Origin: Collinsella aerofaciens
GTDB taxonomy: Bacteria; Actinomycetota; Coriobacteriia; Coriobacteriales; Coriobacteriaceae
Direction: 5' to 3'
DNA: 64,000 nucleotides
NCBI RefSeq assembly: GCF_015555045.1
Contig: NZ_JADNJQ010000004.1
Location: 1-64,000, forward strand
Positions 1-64,000 of this stretch are shown one piece after another. Both the position numbers and the translations under genes were made by a program. Numbering within the stretch: the first letter of the stretch is position 1; every line of letters begins with the position of its first letter. The notes beneath the pieces were generated by a model, which was not told the origin of the DNA, made no database searches, and worked only from the letters and a program-made list of their open reading frames with translations.

Positions 1-28
1 GCGGTGTCCCCTCCCTTTCAAGAAAGGG

Positions 29-57
29 AAGAGGCGGGGCATGCCCCGCCTCTTACA
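29..57. terminator. Palindrome, probable terminator of the gene upstream of the window
   Basis: A perfect GC-rich palindrome with arms AAGAGGCGGGGC and GCCCCGCCTCTT is preceded by a second small hairpin (CCCTTTC/GAAAGGG). It has no long T-run, so it may act in either direction or serve as a transcription barrier. The gene it would end lies outside the window. Confidence 0.45.
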
Positions 58-247
58 CCACATCTCTGCGCGCTACCGACGAAATGGCGATGAATACACG
101 ATTTTAATCCAACTGTTAGTCCTTATAATGGACACATGTTGCGTAACTTAAGCAAATGCTATCTTTTTATATGTTGCAAGCAAAGTAACAGTACTCATTT
201 TTGCCATTTTTTGACCACGGACCTTGAAATAAGGGGTCCTTAGAGCT

Positions 248-327
248 CGAATCCCATGCACTGGGCCCAAACAAAAACGGTCCCCCTTCGAGGACCGTTT
301 CCAATTCAGTGGTGGGCGATGAGGGAT
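248..327 (-). repeat. 80-bp repeat, copy A: tRNA-Val 3' end plus terminator
   Basis: This stretch matches 434-513 at about 76 of 80 positions. Read on the minus strand it holds the last 17-18 bases of tRNA-Val, a spacer, and the hairpin AAACGGTCC/GGACCGTTT followed by T-rich DNA. The rest of the tRNA is missing, so this is a duplicated 3' fragment and not a second tRNA gene. Confidence 0.75.
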
Positions 328-433
328 GTCCGCGTGCGGCTGGCGCCGCCCGCGCCCCGCTTCGTCGCTCCGCTCCTCGCGTGCTGCGCTGGAAAACGCT
401 TCGCGTTTCCTCAGCTCCGCACCCTGGCGGGTT

Positions 434-513
434 CGAATCCCATGCGCCGGGCCCAAACAAAAACGGTCCCCTTTCGAGGACCGTTTCCAATTCAATGGTG
501 GGCGATGAGGGAT
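434..513 (-). repeat. 80-bp repeat, copy B: authentic tRNA-Val 3' end and terminator
   Basis: Partner of the copy at 248-327, offset by 186 bp. The 106 bp between the copies are GC-rich and contain a small hairpin (GGAAACGCG/CGCGTTTCC type) and AGCG-rich low-complexity sequence. Short open frames crossing this area on both strands look spurious. Confidence 0.75.
456..488 (-). terminator. Rho-independent terminator of tRNA-Val
   Basis: On the minus strand, arms AAACGGTCC and GGACCGTTT enclose an 8-nt loop and are followed by TTTTTGTTT, directly downstream of the tRNA 3' end. Confidence 0.75.
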
Positions 514-571
514 TCGAACCCCCAGCCTTGTGCGTGTAAAGCACCTGCGCTAACCGTTGCGCCAATCGCCC
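496..571 (-). tRNA. tRNA-Val(UAC)
   Basis: On the minus strand the 7-bp acceptor stem GGGCGAT/ATCGCCC, a D-arm with GCGC pairs, an anticodon loop TTTACAC (anticodon UAC), a T-loop TTCGAAT and a genomically encoded CCA are visible. The total of 76 nt is normal. The top pair of the anticodon stem is mismatched (G-A); the rest pairs well. Its terminator follows at once. Confidence 0.93.
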
Positions 572-758
572 GTGCGGAGAGAGTATAGCAAAACAATCGC
601 CTCATTCACCTCATATCCATTAAAGGTAACTGGCACGTGTCGCAGCGGAGCTGATTCAGTTGAGATTGCCTGAACATTCCGCCCCTCTTTACGCCCTCGG
701 GTATACTCAAAAGCTACTGATTCGATTTGATGCCCAGCAACAGCAGAGGGGATAGCAT
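572..758. other. Intergenic leader between divergent tRNA-Val and asnB
   Basis: No gene is visible. It must hold the promoters of both divergent units. Apart from an AGAGGGG-type ribosome binding site just before asnB I see no convincing operator or riboswitch. Confidence 0.4.
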
Positions 759-2639
759 ATGTGCGGTTTTGTCGGTTTTGTCGGTGGGACGGATAACCAA
801 TCCGAGGTGCTCACCAAGATGATGGACCGCATCGTCCATCGCGGTCCCGACATGGGCGGTCAGTTTATCGACGGCCGCGTTGCCCTCGGCTTCCGCCGCC
901 TGTCGATCCTCGACCTGACCGAGGCTGGCGCCCAACCCATGGCTAACGAGGACGGTAGCGTCGTTATCGTCTTTAACGGCGAGATCTACAACTTCCAAGA
1001 ACTCCGTTCCGAGCTCGAAGCCAAGGGCTACAAGTTCCATTGCGGCGCCGACACCGAGAGCCTCCTGCACGGCTACGAGGAGTGGGGCGAGGCCGTCCTC
1101 GATCGCCTGCGCGGTATGTACGCCTTCGTCATCTGGGACAAAAAGAAGAACAAGCTTTTTGGCGCCCGCGACATCTTTGGCATCAAGCCGCTTTACTACT
1201 ATCCCATGGCCGATGCGGGCGACGGCGCTCCGGGCGTGCTCTTTGGTTCCGAGATCAAGAGCTTCCTGGACTACCCGCACTTCCACAAGGCGGTCAACAA
1301 AAAGGCCCTGCGTCCGTACATGACGCTGCAGTATTCGGCAACCGAGGAGACCTTCTTCGAGGGTGTCTACAAGCTGCCGCCGGCGCACTACTTTACCGTC
1401 GATATCCCGACCGGCAAGATGAACATCGAGCGTTACTGGGATTGCGATTACTCTGCCGTCGAGAAGCCGTTCGAAGAGTATGTCGATGAGCTGGACGAGG
1501 TCGTGCACGAGAGCGTCGAGGCCCATCGCATCGCCGACGTCAAGGTCGCGTCGTTCCTCTCCGGTGGCGTCGACTCCAGCTACATCGCCGCTTGCCTCAT
1601 GCCCGACAAGACCTTCTCGGTGGGCTTTGACTACAAGAACTTCAACGAGACCAACTACGCCAAGGAGCTTTCCGATAAGCTCGGCGTCGAGAACGTTCGC
1701 AAGATGATTACCGCCGACGAGTTCTTCGGTGCACTCGAGGACATCCAGTATCACATGGACGAGCCGCAGTCCAACCTGTCTTCCGTGCCGCTGTGGTTCT
1801 TGGCCGAGATGGCCCGCAAGGATGTTACCGTCGTGCTTTCGGGCGAAGGCGCCGACGAACTCTTTGGCGGCTACGCCTACTACGAGGATACGGTCCCGGT
1901 GCGCAAGTACAAAAAGATGGTGCCGCTGCCCATCCGTCGCGCGCTCGGTAACCTGGCGCTGCATATGCCGTACTTCAAGGGACATAACTTCCTGGTCAAG
2001 GGTGCCGAGATCCCCGAGAAGTCGTTCCTGGGACAGGCTCTGGTATGGCCGGAGCGCGAGGTCGACGGCGTGCTCAAGCCCGAGTACAACACCGGCGACG
2101 GCGCCTTCGAGCTTGCCGCTCCCATCTATGCGCGCGTGAAGGGTCAGCCCGAGCTGGTCAAGAAACAGTACCTGGACATGAACATGTGGCTCCCGGGCGA
2201 CATTCTGCTCAAGGCCGACAAGATGTGCATGGCGCACTCGCTGGAGCTGCGCGTGCCCTTCCTGGACCGCAAAGTCATGGAGTTCGCCGAGCACATTCCC
2301 GATCGCTACCGCATCAATGAGAACGGCAACAAACAGGTACTCCGCCACGCTGCCAACAAGTCGCTGCCCGATGAGTGGGCCACCCGTCCCAAGGTGGGCT
2401 TTCCGGTGCCGATTGTCTACTGGCTGCGCGAGCAAAAGTGGTACGACTATGTCAAGGAGTACTTCACCGCGCCGTGGGCAAGCGAGTTCTTCGATACCGA
2501 CGAGCTCATGCATCTGCTCGACCTGCACTTTGCGGGCAAGGGCGATTTCCAGCGCAAGATCTATACGCCGCTCGTGTTCCTGGTGTGGTACAAGCGCTTC
2601 TTTATCGACGAGGGCCAGCCTTCTGTTCAGGCTGCCTAG
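759..2639 (+). CDS. asnB: Asparagine synthase (glutamine-hydrolysing)
   Basis: Makes asparagine from aspartate, ATP and glutamine-derived ammonia in the cytosol. The start MCGFVGF puts the catalytic cysteine at residue 2, as in class II glutamine amidotransferases, and GEIYNFQEL is the glutaminase-domain signature (about residues 1-210). The synthetase half begins near residue 235 and carries the PP-loop SFLSGGVDSS (about 263-272) and the SGEGADELFGGY motif. The length of 626 aa matches the AsnB family. A RBS-like AGAGGGG lies just upstream, and a strong hairpin terminator follows at 2665-2690, so it appears monocistronic. The substrate could in principle be another acid, but the PP-loop region reads as a standard AsnB. 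Confidence 0.95.
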   Translation: MCGFVGFVGGTDNQSEVLTKMMDRIVHRGPDMGGQFIDGRVALGFRRLSILDLTEAGAQPMANEDGSVVIVFNGEIYNFQELRSELEAKGYKFHCGADTESLLHGYEEWGEAVLDRLRGMYAFVIWDKKKNKLFGARDIFGIKPLYYYPMADAGDGAPGVLFGSEIKSFLDYPHFHKAVNKKALRPYMTLQYSATEETFFEGVYKLPPAHYFTVDIPTGKMNIERYWDCDYSAVEKPFEEYVDELDEVVHESVEAHRIADVKVASFLSGGVDSSYIAACLMPDKTFSVGFDYKNFNETNYAKELSDKLGVENVRKMITADEFFGALEDIQYHMDEPQSNLSSVPLWFLAEMARKDVTVVLSGEGADELFGGYAYYEDTVPVRKYKKMVPLPIRRALGNLALHMPYFKGHNFLVKGAEIPEKSFLGQALVWPEREVDGVLKPEYNTGDGAFELAAPIYARVKGQPELVKKQYLDMNMWLPGDILLKADKMCMAHSLELRVPFLDRKVMEFAEHIPDRYRINENGNKQVLRHAANKSLPDEWATRPKVGFPVPIVYWLREQKWYDYVKEYFTAPWASEFFDTDELMHLLDLHFAGKGDFQRKIYTPLVFLVWYKRFFIDEGQPSVQAA

Positions 2640-2664
2640 TCTCGGCTTACGAACGCCTGCGCGT

Positions 2665-2690
2665 AACGGCTCCTCCGGGAGCCGTTTTTG
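2665..2690 (+). terminator. Terminator of asnB
   Basis: Hairpin arms AACGGCTCC and GGGAGCCGTT with a short loop, followed by TTTTTG. Confidence 0.85.
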
Positions 2691-2751
2691 CGTGGGTGCG
2701 TTTCAGTTACTATAAAAACCGTCCCTGCCAAATGGCTGAGAAAGGTGAAAG

Positions 2752-4314
2752 ATGCACCATTCGGATTCCGCGACCGTAACCACGGTCGATACGCTTGCCA
2801 AGCTGCTCGATGTGTGCGGCGAGCTGCGCGCATCAGAGCAGGTTGACGAGCGTGCCGTGACCGGCTGCTCGTTTGATTCGCGCGCGGTCTCGGCAGGTGA
2901 CGTGTTCTTTTGCAAAGGTGCTGCCTTTAAGCCCGCGTTTTTGCGCATGGCGCTCGATGCGGGCGCCGTCGCATTTGTGTGCGAGGAGTCGCTGGTCGAG
3001 TCTCTGGAGCCGCTGGCGCAGGAGAGCGGTGCTGCGATGCTGGTTGTTGATAGTGTTCGCACGGCCATGGCCCTGTTGCCGCCAGAGGTCTACGACCGTC
3101 CCGACCACGACGTCAAGATCGTGGGCATCACCGGCACCAAGGGAAAAACCACGGCCGCTTTTATGCTCCAGTCCATCATCAAGGCGGCGGGCGAGTCCTG
3201 CGGCATGATCGGCTCGGTGAACACCGACGATGGTATCGAGTGCTATGAGAGCACCAATACTACGCCCGAGGCCCCCGAGGTCTGGCGCCATATCGCCAAC
3301 TGCCGCACGTCCGGTCGCCAGTCCATGGTCATGGAGGTCTCGAGCCAGGCGCTCAAGTACCAACGCGTCGAGAATCTGCCGTTTGACGTGGCGTGCTTCC
3401 TCAACATCGGCCGCGACCACATCTCGCCGATTGAACACCCCACGTTTGAGGATTATTTTGAGAGCAAACTCAGGATCTTTGACCAGGCAAAGACCGCCGT
3501 GGTGAATTTGGGCACCGAAGAGGTCGACCGCGTGCTGGAGGCAGCGTCGACGGCCGAGCGCTTGGTGACCGTTGGCGTCGAGCATCCCGAGGCAAGCCTG
3601 TGGGCGAGCGACGTACGCATGGTCGGCTTTAGCATCGAGTTCAACTTGCATGGCCTGTGTGCCGACGAGTCCGAGGCGGGGGAGAAGATCCTGCTGGGTA
3701 TCGCGGGAGACTTCAACGTGGAGAACGCGCTGGTCGCTATCGCCGCCGCGCGCGAGATCGGCATCGGTATCGAGGCTATCAAGAAGGGCCTCTCCAAACT
3801 GCGTGTGCCGGGCCGTATGGAAGTCGTGGAGTCGAAGGACGGCCGCGTGATTTGCGTCGTCGACTACGCGCACAACCAGCTTTCGTTCCGCTCGCTTTTC
3901 TCGTCGGTCAAGCGCGCGTTTCCCGCCAGCCCGGTCATCGCAGTGTTTGGCGCTGCCGGCGGCAAGGCGCAGGAGCGCCGCGAGCAGCTTCCGCGCGAGG
4001 CCGCACCATATTCCGACCTGATGATTTTTGCCAATGAGGACCCGGCTCACGAGGACCCGATGAAGGTCTGTCGCGAGCTTGCCGAACATGTTCCCGACGA
4101 TACGCCGAACAAGATCATCCTCGATCGCGAAGCCGCTGTGCATGCGGCGTTCAAGGCGGCGCGCGAGGAGTACGTCAACCCCGATGCCCCCACCATTGTT
4201 TTGCTGCTGGCAAAGGGTGACGAGGAGCTCATGCACGTGGGCGACGAATTCGTGCCCATCGAGAGCGACCTTTCGCTGGCCAATCGCCTGATCGATGTTA
4301 CCCAGTTTGACTAA
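2752..4314 (+). CDS. murE: UDP-N-acetylmuramoyl-tripeptide synthetase, probably not mDAP-specific
   Basis: Mur ligase that adds the third residue to UDP-MurNAc-L-Ala-D-Glu during peptidoglycan precursor synthesis. The 520 aa show a Mur N-terminal domain (FDSRAVSAGDVFF), the ATP loop GITGTKGKTT (about 125-134), the central ligase region with NIGRDH, and the C-terminal domain with VDYAHNQ. The specificity loop reads NEDPAHEDP where mDAP enzymes have DNPR, so the arginine that contacts mDAP is an alanine; this favours L-Lys or L-Orn. A GAAAGG ribosome binding site precedes the ATG. The gene starts about 60 bp after the asnB terminator. Confidence 0.88.
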   Translation: MHHSDSATVTTVDTLAKLLDVCGELRASEQVDERAVTGCSFDSRAVSAGDVFFCKGAAFKPAFLRMALDAGAVAFVCEESLVESLEPLAQESGAAMLVVDSVRTAMALLPPEVYDRPDHDVKIVGITGTKGKTTAAFMLQSIIKAAGESCGMIGSVNTDDGIECYESTNTTPEAPEVWRHIANCRTSGRQSMVMEVSSQALKYQRVENLPFDVACFLNIGRDHISPIEHPTFEDYFESKLRIFDQAKTAVVNLGTEEVDRVLEAASTAERLVTVGVEHPEASLWASDVRMVGFSIEFNLHGLCADESEAGEKILLGIAGDFNVENALVAIAAAREIGIGIEAIKKGLSKLRVPGRMEVVESKDGRVICVVDYAHNQLSFRSLFSSVKRAFPASPVIAVFGAAGGKAQERREQLPREAAPYSDLMIFANEDPAHEDPMKVCRELAEHVPDDTPNKIILDREAAVHAAFKAAREEYVNPDAPTIVLLLAKGDEELMHVGDEFVPIESDLSLANRLIDVTQFD

Positions 4315-4421
4315 TGAACCATGATGGCGGCGGCGCCCTGAGTACGCTGTCGCCATAAGCGTGTTCCCTCAATCAAAACATGCCGTCCAAGTCCAAACCC
4401 TTCTACGTAAACGGAGTAACC

Positions 4422-5333
4422 ATGTCCCACAATACCCTGCCGACCGTCGCCGAGCTTTCGGGCGAGATGCGCGAGCGTCTCGCAAAGGTCAACTATGTCT
4501 TTACCGACCTGGACGCCACCATGCTTGCGCCCGGCTCGTGCGTGCTGCGCGACAACGACGGCAACCCCTCGACCAAGCTCGTCGAGGCTGTCGTGGCACT
4601 TGCCCGTGCCGGCATCCAGGTGGTCCCCACCTCGGGTCGCAACCGCACTATGATCCACGAGGATGCGCGCGTGCTCGGCCTCAACTCCTACATCGGCGAG
4701 ATGGGCGGCCTGGTCATGTACAATCTCAAGGCCAACGATTGGGAGTATCTGACCGGCGATATGCCCTACGACCCCGCCTGCGGCCTCACGCCGCATCAGG
4801 TGATCGAGCAGACCGGCGTGTGCGAGAAGATTCTCGCCCGCTGGCCGCATAAGATCGAGTACCACAACGACATGTCGACTGGCTACAAGTACCGCGAGGT
4901 CACCGTCGGCATGCGCGGCGATGTGCCCGACGACGAGGTCCAGGCCATTCTTGACGAGGCCGGCTGCGGCCTGGTCTGGGCCTGCAACGGCCATCTGACC
5001 CATCTGTCCAAACCGACGACGCTCGAGCTCGAACGCGTCGAGGATGGCCGCGCGTTTAACATCAATCCCGCCGGTCTCAACAAGGGCGTTGCCATCGCAC
5101 GTTTCTGCGAGCACCTGGGTATCGAGCGCGAGGAGACGCTGGCGCTCGGCGATTCCGAGTCCGACTTCTACATGGCTGACCACGTGGGCACGTTCTGCCT
5201 GGTCGAGAACGGTTTGACCAGCGCCGGCGCGCCCGAGTTCCTGGATGTTTGCGATAACGCCTACGTCACGCGCGGCAAGATTGTCGATGGCTGGGCGGCA
5301 ACGGCAGAGCTGCTCGTCGCGGCCCGTTCGTAG
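4422..5333 (+). CDS. HAD-superfamily phosphatase, Cof type
   Basis: Probable sugar- or nucleotide-phosphate phosphatase of the HAD-IIB (Cof) class, cytosolic. Motif I is FTDLDATML near residues 26-34, motif II is VVPTSGRNR, the motif III lysine probably lies in NKGVAIARF, and motif IV is ALGDSESDFYMAD. The ATG at 4422 is chosen because ACGGAG lies just before it; an in-frame ATG at 4380 would add 14 residues with no good binding site. The length of 303 aa is a little longer than many Cof proteins. It ends about 50 bp before murI and may be co-transcribed with it. Substrate cannot be assigned. Confidence 0.8.
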   Translation: MSHNTLPTVAELSGEMRERLAKVNYVFTDLDATMLAPGSCVLRDNDGNPSTKLVEAVVALARAGIQVVPTSGRNRTMIHEDARVLGLNSYIGEMGGLVMYNLKANDWEYLTGDMPYDPACGLTPHQVIEQTGVCEKILARWPHKIEYHNDMSTGYKYREVTVGMRGDVPDDEVQAILDEAGCGLVWACNGHLTHLSKPTTLELERVEDGRAFNINPAGLNKGVAIARFCEHLGIEREETLALGDSESDFYMADHVGTFCLVENGLTSAGAPEFLDVCDNAYVTRGKIVDGWAATAELLVAARS

Positions 5334-5386
5334 TGCGGTCCTATCGCGCTGAGCCATATCTTTTCGAGAGAGAATCTGGTGAGGTA

Positions 5387-6271
5387 ATGTCCGATATCGA
5401 GAATCCGGCAGGCGACACGCGCCCGATTGGCGTGTTCGATTCTGGTCTGGGCGGTCTGACGGTTGCACGCGCCATCGCAACGGCGTTGCCGCACGAGTCC
5501 GTCTACTACTTTGGCGACACCAAGCGCTGCCCCTACGGCACCCGCACCGAGGACGAGGTGCGCACATTTGCACTGCAGGCGGGCCGTTGGCTGTCGAAGC
5601 ACGACGTCAAGATCATGGTCATCGCCTGCAATACGGCGACCGCTGCGGCCTTGCGCTTGGCCCAGCAGGTGCTCGACGTCCCCGTCATCGGTGTGATCGC
5701 ACCGGGCGCACGCGCGGCAATCAACAGCACCCGCACGCGCCGGGTGGGCGTGCTCGCCACCAACCTCACCATTCGCTCAGGCGCTTACACGCGTGCCATT
5801 CAGGACCTGGATGCCGGCGTCGACGTATACGGCTGCCCTGCCTCGAGCTTTGTCGAGGTCGTTGAGCACGAGCTCGCCTCGGGCGCACATCTGCAAGAGC
5901 AGTGGCTCGAGAACGAGGACATCTTTGATACGCCTGCCGTACGCGCGCTGGTCGGCGCCACGGTTGAGCCGCTGTGCGACCACGGCATCGATACCGTGGT
6001 ACTCGGCTGCACGCATTTTCCGCTGCTCGTGGGGCCTATTCGCCATGCGCTGGGTCCCGGAGTGCGCGTGGTGAGCTCCGCCGAGGAGACCACGCGCGAG
6101 CTGACCGATATTCTCACGCGCCGCGAGCAGCTGGCGGGCGACGCGGCCGAGCCGCAGCATCGTTTTGCAACGACGGCCGATAACATTGCTGAGTTTGCGG
6201 TGGCGGGCAGTTTTATCTTTGGCCAGCCGCTCAAAAGCATTGAGCATATCGATATCGACGAACTGAAATAG
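5387..6271 (+). CDS. murI: Glutamate racemase
   Basis: Interconverts L- and D-glutamate for peptidoglycan in the cytosol. The start [16 protein letters not shown] is the family signature with the first catalytic Asp/Ser region. The two catalytic cysteines lie in [10 protein letters not shown] and LGCTHFPLL. The length of 294 aa is somewhat longer than the typical 265-270 because of N- and C-terminal extensions. The ATG at 5387 follows GGTGAGG; the frame is open to 5333 but lacks a better start. It complements murE 1 kb upstream. Confidence 0.93.
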
Positions 6272-6326
6272 ATATAAGGTCACCGACCAAAGGCTCACGT
6301 TCACCTTTTGCCGAAAGGATATTTCT

Positions 6327-7052
6327 ATGGAGTACATGCAGGTCAATCGCGCCAACGACCGCGCCGCCGATGAGCTGCGCCCCATCAAGCTTACTCGCGG
6401 TGTCATGAAGCACGCCCACGGTTCGTGCCTGGCCGAGTTTGGCGATACGCGCGTGCTGTGCGCTGCCACCATCGAGGAGGGCGTGCCGGGCTGGCGCAAG
6501 GGCGCCAAGGCCGGTTGGGTAACGGCGGAGTATGCCATGCTGCCGGCATCGACCGGCAAGCGCTGCAAGCGCGAGCACGCCAACCGCAAGGGTCGCTCCA
6601 TGGAGATTGAGCGTCTGATCGGCCGCAGCCTACGCACCGTCGTCAACATGAAGGCGCTCGGCGAGTACACCGTCACCGTCGACTGCGACGTGATTCAGGC
6701 AGACGGCGGCACGCGAACGGCGAGCATTACCGGCGCCTGGGTGGCGCTGCACGACGCCCTTGCCATGTGGGTCGAGGCGGGTAAGCTCGAGCGCATTCCG
6801 CTCACGGGCCAGGTCGCCGCGATTTCCATGGGCGTTGTCGACGGCAACACCCTGCTCGACCTGGATTATTCCGAGGACAGTCACGCCGAGGTCGACATGA
6901 ACCTTGTCGCCACCGATACCGGTGAGATGATCGAGCTTCAGGGCACTGGCGAGCAGGCGCCCTTCGACCGCAAGCGCCTCAATTCCCTGCTCGATTTGGG
7001 CGACAAGGGCATTGCCGAGCTCATCGAGCTCCAGCGCCAAGTCCTCGCCTAA
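6327..7052 (+). CDS. rph: Ribonuclease PH
   Basis: Phosphorolytic 3'-5' exoribonuclease that trims tRNA 3' ends. The N-terminal region [16 protein letters not shown], the phosphate-binding [12 protein letters not shown] and the C-terminal [10 protein letters not shown] are conserved features of the family. The length of 241 aa is typical. AAAGGA precedes the ATG. It is followed by the ITPase gene, a common pairing in bacteria, with a GGGACA-type hairpin between them. Confidence 0.95.
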
Positions 7053-7087
7053 CCTGCCAAAAAGGGACAGGTTTATTTTGGCAGGTT
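7051..7087. repeat. GGGACA-type intergenic hairpin R1
   Basis: Perfect 12-bp arms AACCTGCCAAAA and TTTTGGCAGGTT surround a loop containing GGGACAGG. A near-identical element in the opposite orientation lies at 48603-48644, and sequence beyond the hairpin (TTTTATCTGCG) is also shared, so this is a dispersed repeat and not just a terminator. It overlaps the rph stop codon. Confidence 0.7.
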
Positions 7088-7194
7088 TTATCTGCGGAAA
7101 CGCTGAACTGTAAGGCTGCTGCCGCGCGAGGGGAGGGGCTTGAGAGCCTAATTACCTTTTGTGTGGCGTTGTTATAAGAACAAGGAGGCCACTC

Positions 7195-7836
7195 ATGGCA
7201 CTTGAGAAGATCGACATCGACACCCTCGACCCGGCGGCGACCATCGTCGTGGCAACGGGCAACGCCCACAAGCTCACCGAGATCGAGGCCATTTTAGGCA
7301 AGGTTATGCCCGAGGTTCGCTTTGTGGCGCTCGGTCAGCTGGGCGATTTTGAGGACCCCGAGGAAAACGGCACGACGTTTTTGGAGAACGCCATCATCAA
7401 GGCGCAGGCTGCGGTAGAGGAGACGGGGCTCATGGCCATTGCCGACGATTCGGGTCTGGTCGTCGATGCGCTGGACGGTGAGCCCGGTGTGTATAGTGCG
7501 CGCTACGCGGGCGTTCACGGCGACGATGCCGCCAACAATGCCAAACTGCTCGTGAATCTGGAGGGCGTGGCCGACGAGGACCGCACTGCGCGCTTTATGA
7601 GTGTCGTCGCGCTCATCGACACGGACGGTTTGGTCACCTATGGTGAGGGCGCCTGCGAGGGCGTTATCGCACATGAGGGCCGCGGCGATCACGGCTTTGG
7701 CTACGACCCGCTGTTCCTGCCGGTCGACACGCCGGGCAAGACCATGGCCGAGCTGACGGCGGACGAGAAGAACGCCATCAGCCATCGATTCCATGCGCTC
7801 GAGCACCTATCCGCCAAACTGACGGGCGAGGAGTAG
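7195..7836 (+). CDS. rdgB: Non-canonical purine NTP pyrophosphatase (RdgB/HAM1)
   Basis: Hydrolyses ITP, dITP and XTP to monophosphates, keeping deaminated purines out of DNA and RNA. VVATGNAHKLTEIEAIL is the N-terminal HAM1 signature; ADDSGLVVDALDGEPGVYSARYAG and HGFGYDPLFLP are the catalytic and base-binding segments, seen here in pieces. The ATG at 7195 follows AAGGAGG; an upstream in-frame start at 7159 has no such site. The length is 213 aa. It ends 3 bp before dtd. Confidence 0.94.
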   Translation: MALEKIDIDTLDPAATIVVATGNAHKLTEIEAILGKVMPEVRFVALGQLGDFEDPEENGTTFLENAIIKAQAAVEETGLMAIADDSGLVVDALDGEPGVYSARYAGVHGDDAANNAKLLVNLEGVADEDRTARFMSVVALIDTDGLVTYGEGACEGVIAHEGRGDHGFGYDPLFLPVDTPGKTMAELTADEKNAISHRFHALEHLSAKLTGEE

Positions 7837-7839
7837 GCC

Positions 7840-8286
7840 GTGCGTGCGGTGGTGCAGCGCGTGCTCAACGCCGGCGTGACGGTCGACGGCGAGTGCGTGG
7901 GCAAAATTGGGCGCGGCTATCTGGTGCTGCTGGGCGTGGGCCACGGCGACACGCGCGCCGAGGCCGATAAGCTGTGGGGAAAGCTCCGGGGCTTGCGCAT
8001 TAACGAGGACGAGAACGGCAAGACCAACCTGGCACTTGCCGATGTCGACGGCGAGGTTCTCGTGGTGTCGCAGTTCACGCTGTTTGCCGATTGCCGTCAC
8101 GGCCGCCGCCCATCGTTTACGGATGCCGGCGCCCCCGATGTCGCCAACGAGCTCTACGAGTACTTCCTGACGCTCGTTCGCCAAGATGTCGAACACGTGG
8201 CGCACGGCATCTTTGGCGCCGATATGAAAGTCGATCTCGTCAACGACGGCCCATTCACCATCGTCTTGGATACCGATAGTCTGTAA
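7840..8286 (+). CDS. dtd: D-aminoacyl-tRNA deacylase
   Basis: Removes D-amino acids (and mischarged glycine) from tRNA. The start [16 protein letters not shown], the [17 protein letters not shown] segment with the conserved SQFTL, and the C-terminal NDGPFTI (equivalent of the Gly-Pro motif) identify it. It begins at a GTG, 3 bp after the rdgB stop, and is 148 aa, the usual size. Coupled translation with rdgB is likely. Confidence 0.94.
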
Positions 8287-8319
8287 GTAGTCAATTTGGG
8301 ACCGGGCTTGTTTAACTAC

Positions 8320-8389
8320 TTGCGTATGGTGGCAGCAGGGTGCTATAGTATTAGAGTTTTGTCTATCTTAGGGGTATTATCCCCTTTTT
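8320..8389 (+). promoter_or_regulatory. Probable promoter and leader hairpin of veg-ispE
   Basis: TTGCGT (8320-8325) and TATAGT (8344-8349) are 18 bp apart. About 20 bp further, AGGGG-TATTAT-CCCCTTTTT forms a small hairpin with a T-run, which could act as a weak attenuator in the leader. Both calls are by eye. Confidence 0.45.
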
Positions 8390-8416
8390 GAATTGCACCT
8401 TCTGGAGGCCCTGTTC

Positions 8417-8713
8417 ATGGAAGAGATGGAAGTCAATCACGTCGACGACATCCACGAGAAGCTGACCGATATGGTGGGCGATCGCGTTAAGGTGAAGGCC
8501 AACATGGGCCGCACCCGCGTCGTCGAGCGCATGGGCACCATCAAGAGCGTCCATCCGGCAGTCTTTATCGTCGAGGTCGACGAGCGCCGTGGCCGCAAAT
8601 CGCGTCAGTCCTACCAGTATATTGATGTTCTCACCGGCCAGGTCGAGCTGTTCGACCCCGAGAGCGGCGAGCACATTTTTACCCCGCTCGGCAATCAGCT
8701 CGAGGAGCACTAG
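8417..8713 (+). CDS. veg: Veg family protein
   Basis: A 98-aa cytosolic protein of the Veg family, which in Bacillus subtilis affects biofilm gene expression by an incompletely known mechanism. The GDRVKVKANMGRTRVVERMG and PAVFIVEVDE segments match the family's small beta-barrel. TGGAGG at 8402-8407 supports the ATG at 8417 over an in-frame upstream start. It sits 2 bp before ispE, matching the veg-near-ispE arrangement of Firmicutes. Confidence 0.82.
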   Translation: MEEMEVNHVDDIHEKLTDMVGDRVKVKANMGRTRVVERMGTIKSVHPAVFIVEVDERRGRKSRQSYQYIDVLTGQVELFDPESGEHIFTPLGNQLEEH

Positions 8714-8715
8714 CG

Positions 8716-9612
8716 GTGACCGATTGGTCCCTGACCCTTTCCGCGCCGGCAAAGATCAACCTCTATCTGGGGGTTCATACCGAGCGTGACGACCGCGGCT
8801 ACCATAAGGTCGATTCCCTGATGGCAGCCGTCGGTCTTGTCGATACCGTGACGGTTACGCCGGCACAGGCGCTGACCGTTCAGACGATTCCGACGTCCGA
8901 CTTTCCCATGCAAAAGAATACGGCGTATCGTGCTGCGCTCGCTATGTCCGAGCATTATGGTCGCGAAGCCAATGTCTGCATCACGATTGAGAAGCGCATC
9001 CCGCTGTGTGCCGGCCTGGGCGGTCCTTCGACGGATGCCGCGGCGGTCATTGTCGCCTTGGCAGAGAGTTGGGGTATCGACCGTGCCGATCCCGCGCTGG
9101 ACAACATCGCGCGCGGCATTGGCGCCGACGTTCCCTTCTTTTTGCATGCCAGCCCTGCATTTTACGTGGGTGGGGGAGACGTGCTGGCAACCGAGTACCC
9201 CGCACTGCCCGCGACACCCGTCGTGCTGGTCAAGCCGCGCGAGGCAAGCGTTTCAACAATTGAAGCCTATCGACGTTTTGACGAGACCCCAGCGCCTGCG
9301 GACAAGCCCGGAGCGATCGCATCTGCCCTTCGCTCGGGAGACGCAGAGGCGGCCTACGCGCTCGTCCACAACAACCTGGGTGTCATTTCCGCGCAGATGG
9401 AGCCGCGGATTCAAACGGTGCTCGACTGGCTTCGTTCACAGGACGGTACCGTTGCCGTAAACGTGTGCGGTTCGGGTGCCTGCTCGTTTGCTCTCTGCGA
9501 TACCGCCGCCACGGCAGTCAATCTTGCGGCAGACGCTCAACAAAACGGCTGGTGGGCTTATGCAACGGAGCTCGTTTCCGACACGGTTCGCATTGAAGCG
9601 CCAAAGAAGTAA
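8716..9612 (+). CDS. ispE: 4-diphosphocytidyl-2-C-methyl-D-erythritol kinase
   Basis: Phosphorylates CDP-methylerythritol in the non-mevalonate isoprenoid pathway. The GHMP-kinase start SAPAKINLYLGV, the ATP motif PLCAGLGGPSTDAAAV (usual form GLGGGSSDAA, here with Pro and Thr variants) and the C-terminal CGSGACSF are visible. The 298-aa protein starts at GTG 8716, 2 bp after veg. Other pathway steps ispD and ispF lie at 29.4-30.6 kb in this window. Confidence 0.93.
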   Translation: MTDWSLTLSAPAKINLYLGVHTERDDRGYHKVDSLMAAVGLVDTVTVTPAQALTVQTIPTSDFPMQKNTAYRAALAMSEHYGREANVCITIEKRIPLCAGLGGPSTDAAAVIVALAESWGIDRADPALDNIARGIGADVPFFLHASPAFYVGGGDVLATEYPALPATPVVLVKPREASVSTIEAYRRFDETPAPADKPGAIASALRSGDAEAAYALVHNNLGVISAQMEPRIQTVLDWLRSQDGTVAVNVCGSGACSFALCDTAATAVNLAADAQQNGWWAYATELVSDTVRIEAPKK

Positions 9613-9661
9613 AAATTTCTCTGGCACACGACGGAAATCTTTGTTACTATAGTCGAGCTAA

Positions 9662-9738
9662 CGGGTTGTGGCTCAGTTTGGTAGAGCACTGCGTTCGGGA
9701 CGCAGGGGTCGCTGGTTCAAATCCAGTCAACCCGACCA
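9662..9738 (+). tRNA. tRNA-Pro(CGG)
   Basis: Acceptor stem CGGGTTG/CAACCCG, anticodon stem CTGCG/CGCAG around loop TTCGGGA (anticodon CGG), T-loop TTCAAAT and an encoded CCA. A TATAGT box ends 8 bp upstream of the acceptor stem, so it probably has its own promoter. Confidence 0.95.
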
Positions 9739-9749
9739 GAGCATGAGGA

Positions 9750-9777
9750 GGGACCGCTTCTTGCGGTCCCTTTTTTT
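9750..9777 (+). terminator. Terminator of tRNA-Pro
   Basis: Hairpin GGGACCGC/GCGGTCCC followed by seven T residues. Confidence 0.92.
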
Positions 9778-9850
9778 AGCTATTGTTGTGATACCGCGAT
9801 ACCCGCGGTATACTCATTCGAGCTTGTCTCGCTGTATTGTGGAGGTCTAC

Positions 9851-10126
9851 ATGTTTGGACTGAGGGCTCCTGAGCTCATCATTATTCTCGTCGTTGTCCT
9901 GATTATCTTTGGGCCCAAGAACCTGCCGAAGCTCGGTAAGTCCCTCGGCTCTACCGTCAAGAATATCCGCGAGGGTATGGAGGGCGACGATAAGGGCGAA
10001 ACCAAGCAGGCCGAGGAGGTTGTGGTCGAGGAGTCCAAGGAGGACAAGGAGATTGCAGAGCTCGAGGCTAAGCTCGCTGCTGCCAAGCAAAAGAAGGCAG
10101 AGGACAGCGACGCGGACGCAGAGTAG
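9851..10126 (+). CDS. tatA: Sec-independent protein translocase subunit TatA
   Basis: Forms the pore of the twin-arginine translocase. The 91-aa protein has one N-terminal membrane helix (PELIIILVVVLIIFG), the FGPKNLPKLGKSLG hinge and amphipathic helix, and a long charged Glu/Lys tail. The start is fixed by GGAGG ten bases upstream; the frame runs further back through the tRNA but is not coding there. tatC is not in the window. A candidate Tat-type lipoprotein is encoded at 50556-51536. Confidence 0.92.
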   Translation: MFGLRAPELIIILVVVLIIFGPKNLPKLGKSLGSTVKNIREGMEGDDKGETKQAEEVVVEESKEDKEIAELEAKLAAAKQKKAEDSDADAE

Positions 10127-10151
10127 TCCCATCCCTTTGGGGTGAGCACCT

Positions 10152-10191
10152 GACCGGCTTGCCCGCAGGCTAGCCGGTCTTTTTCGTTTTT
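10152..10191 (+). terminator. Terminator of tatA
   Basis: Hairpin GACCGGCT/AGCCGGTC followed by TTTTTCGTTTTT. Confidence 0.88.
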
Positions 10192-10233
10192 GTTGACAGT
10201 TGATCGTTACATCATAGTTGGGGAGATATCCGT

Positions 10234-10704
10234 ATGGACGCAAGCCAGATCGTACTGACCGCTGAGGGCCGCCAGAAGCTCGTCGAGGAGCTCGCTTGGC
10301 GTGAGGGCGATTACGCCAAGGAGATCGTCGAGGACATCAAGGAAGCCCGCGCGTTCGGCGACCTTTCGGAGAACTCCGAGTACGATGCCGCCAAGGACAA
10401 GCAGGCACAGAACGCCGCTCGTATCGCCGAGATTCAGGCCATCCTCGCCAACGCTCAGATCGCTGCCAGCACGGGCGACCTAACCGTCTCCATTGGCTCG
10501 ACTGTTACCCTGGTCGACCCCAACGGTGAGCTCATCGAGGTCACGCTTGTCGGTACCACCGAGACCAACTCGCTTGAGCACAAGATTTCCAACGAGTCTC
10601 CGGTCGGCCACGCCATCATCGGTCACGGCGAGGGCGACTCCGTCGAGGTCGTTACGCCTTCCGGCAAGACTCGCGTCTACACCATCGCCAAGATCGCACG
10701 CTAG
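10234..10704 (+). CDS. greA: Transcription elongation factor GreA
   Basis: Rescues backtracked RNA polymerase by stimulating transcript cleavage. The 156 aa show the N-terminal coiled coil with the acidic tip motif DLSENSEYDAAK (Asp and Glu residues that coordinate the catalytic Mg) and the C-terminal FKBP-like domain containing ISNESPVGHAIIGH. Its length is typical. A TTGACA box lies at 10193-10198, just after the tatA terminator, but a clear -10 at standard spacing is not obvious. Confidence 0.95.
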   Translation: MDASQIVLTAEGRQKLVEELAWREGDYAKEIVEDIKEARAFGDLSENSEYDAAKDKQAQNAARIAEIQAILANAQIAASTGDLTVSIGSTVTLVDPNGELIEVTLVGTTETNSLEHKISNESPVGHAIIGHGEGDSVEVVTPSGKTRVYTIAKIAR

Positions 10705-10732
10705 ACCACGGTCCCGCGTAAAGGTATGTTTT

Positions 10733-10766
10733 CGCTCCCTGGGACCGAATCCTGGGGAGCGTTTTA
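10733..10766 (+). terminator. Terminator of greA
   Basis: Hairpin CGCTCCC/GGGGAGCG followed by TTTT; lysS begins 18 bp later. Confidence 0.75.
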
Positions 10767-10783
10767 GTTTGAGGAGCTAACTT

Positions 10784-12748
10784 ATGGCAGAGAACCAGAA
10801 CGCCGCCGATCAGGCATCGACGCTCAACGACGAGCGCGCCACCCGCCTGGCCAAGCGCGCCGCCCTGTTCGAGGCGGGCCAGAACCCCTATCCCGAGCAC
10901 TCTGAGCTTGAGGACTACGTCGCCGATATCGAGGCTAAGTACGCCGAGCTTGCCGATGGCGAGGACACCGAGGACGTCGTGAAGATCGCCGGCCGTGTGG
11001 TTGCCAAGCGCGGTCAGGGCAAGATTATGTTCATCGTCGTGCGCGACGCGACCGGCGAGATCCAGCTGTTCTGCCGCATCAACGATATGGACGAGGCCGC
11101 CTGGAACACGCTCAAGGCGCTCGACCTGGGCGATATCCTGGGCGTGGCCGGCGTAGTCGTGCGCACCAAGCGTGGCCAGCTTTCCGTTGCCCCCAAGAGC
11201 GCGACGCTGCTGTCCAAGGCCGTTCGCCCGCTGCCCGAGAAGTTCCACGGTCTCTCCGACAAGGAGACCCGCTATCGTCAGCGCTATGTCGACCTGATCG
11301 CCAACGACGACGTTCGCGAGACCTTCCGCAAACGCTCGCAGATCCTCTCCACGTTCCGCCGCTTTATGGAGTCCGATGGCTACATGGAGGTTGAGACTCC
11401 TATCCTGCAGACCATCCAGGGCGGAGCCACTGCCAAGCCGTTCATCACGCACTTCAACGCGCTCGATCAGGAGTGCTACCTGCGTATCGCCACCGAGCTG
11501 CACCTCAAGCGCTGCATCGTCGGCGGCTTTGAGCGCGTGTTCGAGATCGGTCGTATCTTCCGCAACGAGGGCATGGACCTTACCCACAACCCCGAGTTCA
11601 CCACGATGGAGGCCTACCGTGCCTTCTCCGATCTCGAGGGCATGAAGGCACTCGCCCAGGGTGTCATTAAGGCCGCTAACAAGGCTATCGGCAACCCCGA
11701 GGTTATCGAGTACCAGGGCCAGACCATCGACCTCTCCGGCGAGTGGGCCAGCCGTCCCATGACCGACATTGTCTCCGACGTGCTCGGCAAGCCGGTCACC
11801 ATCGACACGCCGGTCGAGGAGCTTGCTGCCGCCGCACGCGAGAAGGGCCTGGAGATCAAGCCCGAGTGGACCGCCGGCAAGATCATCGCCGAGATCTATG
11901 ACGAGCTGGGCGAGGACACCATCGTCAACCCCACCTTCGTGTGCGATTACCCCATCGAGGTTAGCCCGCTTGCCAAGCGCTTTGAGGATGACCCGCGCCT
12001 GACCCATCGCTTTGAGCTGGTCATCGCCGGCCACGAGTACGCGAACGCGTTCTCCGAGCTCAACGACCCGGTCGACCAGGCCGAGCGCTTCGCTGCCCAG
12101 ATGGCCGAGAAGGCCGGCGGCGACGACGAGGCCATGGAGTACGACGAGGATTACGTGCGCGCCCTCGAGTACGGTATGCCTCCTGCGGGCGGCATTGGCA
12201 TCGGTATCGACCGCGTGGTCATGCTGCTCACCAACCAGGCTTCCATCCGCGACGTGCTGCTGTTCCCGCACATGAAGCCCGAGAAGGGTTTCCAGTCCGG
12301 TGCCGCTGCTGTCAAGGCTGCCGAGGCCGGCAACACCGCGAGCCCCTTCGTCAAGCCGCTCAAGCCCACGGTTGATTATTCCAAGATTGCCGTCGAGCCA
12401 CTGTTTGAGGAGTTCGTCGACTTTGATACCTTCTCCAAGAGCGACTTCCGCGCCGTGAAGGTCAAGGCATGCGAGGCCGTCAAGAAGTCCAAGAAGCTGC
12501 TGAACTTTACGCTCGATGATGGCACCGGCACCGACCGCACCATCCTCTCCGGTATTCACGATTATTACGAGCCCGAGGACCTGGTCGGCAAGACCTTGCT
12601 TGCCATCACCAACCTGCCTCCGCGCAAGATGATGGGTATCCCCAGCTGCGGCATGCTCATCAGCGCTATCCACGAGGAGGAGGGCGAGGAGCGCCTCAAC
12701 CTGATCCAGCTCGACGCTTCCATCCCTGCCGGCGCAAAGATGTACTAA
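10784..12748 (+). CDS. lysS: Lysyl-tRNA synthetase (class II) with C-terminal tRNA-binding domain
   Basis: Charges tRNA-Lys. Residues 1-520 form a standard class II LysRS: an OB-fold anticodon domain, motif 1 around RYRQRYVDLI, motif 2 RIFRNEGMDLTHNPEFT, and motif 3 GGIGIGIDRVVM. Residues from about 545 to 654 add a second OB fold resembling the EMAPII/Arc1p tRNA-binding domain: FSKSDFRAVKVKACEAVKKS, then DGTGTDRTILSGI and LPPRKMMGIPSCGM. That module is usually attached to MetRS or PheT. A GAGGAG site precedes the ATG. A GTTACGCGGTTC palindrome follows the stop. The fusion is read directly; that it raises tRNA affinity is inference. Confidence 0.94.
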   Translation: MAENQNAADQASTLNDERATRLAKRAALFEAGQNPYPEHSELEDYVADIEAKYAELADGEDTEDVVKIAGRVVAKRGQGKIMFIVVRDATGEIQLFCRINDMDEAAWNTLKALDLGDILGVAGVVVRTKRGQLSVAPKSATLLSKAVRPLPEKFHGLSDKETRYRQRYVDLIANDDVRETFRKRSQILSTFRRFMESDGYMEVETPILQTIQGGATAKPFITHFNALDQECYLRIATELHLKRCIVGGFERVFEIGRIFRNEGMDLTHNPEFTTMEAYRAFSDLEGMKALAQGVIKAANKAIGNPEVIEYQGQTIDLSGEWASRPMTDIVSDVLGKPVTIDTPVEELAAAAREKGLEIKPEWTAGKIIAEIYDELGEDTIVNPTFVCDYPIEVSPLAKRFEDDPRLTHRFELVIAGHEYANAFSELNDPVDQAERFAAQMAEKAGGDDEAMEYDEDYVRALEYGMPPAGGIGIGIDRVVMLLTNQASIRDVLLFPHMKPEKGFQSGAAAVKAAEAGNTASPFVKPLKPTVDYSKIAVEPLFEEFVDFDTFSKSDFRAVKVKACEAVKKSKKLLNFTLDDGTGTDRTILSGIHDYYEPEDLVGKTLLAITNLPPRKMMGIPSCGMLISAIHEEEGEERLNLIQLDASIPAGAKMY

Positions 12749-12751
12749 CTA

Positions 12752-12861
12752 GTTACGCGGTTCTACGAACCGCGTAACGGCTCGACGCTGCGCGGGCCGC
12801 ATTTGGACAATCTGACGTTCAACTTCAAGGGCGCGACCAGAAGGTCAGCGCCCTTTCGTTT
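12752..12861 (+). terminator. Two hairpins after lysS
   Basis: First hairpin: perfect 12-bp arms GTTACGCGGTTC and GAACCGCGTAAC at 12752-12778, without a T-run. Second: AAGGGCGC/GCGCCCTT at 12827-12855 followed by TTTCGTTT, the more likely terminator. Confidence 0.7.
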
Positions 12862-12924
12862 CACGTCACCTTGTCACAAATGCGACCCGCTCGCTGGCGT
12901 TGCCAATACATCGACGTTGTCGGA

Positions 12925-12989
12925 GTAGTCATTGGGGACGTTCTTAAACGACTAGTCGTTGGGGACGTTCTTAAACGACTACCCAATGG
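12925..12989. repeat. Tandem 30-bp repeat with GGGGACGTTCTTAAACGACTA
   Basis: Two adjacent copies of TTGGGGACGTTCTTAAACGA lie at about 12931-12950 and 12959-12978. The junction makes the perfect palindrome AACGACTAGTCGTT, and the flanks ATTGGGG and CCCAAT also pair. The rest of the lysS-thrE gap (12862-13088) shows nothing else I can name. Confidence 0.7.
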
Positions 12990-13088
12990 CTATTGCGAAC
13001 ATGGCTCGCATGACAGCCGTCTCTTTTATGTTTCCTTTAGCCGTCGCTGTCTAGGATGGGGGTTAGTCGATAGGAAGGGAGCACCGGG

Positions 13089-14657
13089 ATGGACGATGCG
13101 AGCGAGCGCGCGATTGAAGAGGACATGCTCGATCAGTTCAATTACTTTGATGATGAGGACGAGGAGCTGATCGACCGTCGCGAGCCAGCGCCGCTTGATT
13201 CCTTTGATCTGGTCGATGAAGAGACTGATGAGGTTGAGGACGAATCAACGGAGTCCCCACAGTCTTCGCGCCTTAACTCGCTGCTTTCGAGAGCCCCCAT
13301 GCACCACGGCGTTCGTGCCGGCGCGCTCCATATGAAAACTGACTGGCACCAGATCGTGACGGCAGGCGATGAACTTGCCGTCGATGCGCCGCTCACCGAT
13401 AAATCATCCATCATCTGCCGCACCGGTATGCTTATGCTCGCGAGCGGAACGGGTGCCTGGCGCGTGCGCGATACCATGAATCGCGTCGCCGCCGTACTCG
13501 GTGTGACCATCCACGTTGACTTAAGTCTCCTATCGTTTGAGTGCACCTGCATCGAAGATGGCCACTGCTTTAACGAGGTCGTCAGCTTGCCCACAACCGG
13601 CGTCAATACCCATCGCATTTGGATGATGGAGAGCTTCTTAAAGGAAATCGAGACGTATGGGCGCCGGTTTACTGTGCACGAATACCACGAGATGCTCAAG
13701 ACCGTTGAGAGTTCAAAGCCCGACTACTCTCCCTGGCAACAGGGTCTTGCGGCAGCTTGTGCTTGCGGCGCCTTCGTCTTTTTGCTCGGCGGCGGCCCTA
13801 TCGAGATGGCCTGCGCATTCGTAGGCGCTGGTGTCGGTAACTTTGCTCGCTCCCATATTCTCAAGCAAGGCCTTGGTCAGTTCAGCGCGCTGACGACCGG
13901 CGTTGCGCTCGCTTGCGTTTCGTATCTGCTGGCATTGCTCGGCCTTGGCCAGGTCATACCGGGGGCAATGTCGCACCAAGAAGGCTATATCGGCGCCATG
14001 CTCTTTGTGATTCCCGGCTTTCCGCTCATTACGGCAGGCCTCGACATCGCTAAGCTCGACATGCGAAGCGGTATCGAGCGCCTTTCATATGCCGTATCGA
14101 TTATTGTGATGGCGACCCTCGTAGGTTGGATGGTTGCCGAGTGTGTTGGCCTAGCGCCGGACGACTTTGCCCCACTGGGCCTTTCGCCGCTTGCCCTTAC
14201 GCTCCTGCGCGTGGTGATGAGCTTCGTTGGCGTATTCGGCTTCTCGGTGATGTTCAACAGCCCGGTAAAGATGGCCGCGGCAGCTGGGCTGATCGGCGCC
14301 GTGTCCAATACCCTGCGTCTGACCCTTGTCGATGCGCCGACGATGATTCCCTTCCTGGGCCTCAGCACGGGAATGCCTCCCGAGGCAGCAGCGTTTATCG
14401 GCGCGCTGGTATCGGGGCTGCTCGCAAGCTTGGCTGAAGTCAAGCTCACCTACCCGCGCATCGCCCTCACGGTGCCTTCGATTGTCATTATGGTGCCGGG
14501 ATTGTATCTCTATCGCTCTATGTATTACATGTGCACCTTCGACACGGTCAATATGCTCGGCTGGTTTGTGCGTGCAGTGCTCATCGTGGCGTTTCTGCCC
14601 GTTGGCTTGGGCGTGGCGAGAACCCTCACCGACCCCCGCTGGCGCCACACCAGCTAA
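13089..14657 (+). CDS. Threonine/serine exporter family protein (ThrE type)
   Basis: Predicted inner-membrane amino-acid exporter. The first 70 residues are acidic and probably cytosolic (DDEDEEL, DEETDEVEDES). From HHGVRAGALHMKTDWHQI the DUF1212/ThrE N-terminal domain follows, including CTCIEDGHC, then about ten hydrophobic segments between residues 215 and 515. Both ThrE halves are in one 522-aa chain, as in Corynebacterium ThrE, whereas many Firmicutes split them into two genes. GGAAGGGAG precedes the ATG. Substrate is inferred from family only. Confidence 0.82.
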   Translation: MDDASERAIEEDMLDQFNYFDDEDEELIDRREPAPLDSFDLVDEETDEVEDESTESPQSSRLNSLLSRAPMHHGVRAGALHMKTDWHQIVTAGDELAVDAPLTDKSSIICRTGMLMLASGTGAWRVRDTMNRVAAVLGVTIHVDLSLLSFECTCIEDGHCFNEVVSLPTTGVNTHRIWMMESFLKEIETYGRRFTVHEYHEMLKTVESSKPDYSPWQQGLAAACACGAFVFLLGGGPIEMACAFVGAGVGNFARSHILKQGLGQFSALTTGVALACVSYLLALLGLGQVIPGAMSHQEGYIGAMLFVIPGFPLITAGLDIAKLDMRSGIERLSYAVSIIVMATLVGWMVAECVGLAPDDFAPLGLSPLALTLLRVVMSFVGVFGFSVMFNSPVKMAAAAGLIGAVSNTLRLTLVDAPTMIPFLGLSTGMPPEAAAFIGALVSGLLASLAEVKLTYPRIALTVPSIVIMVPGLYLYRSMYYMCTFDTVNMLGWFVRAVLIVAFLPVGLGVARTLTDPRWRHTS

Positions 14658-14690
14658 TTGGTGCAAGGGGGACATGTTACTTTGCACCAA
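14658..14690. repeat. GGGACA-type intergenic hairpin R2
   Basis: Arms TTGGTGCAA and TTTGCACCAA enclose GGGGGACATGTTAC. It begins at the base after the thrE stop codon and directly abuts the next palindromic element. Confidence 0.6.
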
Positions 14691-14691
14691 A

Positions 14692-14762
14692 TGAGTTGCG
14701 GTGAAATAGGGACTGAATTGTTGCTTAAAGGGTCAAAACAGTCCGTATTCCACCGCAACTTA
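14692..14762. repeat. TTGCGGTGAAATA palindromic element, copy 1
   Basis: Arms AGTTGCGGTGAAATAGGGAC and, on the other side, GTCCGTATTCCACCGCAACT pair over about 20-22 bp with two mismatches around a roughly 27-nt loop. The outer AGTTGCGGTG is shared with copies at 56063 and 60201. The remaining 205 bp to the next gene include a GC-rich imperfect hairpin (CGGGCGGGC... GCCCGCCCG) at about 14875-14920. Confidence 0.75.
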
Positions 14763-14873
14763 TGGGGTCGGGGGTTTGGTGCCCTGCATCTCCACAAACT
14801 CAACGCTTACGAAGCGCGCGCCGTTCGTGTTAGGGTAGTTCCACCACATAAGTAGTCGCAGACGCGCGTACCA

Positions 14874-14924
14874 CGGGCGGGCGAGATGAAGTTCCAACAG
14901 CTCCATCTTGCCCGCCCGTTTTTG
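14874..14924 (+). terminator. Hairpin with T-run upstream of the DUF2798-type gene
   Basis: CGGGCGGGCGAGATG is matched by CATCTTGCCCGCCCG and then TTTTTG. The position suggests termination of readthrough from thrE and the repeats. Confidence 0.8.
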
Positions 14925-14967
14925 TTGCGTGGCGCCGCGGTACAACACAGAAAGGAATCTGCCCTTC

Positions 14968-15516
14968 ATGCCTATCAACAAACGAGAGAGCCTGCTGTTC
15001 ACCTTTATCATGTGCTTTTGCATGGTGCTCTGGATGAGCATCTACAACGTTGCCCTGCAGCACGGGGCCATCAACGGCGAGGTCGTTGCCGCTGCGTGGC
15101 TCGGCTTCCCCGTTGCCTACATTTTTGCCATGTGCTGCGACTGGTTCGTCGCCAGCCCGCTCGCCAAGGGTTTCGCCTTTAAGTACTTGGTCGCGCCGGG
15201 CAAGAGCTCGCCGCTCGCCATGACGCTCGCCGTTAGCTCCTGCATGGTCGTTCCCATGGTCATCATCATGTCGCTGTACGGTGCCTGCGAGGGTCTGACG
15301 CACATGCCCGGCGGCATCCTTGCGAACCTGTATTCCGTGCCCGCGATCTGGATGATCAACATCCCGCATAATTTTGTGATGGCGCTGCCGTGGAACCTTT
15401 TGGTAGCCGGTCCGATTTCCCACTTCGTCTTCCGTCGCGCCTTCCCTGTGGGGACGGTTTTCGAGGAGGAGTATGCCGAGCTCTTGGAGCAGGCTATGGC
15501 TCCTGAGTGCGAGTAG
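14968..15516 (+). CDS. DUF2798-type small integral membrane protein
   Basis: A 182-aa protein with four predicted membrane helices: about residues 9-27 (LLFTFIMCFCMVLWMSIYNV), 38-58, 85-106 and 130-160. The repeated pattern of two similar helix pairs fits the DUF2798 family of unknown function. AAAGGA supports the ATG at 14968; an in-frame start at 14908 would lie in the upstream terminator hairpin. It stands alone between terminators. No function can be given. Confidence 0.7.
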   Translation: MPINKRESLLFTFIMCFCMVLWMSIYNVALQHGAINGEVVAAAWLGFPVAYIFAMCCDWFVASPLAKGFAFKYLVAPGKSSPLAMTLAVSSCMVVPMVIIMSLYGACEGLTHMPGGILANLYSVPAIWMINIPHNFVMALPWNLLVAGPISHFVFRRAFPVGTVFEEEYAELLEQAMAPECE

Positions 15517-15681
15517 CTCGCTTAGGGATCTGCTGAGCGCGGGCGACTTGCTTGGTTGGAGCCCTAAGCGTGGATAGCTCTCTCGGCGACATCGCGGGCG
15601 TGAGCGGTGCGCATGACCGGAGGGCCCGTGCTGCTCCGTTGCCCGACGTGCTAGCGCGCAGAACAATCTGTTGGTGCATTC

Positions 15682-15715
15682 GGCGGCTGCTGAAGCGTTT
15701 CGGCAGCCGCTTTTT
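15682..15715 (+). terminator. Terminator of the DUF2798-type gene
   Basis: GCGGCTGC/GCAGCCGC hairpin with a 12-nt loop and TTTTT. Confidence 0.8.
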
Positions 15716-15727
15716 ATACGGAGTTTA

Positions 15728-15748
15728 AATACAACAGTCTGTTGTATT
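15728..15748. promoter_or_regulatory. Perfect inverted-repeat operator before the activase-TetR operon
   Basis: Arms AATACAACAG and CTGTTGTATT flank one central T, giving a perfect 21-bp palindrome 50 bp upstream of the activase start. Its size and symmetry are typical of TetR-family operators. The TetR-type protein encoded as the last gene of the same operon is the natural candidate to bind it. Confidence 0.75.
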
Positions 15749-15797
15749 ACGTAGAGTGGTATATCTCTAGCAGGAAAAATGCGAGAGACGGAGCATT

Positions 15798-18700
15798 ATG
15801 GCGTTGCTAGTAGGACTGGACGTAGGGTCGACGACGACCAAAGTTTACGCGATGCACGAGGATATGACCGAGGCGTGGTGGGGATATCGCCGCCACGGGG
15901 CGTGTCAGACAGCGAGCGTGCGCGCCATGCTCGGCGAGCTCGCCGAGCGCTTTCCCCATGAGTCGCTGCGCGTTGCGGTGACCGGCTCGGGTGCGCGCGA
16001 TATCGCGACCGCGCTGGGCGCCTCGTACGTTCAGGAGGTGGTCGCCAACGCGCTCGCGATCAGCAGGTTCTATCCGCAGACGCGCTGCGCCATCGAGCTG
16101 GGCGGCCAAGACGCCAAGATGATCTTCTTCCGCACCAACGATAAGGGAGACATCGAGGTTGCCGACATGCGCATGAACGGCTCGTGCGCAGGCGGTACCG
16201 GTGCATTTATCGACGAGATGGCAAAGCTCATGGGGGTCGGCACCGAATCGGGCGAGTTCGAGCAGCTCGCAAGCCGGGGAACGACCGTCCACGAGGTCTC
16301 GGGCCGCTGCGGCGTGTACGCAAAGACCGATATCCAGCCGCTGCTCAACGAGGGCATTCCTACCACCGACCTGGCGCTTTCGGCGCTTCACGCGGTCGCC
16401 CGCCAAACGATCGGCGGTCTGGCCCAGGGTATCGACATCGAGCCGCCGGTAATCTTCGAGGGCGGTACGCTCGCCTACAACCCCACGCTGGTCCGCGTGT
16501 TCCGGGAGCAACTGAATCTATCGGACGATCAGGTTATCGTCCCGCGCGATCCGCAGATCATGGTCGCGCGCGGTGCCGCCCTGTCGCTGACCGACATGTT
16601 CGCATCGTCCCAACCGATCGACCTTCCCGACGCTTTTGTCCGGCTGGATAAGCTCGAGACGGTCGCGCCCGCAAGCGGGGAGGGACGTCTTGCCCAGCCC
16701 TTTTTTGCCACACCTGCCGAGCAGGCGGATTTTACGGCACGCCATGGCAAAGAGACGCCGGCAAAGGGTCCGGATGCGTATGCGCCCGGAGAGACGGTGC
16801 GTGTGGCGCTCGGTATCGATTCGGGGAGCACGACGACCAAGTTCGCCCTGGTCGATGAGGCGGGTGAGCTTGTCGATTCGTTCTACGCGTCTAATAACGG
16901 CAGACCGCTCGACGTCGCCCAACAGGGTCTTGTCAGCTTGAAGAACCGCTGGGAGACAGCGGGAGTCACGCTTGCGATCGATGCCGTGGGCACCACGGGA
17001 TACGGCGAGGAGCTTTTCGCGCGCGCGTTCCACGCCGACTACCATACGGTCGAGACGGTCGCGCACGCCCGCGCCGCGTGCGCATGCGTTCCCGATGCGA
17101 CCTTCGTGCTCGACATCGGCGGACAGGATATGAAGGCCATCTGGCTCAACCACGGCGTGCTGACCGATATCGTCGTCAACGAGGCGTGCTCTGCGGGCTG
17201 CGGCTCGTTCCTCGAGGGTTTTGCCAAAAACCTCGGAATAGCCGTTGAGGATATCGCGACCGAGGCATTTTCGTCCAAAGCCCCCGCCGTTCTCGGCAGC
17301 CGCTGCACGGTGTTCATGAACAGCAGCGTCGTTTCCGAGCAGCGGCGCGGTAAGGGTCCGGGCGACATCATGGCCGGTCTCTGCCGTTCGATTATCGAGA
17401 ACGTGTTCACCAAGGTCATTCGCGTTTCAAATCTCAACCGTCTGGGCGACAAAGTCGTCGTCCAGGGCGGCACGTTCCGAAACGACGCGGTGCTGCGCGC
17501 ATTCGAGCAGTATCTGGGCAAACCCGTCACGCGTGCGCCCCACCCGGGGCTGATGGGCGCTATCGGTATCGCCCTGCTCGCGCGCGAGGAATGCCGCAAG
17601 GGCGACGCCGGCACGTCGTTTATCGGGCTCGATGCCGTGGAGCGCTTCGAGCATCGCGAGTTCGGCGGCGTTACCTGCCGTCGGTGCAACAACCGCTGCC
17701 AGCGCGCGGTCGTGGCATTTGGCGACGGCTCGCTTTACGTCACGGGCAATCGCTGCCCGCGCGGCGGCGCCATCTCATGGGATGAGCTCGTGCGCGAGGT
17801 TCCCGCGGCGGAGGAGCTGCGTCCGCAGGGTGCTTGCGAGGCACAGGCACCCGGCACGGGGCGCGACCGGACCGCGGCTGCCCCCAATCTCTTTGTCGAC
17901 CGCGAGAAGCTGCTGTTCGAGTCGTGCCCCACGGTTCCCGTCTGCGGGGGGCGCGATGTCACGATCGGCATTCCCCGTGTGCTCGAGTTCTGGGACACCA
18001 TGCCGTTCTGGTCGACGTTCTTCAGCACGCTCGGCTTTAAGGTGCGCGTCTCGGGACGCAGCACCAAGGCGATGTACGAGCGCGGTCTGGCGCACGTCAC
18101 ATCCGACACCGTGTGCTTCCCGGCCAAGCTCGTCCACGGGCACATCCGCAATCTCGTCGACGCCGGCGTCGACCGCATCTTCATGCCCATCATCACGACG
18201 GTGCCCACCGAAAACACCGCCTCTACCAGCGAGTGGATGTGCGCCGTCGTAAAGGGATACCCCTACGTGATGCGCAATTCCGATAACCCGGAGGAGCGTT
18301 TCGGCGTTCCGTTCGATACGCCGCTGTTCCACTGGTACGACGAGGGCGACCGAAACCGCCAGCTCAAGGCGTGGTGCAAGGAGACCTTCGATATCGATGC
18401 CGACCTGGTTGCCAAGGCGACCGAGCAGGCGGACCGCGCGCAGCAGACGTTTGAGAACCAGCTGCAGCTGCGCGGCAGGCAGGTGCTCGAGAACGTGCGC
18501 GAGGACGGCGGCTACGCGGTGGTGATCGCTTCGCGCCCGTACCACAACGACCCGCTGGTCAACCACGGGCTGCCCAAGCTCTTCTCTGAGCGCGGCATCC
18601 CCGTGCTGACGCCCGATGCGGTGCCGGGGGTCTGCAACGTCGATCTTTCCAACAGCCGCATCGACATCGTGAACAACTACCATGCGCGCATGCTGTCGTG

Positions 18701-20237
18701 CGCGGTCATCGTCGCATCGACGCCCGAGCTCGAGCTCGTGCAGATGGGCAGCTTCGGCTGCGGCCACGATGCGTATCTCACCGACGAGATCGCGCGCATG
18801 ATGGGCGAGATGGGCTCCAAGGTTCCGATGATGATCAAGCTCGATGAGAGCGACGTCGCCGGTCCCATGGGCATTCGCGTGCGTTCGTTTATCGAGTCGG
18901 TCAACCGTCGTCGCGCGGAGGAGCGTGCCGAGGGCGCCCGGGTGCACGCGGTCCATCCGCTCGACGACCCGTATAAGGTCAAGTACACCAAGCGCGACCG
19001 GCACGACAAGATCGCGCTGGTCCCCAACACCTCCCATGCGTTCTGCAGGCTCATGACCGCGGCGATGCGCAATCAGGGCGTGCGCGCCGAGGCCCTTGAT
19101 ATCGGGCGCGAGGATGCCATCCGCCTGGGCAAACGCTATGTGCACAACGACATCTGCTTCCCCGCGCAAATCGTGATCGGCGAGGCGCTCGCGGCACTCG
19201 AGAGCGGTAAGTACGACCCGCACGACGTCGCCGTGGTGACTGGCAAGTATATCGGCGACTGCCGCCTGACGCACTACATGCCCCTGCTGCGCCGCGCGCT
19301 CGACGACGCGGGATACGACTATGTCCCGGTGCTCACCAACGACGACGTCGATGCCCACAATGCGCATCCGGGCTTCAAGCTCGGCCTTGGCCCGAGCATC
19401 CAGATCGCCTACGGTCTTCCCATGATCGATACCCTCGAGGCCATGCTTAGGCGCATCCGTCCCTACGAGCTCGAGAAGGGCGCGGCGGACGCTGCGTTCG
19501 ACCGCGCGCTCGATGAGGTTATCGAGGGCATGGAGCGCTCCGGGCTGAGAGGCCAGGCGACGGGCTTCAAACGCGCGCTTGCGATCATGGACGCCGTTCC
19601 GTACGACCGCTCGAACCCGCATCCGACCGTTCTCATCGTGGGCGAGTACCTGCTCAATTTCCATCTCGGCGCCAACCACGAGATCGAGCGCTACCTCGAG
19701 GACAACGGGCTCGAGGTCATCGAGGCGCGCATGACCGACGTGATCCGCAAGACCTATTTCTACAAGCATGCGCAGTCGCGCGAGTTCCACGTCGACCTGT
19801 CGCTGCCCGAAAAGGCCTGGTACGCCACGGCGGACAACCTGTTCGAGCTCGCGCACGACCGTTGCGACCGCCTGGGCGCGGCGAGCCCGCTCTACGAGCC
19901 GCCGACGCGCATGCCCGAGCTCGTGCGCGCGAGCGATAAGATCCTGCACCATACGTTCGATGCGGGCGAGGGCGTGCTGATTCCGGCGGAGATCCTCGAG
20001 CACGCCAAACGCGGCTGCCGCAACTTCGTGATCCTGCAGCCGTTCGGGTGTCTGCCCAACCATGTCGTGGGGCGCGGGCTCATCCATGCGCTCAAGGAGC
20101 AGTATCCCACGGCGCAGTTCCTGCCGCTCGACTACGATCCCGACGTGAGCTTCGCCAACGTGGAGAACCGTCTTCAGATGCTCATCATGAACGCCAAGGC
20201 GCAGGGGTGCGGTGAGGCGCATGGCGAGACCGCGTAA
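15798..20237 (+). CDS. Giant 2-hydroxyacyl-CoA dehydratase activase/dehydratase-like fusion (BcrAD/BadFG, DUF2229)
   Basis: A 1479-aa cytosolic protein. Residues 1-265 and about 335-600 are two ASKHA ATPase domains of the BadF/BadG/BcrA/BcrD type, with GLDVGSTTTK and GIDSGSTTTK phosphate loops; NGSCAGGTGAFIDEMA and NEACSAGCGSFLEGFA hold the cysteines that in activases carry a shared [4Fe-4S] cluster. Next comes a four-cysteine segment (CRRCNNRC ... GNRCPRGG, about 627-656), then DUF2229 and a C-terminal half resembling the 2-hydroxyglutaryl-CoA dehydratase subunit. Radical ATP-driven electron transfer is known for the family; the substrate here is unknown. It overlaps the TetR gene by 17 bp, and a palindromic operator lies upstream. 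Confidence 0.88.
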   Translation: MALLVGLDVGSTTTKVYAMHEDMTEAWWGYRRHGACQTASVRAMLGELAERFPHESLRVAVTGSGARDIATALGASYVQEVVANALAISRFYPQTRCAIELGGQDAKMIFFRTNDKGDIEVADMRMNGSCAGGTGAFIDEMAKLMGVGTESGEFEQLASRGTTVHEVSGRCGVYAKTDIQPLLNEGIPTTDLALSALHAVARQTIGGLAQGIDIEPPVIFEGGTLAYNPTLVRVFREQLNLSDDQVIVPRDPQIMVARGAALSLTDMFASSQPIDLPDAFVRLDKLETVAPASGEGRLAQPFFATPAEQADFTARHGKETPAKGPDAYAPGETVRVALGIDSGSTTTKFALVDEAGELVDSFYASNNGRPLDVAQQGLVSLKNRWETAGVTLAIDAVGTTGYGEELFARAFHADYHTVETVAHARAACACVPDATFVLDIGGQDMKAIWLNHGVLTDIVVNEACSAGCGSFLEGFAKNLGIAVEDIATEAFSSKAPAVLGSRCTVFMNSSVVSEQRRGKGPGDIMAGLCRSIIENVFTKVIRVSNLNRLGDKVVVQGGTFRNDAVLRAFEQYLGKPVTRAPHPGLMGAIGIALLAREECRKGDAGTSFIGLDAVERFEHREFGGVTCRRCNNRCQRAVVAFGDGSLYVTGNRCPRGGAISWDELVREVPAAEELRPQGACEAQAPGTGRDRTAAAPNLFVDREKLLFESCPTVPVCGGRDVTIGIPRVLEFWDTMPFWSTFFSTLGFKVRVSGRSTKAMYERGLAHVTSDTVCFPAKLVHGHIRNLVDAGVDRIFMPIITTVPTENTASTSEWMCAVVKGYPYVMRNSDNPEERFGVPFDTPLFHWYDEGDRNRQLKAWCKETFDIDADLVAKATEQADRAQQTFENQLQLRGRQVLENVREDGGYAVVIASRPYHNDPLVNHGLPKLFSERGIPVLTPDAVPGVCNVDLSNSRIDIVNNYHARMLSCAVIVASTPELELVQMGSFGCGHDAYLTDEIARMMGEMGSKVPMMIKLDESDVAGPMGIRVRSFIESVNRRRAEERAEGARVHAVHPLDDPYKVKYTKRDRHDKIALVPNTSHAFCRLMTAAMRNQGVRAEALDIGREDAIRLGKRYVHNDICFPAQIVIGEALAALESGKYDPHDVAVVTGKYIGDCRLTHYMPLLRRALDDAGYDYVPVLTNDDVDAHNAHPGFKLGLGPSIQIAYGLPMIDTLEAMLRRIRPYELEKGAADAAFDRALDEVIEGMERSGLRGQATGFKRALAIMDAVPYDRSNPHPTVLIVGEYLLNFHLGANHEIERYLEDNGLEVIEARMTDVIRKTYFYKHAQSREFHVDLSLPEKAWYATADNLFELAHDRCDRLGAASPLYEPPTRMPELVRASDKILHHTFDAGEGVLIPAEILEHAKRGCRNFVILQPFGCLPNHVVGRGLIHALKEQYPTAQFLPLDYDPDVSFANVENRLQMLIMNAKAQGCGEAHGETA

Positions 20238-20910
20238 GGACGCCGATGCGCCCGATGCACGCACCCGTATCATCGAGGCGTTTTGGGAGCTCATCGAGAA
20301 CAACAGCATCTTCGAGCTGTCGGTTGGCGAGGTGACCCGCGCCGCCCGGTGCAATCGCGGAACGTTTTACTACTATTTTCACGATTTCGATGAACTCGTC
20401 GCCATCGCCATAGCCCAGCTGCTGCAGGATAACGAGCTCATCACCGATGCCCTCTGGCATTTTTCGAGCGAGGGCGACCTTTCGGCGTTCGACCGGCGCG
20501 ACGTCCGCTGCCTGCTGTGGCGCATCGTCATCACCATGAGGGCGGGTGCCGCCGAGCAGGTCGTGCAGGGCATCCATACGATCATCATCGACCGCGTGAG
20601 AGAGATCGTCCACCCCGACGGAGAAGAGCTCAAGGCGGATTCGAGCTTTGCGGTGGGCTTTCTGGTCTCGGGCATCATGGACTTTGTGATGGCGGTCGGC
20701 TTTGCCCGGGAGGGCGGCGAGGAGATAGACCTCGAGCAGCTGGGGGACAGCGCGTGCGCGTACCTGAGGGCGGTCGCCATGCAGACGGTGGAAACGGTCG
20801 CGCAAGTCGAGGGCGTCGATACATCCGAGCTGCTCGAACGCGTCTCCAAGGAGGCCGATGCCTATCGCGCATCGCGTGCGACGAGTCCCGACGTGGTGAA
20901 AGACGCCTAG
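20221..20910 (+). CDS. TetR/AcrR-family transcriptional regulator
   Basis: A 229-aa repressor-type protein. Residues 1-60 hold the TetR HTH: TRIIEAFWELIE, then VGEVTRAARCNRGTFYYYFHD with the typical recognition-helix end. The C-terminal ligand domain is all helical. It overlaps the 3' end of the activase gene; the ATG at 20221 gives MARPRKD, while a GTG at 20212 would add three residues. The likely target is the 21-bp palindrome at 15728-15748, which would make the operon self-regulated by an unknown, perhaps acyl-CoA, ligand. Confidence 0.88.
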   Translation: MARPRKDADAPDARTRIIEAFWELIENNSIFELSVGEVTRAARCNRGTFYYYFHDFDELVAIAIAQLLQDNELITDALWHFSSEGDLSAFDRRDVRCLLWRIVITMRAGAAEQVVQGIHTIIIDRVREIVHPDGEELKADSSFAVGFLVSGIMDFVMAVGFAREGGEEIDLEQLGDSACAYLRAVAMQTVETVAQVEGVDTSELLERVSKEADAYRASRATSPDVVKDA

Positions 20911-21042
20911 GGTTTCTCTTGCGGGGCGCCTGTCGCGCATCGCGCGGTGAGTCCCGCGATGCGGTTATAACCTGCATTCATGTGAGCCGGGTTTATAGAT
21001 ATTCCTCCAGCTGTTAACATAGACAACCTGTGGGTAAAGAGA

Positions 21043-21073
21043 CAAAAGCGCCGCCGACGGGCGGGCGTTTTGA
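21043..21073 (+). terminator. Terminator between tetR and clpC
   Basis: Imperfect GC-rich hairpin (AAAAGCGCCGCC / GGGCGGGCGTTTT) followed by TTTTGATTT. Confidence 0.6.
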
Positions 21074-21102
21074 TTTCGATGAACTCATGTAAGGAAACGA
21101 GC

Positions 21103-23745
21103 ATGTTAGATAGATTTACCGATCGAGCGCGCAAGGTCATGTCGATGGCCAAACAGGAGGCGCTCGATCTTCATTCAAATAAGGTGGGCACCGAGCACCT
21201 GCTGCTCGCGCTTGCCAAGGAGGACGAGGGCATTGCCGCCGAGGCACTGCGCTCGCTTGATATCTCCTACGACGACATCATGGACACCCTCAAGGAGGTC
21301 CAGACCACGGTTCCCGAGCCCAGTGAGGAGACCGAGGCGGCTAAGCTCGCCTTTACGCCGCTCGTCATTAGCGTTATGGAGCGTTCATTCCGCGTGGCGC
21401 GTGAGAATAACCAGACCTACGTGTCGACCGAGCACTTGCTGATCGGCATCGTCGAAGAGGGCAACGGCATGGCCATGGACATCCTCATGCGCCTGGGTGT
21501 GTCGTCCGCCTCTATCAAAAAGGCTATCGAGAAACTCACTGCCAAGGACCAGGACAAGAAGCGTCCGCTCGCCGGCGCCGGTGCCGGGCGTCCCGGTGCG
21601 GGCCTGCCGTTCTTTAGCGGCTCGGATGCCTCTCAGCAAAAGGGGAGTGGCACCGATACGCTTAAGCAGTTCGCGACCAACCTCACGCAGAAGGCGCGCG
21701 ATGGCGAGCTCGACCCTGTAATTGGTCGCGAAAAGGAAGTCCAGCGTATGATGGAAATTCTTTCGCGCCGCACCAAGAACAACCCGCTCATTCTGGGCGA
21801 CCCCGGCGTGGGCAAGACGGCCATCGTCGAGGGCCTGGCTCAGCAGATTGCAGCCGGCAACGTGCCCGAGAACCTCATGAACCAGAATATCTGGACGCTC
21901 GACCTGCCGGGCCTCGTGGCGGGTGCCAAGTATCGCGGCGAGTTTGAGGAGCGCCTCAAGAACGTGATCCAGGAGGCCACCGAAGCCGACGACGTCATCC
22001 TGTTTATCGACGAGATGCACACCATCATCGGTGCCGGTTCTGCTGAGGGCTCCATCGACGCGAGCTCTATGCTCAAGCCCGTGCTCGCGCGCGGTGCCTT
22101 CCAGATTATCGGCGCCACCACGGCCGAGGAATTCCGCAAGTACCTCACCAAGGACCCGGCCTTCGAGCGTCGCTTCCAGACCATTGATGTCGAGGAGCCG
22201 AGCGTCGAGGACACGGTCAAGATCCTGACCGCGCTCAAGCCGCGCTACGAGGAGCACCACCATGTGCGCTATACGCAGGGTGCTATCGAGGCCGCCGCGA
22301 ACCTTTCCAACCGCTACATCCAGGATCGCTTCCTGCCCGATAAGGCCATCGACCTCATTGACGAGGCCGGTGCCCGCGCTCGCATCGCCGCGAATCGCGC
22401 GCCCGAGCCGGTGCGCGAGGCCGAGCATCGCATAGAGGAGCTCAAGGCCGCCGCGCAGGAGGCCACCGAGAGCGACGACATGAACAAGGCCGCCGAGATT
22501 ACCGAGCGGCAGAAGGCCGCCGAGATTGAGCTCGCCGAGGCCAAGGCCGCCTGGACCGCCGAGCTCGACGCCAGCCCGCTCACCATCGATGTGAGTCAGA
22601 TCGCCGATATCGTGTCCGTGACTTCGGGCGTACCGGTGTCCTCGCTTACCGAGAGCGAGAGCCGTCGCCTGCTGCAGGCCGAAAGCGTGCTCAAGACGCG
22701 CATCATCGGTCAGGACGAGGCTGTCGAGGCAGTTGCCAAGGCCGTACGCCGCAGCCGCTCGCCGCTCAAGGATCCGCGTCGCCCCGGCGGCAGCTTTATC
22801 TTCCTGGGTCCCACCGGCACGGGCAAGACCGAGCTCGCCAAGACACTCGCCGAGTACCTCTTTGGCAGCAAGGATGCGCTCATCAGCTTCGACATGTCCG
22901 AGTTCGGTAGCGAGTTCGAGGTCTCCAAGCTCATCGGTAGCCCTCCGGGTTACGTCGGTCACGACGAGGGCGGCCAGCTCACCAAGGCCGTTCGTCGTCA
23001 CCCGTACTCGGTCGTGCTGTTCGACGAGATCGAGAAGGCGCACCCCGATATCTTCAACATCTTGCTGCAGGTGCTGGAGGAGGGCCGCCTGACCGATAGC
23101 CAGGGCAAGACGGTCGACTTCCGCAACACCGTGATCATCATGACGTCCAACGTGGGCGCCCGCGAGATTGCGCAGGATGCGAGCGTAGGCTTTGGCACCA
23201 CCGGCGAGCAGGGTCTCACCTCGAGCGAGATCCGCGGCCGCGCGATGGGCGAACTCAAGCGCCTGTTCCGCCCCGAGCTGCTCAACCGTATCGATGACAT
23301 CGTGGTGTTCCAGAAGCTCTCGGGTGAGAATCTCACCAAGATCGCGCACCTGCTGGTGGACGACCTGCGTCAGCGTTTGATTGCCAACGGCATGAACATC
23401 AAGCTCACCGATGCGGCCTATGACAAGATCGTGGCCGAGGGCACCGACCTCACCAACGGTGCGCGTCCGCTGCGCCGTGCCATCCAAAAGCTCATCGAGG
23501 ACCCGCTGTCCGAGGAGCTTCTGGCCGGCGAGTGGGGCGAGGGCGATACCGTCCTGTGCGACGTGGCCGATGGCAAGTTTGTCTTTAGCCACGGCACGGG
23601 CGAGATCCCGGCACCGCGTCCGGCGGGCACGCTCGGTGGCGATACCGCCCCGGCGGCACCGCACACCGGCAACGCCGCGCCCGTGAGCGGCGGCGTGACC
23701 TCGGGCCCCGGCGGCATGATGCAAGCCGGTTCCGGCGCGCTGTAG
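21103..23745 (+). CDS. clpC: ATP-dependent Clp protease ATPase subunit ClpC
   Basis: AAA+ unfoldase that feeds ClpP in protein quality control. The 880 aa hold an N-terminal double Clp repeat ([32 protein letters not shown]), AAA-1 with GDPGVGKT and [10 protein letters not shown], a UVR-like coiled middle segment (about 450-485) that separates ClpC from ClpA, and AAA-2 with GPTGTGKT and [13 protein letters not shown]. The last 40 residues are Gly/Pro/Ala-rich and low-complexity. AAGGA supports the ATG at 21103 over an in-frame start at 21070. It is monocistronic, ending in a strong terminator. No clear CtsR or ClgR operator was recognised. Confidence 0.95.
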
Positions 23746-23770
23746 GGTGTGGCGACAATTTGATCTGTGC

Positions 23771-23804
23771 AATCGAGGCGCTCTGGCAAGGGCGCCTCGA
23801 TTTG
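23771..23804 (+). terminator. Terminator of clpC
   Basis: Perfect arms AATCGAGGCGC and GCGCCTCGATT followed by TT-G-T. Confidence 0.85.
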
Positions 23805-23958
23805 TAGAGCTGCGAAGTTGTGACCGTTACGCTATGCGGTCCACCGTTAGCCGATGATGCGAGAGCGCTCGGCGTTTTCGACTGGTTTATGCACGTAAAG
23901 TCTGGGAATATACAAGGCGCATGTCTTATTGTCTAACCAGTTGCGCCAAGGAGGCACC

Positions 23959-25416
23959 ATGGACTACAAGATTACTGGCTACGAGCCCGCCCAGCTGTTC
24001 CATTTCTTTGAGGAGATCAGCGCGATCCCCCGTGGGTCTGGCAACGAGAAGGGCATCAGCGATTTCTTGGTTGCGTTTGCCAAGGAGCGCGGCCTCGACG
24101 TGTATCAGGACGAGGTCTACAACGTCATCATTCGTAAGCCCGCATCTGCCGGCGCCGAGAATGCCCCGACCGTGATGCTGCAGGGCCACATCGACATGGT
24201 GTGCGACAAGCTTGGCTCCGTTGAGCACGACTTTACGACCGATGGTATCGACCTGGTCGTCAAGGACGGCGTCCTCACCGCTAACGGCACCACCCTGGGC
24301 GCCGACAACGGCATTGCTGTCGCTCTGATGCTCACCGTGCTCAACGACGATTCGATTGCTCATCCGGCCCTCGAGTGCGTGTTAACCACCGACGAGGAGA
24401 CTGGCCTGGTTGGCGCCGAGACGCTCGACAAGTCCCAGATTAGCGCCCGCACCATGATCAACCTCGATTCCGAGGAGGAGGGCGTGGCCACCGTCAGCTG
24501 CGCCGGCGGTGTCGTCGTTACCTACACCTGCCCGATCGTGCGCGAGCACAAGACCGGCAGCACCCTTACGCTCGAGATCTCCGGCCTGCTGGGTGGTCAC
24601 TCCGGCGCCGACATCCACCTGGAGCGCGGCAACGGCAACCTCATCATGGCCCGCATCATCGACCGCCTGATGGTCGCCGGCGAGCCCGCCATCGTCAGCT
24701 TTAACGGCGGCACTAAGGACAACGCCATCAACCGTGAGTGCAAGGCCGAGCTGGTCTACACTGATCACGCTGCCGCCGAGGCCGCGGCCCAGATCGCAAA
24801 GGGCATCATTGCCGACGTCACTGCCGAGCTCGAGGTCTTTGACCCCGGCTTTACCTGCACCGTCGAGATTGCCGACGACGCCGAGGTCGAGGCCATGGAT
24901 CAGAAGTCCGCGCTTGCCCTCATCCGCGCCCTGCGTCTTGCCCCTAACGGCGTGATTCGCCGCAACGTCGCCACCGACGGCTCCGTCGAGGTTTCCTCCA
25001 ACATCGGTGTGGTTGCCACTTCTGACGACGAGGTCAAGATCATGCTGTCCCCGCGCTCCTCGATTACCTCGCTGCAGAACGAGTTCAAGGACCGCCTGCA
25101 GACGCTGGCCGATGTCCTGGGCTTCGACGCCAAGTTCGAGTTCGAGTATCCCGGCTGGAGCTATGCCGAGCATTCGCCGGTCCGCGACATCTTTGTCGAG
25201 AGCTATCGCGAGCTCTTTGGCTCCGAGCTGCGCATCGAGTCCATTCACGCCGGCCTTGAGTGCGGCCTGTTTGCCGAGGCCCTGCACGGCCTGGACGCCA
25301 TCGCCGTGGGCCCGACGCTCTCCGATGTCCACACCCCGGACGAGAGCATGGAGCTCGCTTCTGCCGAGCGTTTCTACGAGCTGCTCATCGACGTCCTCAA
25401 GCGCCTCGCTGCGTAA
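23959..25416 (+). CDS. pepD: Aminoacyl-histidine dipeptidase (PepD, M20 family)
   Basis: Cytosolic zinc dipeptidase. The 485 aa show FHFFEEISAIPRGSGNE at the N-terminus, the metal motif LQGHIDMV (His, Asp), the bridging Asp in GADNGIAVALML, the catalytic ECVLTTDEETGLVGA, and HAGLECGLF near the end; the LLGGHSGADIH dimerisation-lid segment lies in the middle. All are features of M20C PepD. AAGGAGG precedes the ATG at 23959, so an upstream in-frame start is rejected. Strong terminator after it; monocistronic. Confidence 0.94.
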   Translation: MDYKITGYEPAQLFHFFEEISAIPRGSGNEKGISDFLVAFAKERGLDVYQDEVYNVIIRKPASAGAENAPTVMLQGHIDMVCDKLGSVEHDFTTDGIDLVVKDGVLTANGTTLGADNGIAVALMLTVLNDDSIAHPALECVLTTDEETGLVGAETLDKSQISARTMINLDSEEEGVATVSCAGGVVVTYTCPIVREHKTGSTLTLEISGLLGGHSGADIHLERGNGNLIMARIIDRLMVAGEPAIVSFNGGTKDNAINRECKAELVYTDHAAAEAAAQIAKGIIADVTAELEVFDPGFTCTVEIADDAEVEAMDQKSALALIRALRLAPNGVIRRNVATDGSVEVSSNIGVVATSDDEVKIMLSPRSSITSLQNEFKDRLQTLADVLGFDAKFEFEYPGWSYAEHSPVRDIFVESYRELFGSELRIESIHAGLECGLFAEALHGLDAIAVGPTLSDVHTPDESMELASAERFYELLIDVLKRLAA

Positions 25417-25471
25417 AGGTTGCGCTAGCAGCAGTCCGAGCCACGTGCTAGCGGATTGCAAATGACATTAT

Positions 25472-25519
25472 GAGAGGGGGCATCCGAGCTTTTGCGACGG
25501 GTGCCCCCTCTCTTCTTTT
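25472..25519 (+). terminator. Terminator of pepD
   Basis: Perfect 11-bp arms GAGAGGGGGCA and TGCCCCCTCTC followed by TTCTTTT. It separates pepD from the convergent hipA. Confidence 0.92.
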
Positions 25520-25542
25520 GGGAAATGGGAGATTATGGACAC

Positions 25543-26847
25543 CTAGCCCATATCCGCCTTGATGAGGTCGAGGGTGCGCTGGCAGTTTTCACAGACGGGG
25601 CCGAGCATATGCTCGCGCAGGTCCGCCATGCCGGGCAGGTCGGCGTATTCGTCCATGACCTCTTCCATGCAAATGGGCACCTCGTAGGCGAGGTCCATCA
25701 TGGTCGCAAAGCAAAACTTCTCGGATAGCCCGGCGTCGGTGAGCGCCGCTTCCAATGCGTGGTCGCCCATACCGTGGTATCGGCGGATAGCGCCTGGACC
25801 GATGCGCCCCACACGATTTTCGCCGCCAACGCTCATGGCAAGGCGCGCTTTTCGCCGCATACGTTCGTATGCCAGCCCCGATGCAACGTCATACATACGG
25901 GCCATCATAGCTGTGTCGCCGTTTCCAAGAAGCAGGGAATAGTTCTTCGCATGCGCGTCCGGTGCGCCGATGATGGCGTTAAAGAAGAGAATCTGCGTAA
26001 ACAGATACAGGTTAAGTTGATGGTGGCTCGTATTGACGAGGAGTTCCTGAATATCGCGTGCGGTCGGGCCGCCGTCTGCCGTGTACTTTTGAGCGGGCAT
26101 CACTCCAAGAGCCTGACAGAGGTCTTCTTGGTGTAGACGCATGATTGTTCCGTCTTTGACTTTCACACGGTCATAGCGCTCAACAATGAGGGCGGGTTCG
26201 TCCTCAAATAAGCGATACTCAACGTTCGCCGTTGCGATACCCGCGCGCTGGGCGCTTTTCATGCAGACAAACTCATTGAGAGCCTCGAGTTTAAATCCGA
26301 TAACGCCATTTTTGAAAATATGCGTTGTGGGCGAGGAGCCCATGCATTCGCACCAGCGGCCGTTTATGAACGCGAGCGCGAACTTGCCCTGGTTGCCTCC
26401 AAGTGACCAACTTTCATCTAGACCCATCCACGATGCATCGCGGTCATCTCTGATCGACTTGAGACGGAGAGCAATTTCGTGGTCGTCTATAGGGCGGTAG
26501 TCGCCAGCGCGATGCAGGACGGCGTCGGAATCTTCTTCGGCACAAAACTGCACTCCGCCCGGACAGTCGAGTCCGATATGGCTGAGCAACGCAACGGGAT
26601 TGTTGGGCCTAACGTTGAATTCGGCGGCAATCGCTTTTCGTTGGTCCTCGCTGTCGGGTAGAAGGCCAAACAAGTACGGATTCATGACCTGTTGGCCGTA
26701 TGTGCGATTTGATACGGGTATGTTGGTCGATAGGGTTGGCCCGTCATAGTCATGATCGTAGGTAAAGCTGATAAGACCGTTCTCATCTTGCGTGAGCGTT
26801 CCCGCAGGTACGCCGCAAATAATGGTCCGAAGTGATGTTCTGGCCAT
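25543..26847 (-). CDS. hipA: HipA-family serine/threonine kinase toxin
   Basis: Toxin kinase of a HipBA toxin-antitoxin pair; Escherichia coli HipA phosphorylates glutamyl-tRNA synthetase and causes dormancy. The 434 aa begin with the HipA N-terminal subdomain (GVPAGTLTQDENGLISFTYD), then SLGGNQGKFAL (ATP-loop region), a catalytic GAPDAHAKNYSLLL (Asp and Asn, matching NxDxHxKN) and MYDVASGL with the Mg-binding Asp. All active-site residues I can check are present, so it is probably active. It starts 3 bp after the hipB stop codon. Its own kinase target is unknown. Confidence 0.9.
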   Translation of the reverse strand: MARTSLRTIICGVPAGTLTQDENGLISFTYDHDYDGPTLSTNIPVSNRTYGQQVMNPYLFGLLPDSEDQRKAIAAEFNVRPNNPVALLSHIGLDCPGGVQFCAEEDSDAVLHRAGDYRPIDDHEIALRLKSIRDDRDASWMGLDESWSLGGNQGKFALAFINGRWCECMGSSPTTHIFKNGVIGFKLEALNEFVCMKSAQRAGIATANVEYRLFEDEPALIVERYDRVKVKDGTIMRLHQEDLCQALGVMPAQKYTADGGPTARDIQELLVNTSHHQLNLYLFTQILFFNAIIGAPDAHAKNYSLLLGNGDTAMMARMYDVASGLAYERMRRKARLAMSVGGENRVGRIGPGAIRRYHGMGDHALEAALTDAGLSEKFCFATMMDLAYEVPICMEEVMDEYADLPGMADLREHMLGPVCENCQRTLDLIKADMG

Positions 26848-26850
26848 TGG

Positions 26851-27321
26851 CTATTTCCCTTCGGGCTTGGTTTGGTTAGATGCGTTTGCGGCAATCGAGA
26901 CTCCGAGATTGGACATGGCGAAATCGGCGAAGGCCCTGTCGTAGAGCTCGGACGTAAAGGGGACATCTGCGAGAGCCGGAACGGCTGCGCTGCGACGGTT
27001 GCGATGGTGAAAACGTTGAGCGTGATGGCGCCTGGGGGTACTACGAGGTTGCAAATCAGCATGCGGGGCGTCGACTGGTTGCTCGTTTTTCGATTCGTCG
27101 ATATCCCCTTGAGCGGCGAGTGCCAGTCCAAGAGCACCGAAAACTGCCAGCAGCTTGTCGAGCCGAATGCCCGTGGCATCTCCCAGCTCGAGCGATGCGA
27201 GCAGGCGCTCCGAAACACCGGCTTTTTTAGCGAGGACGGCACGGGTGATCCCTTGCGCCTCGCGTGCCTGACGCACGTAGATGCCAGCTTGGCGCGGTGT
27301 GGTGATGGGAAGGATATCCAC
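26851..27321 (-). CDS. hipB: HipB-like antitoxin, XRE-family HTH
   Basis: DNA-binding antitoxin of 156 aa. Residues about 10-65 are the helix-turn-helix (GIYVRQAREAQGITRAVLAK, then KAGVSERLLASLELGD). The C-terminal 85 residues are longer than in E. coli HipB (88 aa in total), Arg/His-rich (RRHHAQRFHHRNRRSA) and probably disordered before a last conserved-looking tail (DRAFADFAMSNLGVSIA). Start is a GTG preceded by AGGAG. Three matching operators lie directly upstream at 27337-27404. Translation coupling to hipA (3-bp gap) is usual for the type. Confidence 0.85.
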   Translation of the reverse strand: MDILPITTPRQAGIYVRQAREAQGITRAVLAKKAGVSERLLASLELGDATGIRLDKLLAVFGALGLALAAQGDIDESKNEQPVDAPHADLQPRSTPRRHHAQRFHHRNRRSAAVPALADVPFTSELYDRAFADFAMSNLGVSIAANASNQTKPEGK

Positions 27322-27336
27322 GGCGATCTCCTAACG

Positions 27337-27404
27337 TGCAGACTTTTGCATATCAGTATGACATGCAAAAGTCTGCATGAAAAGGCCTCATGCAAAACTC
27401 TGCA
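27337..27404. promoter_or_regulatory. Three hipBA operators at 27-bp spacing
   Basis: TGCAGACTTTTGCA (27337-27350), TGCAAAAGTCTGCA (27364-27377) and TGCAAAACTCTGCA (27391-27404). The first two are exact inverted copies and the third differs by one base. Starts are exactly 27 bp apart. They lie in the hipB leader/promoter and would let the HipB-HipA complex repress its own operon. The third also sits in a hairpin (GGCCTCATGCA/TGCATGAGGCC, 27384-27411) that may help terminate mntP-side or hip-side transcripts. Confidence 0.8.
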
Positions 27405-27441
27405 TGAGGCCTCATCCGGACGTTTAGTTTTGAAGGGTGTT

Positions 27442-28020
27442 TTACAGCGCCAAAATCCCCAGATGCTCCAGCAAAATCTTGAGGCCGATGAGGACGAGCA
27501 CGACGCCACCCACGATGGTGGCGGGCTTTTCGTAGCGCGCGCCAAAGGTGTGGCCGATCGCTACGCCGGCAACGGAGAAGACAAAGGTCGTGATGCCAAT
27601 GAGCGACACGGCGGGAACGATATCGACCGAGAGCGCGGCAAACGAGATGCCCACGGCAAGCGCGTCAATCGAGGTGGCGATGGCAAGGATTAGATATTCG
27701 CCCAGGTCGATCTTTTCGGCATCCTTGCCGTCGCCTTCGTTTTCGTCCTCAGTAAAGGCTTCCCACAGCATCTTGCCGCCGATAAAGGCGAGCAGGATAA
27801 AGGCGATCCAGTGGTCGATGGGGCTGATGATGCCCATGAACTGGCTACCAAGAGCCCACCCAATTACGGGCATGCCGGCCTGGAAACCGCCAAAGAACAG
27901 GCCGAGTATCACGGCGACCTTAAGGTTGATCCTTTTCATGCCAAGGCCCTTGCAGATGGATACGGCAAAAGCGTCCATAGAAAGGCCGATAGCGAGCAAC
28001 ACAAGCTCTGCGAGTCCCAT
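27442..28020 (-). CDS. mntP: Manganese efflux pump MntP
   Basis: Exports Mn(II) across the membrane. The 192-aa protein has six predicted helices in two related halves; both halves carry the acidic motif (LSMDAFAVSI near residue 15 and TSIDALAVGI near 110) with Asp residues needed for transport. A charged loop (EDENEGDGKDAEK) joins the halves. The ATG at 28020 is chosen because upstream codons in the frame belong to the riboswitch RNA. Regulation by a manganese riboswitch with a terminator is directly suggested by the leader at 28073-28212. Confidence 0.94.
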   Translation of the reverse strand: MGLAELVLLAIGLSMDAFAVSICKGLGMKRINLKVAVILGLFFGGFQAGMPVIGWALGSQFMGIISPIDHWIAFILLAFIGGKMLWEAFTEDENEGDGKDAEKIDLGEYLILAIATSIDALAVGISFAALSVDIVPAVSLIGITTFVFSVAGVAIGHTFGARYEKPATIVGGVVLVLIGLKILLEHLGILAL

Positions 28021-28072
28021 AGTCTGGCTCCCTCTCTGCGGGCGGGCCCGCGTGTACCTCTTGGGGGAGTAA

Positions 28073-28212
28073 CAAAAAAGACCCGTGGCGTACGCGTTGC
28101 GCGCACAGCCACGAGTCTCGTTCATTAAGGCAAGCCAGGCCGCATCGGCCAGTGTGTTGACTTGCCGCGCCACCGGAGGCGAACCCGATCACGCGACTAC
28201 TCCCTCATTTAT
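28073..28212 (-). promoter_or_regulatory. yybP-ykoY manganese riboswitch with intrinsic terminator
   Basis: On the minus strand the leader starts with GAGGGAGTAGTCGCG, matching the conserved GGGGAGUAG, followed by the P2 region, GTCAACACAC, and the second conserved loop around ACGAGACTCG. The 3' half forms a terminator: GACTCGTGGC pairs with GCCACGGGTC and is followed by TTTTTTG. Mn(II) binding would be expected to prevent the terminator and allow mntP expression. The class is known to precede mntP in many bacteria; pairing here was checked by eye only. Confidence 0.88.
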
Positions 28213-28366
28213 ACGAATCCCGATGCTACCACATGAACAGCTGATTTGGGTTGGGCTCTCAGCTGTGTTCGCTCATTCTGTAAGCATCGGATTTCGCAAG
28301 CGCCGCAGGGACAAACCGTGAGAAACTATTTAGCGTTTATGGAGCGTATACGATGGGAGCGATGCC

Positions 28367-29434
28367 TTGGATAAGAACGAGCTGCAAAAGCGTATGGAAC
28401 AGGCCATTCGTCTGACGGCACCTGGCCAGCCGATCCGCACCGCCCTCGACATGATCATTGCCGGTCACCTGGGCGCCCTTATCTGCGTCGGCGACACCGA
28501 AAACGTGCTCGCTGCCGGTAACGACGGCTTCCCGCTCAACATTTCGTTTACCTCGAACCGCCTGTTCGAGCTTTCCAAGATGGACGGCGCCATCGTTATC
28601 GACGGCGACCTCACCCAGATCCTGCGCGCCAACTTCCACCTCAATCCCGACCCCTCGCTCGCCACGAGTGAGACGGGCATGCGTCACCGTACTGCCGCTC
28701 GCATGTCGGTGCTCACCGATGCCATCGTGATCTCGGTTTCGGCTCGTCGTGCCGTCGTCAACGTGTACGTCCACGGTAAGAGCTACGAGATCCAGCCTGT
28801 CACCACCATCATGAGCTCGGTCAATCAGCTCGTCGCCACGCTCCAGACCACCCGTCAGTCGCTCGATCGCTCCCTGCTGCGCCTGACGGCACTCGAGCTG
28901 GACGACTACGTCACGCTCGCCGACATCACCGGCATCTTCTCGAGCTTCGAGATCATGCAGCAGGCAAAGACCGAGCTTAAGGATTGCATTGTCAAGCTGG
29001 GTAACCAGGGCAAGCTCGTGCAGATGCAGCTCGAGCAGCTCGCGGGCTCCAGCATGGATACCGAATACGACCTGATGATCCGCGACTACGCAAGCGATTC
29101 CTCTGAGGCCAACGCCGAGAAGATTCGCGCCGAGCTCGCTCGCATGACGCCCAAGGACCTGTCCGACCCGCAGCATGTGGCGGCGGTTCTGGGTTACGAC
29201 GACCTGGACGAGGACTCCGTCATGACACCGCTGGGCCTGCGCACGCTTTCGCGCGTGTCCGTCGTGCGCGACGGCGTGGCCGAGAAGATCGTCGACGAGT
29301 ACGGCTCGCTGCAGGAGCTCATGGATGACATTAGCGAGGATCCGGAGCGCCTGGGCGACTTTGGCGTCAACAACCCTGCCATTCTTGCGGACTCGCTATA
29401 CCGCATGAAGGGCACCAAACAGGGGAACGCATAA
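28367..29434 (+). CDS. disA: Diadenylate cyclase DisA, DNA integrity scanning protein
   Basis: Makes c-di-AMP from two ATP and slows synthesis when it meets branched DNA. The 355 aa hold the N-terminal DAC domain with DGAIVIDGD and GMRHRTAARM (the usual GTRHRTAER; the RHR catalytic segment is intact), a central helical spine and a C-terminal HhH DNA-binding domain (about 290-345). Start is a TTG at 28367: nearby ATGs at 28353 and 28362 are out of frame, and GGGAG lies 7 bp upstream. Its stop overlaps the ispD start by one base. Confidence 0.93.
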   Translation: MDKNELQKRMEQAIRLTAPGQPIRTALDMIIAGHLGALICVGDTENVLAAGNDGFPLNISFTSNRLFELSKMDGAIVIDGDLTQILRANFHLNPDPSLATSETGMRHRTAARMSVLTDAIVISVSARRAVVNVYVHGKSYEIQPVTTIMSSVNQLVATLQTTRQSLDRSLLRLTALELDDYVTLADITGIFSSFEIMQQAKTELKDCIVKLGNQGKLVQMQLEQLAGSSMDTEYDLMIRDYASDSSEANAEKIRAELARMTPKDLSDPQHVAAVLGYDDLDEDSVMTPLGLRTLSRVSVVRDGVAEKIVDEYGSLQELMDDISEDPERLGDFGVNNPAILADSLYRMKGTKQGNA

Positions 29435-30162
29435 TGGCGCCCGTATGCGCCGTGGTCGTTGCCGGTGGCAGCGGCCAGCGCTTTGGTAACCCCGGCGGCA
29501 AGCAGCTCGTTAACGTGGCGGGCCGTCCGCTCATGAGCTGGTCCATCCGCGCGTTCGATCGTAGCGACAAGGTCGGCCACATCGTCGTGGTTTGCCCTGC
29601 CGAGCGCCGTGCCGAGATGCGCCGCCTGGCCATCGACCCGTTTGACTATGACACGCCCATCAGCTTTGCCGATGCCGGCGATACCCGTCAGGATTCCACC
29701 CGTGCCGGCGTGCATGCGGTTCCGGCGGGCTTTGAATACGTCGCCATTCACGATGGCGCTCGTCCGCTCATTACGACCGAGGCCATCGACCACGCTATCG
29801 ACGTGCTCGTGAGCGACCGTGCTCTCGACGGTGTCGTGTGCGGCCAGCCCGCGATCGACACGCTCAAGATCGTCGATGGCGACAATATCGTCGAGACGCC
29901 GCCGCGTGAGCTCTATTGGGCCGCGCAGACGCCGCAGATCTTTAGCGTCGATGCTATGAAGCGCGCCCACGCTGCAGCCATTGCCGAGGGCTTTACCGGC
30001 ACCGATGATTCGTCGCTGGTCGAGCGCATGGGTGGGCGCGTCCGCTGCGTCCAGAGCCCGCGCGATAACCTTAAGGTTACGGTGCCCGAGGACCTGCGTC
30101 CCGTAACCGCGATTCTGCTTGGCCGTATGGCCGAGGGAGAGGATCTTCCCCATGTTCAGTAA
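29434..30162 (+). CDS. ispD: 2-C-methyl-D-erythritol 4-phosphate cytidylyltransferase
   Basis: Third step of the non-mevalonate isoprenoid pathway. CAVVVAGGSGQRFGNPGGKQ is the CTP-binding start (seen as AGGSGQRFG and GGKQ), IHDGARPLI and DTLKIVDG follow, then AAQTPQIF and TDDSSLVERMG. The 242 aa fit the family. The ATG overlaps the disA stop (ATAATG), and the 3' end overlaps ispF by 11 bp, so the block is translationally coupled. Confidence 0.94.
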   Translation: MAPVCAVVVAGGSGQRFGNPGGKQLVNVAGRPLMSWSIRAFDRSDKVGHIVVVCPAERRAEMRRLAIDPFDYDTPISFADAGDTRQDSTRAGVHAVPAGFEYVAIHDGARPLITTEAIDHAIDVLVSDRALDGVVCGQPAIDTLKIVDGDNIVETPPRELYWAAQTPQIFSVDAMKRAHAAAIAEGFTGTDDSSLVERMGGRVRCVQSPRDNLKVTVPEDLRPVTAILLGRMAEGEDLPHVQ

Positions 30163-30646
30163 CCTGCGCATTGGCCACGGCTACGACGTCCACCGTTTGG
30201 TGGAGGGGCGTCGATGTATCATCGGCGGGGTCGACATTCCCTACGAGCGCGGCCTGCTGGGCCACTCGGATGCCGATGTGCTCGCGCACGCCTTGGCCGA
30301 CGCCATTCTGGGTGCCTGCCGCGGGGGAGACATCGGCAAGCTATTCCCCGACACCGATCCTGCCTATGAGGGCGCCGACTCGATGGTGCTGCTTGCCCGC
30401 GTGATGGACTATGCACGCGAGCTGGGCTTTGAGTTTGTCGATGCCGATTGCACCATTGCCTGTCAGCAGCCTAAGATCACCCCGCACCGCGATGCCATGC
30501 GCGCTAACCTTGCCCATGCCCTGGGCGTTGACGTCGAAAACGTGGGCGTCGCCGCTACCACGACCGAAAAGCTCGGTTGGGAAGGCCAGGGCGAGGGAAT
30601 CGGCGCCTGGGCCGTCTGCCTGCTACAGAAAACCGTTAAGGAGTAA
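30152..30646 (+). CDS. ispF: 2-C-methyl-D-erythritol 2,4-cyclodiphosphate synthase
   Basis: Cyclises CDP-ME 2-phosphate, the step after IspE. Zinc and substrate motifs GYDVHRL (Asp, His), LGHSDADVLAHALADAILGA and GDIGKLFPDTDP are complete; TTTEKLGWEGQGEGI ends the protein. The length of 164 aa is normal. The ATG at 30152 is chosen, with GGGAGAGG upstream; it overlaps ispD by 11 bp. cysS follows after 3 bp. Confidence 0.95.
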   Translation: MFSNLRIGHGYDVHRLVEGRRCIIGGVDIPYERGLLGHSDADVLAHALADAILGACRGGDIGKLFPDTDPAYEGADSMVLLARVMDYARELGFEFVDADCTIACQQPKITPHRDAMRANLAHALGVDVENVGVAATTTEKLGWEGQGEGIGAWAVCLLQKTVKE

Positions 30647-30649
30647 CGA

Positions 30650-32116
30650 ATGCGTATCTACAACAGCGCTACCCATAAAAAGGAAGAGTTCCAGCCCATC
30701 GAGTCCGGCAAGGTCCGCATGTACGTGTGCGGCCCCACGGTCTACGACAACATCCACATCGGCAACGCCCGTACGTTCATCAACTTTGACGTGATTCGCC
30801 GCTGGCTCATCGCGAGCGGTTACGAGGTCACGTTCGCCCAGAACCTCACCGATGTCGACGACAAGATCATCAAGCGCGCCAACGAGCAGGGCCGCACTGC
30901 CGCCGAGGTCGCGACGGAGTTCTCCGACAAGTTCATCGGCGTCATGCGCGCCGCCAACGTGCTCGATCCCGATGTGCGTCCTCGCGCCACCAAGGAGATC
31001 GGCCCCATGATCGCCATGATCAAGACGCTCATCGAGCAGGGCCACGCCTACGCCGCCGATAACGGCGATGTGTACTTTGCCGTGCGCAGCGATCCCAACT
31101 ATGGTCAGGTCTCGGGCCGCAACATCGACGACCTTATGGTTGGCGCGCGCATCGAGGAGAACGAGGACAAGAACGACCCGCTCGACTTTGCCCTGTGGAA
31201 GGCCGCCAAGCCCGGCGAGCCCAGCTGGCCGAGCCCCTGGGGCGAGGGGCGTCCCGGTTGGCACACCGAGTGCGCCGCCATGGTGCACCGCTACCTGGGC
31301 ACCCCGATCGACATCCACGGCGGCGGCTCCGACCTTGCCTTCCCGCATCACGAGAACGAGTGCGCCCAGGCCACCTGCGCTTGGCACCAGGGCTTCTCCA
31401 ACACCTGGATGCACACGGGAATGCTGCTGGTTGACGGCGAGAAGATGTCCAAGTCGCTCGGAAACTTCTTTACGCTGGCCGAGGTGCTTGAGCAGCACTC
31501 TGCCGCAGCCCTGCGCCTGCTGATGCTGCAGACGAGCTATCGCTCGCCGCTCGACTTTTCTTGGGAGCGCCTGGAGGGTGCCGAGAACTCGCTCACGCGT
31601 ATTGCCGGTACGGTCGAGAATCTGCGCTGGGCCGCGAACCATGCGACGGCCGATGCCGATGAGGCAGCATCCGAGGCGTTTGCCGCCAAGGCCGCCGAGA
31701 CCCGTGCCACCTTTAAGGAGTGCATGGACGACGACTTTAACACCGCTGGTGCCATGGGTGCCGTCTTTGGCTTTGTGACCGAGTGCAACCAGTACCTGGA
31801 GCAGGCGGGCGACGCTGCCGACAAGGCCGCTGCGCTTGCCGCCGCCGACACGCTGGCCGAGCTGCTCGATACGTTTGGTGTTGAGCTTCCCGAGCCCAAG
31901 GTCGAGCTGCCGCTGGGTCTGCTGGGTGTTGCCGCCGGTCTGGTTGCCTATACGGGCGACGACGTGGACGAGGCTGCTGCCAAGATTCTCGAGGCCCGCG
32001 CCGAGGCCCGTGCCGCCAAGAACTGGGATCTGGCCGACGCCATCCGCGACCAGCTCAAGGACCTGGGCCTCACCATTGAGGATACGGCCGCCGGCACCCG
32101 TATCAAATCTCTCTAA
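30650..32116 (+). CDS. cysS: Cysteinyl-tRNA synthetase
   Basis: Class I synthetase charging tRNA-Cys. CGPTVYDNIHIGNART holds the zinc cysteine and HIGH motif, KMSKSLGN is the KMSKS loop, and HTECAAM plus HHENECAQ supply the other zinc ligands. The C-terminal 60 residues include EARAEARAAKNWDLADAIRD, the anticodon-binding helix. The length of 488 aa is usual. It follows ispF by 3 bp in the same order as Bacillus (ispD-ispF-...-cysS). Confidence 0.95.
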   Translation: MRIYNSATHKKEEFQPIESGKVRMYVCGPTVYDNIHIGNARTFINFDVIRRWLIASGYEVTFAQNLTDVDDKIIKRANEQGRTAAEVATEFSDKFIGVMRAANVLDPDVRPRATKEIGPMIAMIKTLIEQGHAYAADNGDVYFAVRSDPNYGQVSGRNIDDLMVGARIEENEDKNDPLDFALWKAAKPGEPSWPSPWGEGRPGWHTECAAMVHRYLGTPIDIHGGGSDLAFPHHENECAQATCAWHQGFSNTWMHTGMLLVDGEKMSKSLGNFFTLAEVLEQHSAAALRLLMLQTSYRSPLDFSWERLEGAENSLTRIAGTVENLRWAANHATADADEAASEAFAAKAAETRATFKECMDDDFNTAGAMGAVFGFVTECNQYLEQAGDAADKAAALAAADTLAELLDTFGVELPEPKVELPLGLLGVAAGLVAYTGDDVDEAAAKILEARAEARAAKNWDLADAIRDQLKDLGLTIEDTAAGTRIKSL

Positions 32117-32122
32117 TCCCCG

Positions 32123-32224
32123 CGGGTTTCCCAAGCACCCGACCTTGCCGTTCAAACCGTCGCTCGCGTACTCAAGTACGCGTCGCTCCTCTTTCACGGC
32201 AATCTCGGGCACTTGGAAAACCCG
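32123..32224. repeat. Long nested palindrome between cysS and rlmB
   Basis: Outer arms 32123-32151 and 32196-32224 pair over 29 positions with about five mismatches (GGGTTTCCCAAG... against ...CTTGGAAAACCC). Inside, CGCGTACT-CAAGTACGCG makes a second hairpin. The structure is too long for a normal terminator and has no T-run; it looks like a dispersed repetitive or structured RNA element. Confidence 0.7.
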
Positions 32225-32228
32225 TACC

Positions 32229-32268
32229 GACCGCTTGAGCTATTCGTCTTAAGCGGTCGCTTCTTTTG
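32229..32268 (+). terminator. Terminator before rlmB
   Basis: GACCGCTTGAG/CTTAAGCGGTC hairpin followed by TTCTTTT; probably ends the disA-cysS transcript. Confidence 0.75.
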
Positions 32269-32302
32269 TCCTGTTTGAAAATTATTTAAAGGAGGCCGTT
32301 TT

Positions 32303-33217
32303 ATGGCCGACAATCGCAAGCGTGTACCGCGTGGAGGCAAGCAGGCTGCTTCTGGCTCGCGTCCGATTCGCCGCAACGACCGCGCTGCCGCTCCCAAGGG
32401 CCAGCGCGAGCGCTCACAGGCTGCTCGCCCGCAGCGCGAGCGTAGCCGCGATAACGTCCAGGTTCCCAAGGGCGAGTTTATCGAAGGTCGCCGTGCTGCC
32501 GCCGAGGCGCTGCGTACCGGCTTTCCCGTCAAGTGCGCGCTCATTGCCGAGGGCGGGGAGCGCGATGCCGCCTTGTCGCGCCTGGTCGACGACCTCAACG
32601 CTGCAGGCGTCCGCATTAAGTATGTGCCGCGCGCGCAGCTCGATGCGCTGTCGAGCCATGGCGCTCACCAGGGCATTGCGCTCGAGGTGGGCAATTTCCC
32701 CTATGCCGATGTTGCCGATATCCTCGACCGTGCGGGCGACGGTCCGGCGCTCGTCGTCGTGCTCGACCATGTGACCGACGACGGCAACTTTGGCGCCATC
32801 GTGCGCTCCGCCGAGGTCGTGGGCGCGGCGGGCGTCGTCATTGCCAACAAGCGCGCCGCCGGTGTGACCGTCGGCAGCTACAAGACTTCTGCCGGCGCCG
32901 TCATGCACCTGCCCATCGCGCAGGTTCCCAATATCGCCCGTGCGCTCGATGACCTCAAGGCCGCCGGCTTTTGGGTGGGCGGCGCCTCCGAGCACGCCGA
33001 AGGCAGTTGCTGGGATGCTCCCTTCGAGGGTCGCGTGGCGCTCGTCATGGGTTCCGAGGGCGACGGCATCTCGCGTCTGGTGCTCGAGAAATGCGACTTT
33101 TTGACCAAGCTTCCCCAGCGCGGCATGACCGAGAGTCTCAACGTGGCCCAGGCGACCACCGCTCTGTGCTTTGAGTGGCTGCGCCGCAATGCCGGCGAGC
33201 TCATGGGGGAGGAGTAG
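32303..33217 (+). CDS. rlmB: SpoU-family 23S rRNA (guanosine-2'-O)-methyltransferase (TrmH/RlmB)
   Basis: Adds a 2'-O-methyl group to rRNA (G2251 in E. coli RlmB); the exact position is inferred. The 304 aa have a basic low-complexity N-tail of about 55 residues (KRVPRGGKQ, RSRDNVQ), a ribosome-binding substrate domain (EFIEGRRAAAEALRTG), and the knotted SPOUT domain with motifs DDGNFGAIVRSAEVVGA, ALVMGSEGDGIS and LNVAQATTALCFEW. AAAGGAGG precedes the ATG. yacP follows after 3 bp, matching the cysS-rlmB-yacP order in Bacilli. Confidence 0.92.
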   Translation: MADNRKRVPRGGKQAASGSRPIRRNDRAAAPKGQRERSQAARPQRERSRDNVQVPKGEFIEGRRAAAEALRTGFPVKCALIAEGGERDAALSRLVDDLNAAGVRIKYVPRAQLDALSSHGAHQGIALEVGNFPYADVADILDRAGDGPALVVVLDHVTDDGNFGAIVRSAEVVGAAGVVIANKRAAGVTVGSYKTSAGAVMHLPIAQVPNIARALDDLKAAGFWVGGASEHAEGSCWDAPFEGRVALVMGSEGDGISRLVLEKCDFLTKLPQRGMTESLNVAQATTALCFEWLRRNAGELMGEE

Positions 33218-33220
33218 CGC

Positions 33221-33898
33221 ATGTCCAAGAAGAACCGCGCCAAGTCCAAGGCCAAGCGCTTTGGCGAGGGCTCGGCCAAGCCTATTGTTTCGGCCGCGAC
33301 CTACGGCGTGGGCGGCAATGCGTTTGCGCAGGCTATCGCCGACCCAGTCTCGACGGTACACTCCAACAAGCCTGAGTTGCTGGTGGTCGACGGTTACAAC
33401 GTGATCCACTGCACGCCGCGCTACGAAAAGCTCGTGTACGACCATTCCGACGATCCGTATTCCAGCGACGTCCACGATATGGCGCGAACTGCACTCATCA
33501 ACGACGTCGCCGCGTTTGCCCAAGGTCGGTACGAGGCCGTAATCGTGTTTGACGGCGCGGGCAATATCTCCAGCGAGCGCCCCAACCTGCCTGCTCGCGG
33601 CGTGCGTATCGAGTTTTCGCCGACGGGCGTATCGGCTGATACCGTGGTGCAAAAGCTCTGCATCGAGGCACGCGAGGAAGGCCGTGCGTGCTCCGTGGTA
33701 TCGAGCGACGGCACGATCCAGGCTGTCGTCATGGGCAAGGGCGTCACGCGCATCTCGAGCCGTATGCTGGTGGACGAGATCAAACAGATCGATAACGACG
33801 TTCACGAGGCAGAGGAAGCTCCGCAGATCAAGATGACTCTGGGCAGTCGTTTGAGCCCCGATGCACTGGCCAAGCTCAAGGCCCTGCGCGGGAGGTAG
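33221..33898 (+). CDS. NYN-domain (YacP/Rae1-like) ribonuclease
   Basis: Predicted endoribonuclease. Residues about 50-200 are a PIN-like NYN domain: LLVVDGYNVIHC with the first catalytic Asp, YEAVIVFDGAG with the second, and SADTVVQKLC and VVSSDGTIQ with further acidic residues. An N-terminal basic stretch (SKKNRAKSKAKRFG) precedes it. Bacillus subtilis Rae1 of this family cuts mRNA in the ribosomal A site; the function here is inferred from family and from the conserved rlmB-yacP neighbourhood. Confidence 0.85.
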   Translation: MSKKNRAKSKAKRFGEGSAKPIVSAATYGVGGNAFAQAIADPVSTVHSNKPELLVVDGYNVIHCTPRYEKLVYDHSDDPYSSDVHDMARTALINDVAAFAQGRYEAVIVFDGAGNISSERPNLPARGVRIEFSPTGVSADTVVQKLCIEAREEGRACSVVSSDGTIQAVVMGKGVTRISSRMLVDEIKQIDNDVHEAEEAPQIKMTLGSRLSPDALAKLKALRGR

Positions 33899-33925
33899 GG
33901 GAGTTGGCGGGGCAATGCTGCCTCG

Positions 33926-35266
33926 CTAACTCCATTCAGCGATGTCGATCATTCTTTCGAGGCGCCACGTTAGCGCCTCTTTTAGATAAGGCAGTCTCGC
34001 TGCTAGGGCATCGTTTTTAGACAGAATCTCGATTGCCTCGTCGACTAAACCTTCGAGTTTGTCCCCGTCAAACCAGTTCATATCCTCAACAAGCAACATT
34101 TGTTTCGCGGGACTTGAATGGAACTGCGCGCTGGCAAAACTGTGCTCTCCTGCCCTAAGCTCATCTAGAGATATGTTGCACCAGAGCGATGAGCCCGAAT
34201 CGAAGATGGGGGCTGGTCTGCAGACTAGTGAGTTGACGTTTCGCACGAGGCCGAAGTTGCGCCAATGACGATCGTAGTTGGCAATAATGTCGTCACATAC
34301 GATCATGCGGTCAAGGGCATCCTTGACGCCTGTCACCCCGAGCTCCTCGCAGTTTGCTACATATCGCTCGTAGTCGGTTAGCCGTTCATCTGCGTTTGCG
34401 TGCTGGTTTACATAGAACGCAGGGACATACTCTTCTTCATCAGTTAAGAAGACATCGCATGTGCTCAGGGCGGAAGTGCCCGTGCCCTCGAGCGAGTAAG
34501 GCACATAATCGCAGGCGTTTAGGATGCGACGGTGGAGCGCGGTCGCCACCAGCTCGTTATAAGGTTCCTGGTCCAGGTGCGCTCCTGCCTTATGCAGAAT
34601 TCGACGTTCGCCCTCGCACGTCCAGTACTTTTGAAGATTGCCGTCCGAGGTGTTGTCGGGCTTTGCGGCAGCCGCTTTTCCCTCTGGGGCAAAGGGTGTA
34701 ATGGACAGCGAGACGTCATCAAAGGCGTTATTGAAGAAGTTGATATCCTTCCAGGTGAGACCGGAACCTTGGGGCCTAATCCAATACTGGTCGGATAAGG
34801 AGAGGCCGAGATTTCGCTGGACGAGTTCATCGGGAACATCGACTGCGGCTTCTGCAAGCAGGGAGGCTAGCCCAATGCGTGCGAGCGGGATACCGCGGCC
34901 GCGCCACCAGATGCGGAAGGAGTCTAGCGATATGGGGCTATTAGGGCCAAATACTCCAATAGGGGCGTGGGCGTAATCGATGTCGGCACCGATGTGGGTA
35001 AAGTCTTTTCGCGATGTACTGTAGACCAGCTGAGCGACTTCGTACGTGCGGTTCATGAGGGTGAACGCGATCTCGCTCTTACCGTGGCCGCGGCGGGGAC
35101 GTCCTCCCGTTTTGGTCACGGAGCGGAGTCGCGTATCGACGCTGTCTTTGTCGATGAGCCATACACCAGAAGCCTTGCGGGCCTCAAGTGCTCCGTTTTT
35201 TATGAGCTCCTGCACCCTGCGCGGAGTGATGCCGAGCAGTTCGGCTGCTTCCTTGGTAGTAAGCAT
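33926..35266 (-). CDS. HTH domain fused to HipA-like kinase
   Basis: A 446-aa protein. Residues 1-50 are an excisionase/MerR-like helix-turn-helix (MLTTKEAAELLGITPRRVQ... and LIKNGALEARKASG). The C-terminal half looks like a HipA/phosphoinositide-kinase fold: NYDRHWRNFGLVRN (catalytic Asp, His and Asn) and APIFDSGSSLW (Mg-binding Asp). Antitoxin-like and toxin-like parts would thus be in one chain. GAAGGG supports the ATG at 35266; the frame is open to 35308. No separate partner gene is visible. A 14-bp-arm palindrome just upstream may be its own operator. Regulator or phage-defence kinase are alternatives. Confidence 0.72.
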   Translation of the reverse strand: MLTTKEAAELLGITPRRVQELIKNGALEARKASGVWLIDKDSVDTRLRSVTKTGGRPRRGHGKSEIAFTLMNRTYEVAQLVYSTSRKDFTHIGADIDYAHAPIGVFGPNSPISLDSFRIWWRGRGIPLARIGLASLLAEAAVDVPDELVQRNLGLSLSDQYWIRPQGSGLTWKDINFFNNAFDDVSLSITPFAPEGKAAAAKPDNTSDGNLQKYWTCEGERRILHKAGAHLDQEPYNELVATALHRRILNACDYVPYSLEGTGTSALSTCDVFLTDEEEYVPAFYVNQHANADERLTDYERYVANCEELGVTGVKDALDRMIVCDDIIANYDRHWRNFGLVRNVNSLVCRPAPIFDSGSSLWCNISLDELRAGEHSFASAQFHSSPAKQMLLVEDMNWFDGDKLEGLVDEAIEILSKNDALAARLPYLKEALTWRLERMIDIAEWS

Positions 35267-35284
35267 CGCGAAACCCTTCGTTAG

Positions 35285-35346
35285 AACGAATAGTTTTATA
35301 TAAAGCAATTGTAATTAAAACTATTCGTTTTGACGAATGGTTTTGA
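35285..35346. promoter_or_regulatory. Probable operator of the HTH-kinase gene
   Basis: Perfect 14-bp arms AACGAATAGTTTTA (35285-35298) and TAAAACTATTCGTT (35316-35329), 17 bp apart, and a third related half-site ACGAATGGTTTTGA at 35333-35346. It covers the region where the kinase gene's promoter must be. Confidence 0.7.
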
Positions 35347-35490
35347 GATTGGGGGCGAACCGACAGAAATGAACGGGCCTGGTACCTGTTGTTGCTGGAT
35401 TTTGCATATTTGTATAACGCCGTGTGGCCTGTTGCGCCCCGTCCGTAATTCCTTTATTCTTAACAGGCTTCGCGCGAAAGCGCCAAGTGT

Positions 35491-35565
35491 GCCAGTGTGG
35501 CGCAACGGTAGCGCAACTGATTTGTAATCAGTGGGTTGCAGGTTCGATTCCTGTCACTGGCTCCA
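35491..35565 (+). tRNA. tRNA-Thr(UGU)
   Basis: Acceptor GCCAGTG/CACTGGC, anticodon stem ACTGA/TCAGT around loop TTTGTAA (anticodon TGT), T-loop TTCGATT and encoded CCA; 75 nt. Confidence 0.95.
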
Positions 35566-35574
35566 TGAGAGTTT

Positions 35575-35614
35575 CGGGCTCTGTCTCTATATGGGATAGA
35601 GCCCGTTTCTATTT
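35575..35614 (+). terminator. Terminator of tRNA-Thr
   Basis: CGGGCTCT/AGAGCCCG hairpin followed by TTTCTATTT. Confidence 0.8.
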
Positions 35615-35679
35615 AGGTGGTGCGCCATCGGGTTAGCGCCCATCCCGTTTTTGGTTTGTCTCGTCCTCCAGTTTGTCTA

Positions 35680-35726
35680 AATCTGTAACACCAAGACCGA
35701 TATTTGGCATCTAACTGTTACAGATT
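35680..35726. repeat. 47-bp inverted-repeat element, copy 1
   Basis: Perfect 11-bp arms AATCTGTAACA and TGTTACAGATT around a 25-bp core. Twin of 35760-35806, offset by exactly 80 bp; both are followed by GAGA. Confidence 0.8.
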
Positions 35727-35759
35727 GAGATGAAACTTAGGGTGTTTTAGGAATATCTT

Positions 35760-35806
35760 GATCTGTAACATGTAGAAGCGGAATAGGCCTCTTGCTGTTA
35801 CAGATC
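35760..35806. repeat. 47-bp inverted-repeat element, copy 2
   Basis: Perfect 11-bp arms GATCTGTAACA and TGTTACAGATC around a 25-bp core whose sequence differs from copy 1. Same total length. The space up to the bgl operon holds no gene: short open frames here look random. Confidence 0.8.
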
Positions 35807-35877
35807 GAGACAAGGGCGGGTGCGGACCTGGATGTTCTGCTCGGGCGTGGATTTCTGGACACGCGAGAGAAGAAAAT

Positions 35878-35906
35878 CTTCCGACCGGAGAACGAGCGTG
35901 GATAAT
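35878..35906 (+). repeat. 29-bp direct repeat, left of the bgl locus
   Basis: Ends in GGAGAACGAGCGTGGATAAT. It matches 39929-39957 at about 25 of 29 positions; the two copies flank the beta-glucoside operon and its regulator. Confidence 0.65.
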
Positions 35907-35959
35907 TAACTTGGATAGGGAGCTAAGGTAAACACCGATTGTCTATCGAAGGCTTTAGA

Positions 35960-36000
35960 AACAACGACCCCGATTTCATTGTGGAATCGGGGTCGTTTGT
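35960..36000 (-). terminator. Terminator of the bgl operon
   Basis: Perfect 13-bp arms AACGACCCCGATT and AATCGGGGTCGTT; on the minus strand TTGTTTCT follows. It may work in both directions. Confidence 0.85.
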
Positions 36001-36098
36001 GCCTGAGGAATCCGAATGGATTAATCGAGCTCCTAAGGGACTTCTTGGGTTCTTGCTAATGGTCTGCCGAGGATGTCCCCAATGCAAGCAGCGGGCAT

Positions 36099-37499
36099 CT
36101 ACTCAATATAGTTGGGATTCTTCTTGATGATCACGCGTGCAGCGATGAACGAGACAACGATGGCGATGACGGCGACAACGCACGCCAGTACGAAGTTGCC
36201 CATGGATCCATCGGGAGCGATAAAGATCAGCGCAGAAAGAAGACCGGGGCATGCTCCCGCAACATACTCCTTCAGGACGAAGATGCCTGCAGGGAGTCCC
36301 GCGCAGAGGGCGCCGATTGCTGTGCCGACAAGCAGGCGGGGACGCTCGATGAGGCAGCCGTAAAATGCGGGCTCAGTTACGCCACAGAGTGCGGTGACGG
36401 CAACCGTGGTGACCATACCTCTCTTCTCCTTGTTGCCTTTCATTGCAGTTGCCAAGGCGAGACTCGTGCCGCCAATGCAGAGGTTTGAGATGAAGCCAAA
36501 GATGATGGGCGCCCAGCCGAGCTGCGCCAAGCTCGTAACTTCGATCGCGATGTAGGCCTTATCAAGACCGAGCATGACAAAATAGGGGTTAAGGGCTGCA
36601 AGGATTGGAGTAGCGATAAATGCCACGTTATCCATGAGCCACGTGGCGGCATCACTCAGCGCGTAGCCCATCATGCTGCCGGCGGGGCCGAGGATAATCA
36701 GCTCAACAGGCACGACGATGAACATGGTGAGCAGCGGCTTCAAGAACAGTTTGGTAATGTCGGGGATGATTTTCTGAAGACCGCGATCAACAAAGTACAT
36801 GAACACAACGCCCAGTACGATTGGCACCACCGTGCTCGAGTAGTCATTCGTCGGGATGGGGATGCCAAGAAAGTCGAGACCCTCAGCACCGCTAATAGAC
36901 GAGCTAATCATGATTGCGCCCAGCAGTGCGCCCATGATAGGCTGCATCTTCATGACGGCGGCGAGCTGATAGCCGAGGTAAACGGGCAGGAAGCTAAATG
37001 AGGCGCTGAAGATCGCCAGCAGAACCTGGGCGGTTCCGCTATCGGTGCTCAATCCACAATAATTGACCAGGAGATTCTTGATCGAAAGAATGAGTCCGCC
37101 AACGATGAGCGCCGGGACGATGGGCATGAATACCTGTGCAGAGACGTTCCCGAATTTCTCAATCAAGCCCATGGCGGTGTTACCGCTTTTAATGCCTTCT
37201 GCAAGGTCTTTGGCGGTTTGGGCATCGTCGGCAACCGTGCCACCGCCGACTTCGATTCCCGCGAAGTCGAGGAAGTCGTTGTAGGCCTCGGTGACGTTGG
37301 GGCCGATGATTACCTGAAGCTGGCCACCGCTGACTACTGCCCCGAGCGCCTGGTCAGCCGATTTGGCGAGCTGGAGATCGATGATCGAGGTGTCTCGTGC
37401 GTCGATGCGAAGGCGCGTCGCACAATGAGTTACCGATGTAATGTTCTCTTTGCCGCCAACAGCCTTTAGGACTGTTTCGGACATTGCCTGATATTTCAT
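36099..37499 (-). CDS. PTS beta-glucoside transporter, EIIBC without EIIA
   Basis: Membrane component that imports and phosphorylates a beta-glucoside. Residues 1-80 are the EIIB domain with the phosphocysteine in VTHCATRLRID; the rest is an EIIC domain of about ten helices with the GITEPA-like GVTEPAFYG motif. BglP-type proteins often carry a C-terminal EIIA, but this 466-aa chain stops at KKNPNYIE, so EIIA must come from elsewhere; the free protein at 54327-54890 is a candidate. AGGAGAAAG lies before the ATG. It is the second gene of the operon, 9 bp after bglA. Confidence 0.9.
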   Translation of the reverse strand: MKYQAMSETVLKAVGGKENITSVTHCATRLRIDARDTSIIDLQLAKSADQALGAVVSGGQLQVIIGPNVTEAYNDFLDFAGIEVGGGTVADDAQTAKDLAEGIKSGNTAMGLIEKFGNVSAQVFMPIVPALIVGGLILSIKNLLVNYCGLSTDSGTAQVLLAIFSASFSFLPVYLGYQLAAVMKMQPIMGALLGAIMISSSISGAEGLDFLGIPIPTNDYSSTVVPIVLGVVFMYFVDRGLQKIIPDITKLFLKPLLTMFIVVPVELIILGPAGSMMGYALSDAATWLMDNVAFIATPILAALNPYFVMLGLDKAYIAIEVTSLAQLGWAPIIFGFISNLCIGGTSLALATAMKGNKEKRGMVTTVAVTALCGVTEPAFYGCLIERPRLLVGTAIGALCAGLPAGIFVLKEYVAGACPGLLSALIFIAPDGSMGNFVLACVVAVIAIVVSFIAARVIIKKNPNYIE

Positions 37500-37508
37500 C
37501 TCTTTCTC

Positions 37509-38927
37509 CTAACCTTCCTGCTCCTGATACTTCGAGATAAGGTCTCGGTACCAATACCAGCTCTTTTTGGGGGTGCGCTCCAGATTGTTCTCGAAGTCGA
37601 TATGGACAAGTCCGTATCGTTTTTCGTAGCCGTTGATCCAGCTATACAGATCCATCGTCGACCAGAGGTAGTAGCCCTCAACGCGCGCGCCGTCGCGCTT
37701 AGCCCTCATCATGTGCTCGATGAACTGGCCCAGAAGCTCGATGCGGTCATCATCGTGGATTATTCCGTCTGCGTCTGGTTGCTCATAGGCGCCATGTCCG
37801 TTTTCCGTAATAAAGATGCGGGGCGCGTCATAGCGCTCGTGGACATCCATGATGGTTGAATACATGCAACTTGGGAGTATTTCGCGGCCCCATTTATTGC
37901 GGGGAACATTGCTGTCGCGGGCGCTTTCAAACAAGGGCGCAATGCATTTTCCTTCGACCTTTTTGCTCGAACCGCCCTTATTGTTCGCCGAAACGGCAAG
38001 CTCTCCACCGTGCCAGTCGGTTACATACTCTCGGCAATACACGTTGAGTCCAATAAAATCGACTTTACCGTCTCTGAATTCTTCTACGTCATTTGGGGAT
38101 CGATAGAGCGAGACGCCAAGTTTTTCAAGGATTTCGTCCATTTCTGGCGGCAGTTGACCCTGAAGTGCTGGTGCCAGAATCATGCGATTGGCGAAAAAGT
38201 CTGCGTATCGAAATACGTCATCGGGGTGCTCGGTTGCCGGGTCGAGTTCGACAACGCCGCCATCGTGGACGGCGCCGATGATGCCGTCGTAGCCCATTTG
38301 ACGATATGCTCGGACTGCGAGTGCGCTTGCGCGCATCAGGTTGTACTGAAACTGCATGTACGACTGAACGTCGAGCGATCGATTGGGGGGATAGTTGCCC
38401 AACATGTTTACGCAGTAGCTGTAGAAATGCGGCTCGTTAACGGTAGCCCAGATTTTGACGCGGTCTCCAAAGCGCTCAAAGCAAATCTTGGCGTATTTGC
38501 AGAACCACTCTGCCATATCGTTGTTCAGCCATCCGCCTTTGCAAGCAAGCGTGAATGGCAGATCGTAATGGAACAGCGTAACGTTGGGCTCTATGCCATT
38601 TTCGAGGCAGCAATCAATGACCCGATTATAAAAATCGATACCCTTTTCATTCACTTCACCGATACCCGTGGGGATGATTCGACTCCATGAAAGAGAGAAG
38701 CGATAGGTGTTTTGTCCGCCTTCTTTCATCATGCGGATATCTTCTTCATAGCGATGGTAGAAGTCGCAAGATACATCACCGTCAACATGGTTGATGTTCT
38801 TATTGCTTGTGTGGTTAAAGAAATCCCACTCGCCAAGGCCTTTGCCGTCTTCGTTCCAGGCACCCTCGCACTGATAAGACGCCGTGGCGGAACCCCAGAG
38901 AAACGGGATGTTGTTCACGTTGCCCAT
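37509..38927 (-). CDS. bglA: 6-phospho-beta-glucosidase, GH1
   Basis: Cleaves phosphorylated beta-glucosides delivered by the PTS in the cytosol. The acid/base motif is ATVNEPHFYS, the nucleophile lies in FITENGHGA, and the N-terminal FLWGSATASYQCEGAWN signature is clear. Start chosen at 38927 because GGAAAGGGG lies just before it (in-frame ATGs at 38942 and 38945 overlap that site). The 472 aa are typical of GH1. First gene of the operon, divergent from the RpiR regulator. Confidence 0.93.
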   Translation of the reverse strand: MGNVNNIPFLWGSATASYQCEGAWNEDGKGLGEWDFFNHTSNKNINHVDGDVSCDFYHRYEEDIRMMKEGGQNTYRFSLSWSRIIPTGIGEVNEKGIDFYNRVIDCCLENGIEPNVTLFHYDLPFTLACKGGWLNNDMAEWFCKYAKICFERFGDRVKIWATVNEPHFYSYCVNMLGNYPPNRSLDVQSYMQFQYNLMRASALAVRAYRQMGYDGIIGAVHDGGVVELDPATEHPDDVFRYADFFANRMILAPALQGQLPPEMDEILEKLGVSLYRSPNDVEEFRDGKVDFIGLNVYCREYVTDWHGGELAVSANNKGGSSKKVEGKCIAPLFESARDSNVPRNKWGREILPSCMYSTIMDVHERYDAPRIFITENGHGAYEQPDADGIIHDDDRIELLGQFIEHMMRAKRDGARVEGYYLWSTMDLYSWINGYEKRYGLVHIDFENNLERTPKKSWYWYRDLISKYQEQEG

Positions 38928-39078
38928 GAATCCCCTTTCCATCATTCAACACGGTGGATACGTGTGGCGGAATTACGATTAAGATGACGTCAACTGATTT
39001 GAATCATAGGAGAACGACCAAAGCTGTTTGATTCAATAAATGAACTATGATTTCGAGGAGAGCGGAAAGAGGGATCAC
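38928..39078. promoter_or_regulatory. Divergent promoter region, bgl operon / RpiR regulator
   Basis: About 110-150 bp separate the two starts and must hold both promoters and any operator. A short AT-rich stretch lies near 38980-39035, with TTTGATTCAATAAAT next to TTTGAATCATAGG, i.e. the half-site TTTGAWTCA occurs twice (about 38999-39007 and 39029-39037); this could be the regulator's target. Confidence 0.5.
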
Positions 39079-39915
39079 GTGAATATCAATGACTTCGATG
39101 TGCTCAATCGCATTAGCTCCATCATCAACAGCGAGTTTGGGTCAAACGATGCCGCCATCGCTCGATATCTCATCGCTCACATTAGGCGTTCGAGCGAAAT
39201 CAATGTTGCCACAATAACCCGCGATGCATTCGTGACCCGTTCCGCTGTTCGTCGTTTCTGCAATCGATTGGGCTACCAGTCTCTTAGCGATTTGAAAGAA
39301 TCATTTACTCAATCAGTCTTTCCAAGCGACTTAAGCCATCGAGAGGAGGAATTTGGCTACGAGGAGTACAGGGCAGAGCTCGACGTTCGCATGATCGAGA
39401 TGTTCGCTGAGGTTGAAAGCGGCGTGTCCGATATCGCTATTAAGCACCTTGCCGACGAAATTGATGGCCATAAAAACGTTGAAATCTGGTGCACCAATAA
39501 TGTGAGCGCCAATCTCGTACGATTTCAGCAGGAAATGTTTTATGCGGGCAAGATAGTTCGCATAGTTGCTGGGGCTAACGTCGCGGAATTGAAAAACATG
39601 GGAGACGCTTCGCAGTCATTGATAATTCTCGTATCGGTCTCCGGGCTATTTGCGTCCCAGGCGCGTGAGTATCTTGATTGCCGTTCGGGCAGGAAGATTC
39701 TAATTACTGCGTTTAGCAACGATGACAAATCGAGGTCTTTTGACCGTGTATATCGTCTTGGTAATGCGGGAAACGGAATTGACCGACTCGGCGTTTATTC
39801 GAAATACGCCATGACCTATTTCTTCGACTTGCTATCGTCGTGTTACTTGAGTCGCTACCCCTGCACCAAGGGGGAGCCGCTCTATGGGTCTACTTTGGTC
39901 TGGCCCGAGCAGTAG
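39079..39915 (+). CDS. MurR/RpiR-family transcriptional regulator
   Basis: Sugar-phosphate-responsive regulator of 278 aa. The N-terminal HTH_6 domain (LNRISSIINSEF, TITRDAFVTRSAVRRFCNRLGYQ) is followed by a SIS domain (about 130-250) with SLIILVSVSGLFASQ. A GTG at 39079 is preceded by AAAGAGGG at the right distance; an ATG at 39040 would add 13 residues but has no ribosome binding site. Divergent position next to bglA and PTS genes suggests it controls them. Confidence 0.85.
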   Translation: MNINDFDVLNRISSIINSEFGSNDAAIARYLIAHIRRSSEINVATITRDAFVTRSAVRRFCNRLGYQSLSDLKESFTQSVFPSDLSHREEEFGYEEYRAELDVRMIEMFAEVESGVSDIAIKHLADEIDGHKNVEIWCTNNVSANLVRFQQEMFYAGKIVRIVAGANVAELKNMGDASQSLIILVSVSGLFASQAREYLDCRSGRKILITAFSNDDKSRSFDRVYRLGNAGNGIDRLGVYSKYAMTYFFDLLSSCYLSRYPCTKGEPLYGSTLVWPEQ

Positions 39916-39928
39916 CGGCTCTATAGTT

Positions 39929-40006
39929 CTCCCGTCTGGAGAATGAGCGTGGATAATCTCCGCTTTGGGCTTAGAGCCGCGCTAAAAGCGGGAGATTATC
40001 CACGCT
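39929..40006. repeat. Direct repeat right of bgl, continuing into a large palindrome
   Basis: 39929-39957 matches 35878-35906. It also forms one arm of an inverted repeat: AGCGTGGATAATCTCCGCTTT pairs with AAAGCGGGAGATTATCCACGCT about 20 bp further on. The arms contain TTATCCACG, one base from a DnaA box, which I take as coincidence. Between 40007 and 40220 nothing further is recognised. Confidence 0.6.
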
Positions 40007-40222
40007 TGAACGTGCCGTGGAAGCACGATCGTGACCTATGTAATAGTGCAAGAGGGTCGGTATCGAAGGTCGATGCTGCAGATGTACTCCACCGTGACAA
40101 AGTGTTCCCTCGTGAAATGTCACAAGCGTAGCCAAATCCACCGTCCTTCATATCCAAACTCAACAAAACCGCAGGTCACAGCTATATAGATACGCCCGGC
40201 ACCGTGTATCTAGAGGTTTTCG

Positions 40223-40252
40223 TTGACAGCTCCCAAGGTTGCATCGTATTAT
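40223..40252 (+). promoter_or_regulatory. Strong promoter of the tRNA-tuf operon
   Basis: TTGACA (40223-40228) and TATTAT (40247-40252), 18-bp spacing, about 60 bp before tRNA-Tyr. Confidence 0.8.
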
Positions 40253-40314
40253 CTTTTTCGTTCGCGGGGGCGGCGGTCCAAAAGACCAAAGGACCTGCGG
40301 ATACTTGAACGATT

Positions 40315-40396
40315 GGGAGTTTGCCCGAGTGGTTAATGGGGACGGGCTGTAAACCCGTTGGCTCTGCCTACATAGGTTCGAATCCTATAGCTCCCA
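40315..40396 (+). tRNA. tRNA-Tyr(GUA)
   Basis: Acceptor GGGAGTT/AGCTCCC, anticodon loop CTGTAAA (anticodon GTA), a long variable arm as expected for class II tRNA, T-loop TTCGAAT. CCA is not encoded (ACCC follows), unlike the other tRNAs here. Confidence 0.93.
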
Positions 40397-40406
40397 CCCG
40401 TCAAGT

Positions 40407-40482
40407 GCCTGTATAGCTCAGTCGGTAGAGCACTTCGTTGGTAACGAAGAGGTCACCAGTTCAAGTCTGGTTGCAGGCTCCA
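40407..40482 (+). tRNA. tRNA-Thr(GGU)
   Basis: Acceptor GCCTGTA/TGCAGGC, anticodon stem CTTCG/CGAAG around TTGGTAA (anticodon GGT), encoded CCA. Complements tRNA-Thr(UGU) at 35.5 kb. Confidence 0.95.
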
Positions 40483-40485
40483 TCC

Positions 40486-40562
40486 GGCGGTGTAGCTCAG
40501 TTGGTTAGAGCACACGGTTCATACCCGTGGCGTCACTGGTTCGAATCCAGTCACCGCTACCA
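40486..40562 (+). tRNA. tRNA-Met(CAU), elongator type
   Basis: Acceptor GGCGGTG/CACCGCT (first pair G-T), anticodon stem CACGG/CCGTG around TTCATAC, encoded CCA. It lacks the three G-C pairs at the base of the anticodon stem that mark the initiator. Ile with a lysidine-modified CAU is not fully excluded. Confidence 0.9.
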
Positions 40563-40658
40563 TAGGTAACACGGTGGCTTCTCAATAGTATGTTGAGAGG
40601 CCACTATGGTATAAAGGCAAAGTCCCGTCCGGGGACGACCTGTTTAGAGGAGGGCTTT

Positions 40659-41849
40659 ATGGCCAAAGAGAAGTTTGAGCGCACTAAGCCGCATGTTAAC
40701 ATCGGCACCATTGGTCACGTCGACCACGGCAAGACCACGCTGACCGCTGCCATCACCAAGGTTCTCTCCGAGACCGAGGGCTGCAAGGCTGACTTCACTG
40801 CGTTCGAGAACATCGACAAGGCTCCCGAGGAGCGCGAGCGCGGCATTACGATCTCCGTCTCCCACGTCGAGTACGAGACTGCTGCCCGTCACTACGCTCA
40901 CGTTGACTGCCCGGGCCACGCTGACTACGTCAAGAACATGATCTCCGGTGCTGCTCAGATGGACGGCGCTATCCTGGTCATCGCCGCTACCGACGGCCCC
41001 ATGGCTCAGACCCGCGAGCACATCCTGCTCGCCCGTCAGGTCGGCGTTCCCTACATCGTCGTCTTCCTGAACAAGTGCGACATGGTCGACGATGACGAGC
41101 TCATCGACCTCGTCGAGATGGAGACCCGTGAGCTCCTCTCCGAGTACGATTTCCCCGGCGACGACATTCCCGTCATCCGTGGTTCCGCTCTGGGCGCTCT
41201 CGAGGGCGACGCCAAGTGGATGGACGCTATCCGCGAGCTCATGAAGGCCGTCGACGAGTACATCCCGACGCCTGCTCGTAACAACGACCTCCCCTTCCTG
41301 ATGGCCGTTGAGGACGTTATGACCATCTCCGGCCGTGGTACCGTTGCTACCGGCCGTGTCGAGCGCGGTGAGCTCAAGCTCAACGAGCCCGTCGAGATCG
41401 TCGGCATCAAGGATACCCAGAACACCGTCGTTACCGGTATCGAGATGTTCCGTAAGTCCATGGACTTCTGCGAGGCTGGCGACAACGTCGGTCTGCTGCT
41501 CCGCGGCATCAAGCGCGAGGACATCGAGCGCGGCCAGGTTCTCTGCAAGCCCGGTTCGGTTACCCCGCACACCAAGTTCACCGGTGAGATCTACGTTCTG
41601 ACCAAGGAGGAGGGCGGCCGTCACACCCCGTTCTTCGATGGTTATCGTCCTCAGTTCTACTTCCGTACCACCGACGTTACCGGTACGGTCAAGCTCCCCG
41701 AGGGCACCGAGATGGCTATGCCTGGTGACCACATCACCATCGAGGGCGACCTCATCCACCCGATCGCCATGGAGGAGGGCCTGCGCTTCGCTATCCGCGA
41801 GGGTGGCCACACCGTCGGTTCGGGCATCGTCTCCACGATCATTGAGTAA
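40659..41849 (+). CDS. tuf: Elongation factor Tu
   Basis: GTPase that brings aminoacyl-tRNA to the ribosome. G1 [10 protein letters not shown]2 region RGITI, G3 DCPGHADY, G4 NKCD, and the domain II/III segments are all intact. The 396 aa are standard. GAGGAGGG fixes the ATG at 40659; the open frame further upstream is not coding. It lies downstream of three tRNAs with no terminator between, so tRNAs and tuf are probably one transcript, as in several other bacteria. Confidence 0.97.
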
Positions 41850-41878
41850 ATTAGCTCTTTGATATAGCTGACTTAGAG

Positions 41879-41912
41879 AACCCGGCACTTATATGGGTGC
41901 CGGGTTCTTTTC
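41879..41912 (+). terminator. Terminator of tuf
   Basis: Perfect arms AACCCGGCAC and GTGCCGGGTT followed by CTTTTCT. Confidence 0.9.
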
Positions 41913-42053
41913 TGCAATGGATATTGAGCCGTTGCTGGTGTCGAGAGGATCGACAATGGTCCTGGATGCACCGTCGATTAGATCTCGATGGCTTCATTGA
42001 TGTGTTCCAAATATGAATGGATCCACCGAGAACCAATTGACTCGAGGTTTTCA

Positions 42054-42083
42054 TTGACAGCACTTACGTGGAGCTGATAAAGT
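42054..42083 (+). promoter_or_regulatory. Promoter of rpmG-tRNA-Trp-secE
   Basis: TTGACA at 42054-42059 with a TAAAGT box at 42078-42083. The preceding 140 bp after the tuf terminator show no gene. Confidence 0.6.
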
Positions 42084-42128
42084 AACAACTCGTGCCCGTA
42101 CGGGGCGGAAATGAAAGGTTCAGGATAC

Positions 42129-42278
42129 ATGCGTACTCTAGTTACTCTTGCGTGCACTGAGTGCAAGCGCCGCAACTATACGACCACCAAGAACAAGTCG
42201 ACCATGCCTGATCGTATGGAGATCAAGAAGTATTGCCCCTGGTGCCGTCACCACACGCTGCACAAAGAGACTCGCTAG
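42129..42278 (+). CDS. rpmG: 50S ribosomal protein L33
   Basis: A 49-aa ribosomal protein starting [13 protein letters not shown]. It keeps two CxxC pairs (CTEC and CPWC), the zinc-binding form of L33. GAAAGG lies 14 bases upstream. It is too small for many gene finders but its place before secE and nusG, with tRNA-Trp between, matches the common rpmG-secE-nusG order. Confidence 0.95.
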
Positions 42279-42291
42279 TCTCTAGTCACAT

Positions 42292-42367
42292 ACGCCAGTA
42301 GTTCAATTGGTAGAGCATCGGTCTCCAAAACCGAGTGTTGAGGGTTCGAGTCCTTCCTGGCGTGCCA
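42292..42367 (+). tRNA. tRNA-Trp(CCA)
   Basis: Acceptor ACGCCAG/CTGGCGT, anticodon stem around loop CTCCAAA (anticodon CCA), T-loop TTCGAGT, encoded CCA. Located between rpmG and secE, a known arrangement. Confidence 0.95.
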
Positions 42368-42376
42368 GTCATTATT

Positions 42377-42408
42377 CCGTAAGCTCCCAATTGGGGGCTT
42401 ACGGTTTA
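42377..42408 (+). terminator. Hairpin between tRNA-Trp and secE
   Basis: CCGTAAGCTCCC/GGGGGCTTACGG followed by TTTACT. It may partly terminate the rpmG-tRNA transcript. Confidence 0.65.
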
Positions 42409-42443
42409 CTCATGTATAAGCGCATTGCGCGGAGGTAACCCAA

Positions 42444-42782
42444 ATGGCCAACAAGAAGAACAAGAAGAAGGCTCAGCAGCAGGCGCCTGCCAACAACGCT
42501 GCCGCCAACTCCAAGGTTGAGGCCAAGAAGGCCGTTGCCAAGAAGAACGAGAAGGCTGCGAAGTCCAAGAAGAACGAGAAGCCTGGTTTCTTCGCCCGCA
42601 CCAAGAAGTATTTCGCTTCGGTCAAGTCCGAGATGAAGCGTGTCACGTGGCCCGATAAGAAGGAGCTCGTGAACTACTCGGTCGTCGTTTGCGCTTCTCT
42701 GATCGTCGTCGGCGTCGTCATCGCTCTGCTCGATGCTGGCTTTGGCGAGGCTCTTGCTCTGTTCTCTGGATTGAGGGGCTAA
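42444..42782 (+). CDS. secE: Preprotein translocase subunit SecE
   Basis: A 112-aa subunit of SecYEG. The first 50 residues are Lys/Ala-rich and low-complexity (KKNKKKAQQQ, KKAVAKKNEK); SEMKRVTWPDKKELV is the conserved amphipathic motif, followed by one membrane helix (about 75-100). nusG starts 3 bp after the stop, the normal order. Confidence 0.94.
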   Translation: MANKKNKKKAQQQAPANNAAANSKVEAKKAVAKKNEKAAKSKKNEKPGFFARTKKYFASVKSEMKRVTWPDKKELVNYSVVVCASLIVVGVVIALLDAGFGEALALFSGLRG

Positions 42783-42785
42783 ACC

Positions 42786-43322
42786 ATGTCTAAGCGTTGG
42801 TACGTCGTTCACACTTACTCTGGATACGAGAACCGTGTTAAGTCCGATCTCGAGCATCGAATCGAGACTATGGGCATGCAGGACCGTATCTTTGATATCG
42901 AGATTCCTATGGAGCGTGTCACCGAGATTAAAGAGGGTGGCAAGCGTGAGACCAAGGATTCCAAGATTTTCCCGGGTTATGTCCTTGTCCGCATGGAGAT
43001 GGATGATGATGCTTGGACGTGCGTTCGTAACACGCCTGGCGTCACCGGTTTCCTGGGCGGCAACGGCAAGCCCGCTCCGCTTTCCCGCGACGAGTACAAC
43101 AAGATGACTCGTCGTCCCGGTAAGGTCGATTCGCCCAAGCGCACTTCGGTTGATATTGAGGTCGGCACGTCCGTCCGCGTCACCGATGGCCCGCTTACCG
43201 ACTTTGATGGCAAGGTCTCCGAGGTTAACACCGAGGCTGGCAAGCTCAAGGTCACGCTGATGATCTTTGGCCGCGAGACGCCGGTCGAGCTCGACTTTAA
43301 CCAGGTCGCTGTCATCGCTTAA
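42786..43322 (+). CDS. nusG: Transcription termination/antitermination protein NusG
   Basis: Binds RNA polymerase and couples it to ribosome or Rho. The NGN domain begins [17 protein letters not shown]; the KOW domain includes [19 protein letters not shown]. The 178 aa fit the short NusG form. Directly follows secE. Confidence 0.96.
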
Positions 43323-43442
43323 GTTTTCGTCCGTTCGCGCGAGCGTGCTTCTTCTGTGACTGCTCATCTCAGGAGTGCTTCTAACACGTGCGTGCTTACG
43401 ATATAGCAAGTACTTCACACTCGTGATTCGAAAGGAATGACC

Positions 43443-43871
43443 ATGGCTGAGAAGAAGGTTGCCAACGTCATTAAGCTCCAGATTCCTGCTGGTGCAGCTA
43501 ACCCCGCTCCTCCCGTCGGCCCCGCCCTGGGCGCTGCTGGCGTGAACATCATGCAGTTCTGCCAGGCCTTTAACGCCGAGACGCAGGACAAGAAGGGCGA
43601 CATCATCCCCGTTGAGATCTCTGTCTACGAGGATAAGTCCTTCTCCTTCATCACCAAGACCCCGCCGGCGGCTCACCTCATCAAGAAGGAGCTGAACCTC
43701 AAGTCTGGTTCCGCTAAGCCCCAGGCCGACAAGGTTGGTCAGCTCTCCCAGGAGCAGCTCACCAAGATCGCCGAGATCAAGATGCCGGACCTCAATGCCA
43801 ACGACATTGACGCCGCCAAGAAGATCATCGCCGGTACCGCCCGTTCCATGGGCGTCACCATCGCTGAGTAG
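43443..43871 (+). CDS. rplK: 50S ribosomal protein L11
   Basis: Part of the GTPase-associated centre. [20 protein letters not shown] is the N-terminal signature (Pro-rich), and the C-terminal rRNA-binding domain ends [19 protein letters not shown] supports the ATG at 43443 over one two codons earlier. 142 aa. Confidence 0.97.
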
Positions 43872-43988
43872 CGATTTCTTATGGTAACGACGGGTGCTCC
43901 GACCGGGGCGCCCGTTAAATGTGTGCAATAGGGCACACGATACGATGTGGGAGGGCTCACGCCCGTTTAACCACAGGAGGTAATGCAC

Positions 43989-44696
43989 ATGGCTAAGCAT
44001 GGTAAGAGCTATAACGCCGCTGCCGAGAAGATCGACCGCGCCACGCTCTACACCCCCCTTCAGGCTGCCAAGCTCATCAAGGAGCTCGACACCGCCAAGT
44101 TCGACGAGACCGTCGAGGCTCACTTCCGTCTGGGCATCGATACTCGTAAGGCTGACCAGAACATCCGTGGTTCCATCTCCCTGCCCCACGGCACCGGCAA
44201 GACTGTTCGTGTTGCCGTCTTCGCCGAGGGCGAGAAGGCCCGTGAGGCTGAGGCTGCCGGCGCCGACATCATCGGTTCCGACGAGCTCGTCGCCCAGATT
44301 CAGAAGGGCGAGATCAACTTCGACGCCGCTATCGCTACGCCGAACATGATGGCCAAGGTTGGCCGCATCGGTAAGGTCCTTGGTCCCCGTGGCCTCATGC
44401 CGAACCCCAAGCTCGGCACCGTGACCATGGACGTCGCCAAGATGGTCTCCGAGCTCAAGGCTGGCCGCGTTGAGTACCGCGCCGACCGCTACGGCATCTG
44501 CCACGTGCCCCTGGGCAAGAAGTCCTTCTCTGAGCAGCAGCTCGTCGAGAACTACGCTGCCCTGTACACCGAGATTCTGCGCGTCAAGCCCTCTTCTGCT
44601 AAGGGTAAGTACGTCAAGTCCATCTCCGTGTCTTCCACCATGGGCCCTGGCGTCAAGGTCGATCCCGCTGTCCAGCGTGACTTCCTGGCTGAGTAA
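43989..44696 (+). CDS. rplA: 50S ribosomal protein L1
   Basis: L1-stalk protein. The 235 aa show the N-terminal [15 protein letters not shown], the central [15 protein letters not shown] and the C-terminal [12 protein letters not shown] motifs. AGGAGG at 43975-43980 favours the ATG at 43989. The 117-bp gap after rplK includes a hairpin (CGGGTGC/GGGCGCCCG) that could be an L1-type mRNA site. rplJ and rplL, which usually follow, are not here. Confidence 0.97.
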
Positions 44697-44733
44697 CTGC
44701 TAGTTACTGCCTGAGTACAGCAAGCATTGCTAA

Positions 44734-44772
44734 AGAAACCCGGTTCTGCCTTGTGCAGGACCGGGTTTCTTG
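44734..44772 (+). terminator. Terminator of rplA
   Basis: AGAAACCCGG.../...CCGGGTTTCT hairpin extended by CTGC/GCAG, followed by TTGCT. Confidence 0.85.
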
Positions 44773-44787
44773 CTATCGCGTCAAAAG

Positions 44788-44820
44788 CACCATAAAGGGG
44801 ACAGTGTCCCCTTTATGGTG
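44788..44820. repeat. GGGACA-type intergenic palindrome R3
   Basis: Perfect 15-bp arms CACCATAAAGGGGAC and GTCCCCTTTATGGTG with a 3-bp centre, lying between convergent rplA and the phosphoesterase gene, and ending 2 bp before the latter's stop codon. Confidence 0.75.
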
Positions 44821-44821
44821 G

Positions 44822-45532
44822 TTACCAGGGTGTTCTGGCTGTTGAAGACTCGATGGCTTCGTGGCGTTTGAGCTCGCGGCGCATGGTTTGTGAGTTGAGC
44901 CAAGCTGCTTGCCAGCCGCGGATGGGGTAGTGCGTCTGGTCGAGCTCAAACTGCGTATAGCCGCAGGCGTTGATGATCGTCGTTCCACACACATGTTGAC
45001 GCTCGCGCTGAAAATCGCAACCGTAGCTTTGGTGCACATGCCCGTGCACCATGTAGTCGGGATTCCAGGATTCGAGTGCTGTGTTAAAACACTCGAATCC
45101 TCGATGCGGCAGATCGTCCAGATCACCCATACCGGCGGCGGGTGCATGGGTAAGCAGAATGTCGCACCCGCCGACCATCCTAACCTTACGCGACAGCTTA
45201 CGCATGCGCTTGGACATCTCGCGTTCGGTGTACATGTTGGCGCCGTCGCGATAACGCATGGACCCGCCAAGGCCCGCAATGCGAATCCCTCGGTACGTGT
45301 ACACGCTGTCCTCTACGCAGATACATCCACCCGGTGCATGACGTGCGTAGCGGTCATCGTGATTGCCGCGCACGTAGATGAGCGGTTTGTTGATGACCGT
45401 AACCAAAAACTCAAGATAGTCCGGGTCCAGATCGCCGGCGGACAAAATCAGGTCGACGCCCTCAAAGCGTTCCTTGCGAAAGCACTCCCAAAGGCATCGT
45501 TCTTCGGTATCGGCTATGGCAAGGATTTTCAT
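44822..45532 (-). CDS. Metallophosphoesterase
   Basis: A 236-aa calcineurin-type phosphoesterase, cytosolic. The dimetal motifs are ILSAGDLDPD, YVRGNHDDR, LLTHAPAAG and VHGHVHQSY; the usual first DxH motif is changed to ADTEERC, i.e. His is replaced by Glu. Its start codon overlaps the stop of the BMP-domain gene (ATGA), so translation is coupled and the two proteins probably work together. The tail (about 190-236) is basic with no known motif. The substrate is unknown; a cyclic nucleotide or nucleotide phosphate would fit the BMP partner. Confidence 0.82.
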   Translation of the reverse strand: MKILAIADTEERCLWECFRKERFEGVDLILSAGDLDPDYLEFLVTVINKPLIYVRGNHDDRYARHAPGGCICVEDSVYTYRGIRIAGLGGSMRYRDGANMYTEREMSKRMRKLSRKVRMVGGCDILLTHAPAAGMGDLDDLPHRGFECFNTALESWNPDYMVHGHVHQSYGCDFQRERQHVCGTTIINACGYTQFELDQTHYPIRGWQAAWLNSQTMRRELKRHEAIESSTARTPW

Positions 45533-47445
45533 AGGGCAGGGACTTCCGGCTCATCGTCGAGCTGCGGAATGGTGCCTACCACGTTGTCCGCCAGCCAATT
45601 CATCTCGACAATCTGCGTGCTCGGCAGCGGAGGGAAGCCTTCGATCTGTACCACGCCGTTCTGGCTGTGGAGCTCGCCGCCAAAGGGGTTGATGGATCCC
45701 ACAACAATGCCGTTGCGGAGCAACTGCACGAGTTTGCGCGTTTGGTAGGGTAGGCCCGGAGCGTAACGGATGTCGATAACGCCGGAGCTCATGCCATACC
45801 AGTAGTTGACAGCGCGCACTTGGTTGTCGTCGCTGGTCTCGTCCCACGTGCCGTGAAGAAGGCTGCGAACGATGAGCTCGTAGTAACGGCCCCAGTTCCA
45901 TACGGGCATGGCGATGCCGGTGACTTTGCCGTCGACCAAGCGGTGAAGCCCGTAGGCCGTTGGGTCTTCGAGCGACTTTGACATGTCAGCGCCGGTCATG
46001 ACGCTTACGCCTTCGCGGCACATGGCTTCGGCAAGACCACCGGCGGGAACATCGCCCCAGGTGAGGATGACCTGCGCGCGCGGGTCGAGCAGCGAGGCGC
46101 CAATCGCAAAGGCGTTGATCTCGCTGAGTGCGCCCGAGGCGAAGACCGACGCGTGGTAACCGATGCGGTGGTTGTCCGCCATGCTGGCCGCAAGGGCGCC
46201 CAGCAGAAACTTGGCCTCGTACATCTTGCCAAAGTACGAACGGACGCTTTGATGGGGAAGGCCGATAGAGCAGTTGAGGAACCGAACCCGGGGATACTCA
46301 ACGGCAGCCCTGAGCGTGTATTCCATCAGGCGGTGCGAGGTCGAGAAGATGACGTTTGCTCCATGTTTGACAGCCGTTTCCACGGCGGCGTAGAACACAT
46401 CCGGATCGTGACAGTCCTCGAACGCCTCGGTGCGCACGATACCGCCAAAGTGCTCATCGAGATACTGACGCCCTTGGTCGTGCAGGCTGTCCCAGCTCGA
46501 CGTCGCACAGGGGAACTCATGGATAAAGGCGATGCTCAGGGGGTTGGCCGTCGAGTAGACGGTCTTGCCCATAAAGAAGTTGAGCACGCCGGAGGTGGAC
46601 TTGGCGGGCGTCTCCTCCTCGTCGACGCTCGGTGCTTCGACAAGATCGACCTTGTCCTCGTCATTTTTGCCGGCAATGACCAGCTCGCGCCAGATCTTGC
46701 ACAGGCGGTTTACGACGATATCCGTTGGCGTATCCAGCAGGCGGTCCTGGTTGTACACATTGAGGTAGACGAGCATGGCGTCGGCGGGCGTAATGTCCAG
46801 GTGGTCGCCGCCTGCGCGAAGGTAGGCACGCTTAAAGAGCAGGAAGGTGTGGCGCAGGTAGTCGACCTTTTTCTGCGGCCATTTTTCGATAAGGTTCTGA
46901 CCGAGCATCTTCGCGAGCGTTTCGTAGCTTCCCTCACGCGAGAACTCGATCTCGTATAGGGGGCAGACGCGCCAAAACGCGCAGAACTCGCCGTACAGGC
47001 GGCTTTCGACGGAATCCCATGTGCCGGGGTAGAGACGGGTGACCTTGGCCGAAACCGTCGGGGCGTCTAGGAATTTGAGGACACTGACGCGTTTGTTGCC
47101 TTCTTGGACATAGAACCGATGCATGAACTCGGTGACGATGACGGGGTCGCGATAGCCCTCGGTCACCTGGATGTCGTAGAGGTTGGACCACTTGCGGGCG
47201 AACTCGGTGCTAAACGGAAGCAGGGGCATAAAGTTACACGAAAAGGCGGACTGACGGCCCTTGGTGACCGTGCCGACGACCATTTCGAGCGGAATATCCC
47301 GCAGGCCGACATTCTCTCGCTGACCTAAGGGGAGCTGGGCAACCAAGCTATCGAGGTCCGTAAGGTATGGATGCTCGCTTTGGCTAATGGCGCGTCGACG
47401 TCCTTGCTCGCCGCGCTTGCGTGCTTGACGATAGGCCTCTTCCAT
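45529..47445 (-). CDS. Cytosolic ParB-like/BMP-domain protein
   Basis: A 638-aa protein of uncertain role. The C-terminal 340 residues match the BMP/PnrA nucleoside-binding lipoprotein fold (YFGKMYEAKFLLGALAASMA; RIGYHASVFASG; GANVIFSTSHRLMEY). Unlike those lipoproteins it has no signal peptide or lipobox. Residues about 85-145 resemble a ParB/sulfiredoxin-like fold (TEGYRDPVIVTEF and VQEGNKRVSVLKF). A helical region of about 150 residues joins the two. AGGGAGC precedes the ATG, and a near-palindrome GTCGTTTAAACAAC lies at 47461-47474. An intracellular nucleoside or purine sensor is an inference. Confidence 0.68.
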   Translation of the reverse strand: MEEAYRQARKRGEQGRRRAISQSEHPYLTDLDSLVAQLPLGQRENVGLRDIPLEMVVGTVTKGRQSAFSCNFMPLLPFSTEFARKWSNLYDIQVTEGYRDPVIVTEFMHRFYVQEGNKRVSVLKFLDAPTVSAKVTRLYPGTWDSVESRLYGEFCAFWRVCPLYEIEFSREGSYETLAKMLGQNLIEKWPQKKVDYLRHTFLLFKRAYLRAGGDHLDITPADAMLVYLNVYNQDRLLDTPTDIVVNRLCKIWRELVIAGKNDEDKVDLVEAPSVDEEETPAKSTSGVLNFFMGKTVYSTANPLSIAFIHEFPCATSSWDSLHDQGRQYLDEHFGGIVRTEAFEDCHDPDVFYAAVETAVKHGANVIFSTSHRLMEYTLRAAVEYPRVRFLNCSIGLPHQSVRSYFGKMYEAKFLLGALAASMADNHRIGYHASVFASGALSEINAFAIGASLLDPRAQVILTWGDVPAGGLAEAMCREGVSVMTGADMSKSLEDPTAYGLHRLVDGKVTGIAMPVWNWGRYYELIVRSLLHGTWDETSDDNQVRAVNYWYGMSSGVIDIRYAPGLPYQTRKLVQLLRNGIVVGSINPFGGELHSQNGVVQIEGFPPLPSTQIVEMNWLADNVVGTIPQLDDEPEVPAL

Positions 47446-47500
47446 GATGTTGCTCCCTTAGTCGTTTAAACAACTATATGAACCATGGTACCACGAATGA

Positions 47501-47539
47501 AAACCACTACAAAGATGCCTGACCCCTTTGCGGTGGTTT
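47501..47539. repeat. GGGACA-family-like hairpin R4
   Basis: AAACCACTACAAAG pairs with CTTTGCGGTGGTTT (two mismatches) around GACCCC. It overlaps the mscS stop codon. Confidence 0.55.
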
Positions 47540-48305
47540 AGGCGATGATGGGGGCGATGGCGCGGATGCAGGCGTCGGCAGCGGTGAAAGTGGTGCTGTC
47601 GTCGCTGACGATAAAGATGATCTTTCCTTTGATGCCAAAGTCGCCGATTTCGCTAAAGAGCACGTAGGGCTCTTTGTCAAAGCCCGAGATGGGCGAGACG
47701 GCCGTTTTGGTTGCGCTCGTGAGCTCGTCTGCCAGCACGTCAAGGGAAGCCCACTTGGACGTGTCCTTTACGGCAACGGGCACGGCCACGCGTCCAAAGG
47801 GCATCAAATGCACGAGCGTGTTCTTGGAGATGTTGGAGTTGGGCACAATGATGGTCTGTCCACAGGCATCCTCAATCGTTGTATGGCGCCAAGTGATGTC
47901 TTGGACCACGCCGGATACGCCGCCGACCTCGATATTGTCGCCGGGTTTGATGATGCCCATAAAGGTCACTTGCATGCCGCCGATAAGGTTTGACAGCGTG
48001 TCCTGAAAGCCGAGCGAGATGGCGATGCCGCCGACGCCAAGAGCGGCGACGAGCGCGTTTGCGTTAATGCCAAAGCAGTTATCGAGGATAAAGCTGCCGC
48101 CGATCATCCAGATGACGGCGCGCGCGATGTTGATGAAGATACTCGATGCCGGAAGCGGGTTATCGTCTCGGTTAAGCAGATGGTTCAGGGTCTTGGATAC
48201 GACCTTGGCGGCGACGGCGGTGCCTATCGCCAAGATGACGGCCCAGATGATGTTGTGGACCCACCGTTGCTCAAAGAAATGAAGAATCGGCTCAAACAAT
48301 TCCAT
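47538..48305 (-). CDS. Small-conductance mechanosensitive channel, MscS family
   Basis: Opens on membrane tension to release solutes. The 255 aa have three membrane helices (about 15-38, 58-80, 85-110); the pore helix region LVAALGVGGIAISLGFQDTL is the conserved MscS TM3, followed by the beta domain GDNIEVGGVSGVVQDITWRHT. AGGAGG lies upstream of the ATG at 48305; an earlier in-frame start at 48350 is less likely. The length is near E. coli MscS (286 aa), slightly shorter at the C-terminus. Confidence 0.9.
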   Translation of the reverse strand: MELFEPILHFFEQRWVHNIIWAVILAIGTAVAAKVVSKTLNHLLNRDDNPLPASSIFINIARAVIWMIGGSFILDNCFGINANALVAALGVGGIAISLGFQDTLSNLIGGMQVTFMGIIKPGDNIEVGGVSGVVQDITWRHTTIEDACGQTIIVPNSNISKNTLVHLMPFGRVAVPVAVKDTSKWASLDVLADELTSATKTAVSPISGFDKEPYVLFSEIGDFGIKGKIIFIVSDDSTTFTAADACIRAIAPIIA

Positions 48306-48330
48306 GTAGGGAAAACCTCCTAATGATCGT

Positions 48331-48520
48331 TCAACCATGATACCCACCAAGAAGCCCGTCCGATCACATCGGACGGGCCGATAACTTGAGATGGGGTGGC
48401 CGCGGTGGCGTAAGCTGGGGCGCCGGCGAGCACGCCGGCAAGGAGTGCGGCGGTCAAGGCGAGACGGGGAAGAGAGCTTCTCGTGGCAGTTTCCTTAGTC
48501 CTTAACCAGTAGTTCCTGCT
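48331..48520 (-). pseudogene. Possible remnant: signal-peptide-like frame without start codon
   Basis: On the minus strand one frame reads RSSLPRLALTAALLAGVL followed by AGAPAYATAATPSQ, a convincing Sec signal peptide with an AYA cleavage site, then only about 25 more residues to a stop just before mscS. No ATG, GTG or TTG lies in frame between the upstream stop and the hydrophobic core, except a TTG inside it. It may be a decayed exported-protein gene, or chance in high-GC DNA. Confidence 0.35.
48346..48378 (-). terminator. Hairpin upstream of mscS
   Basis: Perfect arms GCCCGTCCGAT and ATCGGACGGGC; on the minus strand followed by TTCTTGG. It would end transcription coming from the ABC operon or from the remnant reading frame at 48380-48530. 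Confidence 0.6.
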
Positions 48521-48547
48521 GACGCTGGATTATCGACATAATATGCG

Positions 48548-48587
48548 AAAACCGCCGCAAGGGCGTCTGTCCCTTTGCGGCGGTTTT
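48548..48587. repeat. GGGACA-family-like hairpin R5
   Basis: AAAACCGCCGCAAGGG and CCCTTTGCGGCGGTTTT pair with one bulged base around CGTCTGT. Shares CCCTTTGCGG with R4. Confidence 0.65.
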
Positions 48588-48602
48588 GACGTTTGCGCAG
48601 AT

Positions 48603-48644
48603 AAAACCCACCAAAATAAACCTGTCCCTTTTTGGCAGGTTTTA
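48603..48644. repeat. GGGACA-type intergenic hairpin R6
   Basis: In inverse orientation this matches R1 at 7051-7098: AAAACCTGCCAAAAAGGGAC, then AGGTTTATTTTGG, and ending in CTGCG. Its last base pairs include the stop codon of the ABC ATPase gene. Confidence 0.7.
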
Positions 48645-49436
48645 GCTCAGCAGCATGCGGTCGTTGGCGAGCTCGCCTCCCGAGACCTCCTCGAACTTCT
48701 GCAGCAGGTTGGCTACGGTGAGCGACTTCTTCTCATCGCCCGCCACGTCGTAGATCACGTGGCCTTCGTGCATCATGATCAGACGGTTGCCCAGACGGAT
48801 GGCGTCGTTCATGTTGTGCGTGACCATGAGCGTGGTCAGGTGGTTCTCGTCGACGATCTCCTCGGTCAGGTTAAGCACCTTAGAGGCCGTCTTGGGGTCG
48901 AGGGCCGCGGTGTGCTCGTCGAGCAGCAGCAGGCGCGGCCTGGTGAGCGTGGCCATCAGCAGGGTGAGTGCCTGGCGCTGGCCACCCGAGAGCAGGCCGA
49001 CCTTGGCGTTGAGACGCGTGTCCAGACCAAGGTCCAGGCGCTTGAGCAGCTCGATGTACTCATCTTTCTCGGCCTTGGTGACGCCCCACGAAAGGCCGCG
49101 ACGCTGGCCGCGACGCTTGGCGAGGGCCAGGCTCTCGGCGATCTGCATGTCGGCAGCGGTACCGCGCATGGGGTCCTGAAACACGCGGCCCAGGTACTTG
49201 GCGCGCTGCGACTCGCTCAGGCGCGAGATGTCGGTGCCGTCGAGCTCAATAACGCCCGAATCGAGCGGGTACACGCCGGCGATCATGTTGAGCAGCGTGG
49301 ACTTGCCGGCGCCGTTGCCGCCGATCACGGTTACAAAGTCGCCGTCATTCAGGGTGAGGTCGACGCCGGTGAGCGCGCGCTTCTCGGTGACGGTGCCCTT
49401 GTTAAAGGTCTTCTTGACGTGCGAGAGCTTAAGCAT
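48642..49436 (-). CDS. ABC transporter ATP-binding protein (TrpZ/COG1101 type)
   Basis: Energises the permease encoded next to it. Walker A GGNGAGKSTLLN, signature LLSGGQRQALTLL, Walker B RLLLLDEHTAALD and the switch His in MVTHNM are complete. The ATG at 49436 lies inside the permease 3' end (8-bp overlap). The 264 aa fit the family of uncharacterised/tryptophan-type transporters in which a lipoprotein, a permease and this ATPase form a set. Substrate inferred only. Confidence 0.88.
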   Translation of the reverse strand: MLKLSHVKKTFNKGTVTEKRALTGVDLTLNDGDFVTVIGGNGAGKSTLLNMIAGVYPLDSGVIELDGTDISRLSESQRAKYLGRVFQDPMRGTAADMQIAESLALAKRRGQRRGLSWGVTKAEKDEYIELLKRLDLGLDTRLNAKVGLLSGGQRQALTLLMATLTRPRLLLLDEHTAALDPKTASKVLNLTEEIVDENHLTTLMVTHNMNDAIRLGNRLIMMHEGHVIYDVAGDEKKSLTVANLLQKFEEVSGGELANDRMLLS

Positions 49437-50352
49437 CTGCCTCATCCCCCTTCGTGTAGGAGCTGCGGAGCTTATAGCGCTCCCAAACCACGGGCACGCA
49501 CAGGGCCACAGCGACAATCACGGCGGAGAGCAGCTTCATGTCGTTGGCGTCCATGCCCAACTGCAGCACGATGGCGCGGATAAGGAAGTACACCACGGAG
49601 CCAAAGACGGCGGAGGCAAGACGGACGCTAAACTGCGTGAGGCCGCCGGGCAGCAGACGGCCGAGCACCTCGCCGATAACAATGGCGGCAAGACCGATAA
49701 CGATGGCACCGGTGCCCATACCAATGTCGGCATACTTTTGGCTCTGGCAGATGAGCGCGCCCGAAAGGCCGATGAGGGCGTTGGAGAGCACGAGGGCGAT
49801 CATCTTGGTGGAGTTGGTGTTGACGCCCAGGGCGCGGATCATGTACTCGTTGTTGCCGGTGGCGCGCAGCGCCGAGCCGATCTCGGTGCCAAAGAACCAA
49901 TACAGGATGGCAACGATAGCCACGGCGAGCAGGATGCCCAAGATGATGGCAACGGTGGACTGCGGCAGACCGGTCATATTGCTGACGGCCGAGAACACGG
50001 TGCCCTTGGCAAGAATGGGCGTATTGGACTTGCCCATGATGCGCAGGTTGATGGACCACAGGCTGATCTGGGTGAGGATTCCGGCGAGGATCGCGGGAAT
50101 CTCGAAGACGGTGGTCAAAATGCCCGTGACGGCACCCGCGATGGCGCCGGCGCACATACCGGCCAGCACGGCGAGCAGCGGGTCGACGTTGTTATAGACG
50201 ATGAGCACAGCGCAGACGCAGCCGCCGAGGGCAAAGCTGCCGTCGCAGGTCATATCGGGAATGTCGAGCAGGCGGAACGTGATAAACACGCCAAGCACCA
50301 TAATGCCCCAGAGGACGCCCTGCGAAACGGCGCCCTGCAATGCAATGAGCAT
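49429..50352 (-). CDS. ABC transporter permease (TrpY/COG4120 type)
   Basis: A 307-aa membrane protein with about eight or nine helices, e.g. GVLWGIMVLGVFITFRLLD and VAIILGILLAVAIVAILYW. LLDIPDMTCDGSFALGGCV is the family signature near the N-terminus, similar to ribose/branched-chain permeases. AGGAGG precedes the ATG. It overlaps the ATPase gene. A 200-bp gap with a GC-rich hairpin (CAGGGCGG/CCGCCCTG-like, about 50455-50495) separates it from the binding-protein gene, which may lower its expression. Confidence 0.88.
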   Translation of the reverse strand: MLIALQGAVSQGVLWGIMVLGVFITFRLLDIPDMTCDGSFALGGCVCAVLIVYNNVDPLLAVLAGMCAGAIAGAVTGILTTVFEIPAILAGILTQISLWSINLRIMGKSNTPILAKGTVFSAVSNMTGLPQSTVAIILGILLAVAIVAILYWFFGTEIGSALRATGNNEYMIRALGVNTNSTKMIALVLSNALIGLSGALICQSQKYADIGMGTGAIVIGLAAIVIGEVLGRLLPGGLTQFSVRLASAVFGSVVYFLIRAIVLQLGMDANDMKLLSAVIVAVALCVPVVWERYKLRSSYTKGDEADA

Positions 50353-50555
50353 GCTTCATACCTCCTAGGATAGGGTGGACACGTGATTCACCATAATAGC
50401 GGTAACAATGCATAGAAGAGCTGCGGACAGACGTTTTGTTTTACCTGAAACAAGCAGGGCGGACGCCGGTCTACAGCGCCCGCCCCTGTGGCTCAGATAT
50501 TGAATAACGCAGCTAAAGCGCGAGCACGGGCTCTAGACGCATGCCGCGTATAGCA

Positions 50556-51536
50556 TTACGCGTCCAGAGCGGAAAGGTCGATGCCCAGGGCCTCGGCCAT
50601 CTCGTCGTTCTTGACGACGACCAGGTCCTTGCTCGAGAGGTGCTTGATGGGCATGTCTTCGGGCTTGGCCTCGCCCTTCAGAATCTTGACGGCCATCTCG
50701 CCCGCGGCGTAGCCCAGATCCTCGTAATTGATGGAGAGGGTGAACAGGCCGCCGGCCATGCACATGCCCTCCTCGCCAGTCACGAAGGGAAGCTTGTTCT
50801 CCTTGCAGATCTGGCCCACCTGCGAGGCGCCCGCGGCGATGGTGTTGTCGGTGGGGGAGTACAGCGCGTCGACCTTGCCCACGGCAGACTCGACGACGGA
50901 CTGAATCTCGTTGGAGCTCGAGACGGTGAAATCGGTGTACTCGAGGCCCAGCTTGTCGAGCTCCTTCTTGGCGGCCTTGATCTGGACGTCGGAGTTGGAC
51001 TCGGCGGTGCAGTAGAGCAGGCCGACCTTTTTAACGTCGGGCAGGACCTTCTGCATCATCTCGAGCTGCTCGGCGACCGGGGTGAGGTCGGAAGCGCCCG
51101 TGACGTTGGTGCCGGGCTTGTCGTTGTCCTGGACCAGGCCGGAGGCGGCGTAGTCGGTGATGGCGCAGCCCACGATGGGGATATCGGCCGTGGCGCCGGC
51201 GGCAGCCTGCGCGGCGGGCGTGGCGATGGCATAAATCAGGTTGACGTTGTCGCCCACAAACTTGTCAGCAATGGACTTACACGTGGACTGGTCGTTCTGG
51301 GCGTTCTTCTGGTCGATCTTGACCTTAAGGCCGCTCTCCTTGATGGCCTTGACAAAGCCGTCGTTGGCGGCATCGAGTGCGGAGTGCTCGGTGAGCTGCA
51401 GAACGCCGATAGTGTAGTCGGAACCGGCGGCAGCAGAGCCGGAACCAGAGTTGCCGCCGCATCCGGCGAGCGGGGCGAGCGCGAGCAGGCCAGCGGAGAC
51501 CAGAAGGCTCCTGCGGCTGATGGTGATGTCCTTCAT
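50556..51536 (-). CDS. ABC transporter substrate-binding lipoprotein (TrpX/COG2984 type)
   Basis: Extracytoplasmic binding lipoprotein, 326 aa. The signal is TISRRSLLVSAGLLALAP followed by the lipobox LAGC; the twin arginine makes Tat export possible. The mature part has two Rossmann-like lobes of the periplasmic-binding type (YTIGVLQLTEHSALD at the start, LVVVKNDEMAEALG at the end). GGGGG lies upstream of the ATG at 51536. A TTGTAA/TACTAT promoter (about 51600-51627) and an imperfect palindrome TGCACT-N7-AGTGCA at 51572-51590 lie in the leader. Family members bind tryptophan or other aromatic ligands. Confidence 0.88.
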   Translation of the reverse strand: MKDITISRRSLLVSAGLLALAPLAGCGGNSGSGSAAAGSDYTIGVLQLTEHSALDAANDGFVKAIKESGLKVKIDQKNAQNDQSTCKSIADKFVGDNVNLIYAIATPAAQAAAGATADIPIVGCAITDYAASGLVQDNDKPGTNVTGASDLTPVAEQLEMMQKVLPDVKKVGLLYCTAESNSDVQIKAAKKELDKLGLEYTDFTVSSSNEIQSVVESAVGKVDALYSPTDNTIAAGASQVGQICKENKLPFVTGEEGMCMAGGLFTLSINYEDLGYAAGEMAVKILKGEAKPEDMPIKHLSSKDLVVVKNDEMAEALGIDLSALDA

Positions 51537-51696
51537 ATCATTACCCCCAGTATAAAAATGGCTGGAAACACTGCACTGGGACAAAGTGCAAGTGGAACTA
51601 TAGTAGCGCTGATGTCCATTTTTACAACAGCCTGGCGGGTTTTTTAATACAGAATCGGATGGGCGGTACGGGTAGTCGAATGGGCGGCGGAGGGTC

Positions 51697-52482
51697 TTAT
51701 GCGGCGGAGGAGGCGTCGTCCTCGTCTAGGGCGGCGAAGAGCTTCTTGCCGTCGAGGAGACGTGTGGTGACGTTTCTCATACGGGCGATCTCGACGGTGC
51801 GCAGCGTATCGTCGGTGCCTCGGGCGTCGTAGACCGTTCCCAGCAGATACGAGATGCCATCGCGCTGCCTGATGGCAAAGGGACGGAGTGTCATCCGTGC
51901 TGCTTCGGTTTCGCCGCGTGTCGTGACGCTCGAAATATCAAAACTCACCGTGGTTCCGTGGTCGATGGCCTGCTCGACGAGCTCGCACGTGTCGATGCGC
52001 TTGATGGGCGTGCGTGTTGCCTTGGTAGCCTTGCTGCCTGCGCTTGGAGCGGGTTCGGGTGTATCGAGGTAGCCGCGAACGTCGGCGCTCGCCATGGCAA
52101 CTAAGTGCTGCGCCATGCTCTTGCGGATAGCGATAGGCGTGGAGCGGTTGCGCATGACCATACCGTGGAGCCGGATGATCTCTTCATCGGTGAGCGGGCG
52201 GGTAAGAAGTTTGTAGCCCACGCCGCGTTTGTACTCAATTTCGTATCCGGCATGGCGAAGCGCGGAGATGGCGGTGTAGATGCTGCGCCGCGCCGCCGAG
52301 ATGGGCATGCGGGCGGGGTCGTCGGGATGGGCGAGGCGCCGGATCAACTCATCGGAAAGCATGGCCTTGTCCTCGCCGGTGTTTTCGCTTAATAGTTGCA
52401 GGATGCGAACGGCGCGATAGGCTGCCATCGAGGCGGCGCCTCTAGTCGTGGTGTCGTAGGTTTCAACAGCGGCTTCGGTCAT
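51697..52482 (-). CDS. WYL-domain transcriptional regulator
   Basis: A 261-aa DNA-binding regulator. The N-terminal half is a winged helix (YRAVRILQLLSEN; RRSIYTAISALRHAGYEIEY) and the C-terminal half (about 140-235) resembles a WYL ligand domain with RPFAIRQRDGISYLLGTV. AAAGGA favours the ATG at 52482 over a GTG at 52491. It lies upstream of the ABC transporter on the same strand, separated by 160 bp, so it could control it; no operator is proven. Confidence 0.8.
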   Translation of the reverse strand: MTEAAVETYDTTTRGAASMAAYRAVRILQLLSENTGEDKAMLSDELIRRLAHPDDPARMPISAARRSIYTAISALRHAGYEIEYKRGVGYKLLTRPLTDEEIIRLHGMVMRNRSTPIAIRKSMAQHLVAMASADVRGYLDTPEPAPSAGSKATKATRTPIKRIDTCELVEQAIDHGTTVSFDISSVTTRGETEAARMTLRPFAIRQRDGISYLLGTVYDARGTDDTLRTVEIARMRNVTTRLLDGKKLFAALDEDDASSAA

Positions 52483-52741
52483 GGTGCCCACGTCCTTTCC
52501 GTTTTGGGTGGCGACGGTATGGAGCCTAGGACGTGGGGCTTTCCCAGGGGCGCAGGGCGCTCTGGGCGGTCGGTAGTCGTCGGCAAACGGCGGGTCGAGT
52601 TTTCAACAGCCCTGCTCAACTGACCAAAAACTTGCCAAAAGCTTGACGGATGCTGTTGAAAAAAAGCGTCTCTCGACCGATGTCGAGAGGCGCTTGTGCG
52701 ATGAGCGTTGGCGTGTGGCGACGCGAGCTAGCGTCCGACGA

Positions 52742-54145
52742 TTAGAAGTCGGCGTTGCCCACGGTGCGCGGGTGCGGCAGGACGTCGCGGATGTTGCCCA
52801 CGCCGGTCAGATACATGACCAAGCGCTCGAAGCCCAGACCGTAGCCGGCGTGCTTGCAGGAACCGTAGCGGCGCAGGTCAAGGTAGTACTTGTACTGCTC
52901 GGGATTCATGCCCAGGTCCTTGATGCGGGCCTCGAGCAGATCCAGGCGCTCCTCGCGCTGGGAGCCACCGATGATCTCGCCGATACCGGGAACCAGGCAG
53001 TCGGCGGCGGCGACGGTCTTGCCGTCCTCGTTCATGCGCATGTAGAAGGCCTTGATCTCGGCCGGGTAGTCGGTTACGAAGGTCGGGCGCTTAAAGTGCT
53101 CCTCGGTCAGGAAGCGCTCGTGCTCGGTCTGCAGGTCGATGCCCCAGCTCACGGGGTAGTCAAACTTGTGACCGGCGGCGACGGCCTGCTCCAGGATCTC
53201 GACGGCCTCGGTGTAGGTAACGCGGGCGAAGTCGGAGTTGGCGACATGGTCTAGGCGTTCGAGCAGACCCTTGTCCACAAACTTGTTGAGCATATTGAGC
53301 TCGTCGGGGCAGGTGGCCATGACGTCCTTGAGGACATACTTGAGCATGGCCTCAGCGTTATCCATGTAGTCGTTAAGGTCGGCAAAGGCCATCTCGGGCT
53401 CGATCATCCAAAACTCGGCGGCGTGGCGCGTGGTGTTGGAGTTTTCGGCGCGGAAGGTGGGGCCAAAGGTGTACACGTCGCCAAAGGCCATGGCAAAGTT
53501 CTCGGCATTGAGCTGGCCGGACACGGTGAGGCTTGCATGCTTGCCAAAGAAGTCCTGGCTCCAGTCGACCTCGCCGGACTCGGTGAGGGGCGGATTTTTG
53601 GGGTCGAGCGTGGTCACGCGGAACATCTCGCCGGCGCCCTCGCAGTCACTCGTGGTGATGATGGGGGTGTTGACGTAGACAAAGCCCTGCTCCTGGAAGA
53701 AGCGGTGGATGGCGGCAGCCGCGACAGAGCGGATGCGGAACACGGCGCGGAACAGGTTGGTGCGCGGGCGCAGGTGCTGCTGGGTGCGCAGGAACTCGAC
53801 GGTTGCGCGCTTCTTCTGCAGCGGGTAATCCGGGGCGCTCGTGCCCTCGACCTCGATGGAGGTGGCAGAAAGCTCGAAAGGCTGGGGCGCATCGGGGGTC
53901 AGCTTGACGGTGCCGGTGCAAATGAGTGCGGCCGAGACGTTTTGATGGGCGATCTCGTCGTAGTTGTCGAGTGCCTCGCGGTTCATGACGACCTGCAGGT
54001 CGCGGAAGCAGCTGCCGTCGTTGAGCGTAACAAAGCCAAAGTTCTTCATGTCGCGGACGGACTTGACCCAGCCGGCGACGGTGACGGTTTGGCCGCCGAG
54101 CGACTCGGCATCGGCATAGAGCTGCGCGATTTTGGTGCGGTTCAC
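52742..54145 (-). CDS. asnS: Asparaginyl-tRNA synthetase
   Basis: Class IIb synthetase. N-terminal OB fold ([18 protein letters not shown]), motif 2 region [21 protein letters not shown], and motif 3 [22 protein letters not shown] lies 4-5 bases before the GTG at 54145, which gives the standard 467 aa; an ATG at 54157 has no binding site because it is itself part of it. With asnB at 0.8 kb, the strain makes both free Asn and Asn-tRNA directly. A hairpin-rich gap follows upstream to the EIIA gene. Confidence 0.95.
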
Positions 54146-54249
54146 GTATCCTCCCATAACGGTTGAATGATAGTTATCCATACAGTTCGTTATTCTAGCA
54201 GCTCGTCTCATTTGGGCTATACAGATAAGGCATTGGCGGGATGGTTTTT

Positions 54250-54290
54250 CAAACGAAAAGCGCCCGCGGCCAAATGGTCGCGGGCGCTTG
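54250..54290 (-). terminator. Terminator of the EIIA gene
   Basis: Arms AAGCGCCCGCGGCC and GGTCGCGGGCGCTT; minus-strand T-run TTTTCGTTT. Confidence 0.85.
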
Positions 54291-54326
54291 ACGAGGTGCC
54301 TTTTGGCTGTGTGGCGCGGGGCCTGG

Positions 54327-54890
54327 CTACTTGGTCTTGGCTACCAGCAGCGGGTCGCCAAGCTTGACGAGCGGGTTGCCGCCGATAAGCGTTCCAGACT
54401 CGCCGACATGGTCGATGCTCTTAAGACGATCGAGCTCGGAGACGATGACGGTCACGATGTCCTCATGACCAGCGGCCTTAATGGCCTCGCGGTCGAAGCT
54501 GATGAGCGGCTGGCCTGCCTTGACCACATCGCCCATCTCGACAAAGCGGGCAAAACCCTTGCCGTTCATTTCCACGGTGCCCAGGCCGACATGGATGAAC
54601 ACGCGCAGGCCGTCCTCGGTAATCATGCCGATGGAGTGGTTGGTGACAGTGGTGGCACCGATGCGGCCGTTGGCGGGCGCATAGATGGTGCCGGTAATGG
54701 GCTCGATGCCATAGCCCTGGCCAAGCATGCCCGAGGCGATCGTCTCGTCGGGAACCTCGTCCAGGTTGACGAGCACGCCGTTGACGGGGGCATAGATGAC
54801 GCCTTCGCGGGTAGCGAAGCTTGCTGCGGGCGGAACGGACGCCTCGCCGGTCGAGGTGAAGGTGGACTTAAGCGAATCGAGCAGACCCAT
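54327..54890 (-). CDS. PTS glucose-type EIIA component
   Basis: Cytosolic phosphocarrier of 187 aa (Crr/EIIA-Glc type). The phospho-His is in [16 protein letters not shown], and the second active-site His in [28 protein letters not shown] is the N-terminal signature. GGAGG fixes the ATG at 54890; the frame is open to 54971. It stands alone with its own terminator. It may serve PTS permeases lacking EIIA, such as the EIIBC at 36.1 kb, and could also be a regulatory EIIA. Confidence 0.92.
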
Positions 54891-55133
54891 AGTTGCCTCC
54901 AACTTAAATAGGCGCATATCGCGCGTTTGGTTTGCCGGAAACGTTTCACATGTGTTTCGCGGCTTGGTCAACGCCCCTATTCTACGCTGCTCAACGATAC
55001 CTCTGAACTGGGATTATGTGATATATCAGTTGAAGGGAAACTTATTGCCGGAGTGTTTCTGCGCCACGGGTTCAAGTGGGGTACGCTTGAAGGCGAAAAA
55101 CAAGGGCGCATAATTTGCGCGAAGGGAGCACAT

Positions 55134-56033
55134 ATGATTGTCGAGAACCATGCGCTGTGGGGCGAGGAGCCGACCGAGGATTATCCGGCGACGTTTACGT
55201 ATTTGGGTGCCGAGCCGTTGCCCGATAAACCGAATGGCCGCCGCCCCGCGGTGATTATCTGTGGCGGAGGTGCGTTTACGCATATCGCTCCGCATGAGCA
55301 GGATCCTGTGGCGTTTGCGTTTTTGGATCACGGTTACCAGGCCTTTGTGCTCAACTATGTCACGAGTTCTACGGGTGACGTGAGCTTTCCGCACCCCCAG
55401 GCAGATCTTGCCAAGATGGTCGCCACGGTGCGCGCCAACGCCGACGAGTGGCATGTCGATCCTAAGCGCGTGTGCGTCGTGGGCTTTTCTGCTGGCGGCA
55501 TGATTTGCGCCTCGCTGGCAACACAGTGGAAGACCGGCCCCTTTGCGGCACTTGCCGGGGCGCGTCCGGACGACATTCGTCCCGATGCCGTGGTGCTGGG
55601 CTATCCATTGCTCGACTTTGCCTATGTGCGCGACATGCAGACGCGCGATCCGCGCATTGACTTGCGCGTGCCCAAGACGGGCGGCAAGACGGGACGCGAT
55701 TTGCTCAACGACTACCTGTCGATGGTGACGGGCGGCGAGGCAACTGACGAGCATCTGGCCGACATCTGCCCCACCACGCATGTTTCGCGTCAGATGCCAC
55801 CGACCTTTGTGTGGGGCGTGTCCGACGACAAGACGGCGCCGATCGCGCAGGTATACCCGTTTGCGCAGCGCATGGCCGAGGAGGGCGTTGCATGCGAGAT
55901 GCACGTCTTCGACCAGGGTGGTCACGGCCTTTCGCTCGGCAACGCCAACACCGCGGTCGACAACGAGGACAAGCAGGTGGCGGTCCGTCCCTGGATTCGC
56001 CTAGCCTTCCGCTTCCTGGAGCGCCATCTGTAA
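55134..56033 (+). CDS. Alpha/beta-hydrolase, probable acetylesterase
   Basis: Predicted intracellular esterase of the BD-FAE/acetyl-xylan type, 299 aa. The oxyanion region is IICGGGAFTHIAPHEQDP, the nucleophile elbow GFSAGGMI, the acid is the Asp in GVSDDKTAP and the His lies in DQGGHGLS. GAAGGGAG precedes the ATG at 55134; the open frame upstream to 54927 has no suitable start signal. No signal peptide. It stands alone. Confidence 0.88.
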   Translation: MIVENHALWGEEPTEDYPATFTYLGAEPLPDKPNGRRPAVIICGGGAFTHIAPHEQDPVAFAFLDHGYQAFVLNYVTSSTGDVSFPHPQADLAKMVATVRANADEWHVDPKRVCVVGFSAGGMICASLATQWKTGPFAALAGARPDDIRPDAVVLGYPLLDFAYVRDMQTRDPRIDLRVPKTGGKTGRDLLNDYLSMVTGGEATDEHLADICPTTHVSRQMPPTFVWGVSDDKTAPIAQVYPFAQRMAEEGVACEMHVFDQGGHGLSLGNANTAVDNEDKQVAVRPWIRLAFRFLERHL

Positions 56034-56062
56034 GAGGACGGGCATCCCAGCCCTTCAATAAC

Positions 56063-56129
56063 TTGCGGTGAAATAGCTCCGATCTGGGGCATCAACCAGC
56101 CCATCCAGGAACTATTCCACCGCAACTTC
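56063..56129. repeat. TTGCGGTGAAATA palindromic element, copy 2
   Basis: ACTTGCGGTGAAATAGCTCC and GGAACTATTCCACCGCAACT pair over about 20 bp with mismatches, with a partly pairing interior (CTGGGGC/GCCCATCCAGG). Outer bases match the copies at 14692 and 60201. Confidence 0.75.
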
Positions 56130-56155
56130 GTTTTTGATGCCCCGCCCGGAAACTG

Positions 56156-56341
56156 CGTCCCAGTTTTGCCTTTCAAGGTGGGACGCAGTTTCCCATAGGG
56201 CCTCGACTGGGAAAGCGCGTCCCGTTTCGAGCGGGGATTCTGGGATGCATTTTCCGTAAGAGGCCTGTTAGGGAAACCATATCCCGTTTCGAGCCAGAAT
56301 TCTGGGATGTAGTTTCCCCGAGAGGCCTCATCGGGAAACTA
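56156..56341. repeat. Three tandem 62-bp repeat units
   Basis: Units begin exactly at 56156, 56218 and 56280. Each carries TCCC...GGGA and TTTCC...GGAAA complementary segments, with GGCCTC or GGCCTG between, so each unit can fold into one or two small hairpins. Units 2 and 3 are the closest (GTTTCGAG and ATTCTGGGATG shared). Nothing in them codes for protein. Confidence 0.8.
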
Positions 56342-56386
56342 TGGCCCTGAACTCTCCTGCCTGTCCCCATCGCACCGATCTGTCGA

Positions 56387-56416
56387 TTGAACGTCGTTGT
56401 GTGTTCGCGCTATCAT
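56387..56416 (+). promoter_or_regulatory. Promoter of feoAB
   Basis: TTGAAC (56387-56392) and TATCAT (56411-56416) with an 18-bp spacer. The two operator copies begin 14 bp after the -10 box. Confidence 0.6.
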
Positions 56417-56430
56417 GCATGGTTACAATT

Positions 56431-56464
56431 GGTTAGCCATGGCAAACGGTTAGCCATGGTGAAC
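56431..56464. promoter_or_regulatory. Tandem probable DtxR/IdeR-type operators of feoAB
   Basis: Two abutting 17-bp copies: GGTTAGCCATGGCAAAC (56431-56447) and GGTTAGCCATGGTGAAC (56448-56464). Each is a near-palindrome around CCATGG with GTT/AAC ends, and GGTTAGCC resembles the half-site of the IdeR/DtxR consensus. Placement at the transcription start fits iron-dependent repression. Confidence 0.6.
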
Positions 56465-56506
56465 ATAAATACAACGCCCTGTGGGCGCCGGGGGAGGAAC
56501 ACGGAC

Positions 56507-58867
56507 GTGAAGCTCGATACACTCGAGATTGGAAAGGACGCCGTTGTCGCATCGGTGGCATCGGACGATCAGGCACTCCGACAGCATATTTTGGACATGG
56601 GTCTAACGCCGGGCACCGAAGTCACCATGATGAAGTACGCCCCCATGGGCGATCCGCTCGAGATCCGCCTGCGTGGCTACGAGTTGACACTGCGCAAGGA
56701 CGATGCCGCTCGCATCGAGCTCGTGGGTATTCACGACACCGATACGGGTCCGCGCGCTAACGCCGCAATCGGAACGACGGAGCATCCGGCACTCGGCGAG
56801 GGGATGTATTCGCCCCGTGCGGCAAAAACGGCCGTGCCCGAGGGCGCACCGCTGCATTTTGCCCTCGCCGGCAACCAAAACTGCGGTAAGACCACGCTGT
56901 TCAACCAGCTTACGGGCTCCAACCAGCACGTCGGTAACTTTCCTGGCGTGACGGTCGACCGCAAGGACGGCACCATCCGTAACCATCCCGAGGCAAGCGT
57001 TACCGATCTGCCCGGCATTTACTCCCTGTCGCCGTACACGGGCGAAGAGATCGTCAGCCGCCAATTCATCTTGGACGAAAACCCCGACGCCATCATCGAC
57101 ATCATCGACGCCACCAACATCGAACGTAACCTGTACCTGACGCTGCAGCTTATGGAGCTCGACTGCCCCATGGTCATCGCGCTCAACATGATGGACGAGG
57201 TGACGGCCAACGGCGGCGCCGTGGACGTCAACCTGCTTGAGAGCCTGTTGGGCGTGCCCGTTGTCCCCATTAGCGCTGCCCGCAACGAGGGTATCGGCGA
57301 GCTGGTGGATCATGCCCTGCACGTGGCACGGTTCCGCGAACGCCCCGGTCGCCTGGACTTCTGTGCGCCCGATGGTCCAGACGGCGGCGCGCTGCATCGC
57401 TGCATTCACGGCATCGCCAACCTTATCGAGGACCATGCCGCGACGGCGCACATTCCCGTGCGTTTTGCGGCGACCAAGCTGGTTGAGGGCGACGAGCTGG
57501 TGACCGAGGCGCTTCACCTGGATCGCAACGAGCTCGACGCTATCGAGCACATCATTACCCAGATGGAGGGCGAGGCCGGCACCGACCGCCTGTCCGCGCT
57601 GGCCGATATGCGCTTTAGCTTTATCGGCGACGTGTGTGGGCGCTGCGTCGTCAAACCGCACGAGAGCCGCGAGCACGTGCGCTCCGTTAAGATCGACCGC
57701 ATCCTGACGGGTCGCTACACGGCCATTCCGGCGTTCCTGGTGATTATGGGCCTTGTCTTTTGGCTGACGTTTGGCGTGATCGGTGCGGCGTTGCAGGGAC
57801 TCATGGAGGACGGTATCGCGGTCATCATCGCCTCGGCCGATGCGGGTCTCAAGGCGTTCGGAACCAACGACGTGGTGCGCTCGCTGGCTGTCGACGGCGT
57901 GCTCACGGGTGTGGGTAGTGTGCTGACCTTCCTGCCGATTATCGTTGTGCTCTTCTTGTTCCTCTCCATTCTGGAAGACTCCGGCTACATGGCGCGCGTG
58001 GCCTTTGTCATGGATAAAGTGCTGCGTCGCTTTGGCCTGTCAGGCCGCAGCTTCGTGCCTATGCTCGTCGGTTTTGGCTGCACCGTGCCGGCTATCATGT
58101 CGACCCGTACGCTCCCATCCGAGCACGACCGCAAGATGACGGTCATGCTCACGCCGTTCATGAGCTGTTCGGCTAAGTTGCCGGTCTACGGTCTGCTGTG
58201 CGGGGCGTTTTTCCCGCAGGCGACAGTTCCCGCCATGGTCTCGCTCTATTTGATTGGCATTGCGGTCGGTTGCATCGCGGCTTTGTTGCTCAACCGCACG
58301 GCATTTAAGGGCGACCCGGTGCCGTTTATCATGGAGCTTCCCAATTACCGCCTGCCGAGCGTCAAGACGACGGTGATGCTGGCATGGGATAAGGCCAAGG
58401 ACTTTATTACCAAGGCTTTTACCATTATCTTTGCCGCTACCGTGGTCATCTGGTTCCTTCAGACGTTCGACATTCGCTTTAATGTGGTCGCCGATCAGTC
58501 GCAGAGTCTGCTTGCGGGCCTCGGCAGCATCATCGCGCCGGTGCTGACGCCGCTTGGGTTTGGCGACTGGCGTGCATCCACGGCGCTCGTCACCGGACTT
58601 ATCGCCAAGGAGAGCGTCATCTCGACCCTCACGGTACTTTTGGGCGCGACCTCGCCCGCGGCACTGTCGACCATGTTTTCGCCGTTCACCGCCTACGTGT
58701 TCCTGGTCTTTACGTTGCTGTACCCGCCGTGCGTGGCAGCCATCGGCGCCGTCAAGAGCGAGCTGGGCGCGCGCTATGCCGTTGCCGTGTTCGCGTTTCA
58801 AGTGACGGTCGCCTGGATCGTGGCGTTTGTCGTGCATTCGGCGGGCATATTGCTGGGGTTGGCTTAG
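56507..58867 (+). CDS. feoB: Ferrous iron transporter FeoA-FeoB fusion
   Basis: Imports Fe(II) under anoxic conditions. Residues 1-80 are a FeoA SH3-like domain (DMGLTPGTEVTMMKYAPMGD), then a FeoB G domain with G1 GNQNCGKTTLFNQLTG, G3 DLPG and G4 NMMD, then a membrane domain with the Gate motifs (GFGCTVPAIMSTRTL and SCSAKLPVYG) and about ten helices. The two usual genes are joined into one chain of 786 aa. The GTG at 56507 follows GGGGAGG; ATGs further upstream would lie within the operators. Tandem palindromes at 56431-56464 suggest iron regulation. Confidence 0.93.
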   Translation: MKLDTLEIGKDAVVASVASDDQALRQHILDMGLTPGTEVTMMKYAPMGDPLEIRLRGYELTLRKDDAARIELVGIHDTDTGPRANAAIGTTEHPALGEGMYSPRAAKTAVPEGAPLHFALAGNQNCGKTTLFNQLTGSNQHVGNFPGVTVDRKDGTIRNHPEASVTDLPGIYSLSPYTGEEIVSRQFILDENPDAIIDIIDATNIERNLYLTLQLMELDCPMVIALNMMDEVTANGGAVDVNLLESLLGVPVVPISAARNEGIGELVDHALHVARFRERPGRLDFCAPDGPDGGALHRCIHGIANLIEDHAATAHIPVRFAATKLVEGDELVTEALHLDRNELDAIEHIITQMEGEAGTDRLSALADMRFSFIGDVCGRCVVKPHESREHVRSVKIDRILTGRYTAIPAFLVIMGLVFWLTFGVIGAALQGLMEDGIAVIIASADAGLKAFGTNDVVRSLAVDGVLTGVGSVLTFLPIIVVLFLFLSILEDSGYMARVAFVMDKVLRRFGLSGRSFVPMLVGFGCTVPAIMSTRTLPSEHDRKMTVMLTPFMSCSAKLPVYGLLCGAFFPQATVPAMVSLYLIGIAVGCIAALLLNRTAFKGDPVPFIMELPNYRLPSVKTTVMLAWDKAKDFITKAFTIIFAATVVIWFLQTFDIRFNVVADQSQSLLAGLGSIIAPVLTPLGFGDWRASTALVTGLIAKESVISTLTVLLGATSPAALSTMFSPFTAYVFLVFTLLYPPCVAAIGAVKSELGARYAVAVFAFQVTVAWIVAFVVHSAGILLGLA

Positions 58868-58909
58868 TTATTTATTGACGGCGCAACCTCTGTGTATCGA
58901 ATTGTTTTC

Positions 58910-58943
58910 GGTCCCGTGTCCGTTACTGACGGATGCGGGGCCG
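58910..58943 (+). terminator. Hairpin after feoAB
   Basis: CGGTCCCGTGTCCGT pairs with GACGGATGCGGGGCCG (imperfect); only TT follows. TATAAT at 58950-58955 is the probable -10 of the next gene. Confidence 0.6.
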
Positions 58944-58988
58944 TTGCTATATAATCGCTTCCGCTCAAAATGATTGGAGACGTTATAT

Positions 58989-60185
58989 ATGAGTCAGGCA
59001 AGGCAAGACGGCATCACGCTCAGGCAATGGCTCCCGCTCATCGGGCTCACCTGCTGCGCGTTCGTGTTCAACACGTCGGAGTTCATGCCCATCGGCCTGC
59101 TGACCGACATCGCTGCATCGTTTTCGCTCACCGAGGCCCAAGCTGGCATCATGATCTCGGTCTATGCCTGGGGCGTCATGCTGCTGTCGTTGCCGCTCAT
59201 GGTGTTTGCCTCGCGCTTCGAGTTCAAGCGGATGCTGCTGGGCGTGCTGGCCGTGTTCTCGCTCGGTCAGTTCCTGTCCGCTGTGGCGCCGACCTATCCC
59301 ATCCTGGTCTGCGCGCGCCTGGTGGTCGCTTGCGCACATGCCGTGTTCTGGTCAGTCGCCTCGATTATGGCCTCGCGCCTGGTCGACACTCGCCACGGCG
59401 CGCTCGCCATCAGCATGATCGCCACGGGCTCGTCCATCGCGCAGATCTTTGGCCTGCCTCTCGGTCGCGCCATTGGCTTGGCCGTGGGCTGGCGCATGAC
59501 GTTTGCCGTGGTCGGGGGCCTCTCAGCCATCGCGGTCGTCTACCAGGCAGCGGTGTTCCCGGCCATGCCGGCGGGTGAGCGCTTTACCGTCAAACAGCTG
59601 CCCGAGCTGCTCAAGAACCCGCTCCTCATCGCGCTCTACGCAGTCACGGTCTTCATGGCGACCGGCTATTACGCAAGCTACAGCTATATCGAGCCCTTCC
59701 TGGCGCAGGTCGCGCACGTCGATGCGGGCGCCATTACCATGACGCTGACGGCGTTTGGCTGCTCTGGTTTGCTCGGAAGCTGGCTGTTTGGCCGCCTGTT
59801 CGATGGGCATCGCTTCCCGTTCTTGGCTATCACGCTCTCCGGCGTGCCGGTGGCCCTGCTGCTCATGGGGCCGGCCGCATCGTCGCTCGTGACAGTGCTT
59901 GCCGTCTGCGCACTGTGGGGTTGCTGCGCCACGGCCTTTAACGTGGCGTTTCAGGCCGAGCTCATCAAGCACACGCCGGCAGATTCGTCGGCCGTCGCCA
60001 TGTCGATCTTCTCGGGCCTGTTCAACCTCGGTATCGGCACGGGTACCGCGATCGGCGGAGCCGTGGTTTCGGGTCCCGGTATCGCCTGGATCGGCTTTGT
60101 GGGCGGGGCGATTGCCGTCGTGGGCGTCATCCTCGCCATCACCGTGCTGTTTCCGGCCATCCGCCGCGCCAAGCCCGTCGCCTAA
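58989..60185 (+). CDS. MFS transporter, sugar-efflux (SotB/YdeA) type
   Basis: A 398-aa membrane protein with about 12 predicted helices. The N-terminal TCCAFVFNTSEFMPIGLLTD, RFEFKRMLLG after helix 3 and the central MPAGERFTVKQ loop match the DHA1 sugar/arabinose-efflux group. GGAG at 58976-58979 supports the ATG at 58989. It stands between a hairpin and a palindromic repeat. The exported substrate may be a sugar, drug or amino acid; only the family is firm. Confidence 0.88.
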   Translation: MSQARQDGITLRQWLPLIGLTCCAFVFNTSEFMPIGLLTDIAASFSLTEAQAGIMISVYAWGVMLLSLPLMVFASRFEFKRMLLGVLAVFSLGQFLSAVAPTYPILVCARLVVACAHAVFWSVASIMASRLVDTRHGALAISMIATGSSIAQIFGLPLGRAIGLAVGWRMTFAVVGGLSAIAVVYQAAVFPAMPAGERFTVKQLPELLKNPLLIALYAVTVFMATGYYASYSYIEPFLAQVAHVDAGAITMTLTAFGCSGLLGSWLFGRLFDGHRFPFLAITLSGVPVALLLMGPAASSLVTVLAVCALWGCCATAFNVAFQAELIKHTPADSSAVAMSIFSGLFNLGIGTGTAIGGAVVSGPGIAWIGFVGGAIAVVGVILAITVLFPAIRRAKPVA

Positions 60186-60200
60186 CCATATCCCCTCATC

Positions 60201-60269
60201 AGTTGCGGTGAAATACGGATTGTTTAGCCCAATAAACCTGGCAAACAGTCCGTATTTCACCGCAACTTA
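60201..60269. repeat. TTGCGGTGAAATA palindromic element, copy 3
   Basis: The best-preserved copy: a 25-bp stem with a single G-T pair (AGTTGCGGTGAAATACGGA... against ...TCCGTATTTCACCGCAACT) and a 17-nt loop. Located 15 bp after the MFS stop. Confidence 0.85.
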
Positions 60270-60338
60270 TTTTGGGGAAGGGGGTGCACGCTGGGCATAC
60301 AATGGATGTCGTTGTGTTGAGCTTACCGGGAGGTTGCT

Positions 60339-61715
60339 ATGTGGGCATACGAGACGACGTTCTATCAGATCTATCCGCTGGGCTTTTGTGGAGCTCCGCG
60401 CGAAAACGCCGCCCCTGTTGCCGAGGATGAGCTCGCCCAGGCCGCCGATGCCACAGCTAGCCCCGATGCGCCCATCATGAAGATTGCCAAATGGGCCGAC
60501 TACCTGCAGGAACTCGGCGTTGGCACTGTGCTCATCAACCCGCCGCTCGAGTCCGATAGCCACGGCTACGATACGCGCAGCCTGCGCCATATCGACCGCC
60601 GCCTGGGTGGGGATGTCGACTTTGCCGCCGTGTGCGACACACTGCATGCCCACGGTATCCGCGTGGTGCTCGATGCCGTCTTCAACCACGTCGGCCGCGG
60701 TTTTTGGGCCTTCCGCGATGTGCAGGAGCGCAAGTGGGATTCGCCGTACAAGGATTGGTTCCACATCAGCTTTGACGGTGACTCGTGCTACGGCGACGGC
60801 TTTTGGTATGAGGGCTGGGAGGGCCATTTTGAGCTTGTGAAGCTCAACCTGCAAAACCCCGCCGTGGTCAATTACCTGCTTGAGTCCGTGCGTCGCTGGG
60901 CCGAGGTCTTTGGCGTCGACGGCCTGCGCTTGGACGTTGCCTATATGCTCGACCGCGACTTCATGCGCCGCCTGCACGCTTTTACCCGTGAGCTCAAGCC
61001 CGACTTTGTGCTGATTGGCGAGACGCTCCACGGCGACTACAACCAAATCGTCAACGACGAGATGCTCGACTCCTGCACCAACTACGAGTGCTACAAGGGC
61101 CTGTACTCCAGCTTTAACTCGGTCAACATGTTCGAGATCGCCCATTCGCTGCATCGCCAGTTTGGCGGCGACCCCTGGTGCATCTACCGCGGCAAACACC
61201 TGCTGTCGTTTGTCGACAACCACGACGTGCCGCGCCTGGCGAGCATCCTCACCGACAAGTCGTGCCTGCGTCCCGCCTATGGCATGCTCTTTGGCATGCC
61301 GGGCATTCCGTGCGTCTACTATGGCAGCGAGTGGGGAATTGCTGGTGAAAAGGGCGGCCCCGATGGCGACTGGGCGCTGCGCCCTGCGCTCGATGAGCCT
61401 GCGCCCAACGAGCTGACGGCCTTCATCACGCAGCTGGCGCACCTGCGCTCGGCAAACGACGCGGCGGCCCGTGCTCTCAACTACGGTGCCTATCGCAATG
61501 TGGTGATCCAGAACAAGCAGCTGCTGTTCGAGCGCGCCTGCGACGACGCGACGGTGCTCGTGGCGGTGAACGCCGTGGACGAGCCTTACACCTTTGGCGC
61601 CGGCGAGCTCAACGGCTCCTTTGTCGATTTGCTTGCCGACGGCGTGCCCACGGTCGAGCTGGCGGGCTCCCTTGAGCTTGCGCCCTACGAGGTGCGCTAT
61701 CTGTTGAGGGCCTAG
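60339..61715 (+). CDS. Intracellular GH13 alpha-glucan hydrolase
   Basis: Alpha-amylase-superfamily enzyme, 458 aa, without a signal peptide. The four conserved regions are DAVFNH, GLRLDVAY (nucleophile Asp), GETLHG (acid/base Glu) and FVDNHD. The N-terminal WAYETTFYQIYPLGFCG and the absence of a long domain C suggest maltodextrin-degrading or cyclomaltodextrinase-like activity on imported oligosaccharides. A domain-B insert carries GGDVDF. GGGAGG precedes the ATG. The glycosylase gene follows after 3 bp, so they share an mRNA. Confidence 0.9.
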   Translation: MWAYETTFYQIYPLGFCGAPRENAAPVAEDELAQAADATASPDAPIMKIAKWADYLQELGVGTVLINPPLESDSHGYDTRSLRHIDRRLGGDVDFAAVCDTLHAHGIRVVLDAVFNHVGRGFWAFRDVQERKWDSPYKDWFHISFDGDSCYGDGFWYEGWEGHFELVKLNLQNPAVVNYLLESVRRWAEVFGVDGLRLDVAYMLDRDFMRRLHAFTRELKPDFVLIGETLHGDYNQIVNDEMLDSCTNYECYKGLYSSFNSVNMFEIAHSLHRQFGGDPWCIYRGKHLLSFVDNHDVPRLASILTDKSCLRPAYGMLFGMPGIPCVYYGSEWGIAGEKGGPDGDWALRPALDEPAPNELTAFITQLAHLRSANDAAARALNYGAYRNVVIQNKQLLFERACDDATVLVAVNAVDEPYTFGAGELNGSFVDLLADGVPTVELAGSLELAPYEVRYLLRA

Positions 61716-61718
61716 GCC

Positions 61719-62288
61719 ATGGCAGCGTCTGACGAGGGCTATCAACATATTGAGCATGGGTTTGAGCCCGTGTTCGACCAGCACTCGCGCGTTTTGGTGC
61801 TCGGATCGTTTCCCTCGGTGCTGTCGCGCGCTAATGCCTTTTATTACGGCAACCCTCAGAATCGCTTTTGGCGTGTGATGGCCACGTGCCTCGGTATGCC
61901 TGTGCCGCCCAACGAGGGCGATCCTTTGGCAAGCGGTGAGCCCGCGACGCTCGATGCCTCCATTGCCGCCAAGCGGGCCATGCTGCTGAACGGCGGCGTG
62001 GCCCTGTGGGATGCAATCGAGAGCTGCGACATTAAGGGCTCGAGCGACGCGAGCATCCGCAACGTTGTGCCGGCACATATCGAGCGCATTACCGGCGCAG
62101 CTCCCATTGAGCAGGTGATATGCAACGGTGGTACAGCTGGCCGGCTCTACAAGCGCTATCTACAAGAGCGCACCGGGCTGCCGGCCATCGTTCTGCCGTC
62201 GACAAGTCCCGCCAATGCGGCGTGGCGTCTGGAACGCCTTGTCGAGCGTTGGAGCGGCGCCGCTGATTGGCAGGCTTTTTCGATTTAG
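61719..62288 (+). CDS. DNA-deoxyinosine (hypoxanthine) glycosylase, UDG family 6
   Basis: Repairs deaminated adenine (hypoxanthine) in DNA. The 189 aa carry the motif A form LVLGSFPSVLSR, the GNPQNRFWRVM segment and the motif B LPSTSPANA. These fit family 6 hypoxanthine-DNA glycosylases of the UDG superfamily. With RdgB at 7.2 kb the window encodes both pool-cleaning and DNA-level defences against deaminated purines. The 3' end overlaps the convergent next gene by 4 bp. Confidence 0.88.
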   Translation: MAASDEGYQHIEHGFEPVFDQHSRVLVLGSFPSVLSRANAFYYGNPQNRFWRVMATCLGMPVPPNEGDPLASGEPATLDASIAAKRAMLLNGGVALWDAIESCDIKGSSDASIRNVVPAHIERITGAAPIEQVICNGGTAGRLYKRYLQERTGLPAIVLPSTSPANAAWRLERLVERWSGAADWQAFSI

Positions 62289-62941
62289 CAGTTTGAGTGC
62301 TCGGCAAGATGCCTCATAACGGCGTGCCAGATCGGTGTGGGCAGTGCAGGCGTGGCGCGCACCATGCCGTCGGTGTCGACGCCGCCCGTTGCGGCGCCAC
62401 TGAGCTTCTGCGCGTGTTCGACGGAACACCCCATACGAACGGCGCCCACGAGCTTGTCCATGGCCTCCGAAAACGGTCGCCGCAAGAGTCCCATGCGCGG
62501 GGAGCGACGAAGCGCCGCAATGCCGCTGCCAGCGCAGATGGCAACGCCGCCACACCACAATTGGTTATGGCGCTCACATGCCTTGTGCAGGCGAACGGCG
62601 GTCTCACGCGCCTGCTCAGTGCCCTGTTGTGCGGCTCGAATCGCGGCGTAGACACGCGTTCCCGTACCGCCAAAGCGCTCAAGCGCCTGCTCGATGGCTG
62701 TCAACGTCTTATCGTCAGCCACATCTTCAATGGCCAGCACGATGCCATCGGCAACGCTGCCGGCGTCATTTGCCTTCAAGTCGACCGGGTGGGGGAGTGC
62801 GGTGCCGGAAAGCTGTGCATAGGCGGTGATGGCATCCTGCAGGTCCCAGAGCAAAAACTCAAGATCGTCGCTATTGGGAATGCTGATATACGCAATGGTT
62901 TGCAGTGTTTTTGGTACATCGCCGCGTGCGGTCGTCTCCAT
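62285..62941 (-). CDS. Conserved-looking protein of unknown function
   Basis: A 218-aa soluble protein I do not recognise. It starts METTARGDVPKTLQ after GGAGGC, and has a pattern of strands and helices (TIAYISIPNSDDLEFLLW; DGIVLAIEDVADD; TRVYAAIRA; NQLWCGGVAICAGSG; RPFSEAMDKL). The last two blocks loosely resemble flavodoxin/NADPH-dependent oxidoreductase relatives, but no phosphate-binding loop is visible. It is convergent with the glycosylase gene (4-bp overlap) and divergent from the aminotransferase gene 93 bp away. Confidence 0.65.
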   Translation of the reverse strand: METTARGDVPKTLQTIAYISIPNSDDLEFLLWDLQDAITAYAQLSGTALPHPVDLKANDAGSVADGIVLAIEDVADDKTLTAIEQALERFGGTGTRVYAAIRAAQQGTEQARETAVRLHKACERHNQLWCGGVAICAGSGIAALRRSPRMGLLRRPFSEAMDKLVGAVRMGCSVEHAQKLSGAATGGVDTDGMVRATPALPTPIWHAVMRHLAEHSNC

Positions 62942-63034
62942 GCTGCCTCCTTTCCGGTTGGTTTCCGTTTAGGTTACACCGTCTGGTGGCGCCCCGCCGC
63001 GCTATCCTAGTGCAACCCTTACGAAAGGAACGCC

Positions 63035-64000
63035 ATGCGTCTGCCCATGAATACCTCGCTTGCCACGCTCAAGCCCTCCGGCATCCGTCGGATTAACGCG
63101 CTCGCCGCCCAGCATCCGGGGTGCATCGCGCTCGCGCTCGGCGAGCCCGATTTTCCCACGCCCGATGTGATTAGCGCCGAGGTGACCGCCGCACTGGACC
63201 GCGGCGACACGCACTATCCGCCCAACAACGGTCGCCCCGCCCTGCGTGAGGCGTTATCTGCCTACATGGGGGATGCGGGCCTTACGTTTTCGGCGGACGA
63301 GGTCATTCTGACCGACGGTGCGACCGAGGCCCTGTCGGCAGCATTCATGGCTATGCTCAACCCAGGCGACGAGGTCATTATTCCCACGCCGGCCTTTGGC
63401 CTGTACGAGAGCATCGTCGTGGCCAATCACGCCAAGGCGGTCTTTTTGGATACGGAGCCTGCGCAATTCCAGATTGACGAGGACGCACTTCGTGCTTACG
63501 TGACGCCGGCGACCAAGGCCATCGTCATCTGCTCGCCCAACAATCCTACGGGTTGCATCCTCAACACGGCGTCGCTCGACGCCGTGGCGCGCGTGGCGGA
63601 GGAGGCGGGCATCTACGTGGTCTGCGACGATGTATACAACCGCCTGGTCTACGTGGACGGCTACGAGCGCTTTGCCCAGCGCCACCCGGAGCTACGCGAG
63701 CAGACGGTAGTCATCGAGAGCTTCTCCAAACCCTGGGCCATGACCGGCTGGCGCTTGGGCTGGCTCGCAGCCGCAGCCCCCGTCATCGCCGAGATCGCAA
63801 AAGCTCACCAATACCTAGTATCGAGCGCCGTCTCCTTCGAGATGGACGCCGCCGCCCGAGCCCTGACCGTCGACCCAACCCCCATGCTCGAAGTCTACCG
63901 AGCCCGTCGCGAACGCGTACTCGCGGCCTTAGACGCCATGGGCCTCGACGTAGTAGAGCCCGCAGGAGCCTTCTACACTTTCCCGAGCATCAAAAAGTTC
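63035..64000 (+). CDS. Class I/II pyridoxal-phosphate aminotransferase (3'-truncated by the window)
   Basis: Transfers amino groups; aspartate/aromatic-type family. Visible over 322 codons: IALALGEPDFPTPDVI (N-terminal arm), DGATEALSAAFMAMLNPGDEV, the PLP-interacting CSPNNPTGCIL, and the PLP-lysine region SFSKPWAMTGWRLGW. GAAAGGAA precedes the ATG. The reading frame is open to the last base, so about 60-70 residues are missing outside the window. Exact substrate unknown. Confidence 0.9.
   Translation, partial: MRLPMNTSLATLKPSGIRRINALAAQHPGCIALALGEPDFPTPDVISAEVTAALDRGDTHYPPNNGRPALREALSAYMGDAGLTFSADEVILTDGATEALSAAFMAMLNPGDEVIIPTPAFGLYESIVVANHAKAVFLDTEPAQFQIDEDALRAYVTPATKAIVICSPNNPTGCILNTASLDAVARVAEEAGIYVVCDDVYNRLVYVDGYERFAQRHPELREQTVVIESFSKPWAMTGWRLGWLAAAAPVIAEIAKAHQYLVSSAVSFEMDAAARALTVDPTPMLEVYRARRERVLAALDAMGLDVVEPAGAFYTFPSIKKF

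Follow-up and report, generated by a model that had tools for sequence, protein, structure and literature searches.

A ParB/sulfiredoxin (Srx)-fold protein and one family of calcineurin-like metallophosphoesterases (MPE) form, as traced by sequence comparison, a conserved pair in Bacillota and Actinomycetota. At its C-terminus, the ParB-type protein bears a part that is exchangeable among the family members (a BMP domain, a 4Fe-4S ferredoxin, a Cys-rich tail or none), and the BMP-bearing unit of Collinsella aerofaciens is evidently a derived form of this broader ParB/Srx and MPE pair. In the window (the whole stretch of 64,000 nucleotides that was analyzed), the unit consists of a ParB/Srx-BMP protein of 638 aa (45529..47445, minus strand), for which the coordinates, length and strand were checked and are exact, and its dedicated partner, a calcineurin-like MPE of 236 aa (44822..45532, minus strand) recognized by Pfam (PF12850/PF00149) and the family alignment. 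The two genes share an ATGA stop/start overlap (45529..45532, minus strand; CCTGCCCT-ATGA-AAATC), which the first-pass annotation had already noticed and which was confirmed as a -4 arrangement common to most BMP-type relatives.

A total of 53 distinct BMP-type proteins were compared, from Coriobacteriia, Ruminococcus, Lachnospiraceae and others. The same MPE is encoded directly 3' in 52 of them, mostly with the -4 overlap, so that the synteny check proposed in the first-pass annotation, a phosphoesterase next to the homologues, gave a clear positive answer. In the sole unlinked BMP-type case (L020), the MPE is encoded in the same genome but on a different contig, and this MPE falls within the BMP-type MPE clade. 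The full-length protein was found in 58 of 199 sampled Coriobacteriia genomes, all of families f1 and f2. Among 398 Bacillota genomes, 24 possess both the ParB module and the MPE, one the MPE only and one the ParB only (Fisher P=3e-36 for co-occurrence, a descriptive value because related genomes are not independent). Locus L212 (genome G208, Bacillota) carries an MPE without a detected ParB partner, although this MPE differs very little in the tree from the MPE of genome G509, which has such a partner; locus L214 (genome G495) carries a bare ParB-type domain and no MPE of the family.

The pair is also found without BMP. Thirteen full-size Bacillota ParB-type proteins have ferredoxin-like or Cys-rich tails instead, and others are bare domains of ~125-205 aa, with the MPE adjoining in two genomes and located elsewhere in four. 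Additionally, the MPE family recurs in six further Actinomycetota families (f23, f26, f29, f33, f45 and f77), in which a ParB-type protein of ~290-310 aa without BMP adjoins the MPE or lies one gene off, wherever the contig permits a view. The coupling between a BMP protein and a phosphoesterase, as first proposed, is thus real as a linkage, but the conserved partner of the MPE is the ParB/Srx module and not the BMP domain, since many pairs lack BMP. The gene order is MPE then ParB in the plain, Cys and FeS forms, and ParB then MPE in the BMP form and some small forms; as the order varies yet the linkage stays, the arrangement argues for a link by function rather than by inherited gene order. 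A third conserved neighbor was sought in 34 loci and none was found, the only clusters to emerge being antisense ORFs and groups formed by chance. An RTX-like repeat protein lies between the MPE and the ParB-type gene in two Actinomycetota genomes that are related to each other (L196 2000-2690 and L199 3400-4100), a local feature. Among phage and plasmid records, gp57 of Bacillus phage G (L223, locus 1411-2019) is a ParB/Srx-like protein (family profile 6e-22) with no MPE of the family next to it. A large replicon labelled as a plasmid (H1) has a match and is probably chromosomal because it carries ribosomal genes, and a phage record (H11) with a BMP-type protein and MPE is a scaffold from faeces that is unverified and probably of bacterial origin.

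The N-terminal domain of the 638-aa protein is assigned, on its predicted structure, to the ParB/Srx (ParB-CTPase) fold superfamily. The fold spans residues 43-140 (47026..47319, minus strand) in an AlphaFold model of residues 1-295 (295 aa, mean pLDDT 74), for which the leading Foldseek matches were all Noc, ParB, KorB, Srx, SbnI, PadC or SerK, with Noc and ParB as the nearest. A family profile of the relatives matches a sulfiredoxin from plants (8e-7) and a ParB of the chromosomal type (6e-4), and the ParB/Srx-like stretch noticed in the first reading is thereby supported by both structure and profile. Pfam gave no match to the N-terminal half (PF02195 included), and the ParB part was identified through family profile and structure because Pfam, NCBIfam and PADLOC clearly detect the BMP domain alone; a full-length AlphaFold model (pLDDT 60 overall, weak in the N-terminal half) was used for the BMP half only. 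Two motifs of the domain are highly conserved: G58...R64 at the start of the fold (47254..47274, minus strand), invariant in 52/52 sequences, and the GxxR nucleotide-binding motif (Box II) identified in alignments at residues 115-119 (EGNKR; 47089..47103, minus strand), of which G116 and R119 are likewise invariant in 52/52. Each of the 19 non-BMP sequences has DG[NH]HR as its P-motif and each of the 33 BMP-type sequences has EG[NH]KR, a change from D-H to E-K that coincides with the BMP fusion. The canonical ParB GxRR is not conserved (GNKR in the 638-aa protein), no Glu corresponds to that of the GERR motif in ParB and the position of the Srx catalytic Cys (GCHR) holds Asn or His in the family. 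Since the catalytic Cys and the first GxRR Arg are not conserved, the domain has the fold but lies, on the features tested, outside both the ParB and the Srx functional families, and the replacement of GxRR by GNKR makes nucleotide binding uncertain. The fold is followed by an all-helical region (residues 146-259; 46669..47010, minus strand) with a distant likeness to the DUF4032 of non-BMP relatives; DUF4032 (PF13224) scores 26 bits in the relative P0002 (cut-off 23.8) and 22-23 bits in others, and gives no match in the 638-aa protein.

A fold of this kind would suit a kinase/phosphatase pair, in which the ParB/Srx domain is an ATP- or ADP-dependent small-molecule kinase under the control of the BMP domain, and the phosphate that it adds is removed again by the MPE. 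The free serine kinases SerK and SbnI use the same fold as a kinase (PMC5120207, PMC12704722) and share with the family the absence of an HTH and the GxxR P-motif, in the form D-G-x-H-R in non-BMP members. The best match of the NCBIfam SerK model (5e-5, in P0002) falls on the DG[NH]HR stretch, and SbnI superposes on the N-terminal model at 3.1-3.6 A over ~90 columns. However, what matches is the common fold and the P-motif: the SerK score of 22.5 bits is far under the cut-off of 380, the 638-aa protein itself gave no SerK match, and the conserved His of the P-motif is replaced by Lys in the BMP form. The catalytic Glu of SerK and SbnI cannot be placed, as the SbnI profile alignments stop short of this residue, and no metabolic genes lie beside the pair. 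Unlike SerK and SbnI, the family lacks kinase-specific similarity, is paired with an MPE and carries other C-terminal domains, and we consider a kinase unlikely.

The proximity of the fold to Noc and ParB would also fit a DNA- or RNA-linked pair, with a ParB-like DNA clamp or nuclease acting together with an Mre11/YfcE-type MPE under metabolite control, and a near-palindrome in the leader (GTTGTTTAAACGAC; 47461..47474, minus strand), just 5' of the ribosome-binding site, could be an autoregulatory operator. This palindrome, described in the first-pass annotation, is indeed present, but it occurs once in the genome and is kept in the leaders of the C. aerofaciens group and not in other genera. 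Moreover, no HTH, no ParB C-terminal dimerization domain and no TIGR00180 match above cut-off was found by Pfam and NCBIfam, GxRR is not conserved as seen above, and no ParA partner was found among the shared neighbors, all of which makes a role on nucleic acids improbable. The two-gene unit is also flanked by AAAGGGGACAG...CCTTT hairpin elements (window positions 44790-44822 and 47500-47535, the only two such sites in the window), also seen in the leaders of L001-L018; they differ between strains and resemble a dispersed palindromic repeat. A search of Rfam near the unit returned no RNA family, and promoter and terminator scans at the unit found nothing.

The MPE family keeps the Asp, GD, GNHD, His and GHxH motifs invariant in 29/29 aligned sequences, as in the calcineurin-like YfcE and MPPED2. 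It differs from these in its score, well under the YfcE cut-off, in an invariant Tyr39 that comes after GDL, and in the loss of the first-motif His (DxE/V/I/R), the DxH position being occupied by E in 21/29 and by V, I or R in 8/29; catalysis could be weakened by this replacement. In purple acid phosphatases, too, the DxH His is missing and a Tyr serves as ligand, at another spacing, which gives no more than a lead for the MPE. Additionally, the MPE matches the PADLOC candidate PDC-S10 (4e-18) along almost all of its length, as would be expected of a phage-defence unit built on the MPE; on the other hand, PDC-S10 has no more than candidate status and its model may recognize MPEs in general, PADLOC gave no meaningful match to the ParB part, and the pair is chromosomal in Collinsella, beside ribosomal genes, and widely conserved within families. 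A defence role thus appears very improbable.

The 638-aa protein begins with a charged N-terminus (MEEAYRQARKRGEQGRRRAIS) and has no signal peptide, lipobox or transmembrane helix, with a Kyte-Doolittle mean of ≤1.33 in any 19-residue window; an in-frame TAA five codons 5' of the ATG excludes an earlier start, and with it the signal peptide from an alternative start that the first reading had allowed for. From the charged N-terminus and the absence of a hydrophobic segment, the protein is predicted to stay in the cytosol, as first proposed. Its BMP domain (PnrA/AtzT-like; residues 301-628, 45562..46545, minus strand) is a complete ligand-binding domain by Pfam (PF02608, E 4e-16, 59 bits against a cut-off of 24) and by comparison with AtzT and 3s99, and its gene is the only BMP-domain gene of this genome. 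The gene has no BMP-type ABC permease next to it, in agreement with the initial description; its neighbors are those of an MscS channel and rplA. A separate ABC set lies upstream (window positions 48642-51584; ATPase, permease and ABC_sub_bind lipoprotein), and its substrate-binding protein belongs to another family (ABC_sub_bind, PF04392) and is not part of the two-gene unit. The complete BMP domain and the name given to relatives in RefSeq ('BMP family ABC transporter substrate-binding protein') would make the protein an ordinary substrate-binding component of an ABC importer, but with a signal peptide or lipobox in 0/25 fused proteins, no permease of the matching type next to it and an N-terminal fusion of intracellular type, this annotation is already contradicted by the sequence and can practically be dismissed.

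The fused BMP domains form a single clade with respect to lipoprotein BMPs (support 100/100), and a lipobox-like motif was found in 23/25 solo BMPs and in none of 25 fused proteins; nearly all of the 25 solo BMPs examined have a hydrophobic N-terminus. Solo relatives adjoin an ABC ATPase, two permeases and, in several cases, a xanthine phosphoribosyltransferase, whereas no conserved ABC permeases were found at BMP-type loci. The BMP domain was thus recruited once, from a purine-base lipoprotein, with loss of the export signal and the permeases; given the signal, lipobox, ABC genes and xanthine phosphoribosyltransferase of the solo relatives, its source was probably a component of a purine-base importer.

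The ligand of the fused domain is less clear-cut. The purine-base binders AtzT and 3s99 belong to the same BMP subclass across the full domain (E ~1e-50), with the guanine-binding AtzT as the nearest, and the guanine-contacting positions of AtzT (PMC6834077) were mapped by MAFFT with solo BMP controls in 25 fused proteins and 25 lipoproteins. All or nearly all of the lipoproteins keep the Trp/Tyr, Ser, Phe, Glu, second Trp and acidic positions. In contrast, the fused set retains the first Trp (25/25), Ser/Thr (23/25) and Asp/Glu (24/25) and has lost the other guanine-site positions. The pocket of the 638-aa protein accordingly keeps W318 (the stacking aromatic, Y45 in AtzT), S370 (S97) and D487 (acidic, at N220), and has lost the positions of AtzT E165, F98, W194 and N218; unlike AtzT and 3s99, it is also cytosolic and fused. 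Guanine as the BMP ligand was considered and is not supported by the site mapping, since the AtzT Glu, Phe and second Trp are gone. A flat aromatic ligand is plausible from the residues retained, and the same losses mean that a non-purine ligand could be bound. The purine/nucleoside sensing pair proposed in the first-pass annotation holds in so far as the nearest relatives are purine-base binders, but they are not the nucleoside-binding PnrA; with a remodelled pocket, purine sensing by the pair is a reasonable guess and not a result.

The reading that we favor, tentatively and at a little under an even chance, is that of a cytosolic two-protein module in which a nucleotide-gated ligand sensor controls its MPE. 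The ParB/Srx domain would bind a nucleotide through the GxxR motif and work as a switch, and the C-terminal domain would be the sensor, of a flat aromatic ligand, purine-like or otherwise, in the BMP form and of redox or iron status in the ferredoxin versions. The sensor and the nucleotide state would then jointly set the activity or access of the MPE, which would hydrolyze a phosphoester. A broader proposal, to which we give slightly less weight still, is that the family represents an uncharacterized, ancient class of intracellular signalling, in which an NTP switch of the ParB fold, equipped with plug-in sensors (for a purine-like ligand or a 4Fe-4S cluster), gates a dedicated MPE.

Among the closest known systems are the ParB-CTPase fold fusions surveyed by Kaljevic et al. 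(2025, PMC12704722), which likewise join the ParB/Srx nucleotide-binding fold to a lineage-specific domain and show a Box II (GxxR) that varies with the fusion partner, as it does here. That survey was built on PF02195, which does not match the 638-aa protein; the latter also differs from such fusions in having no detected HTH or dimerization domain. Neither BMP nor phosphoesterase partners are mentioned in its main text, and no description of the ParB/Srx and MPE pair or of DUF4032 was found in the open-access literature covered. The same survey asks what orphan versions of the fold do. The family described here is a conserved orphan of the ParB fold whose enzyme partner is constant and whose putatively sensory C-terminal domains can be exchanged, so that the question can be tested directly on two small soluble proteins. 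The label of transporter component in public annotation hides the fused protein, although it is carried by many bacteria that are common in the gut (Collinsella, Ruminococcus and Lachnospiraceae relatives). ParB has long been regarded as a DNA-partition protein; if the broader proposal is true, a ParB-type switch would act in these bacteria on metabolism or a second messenger, and not on DNA.
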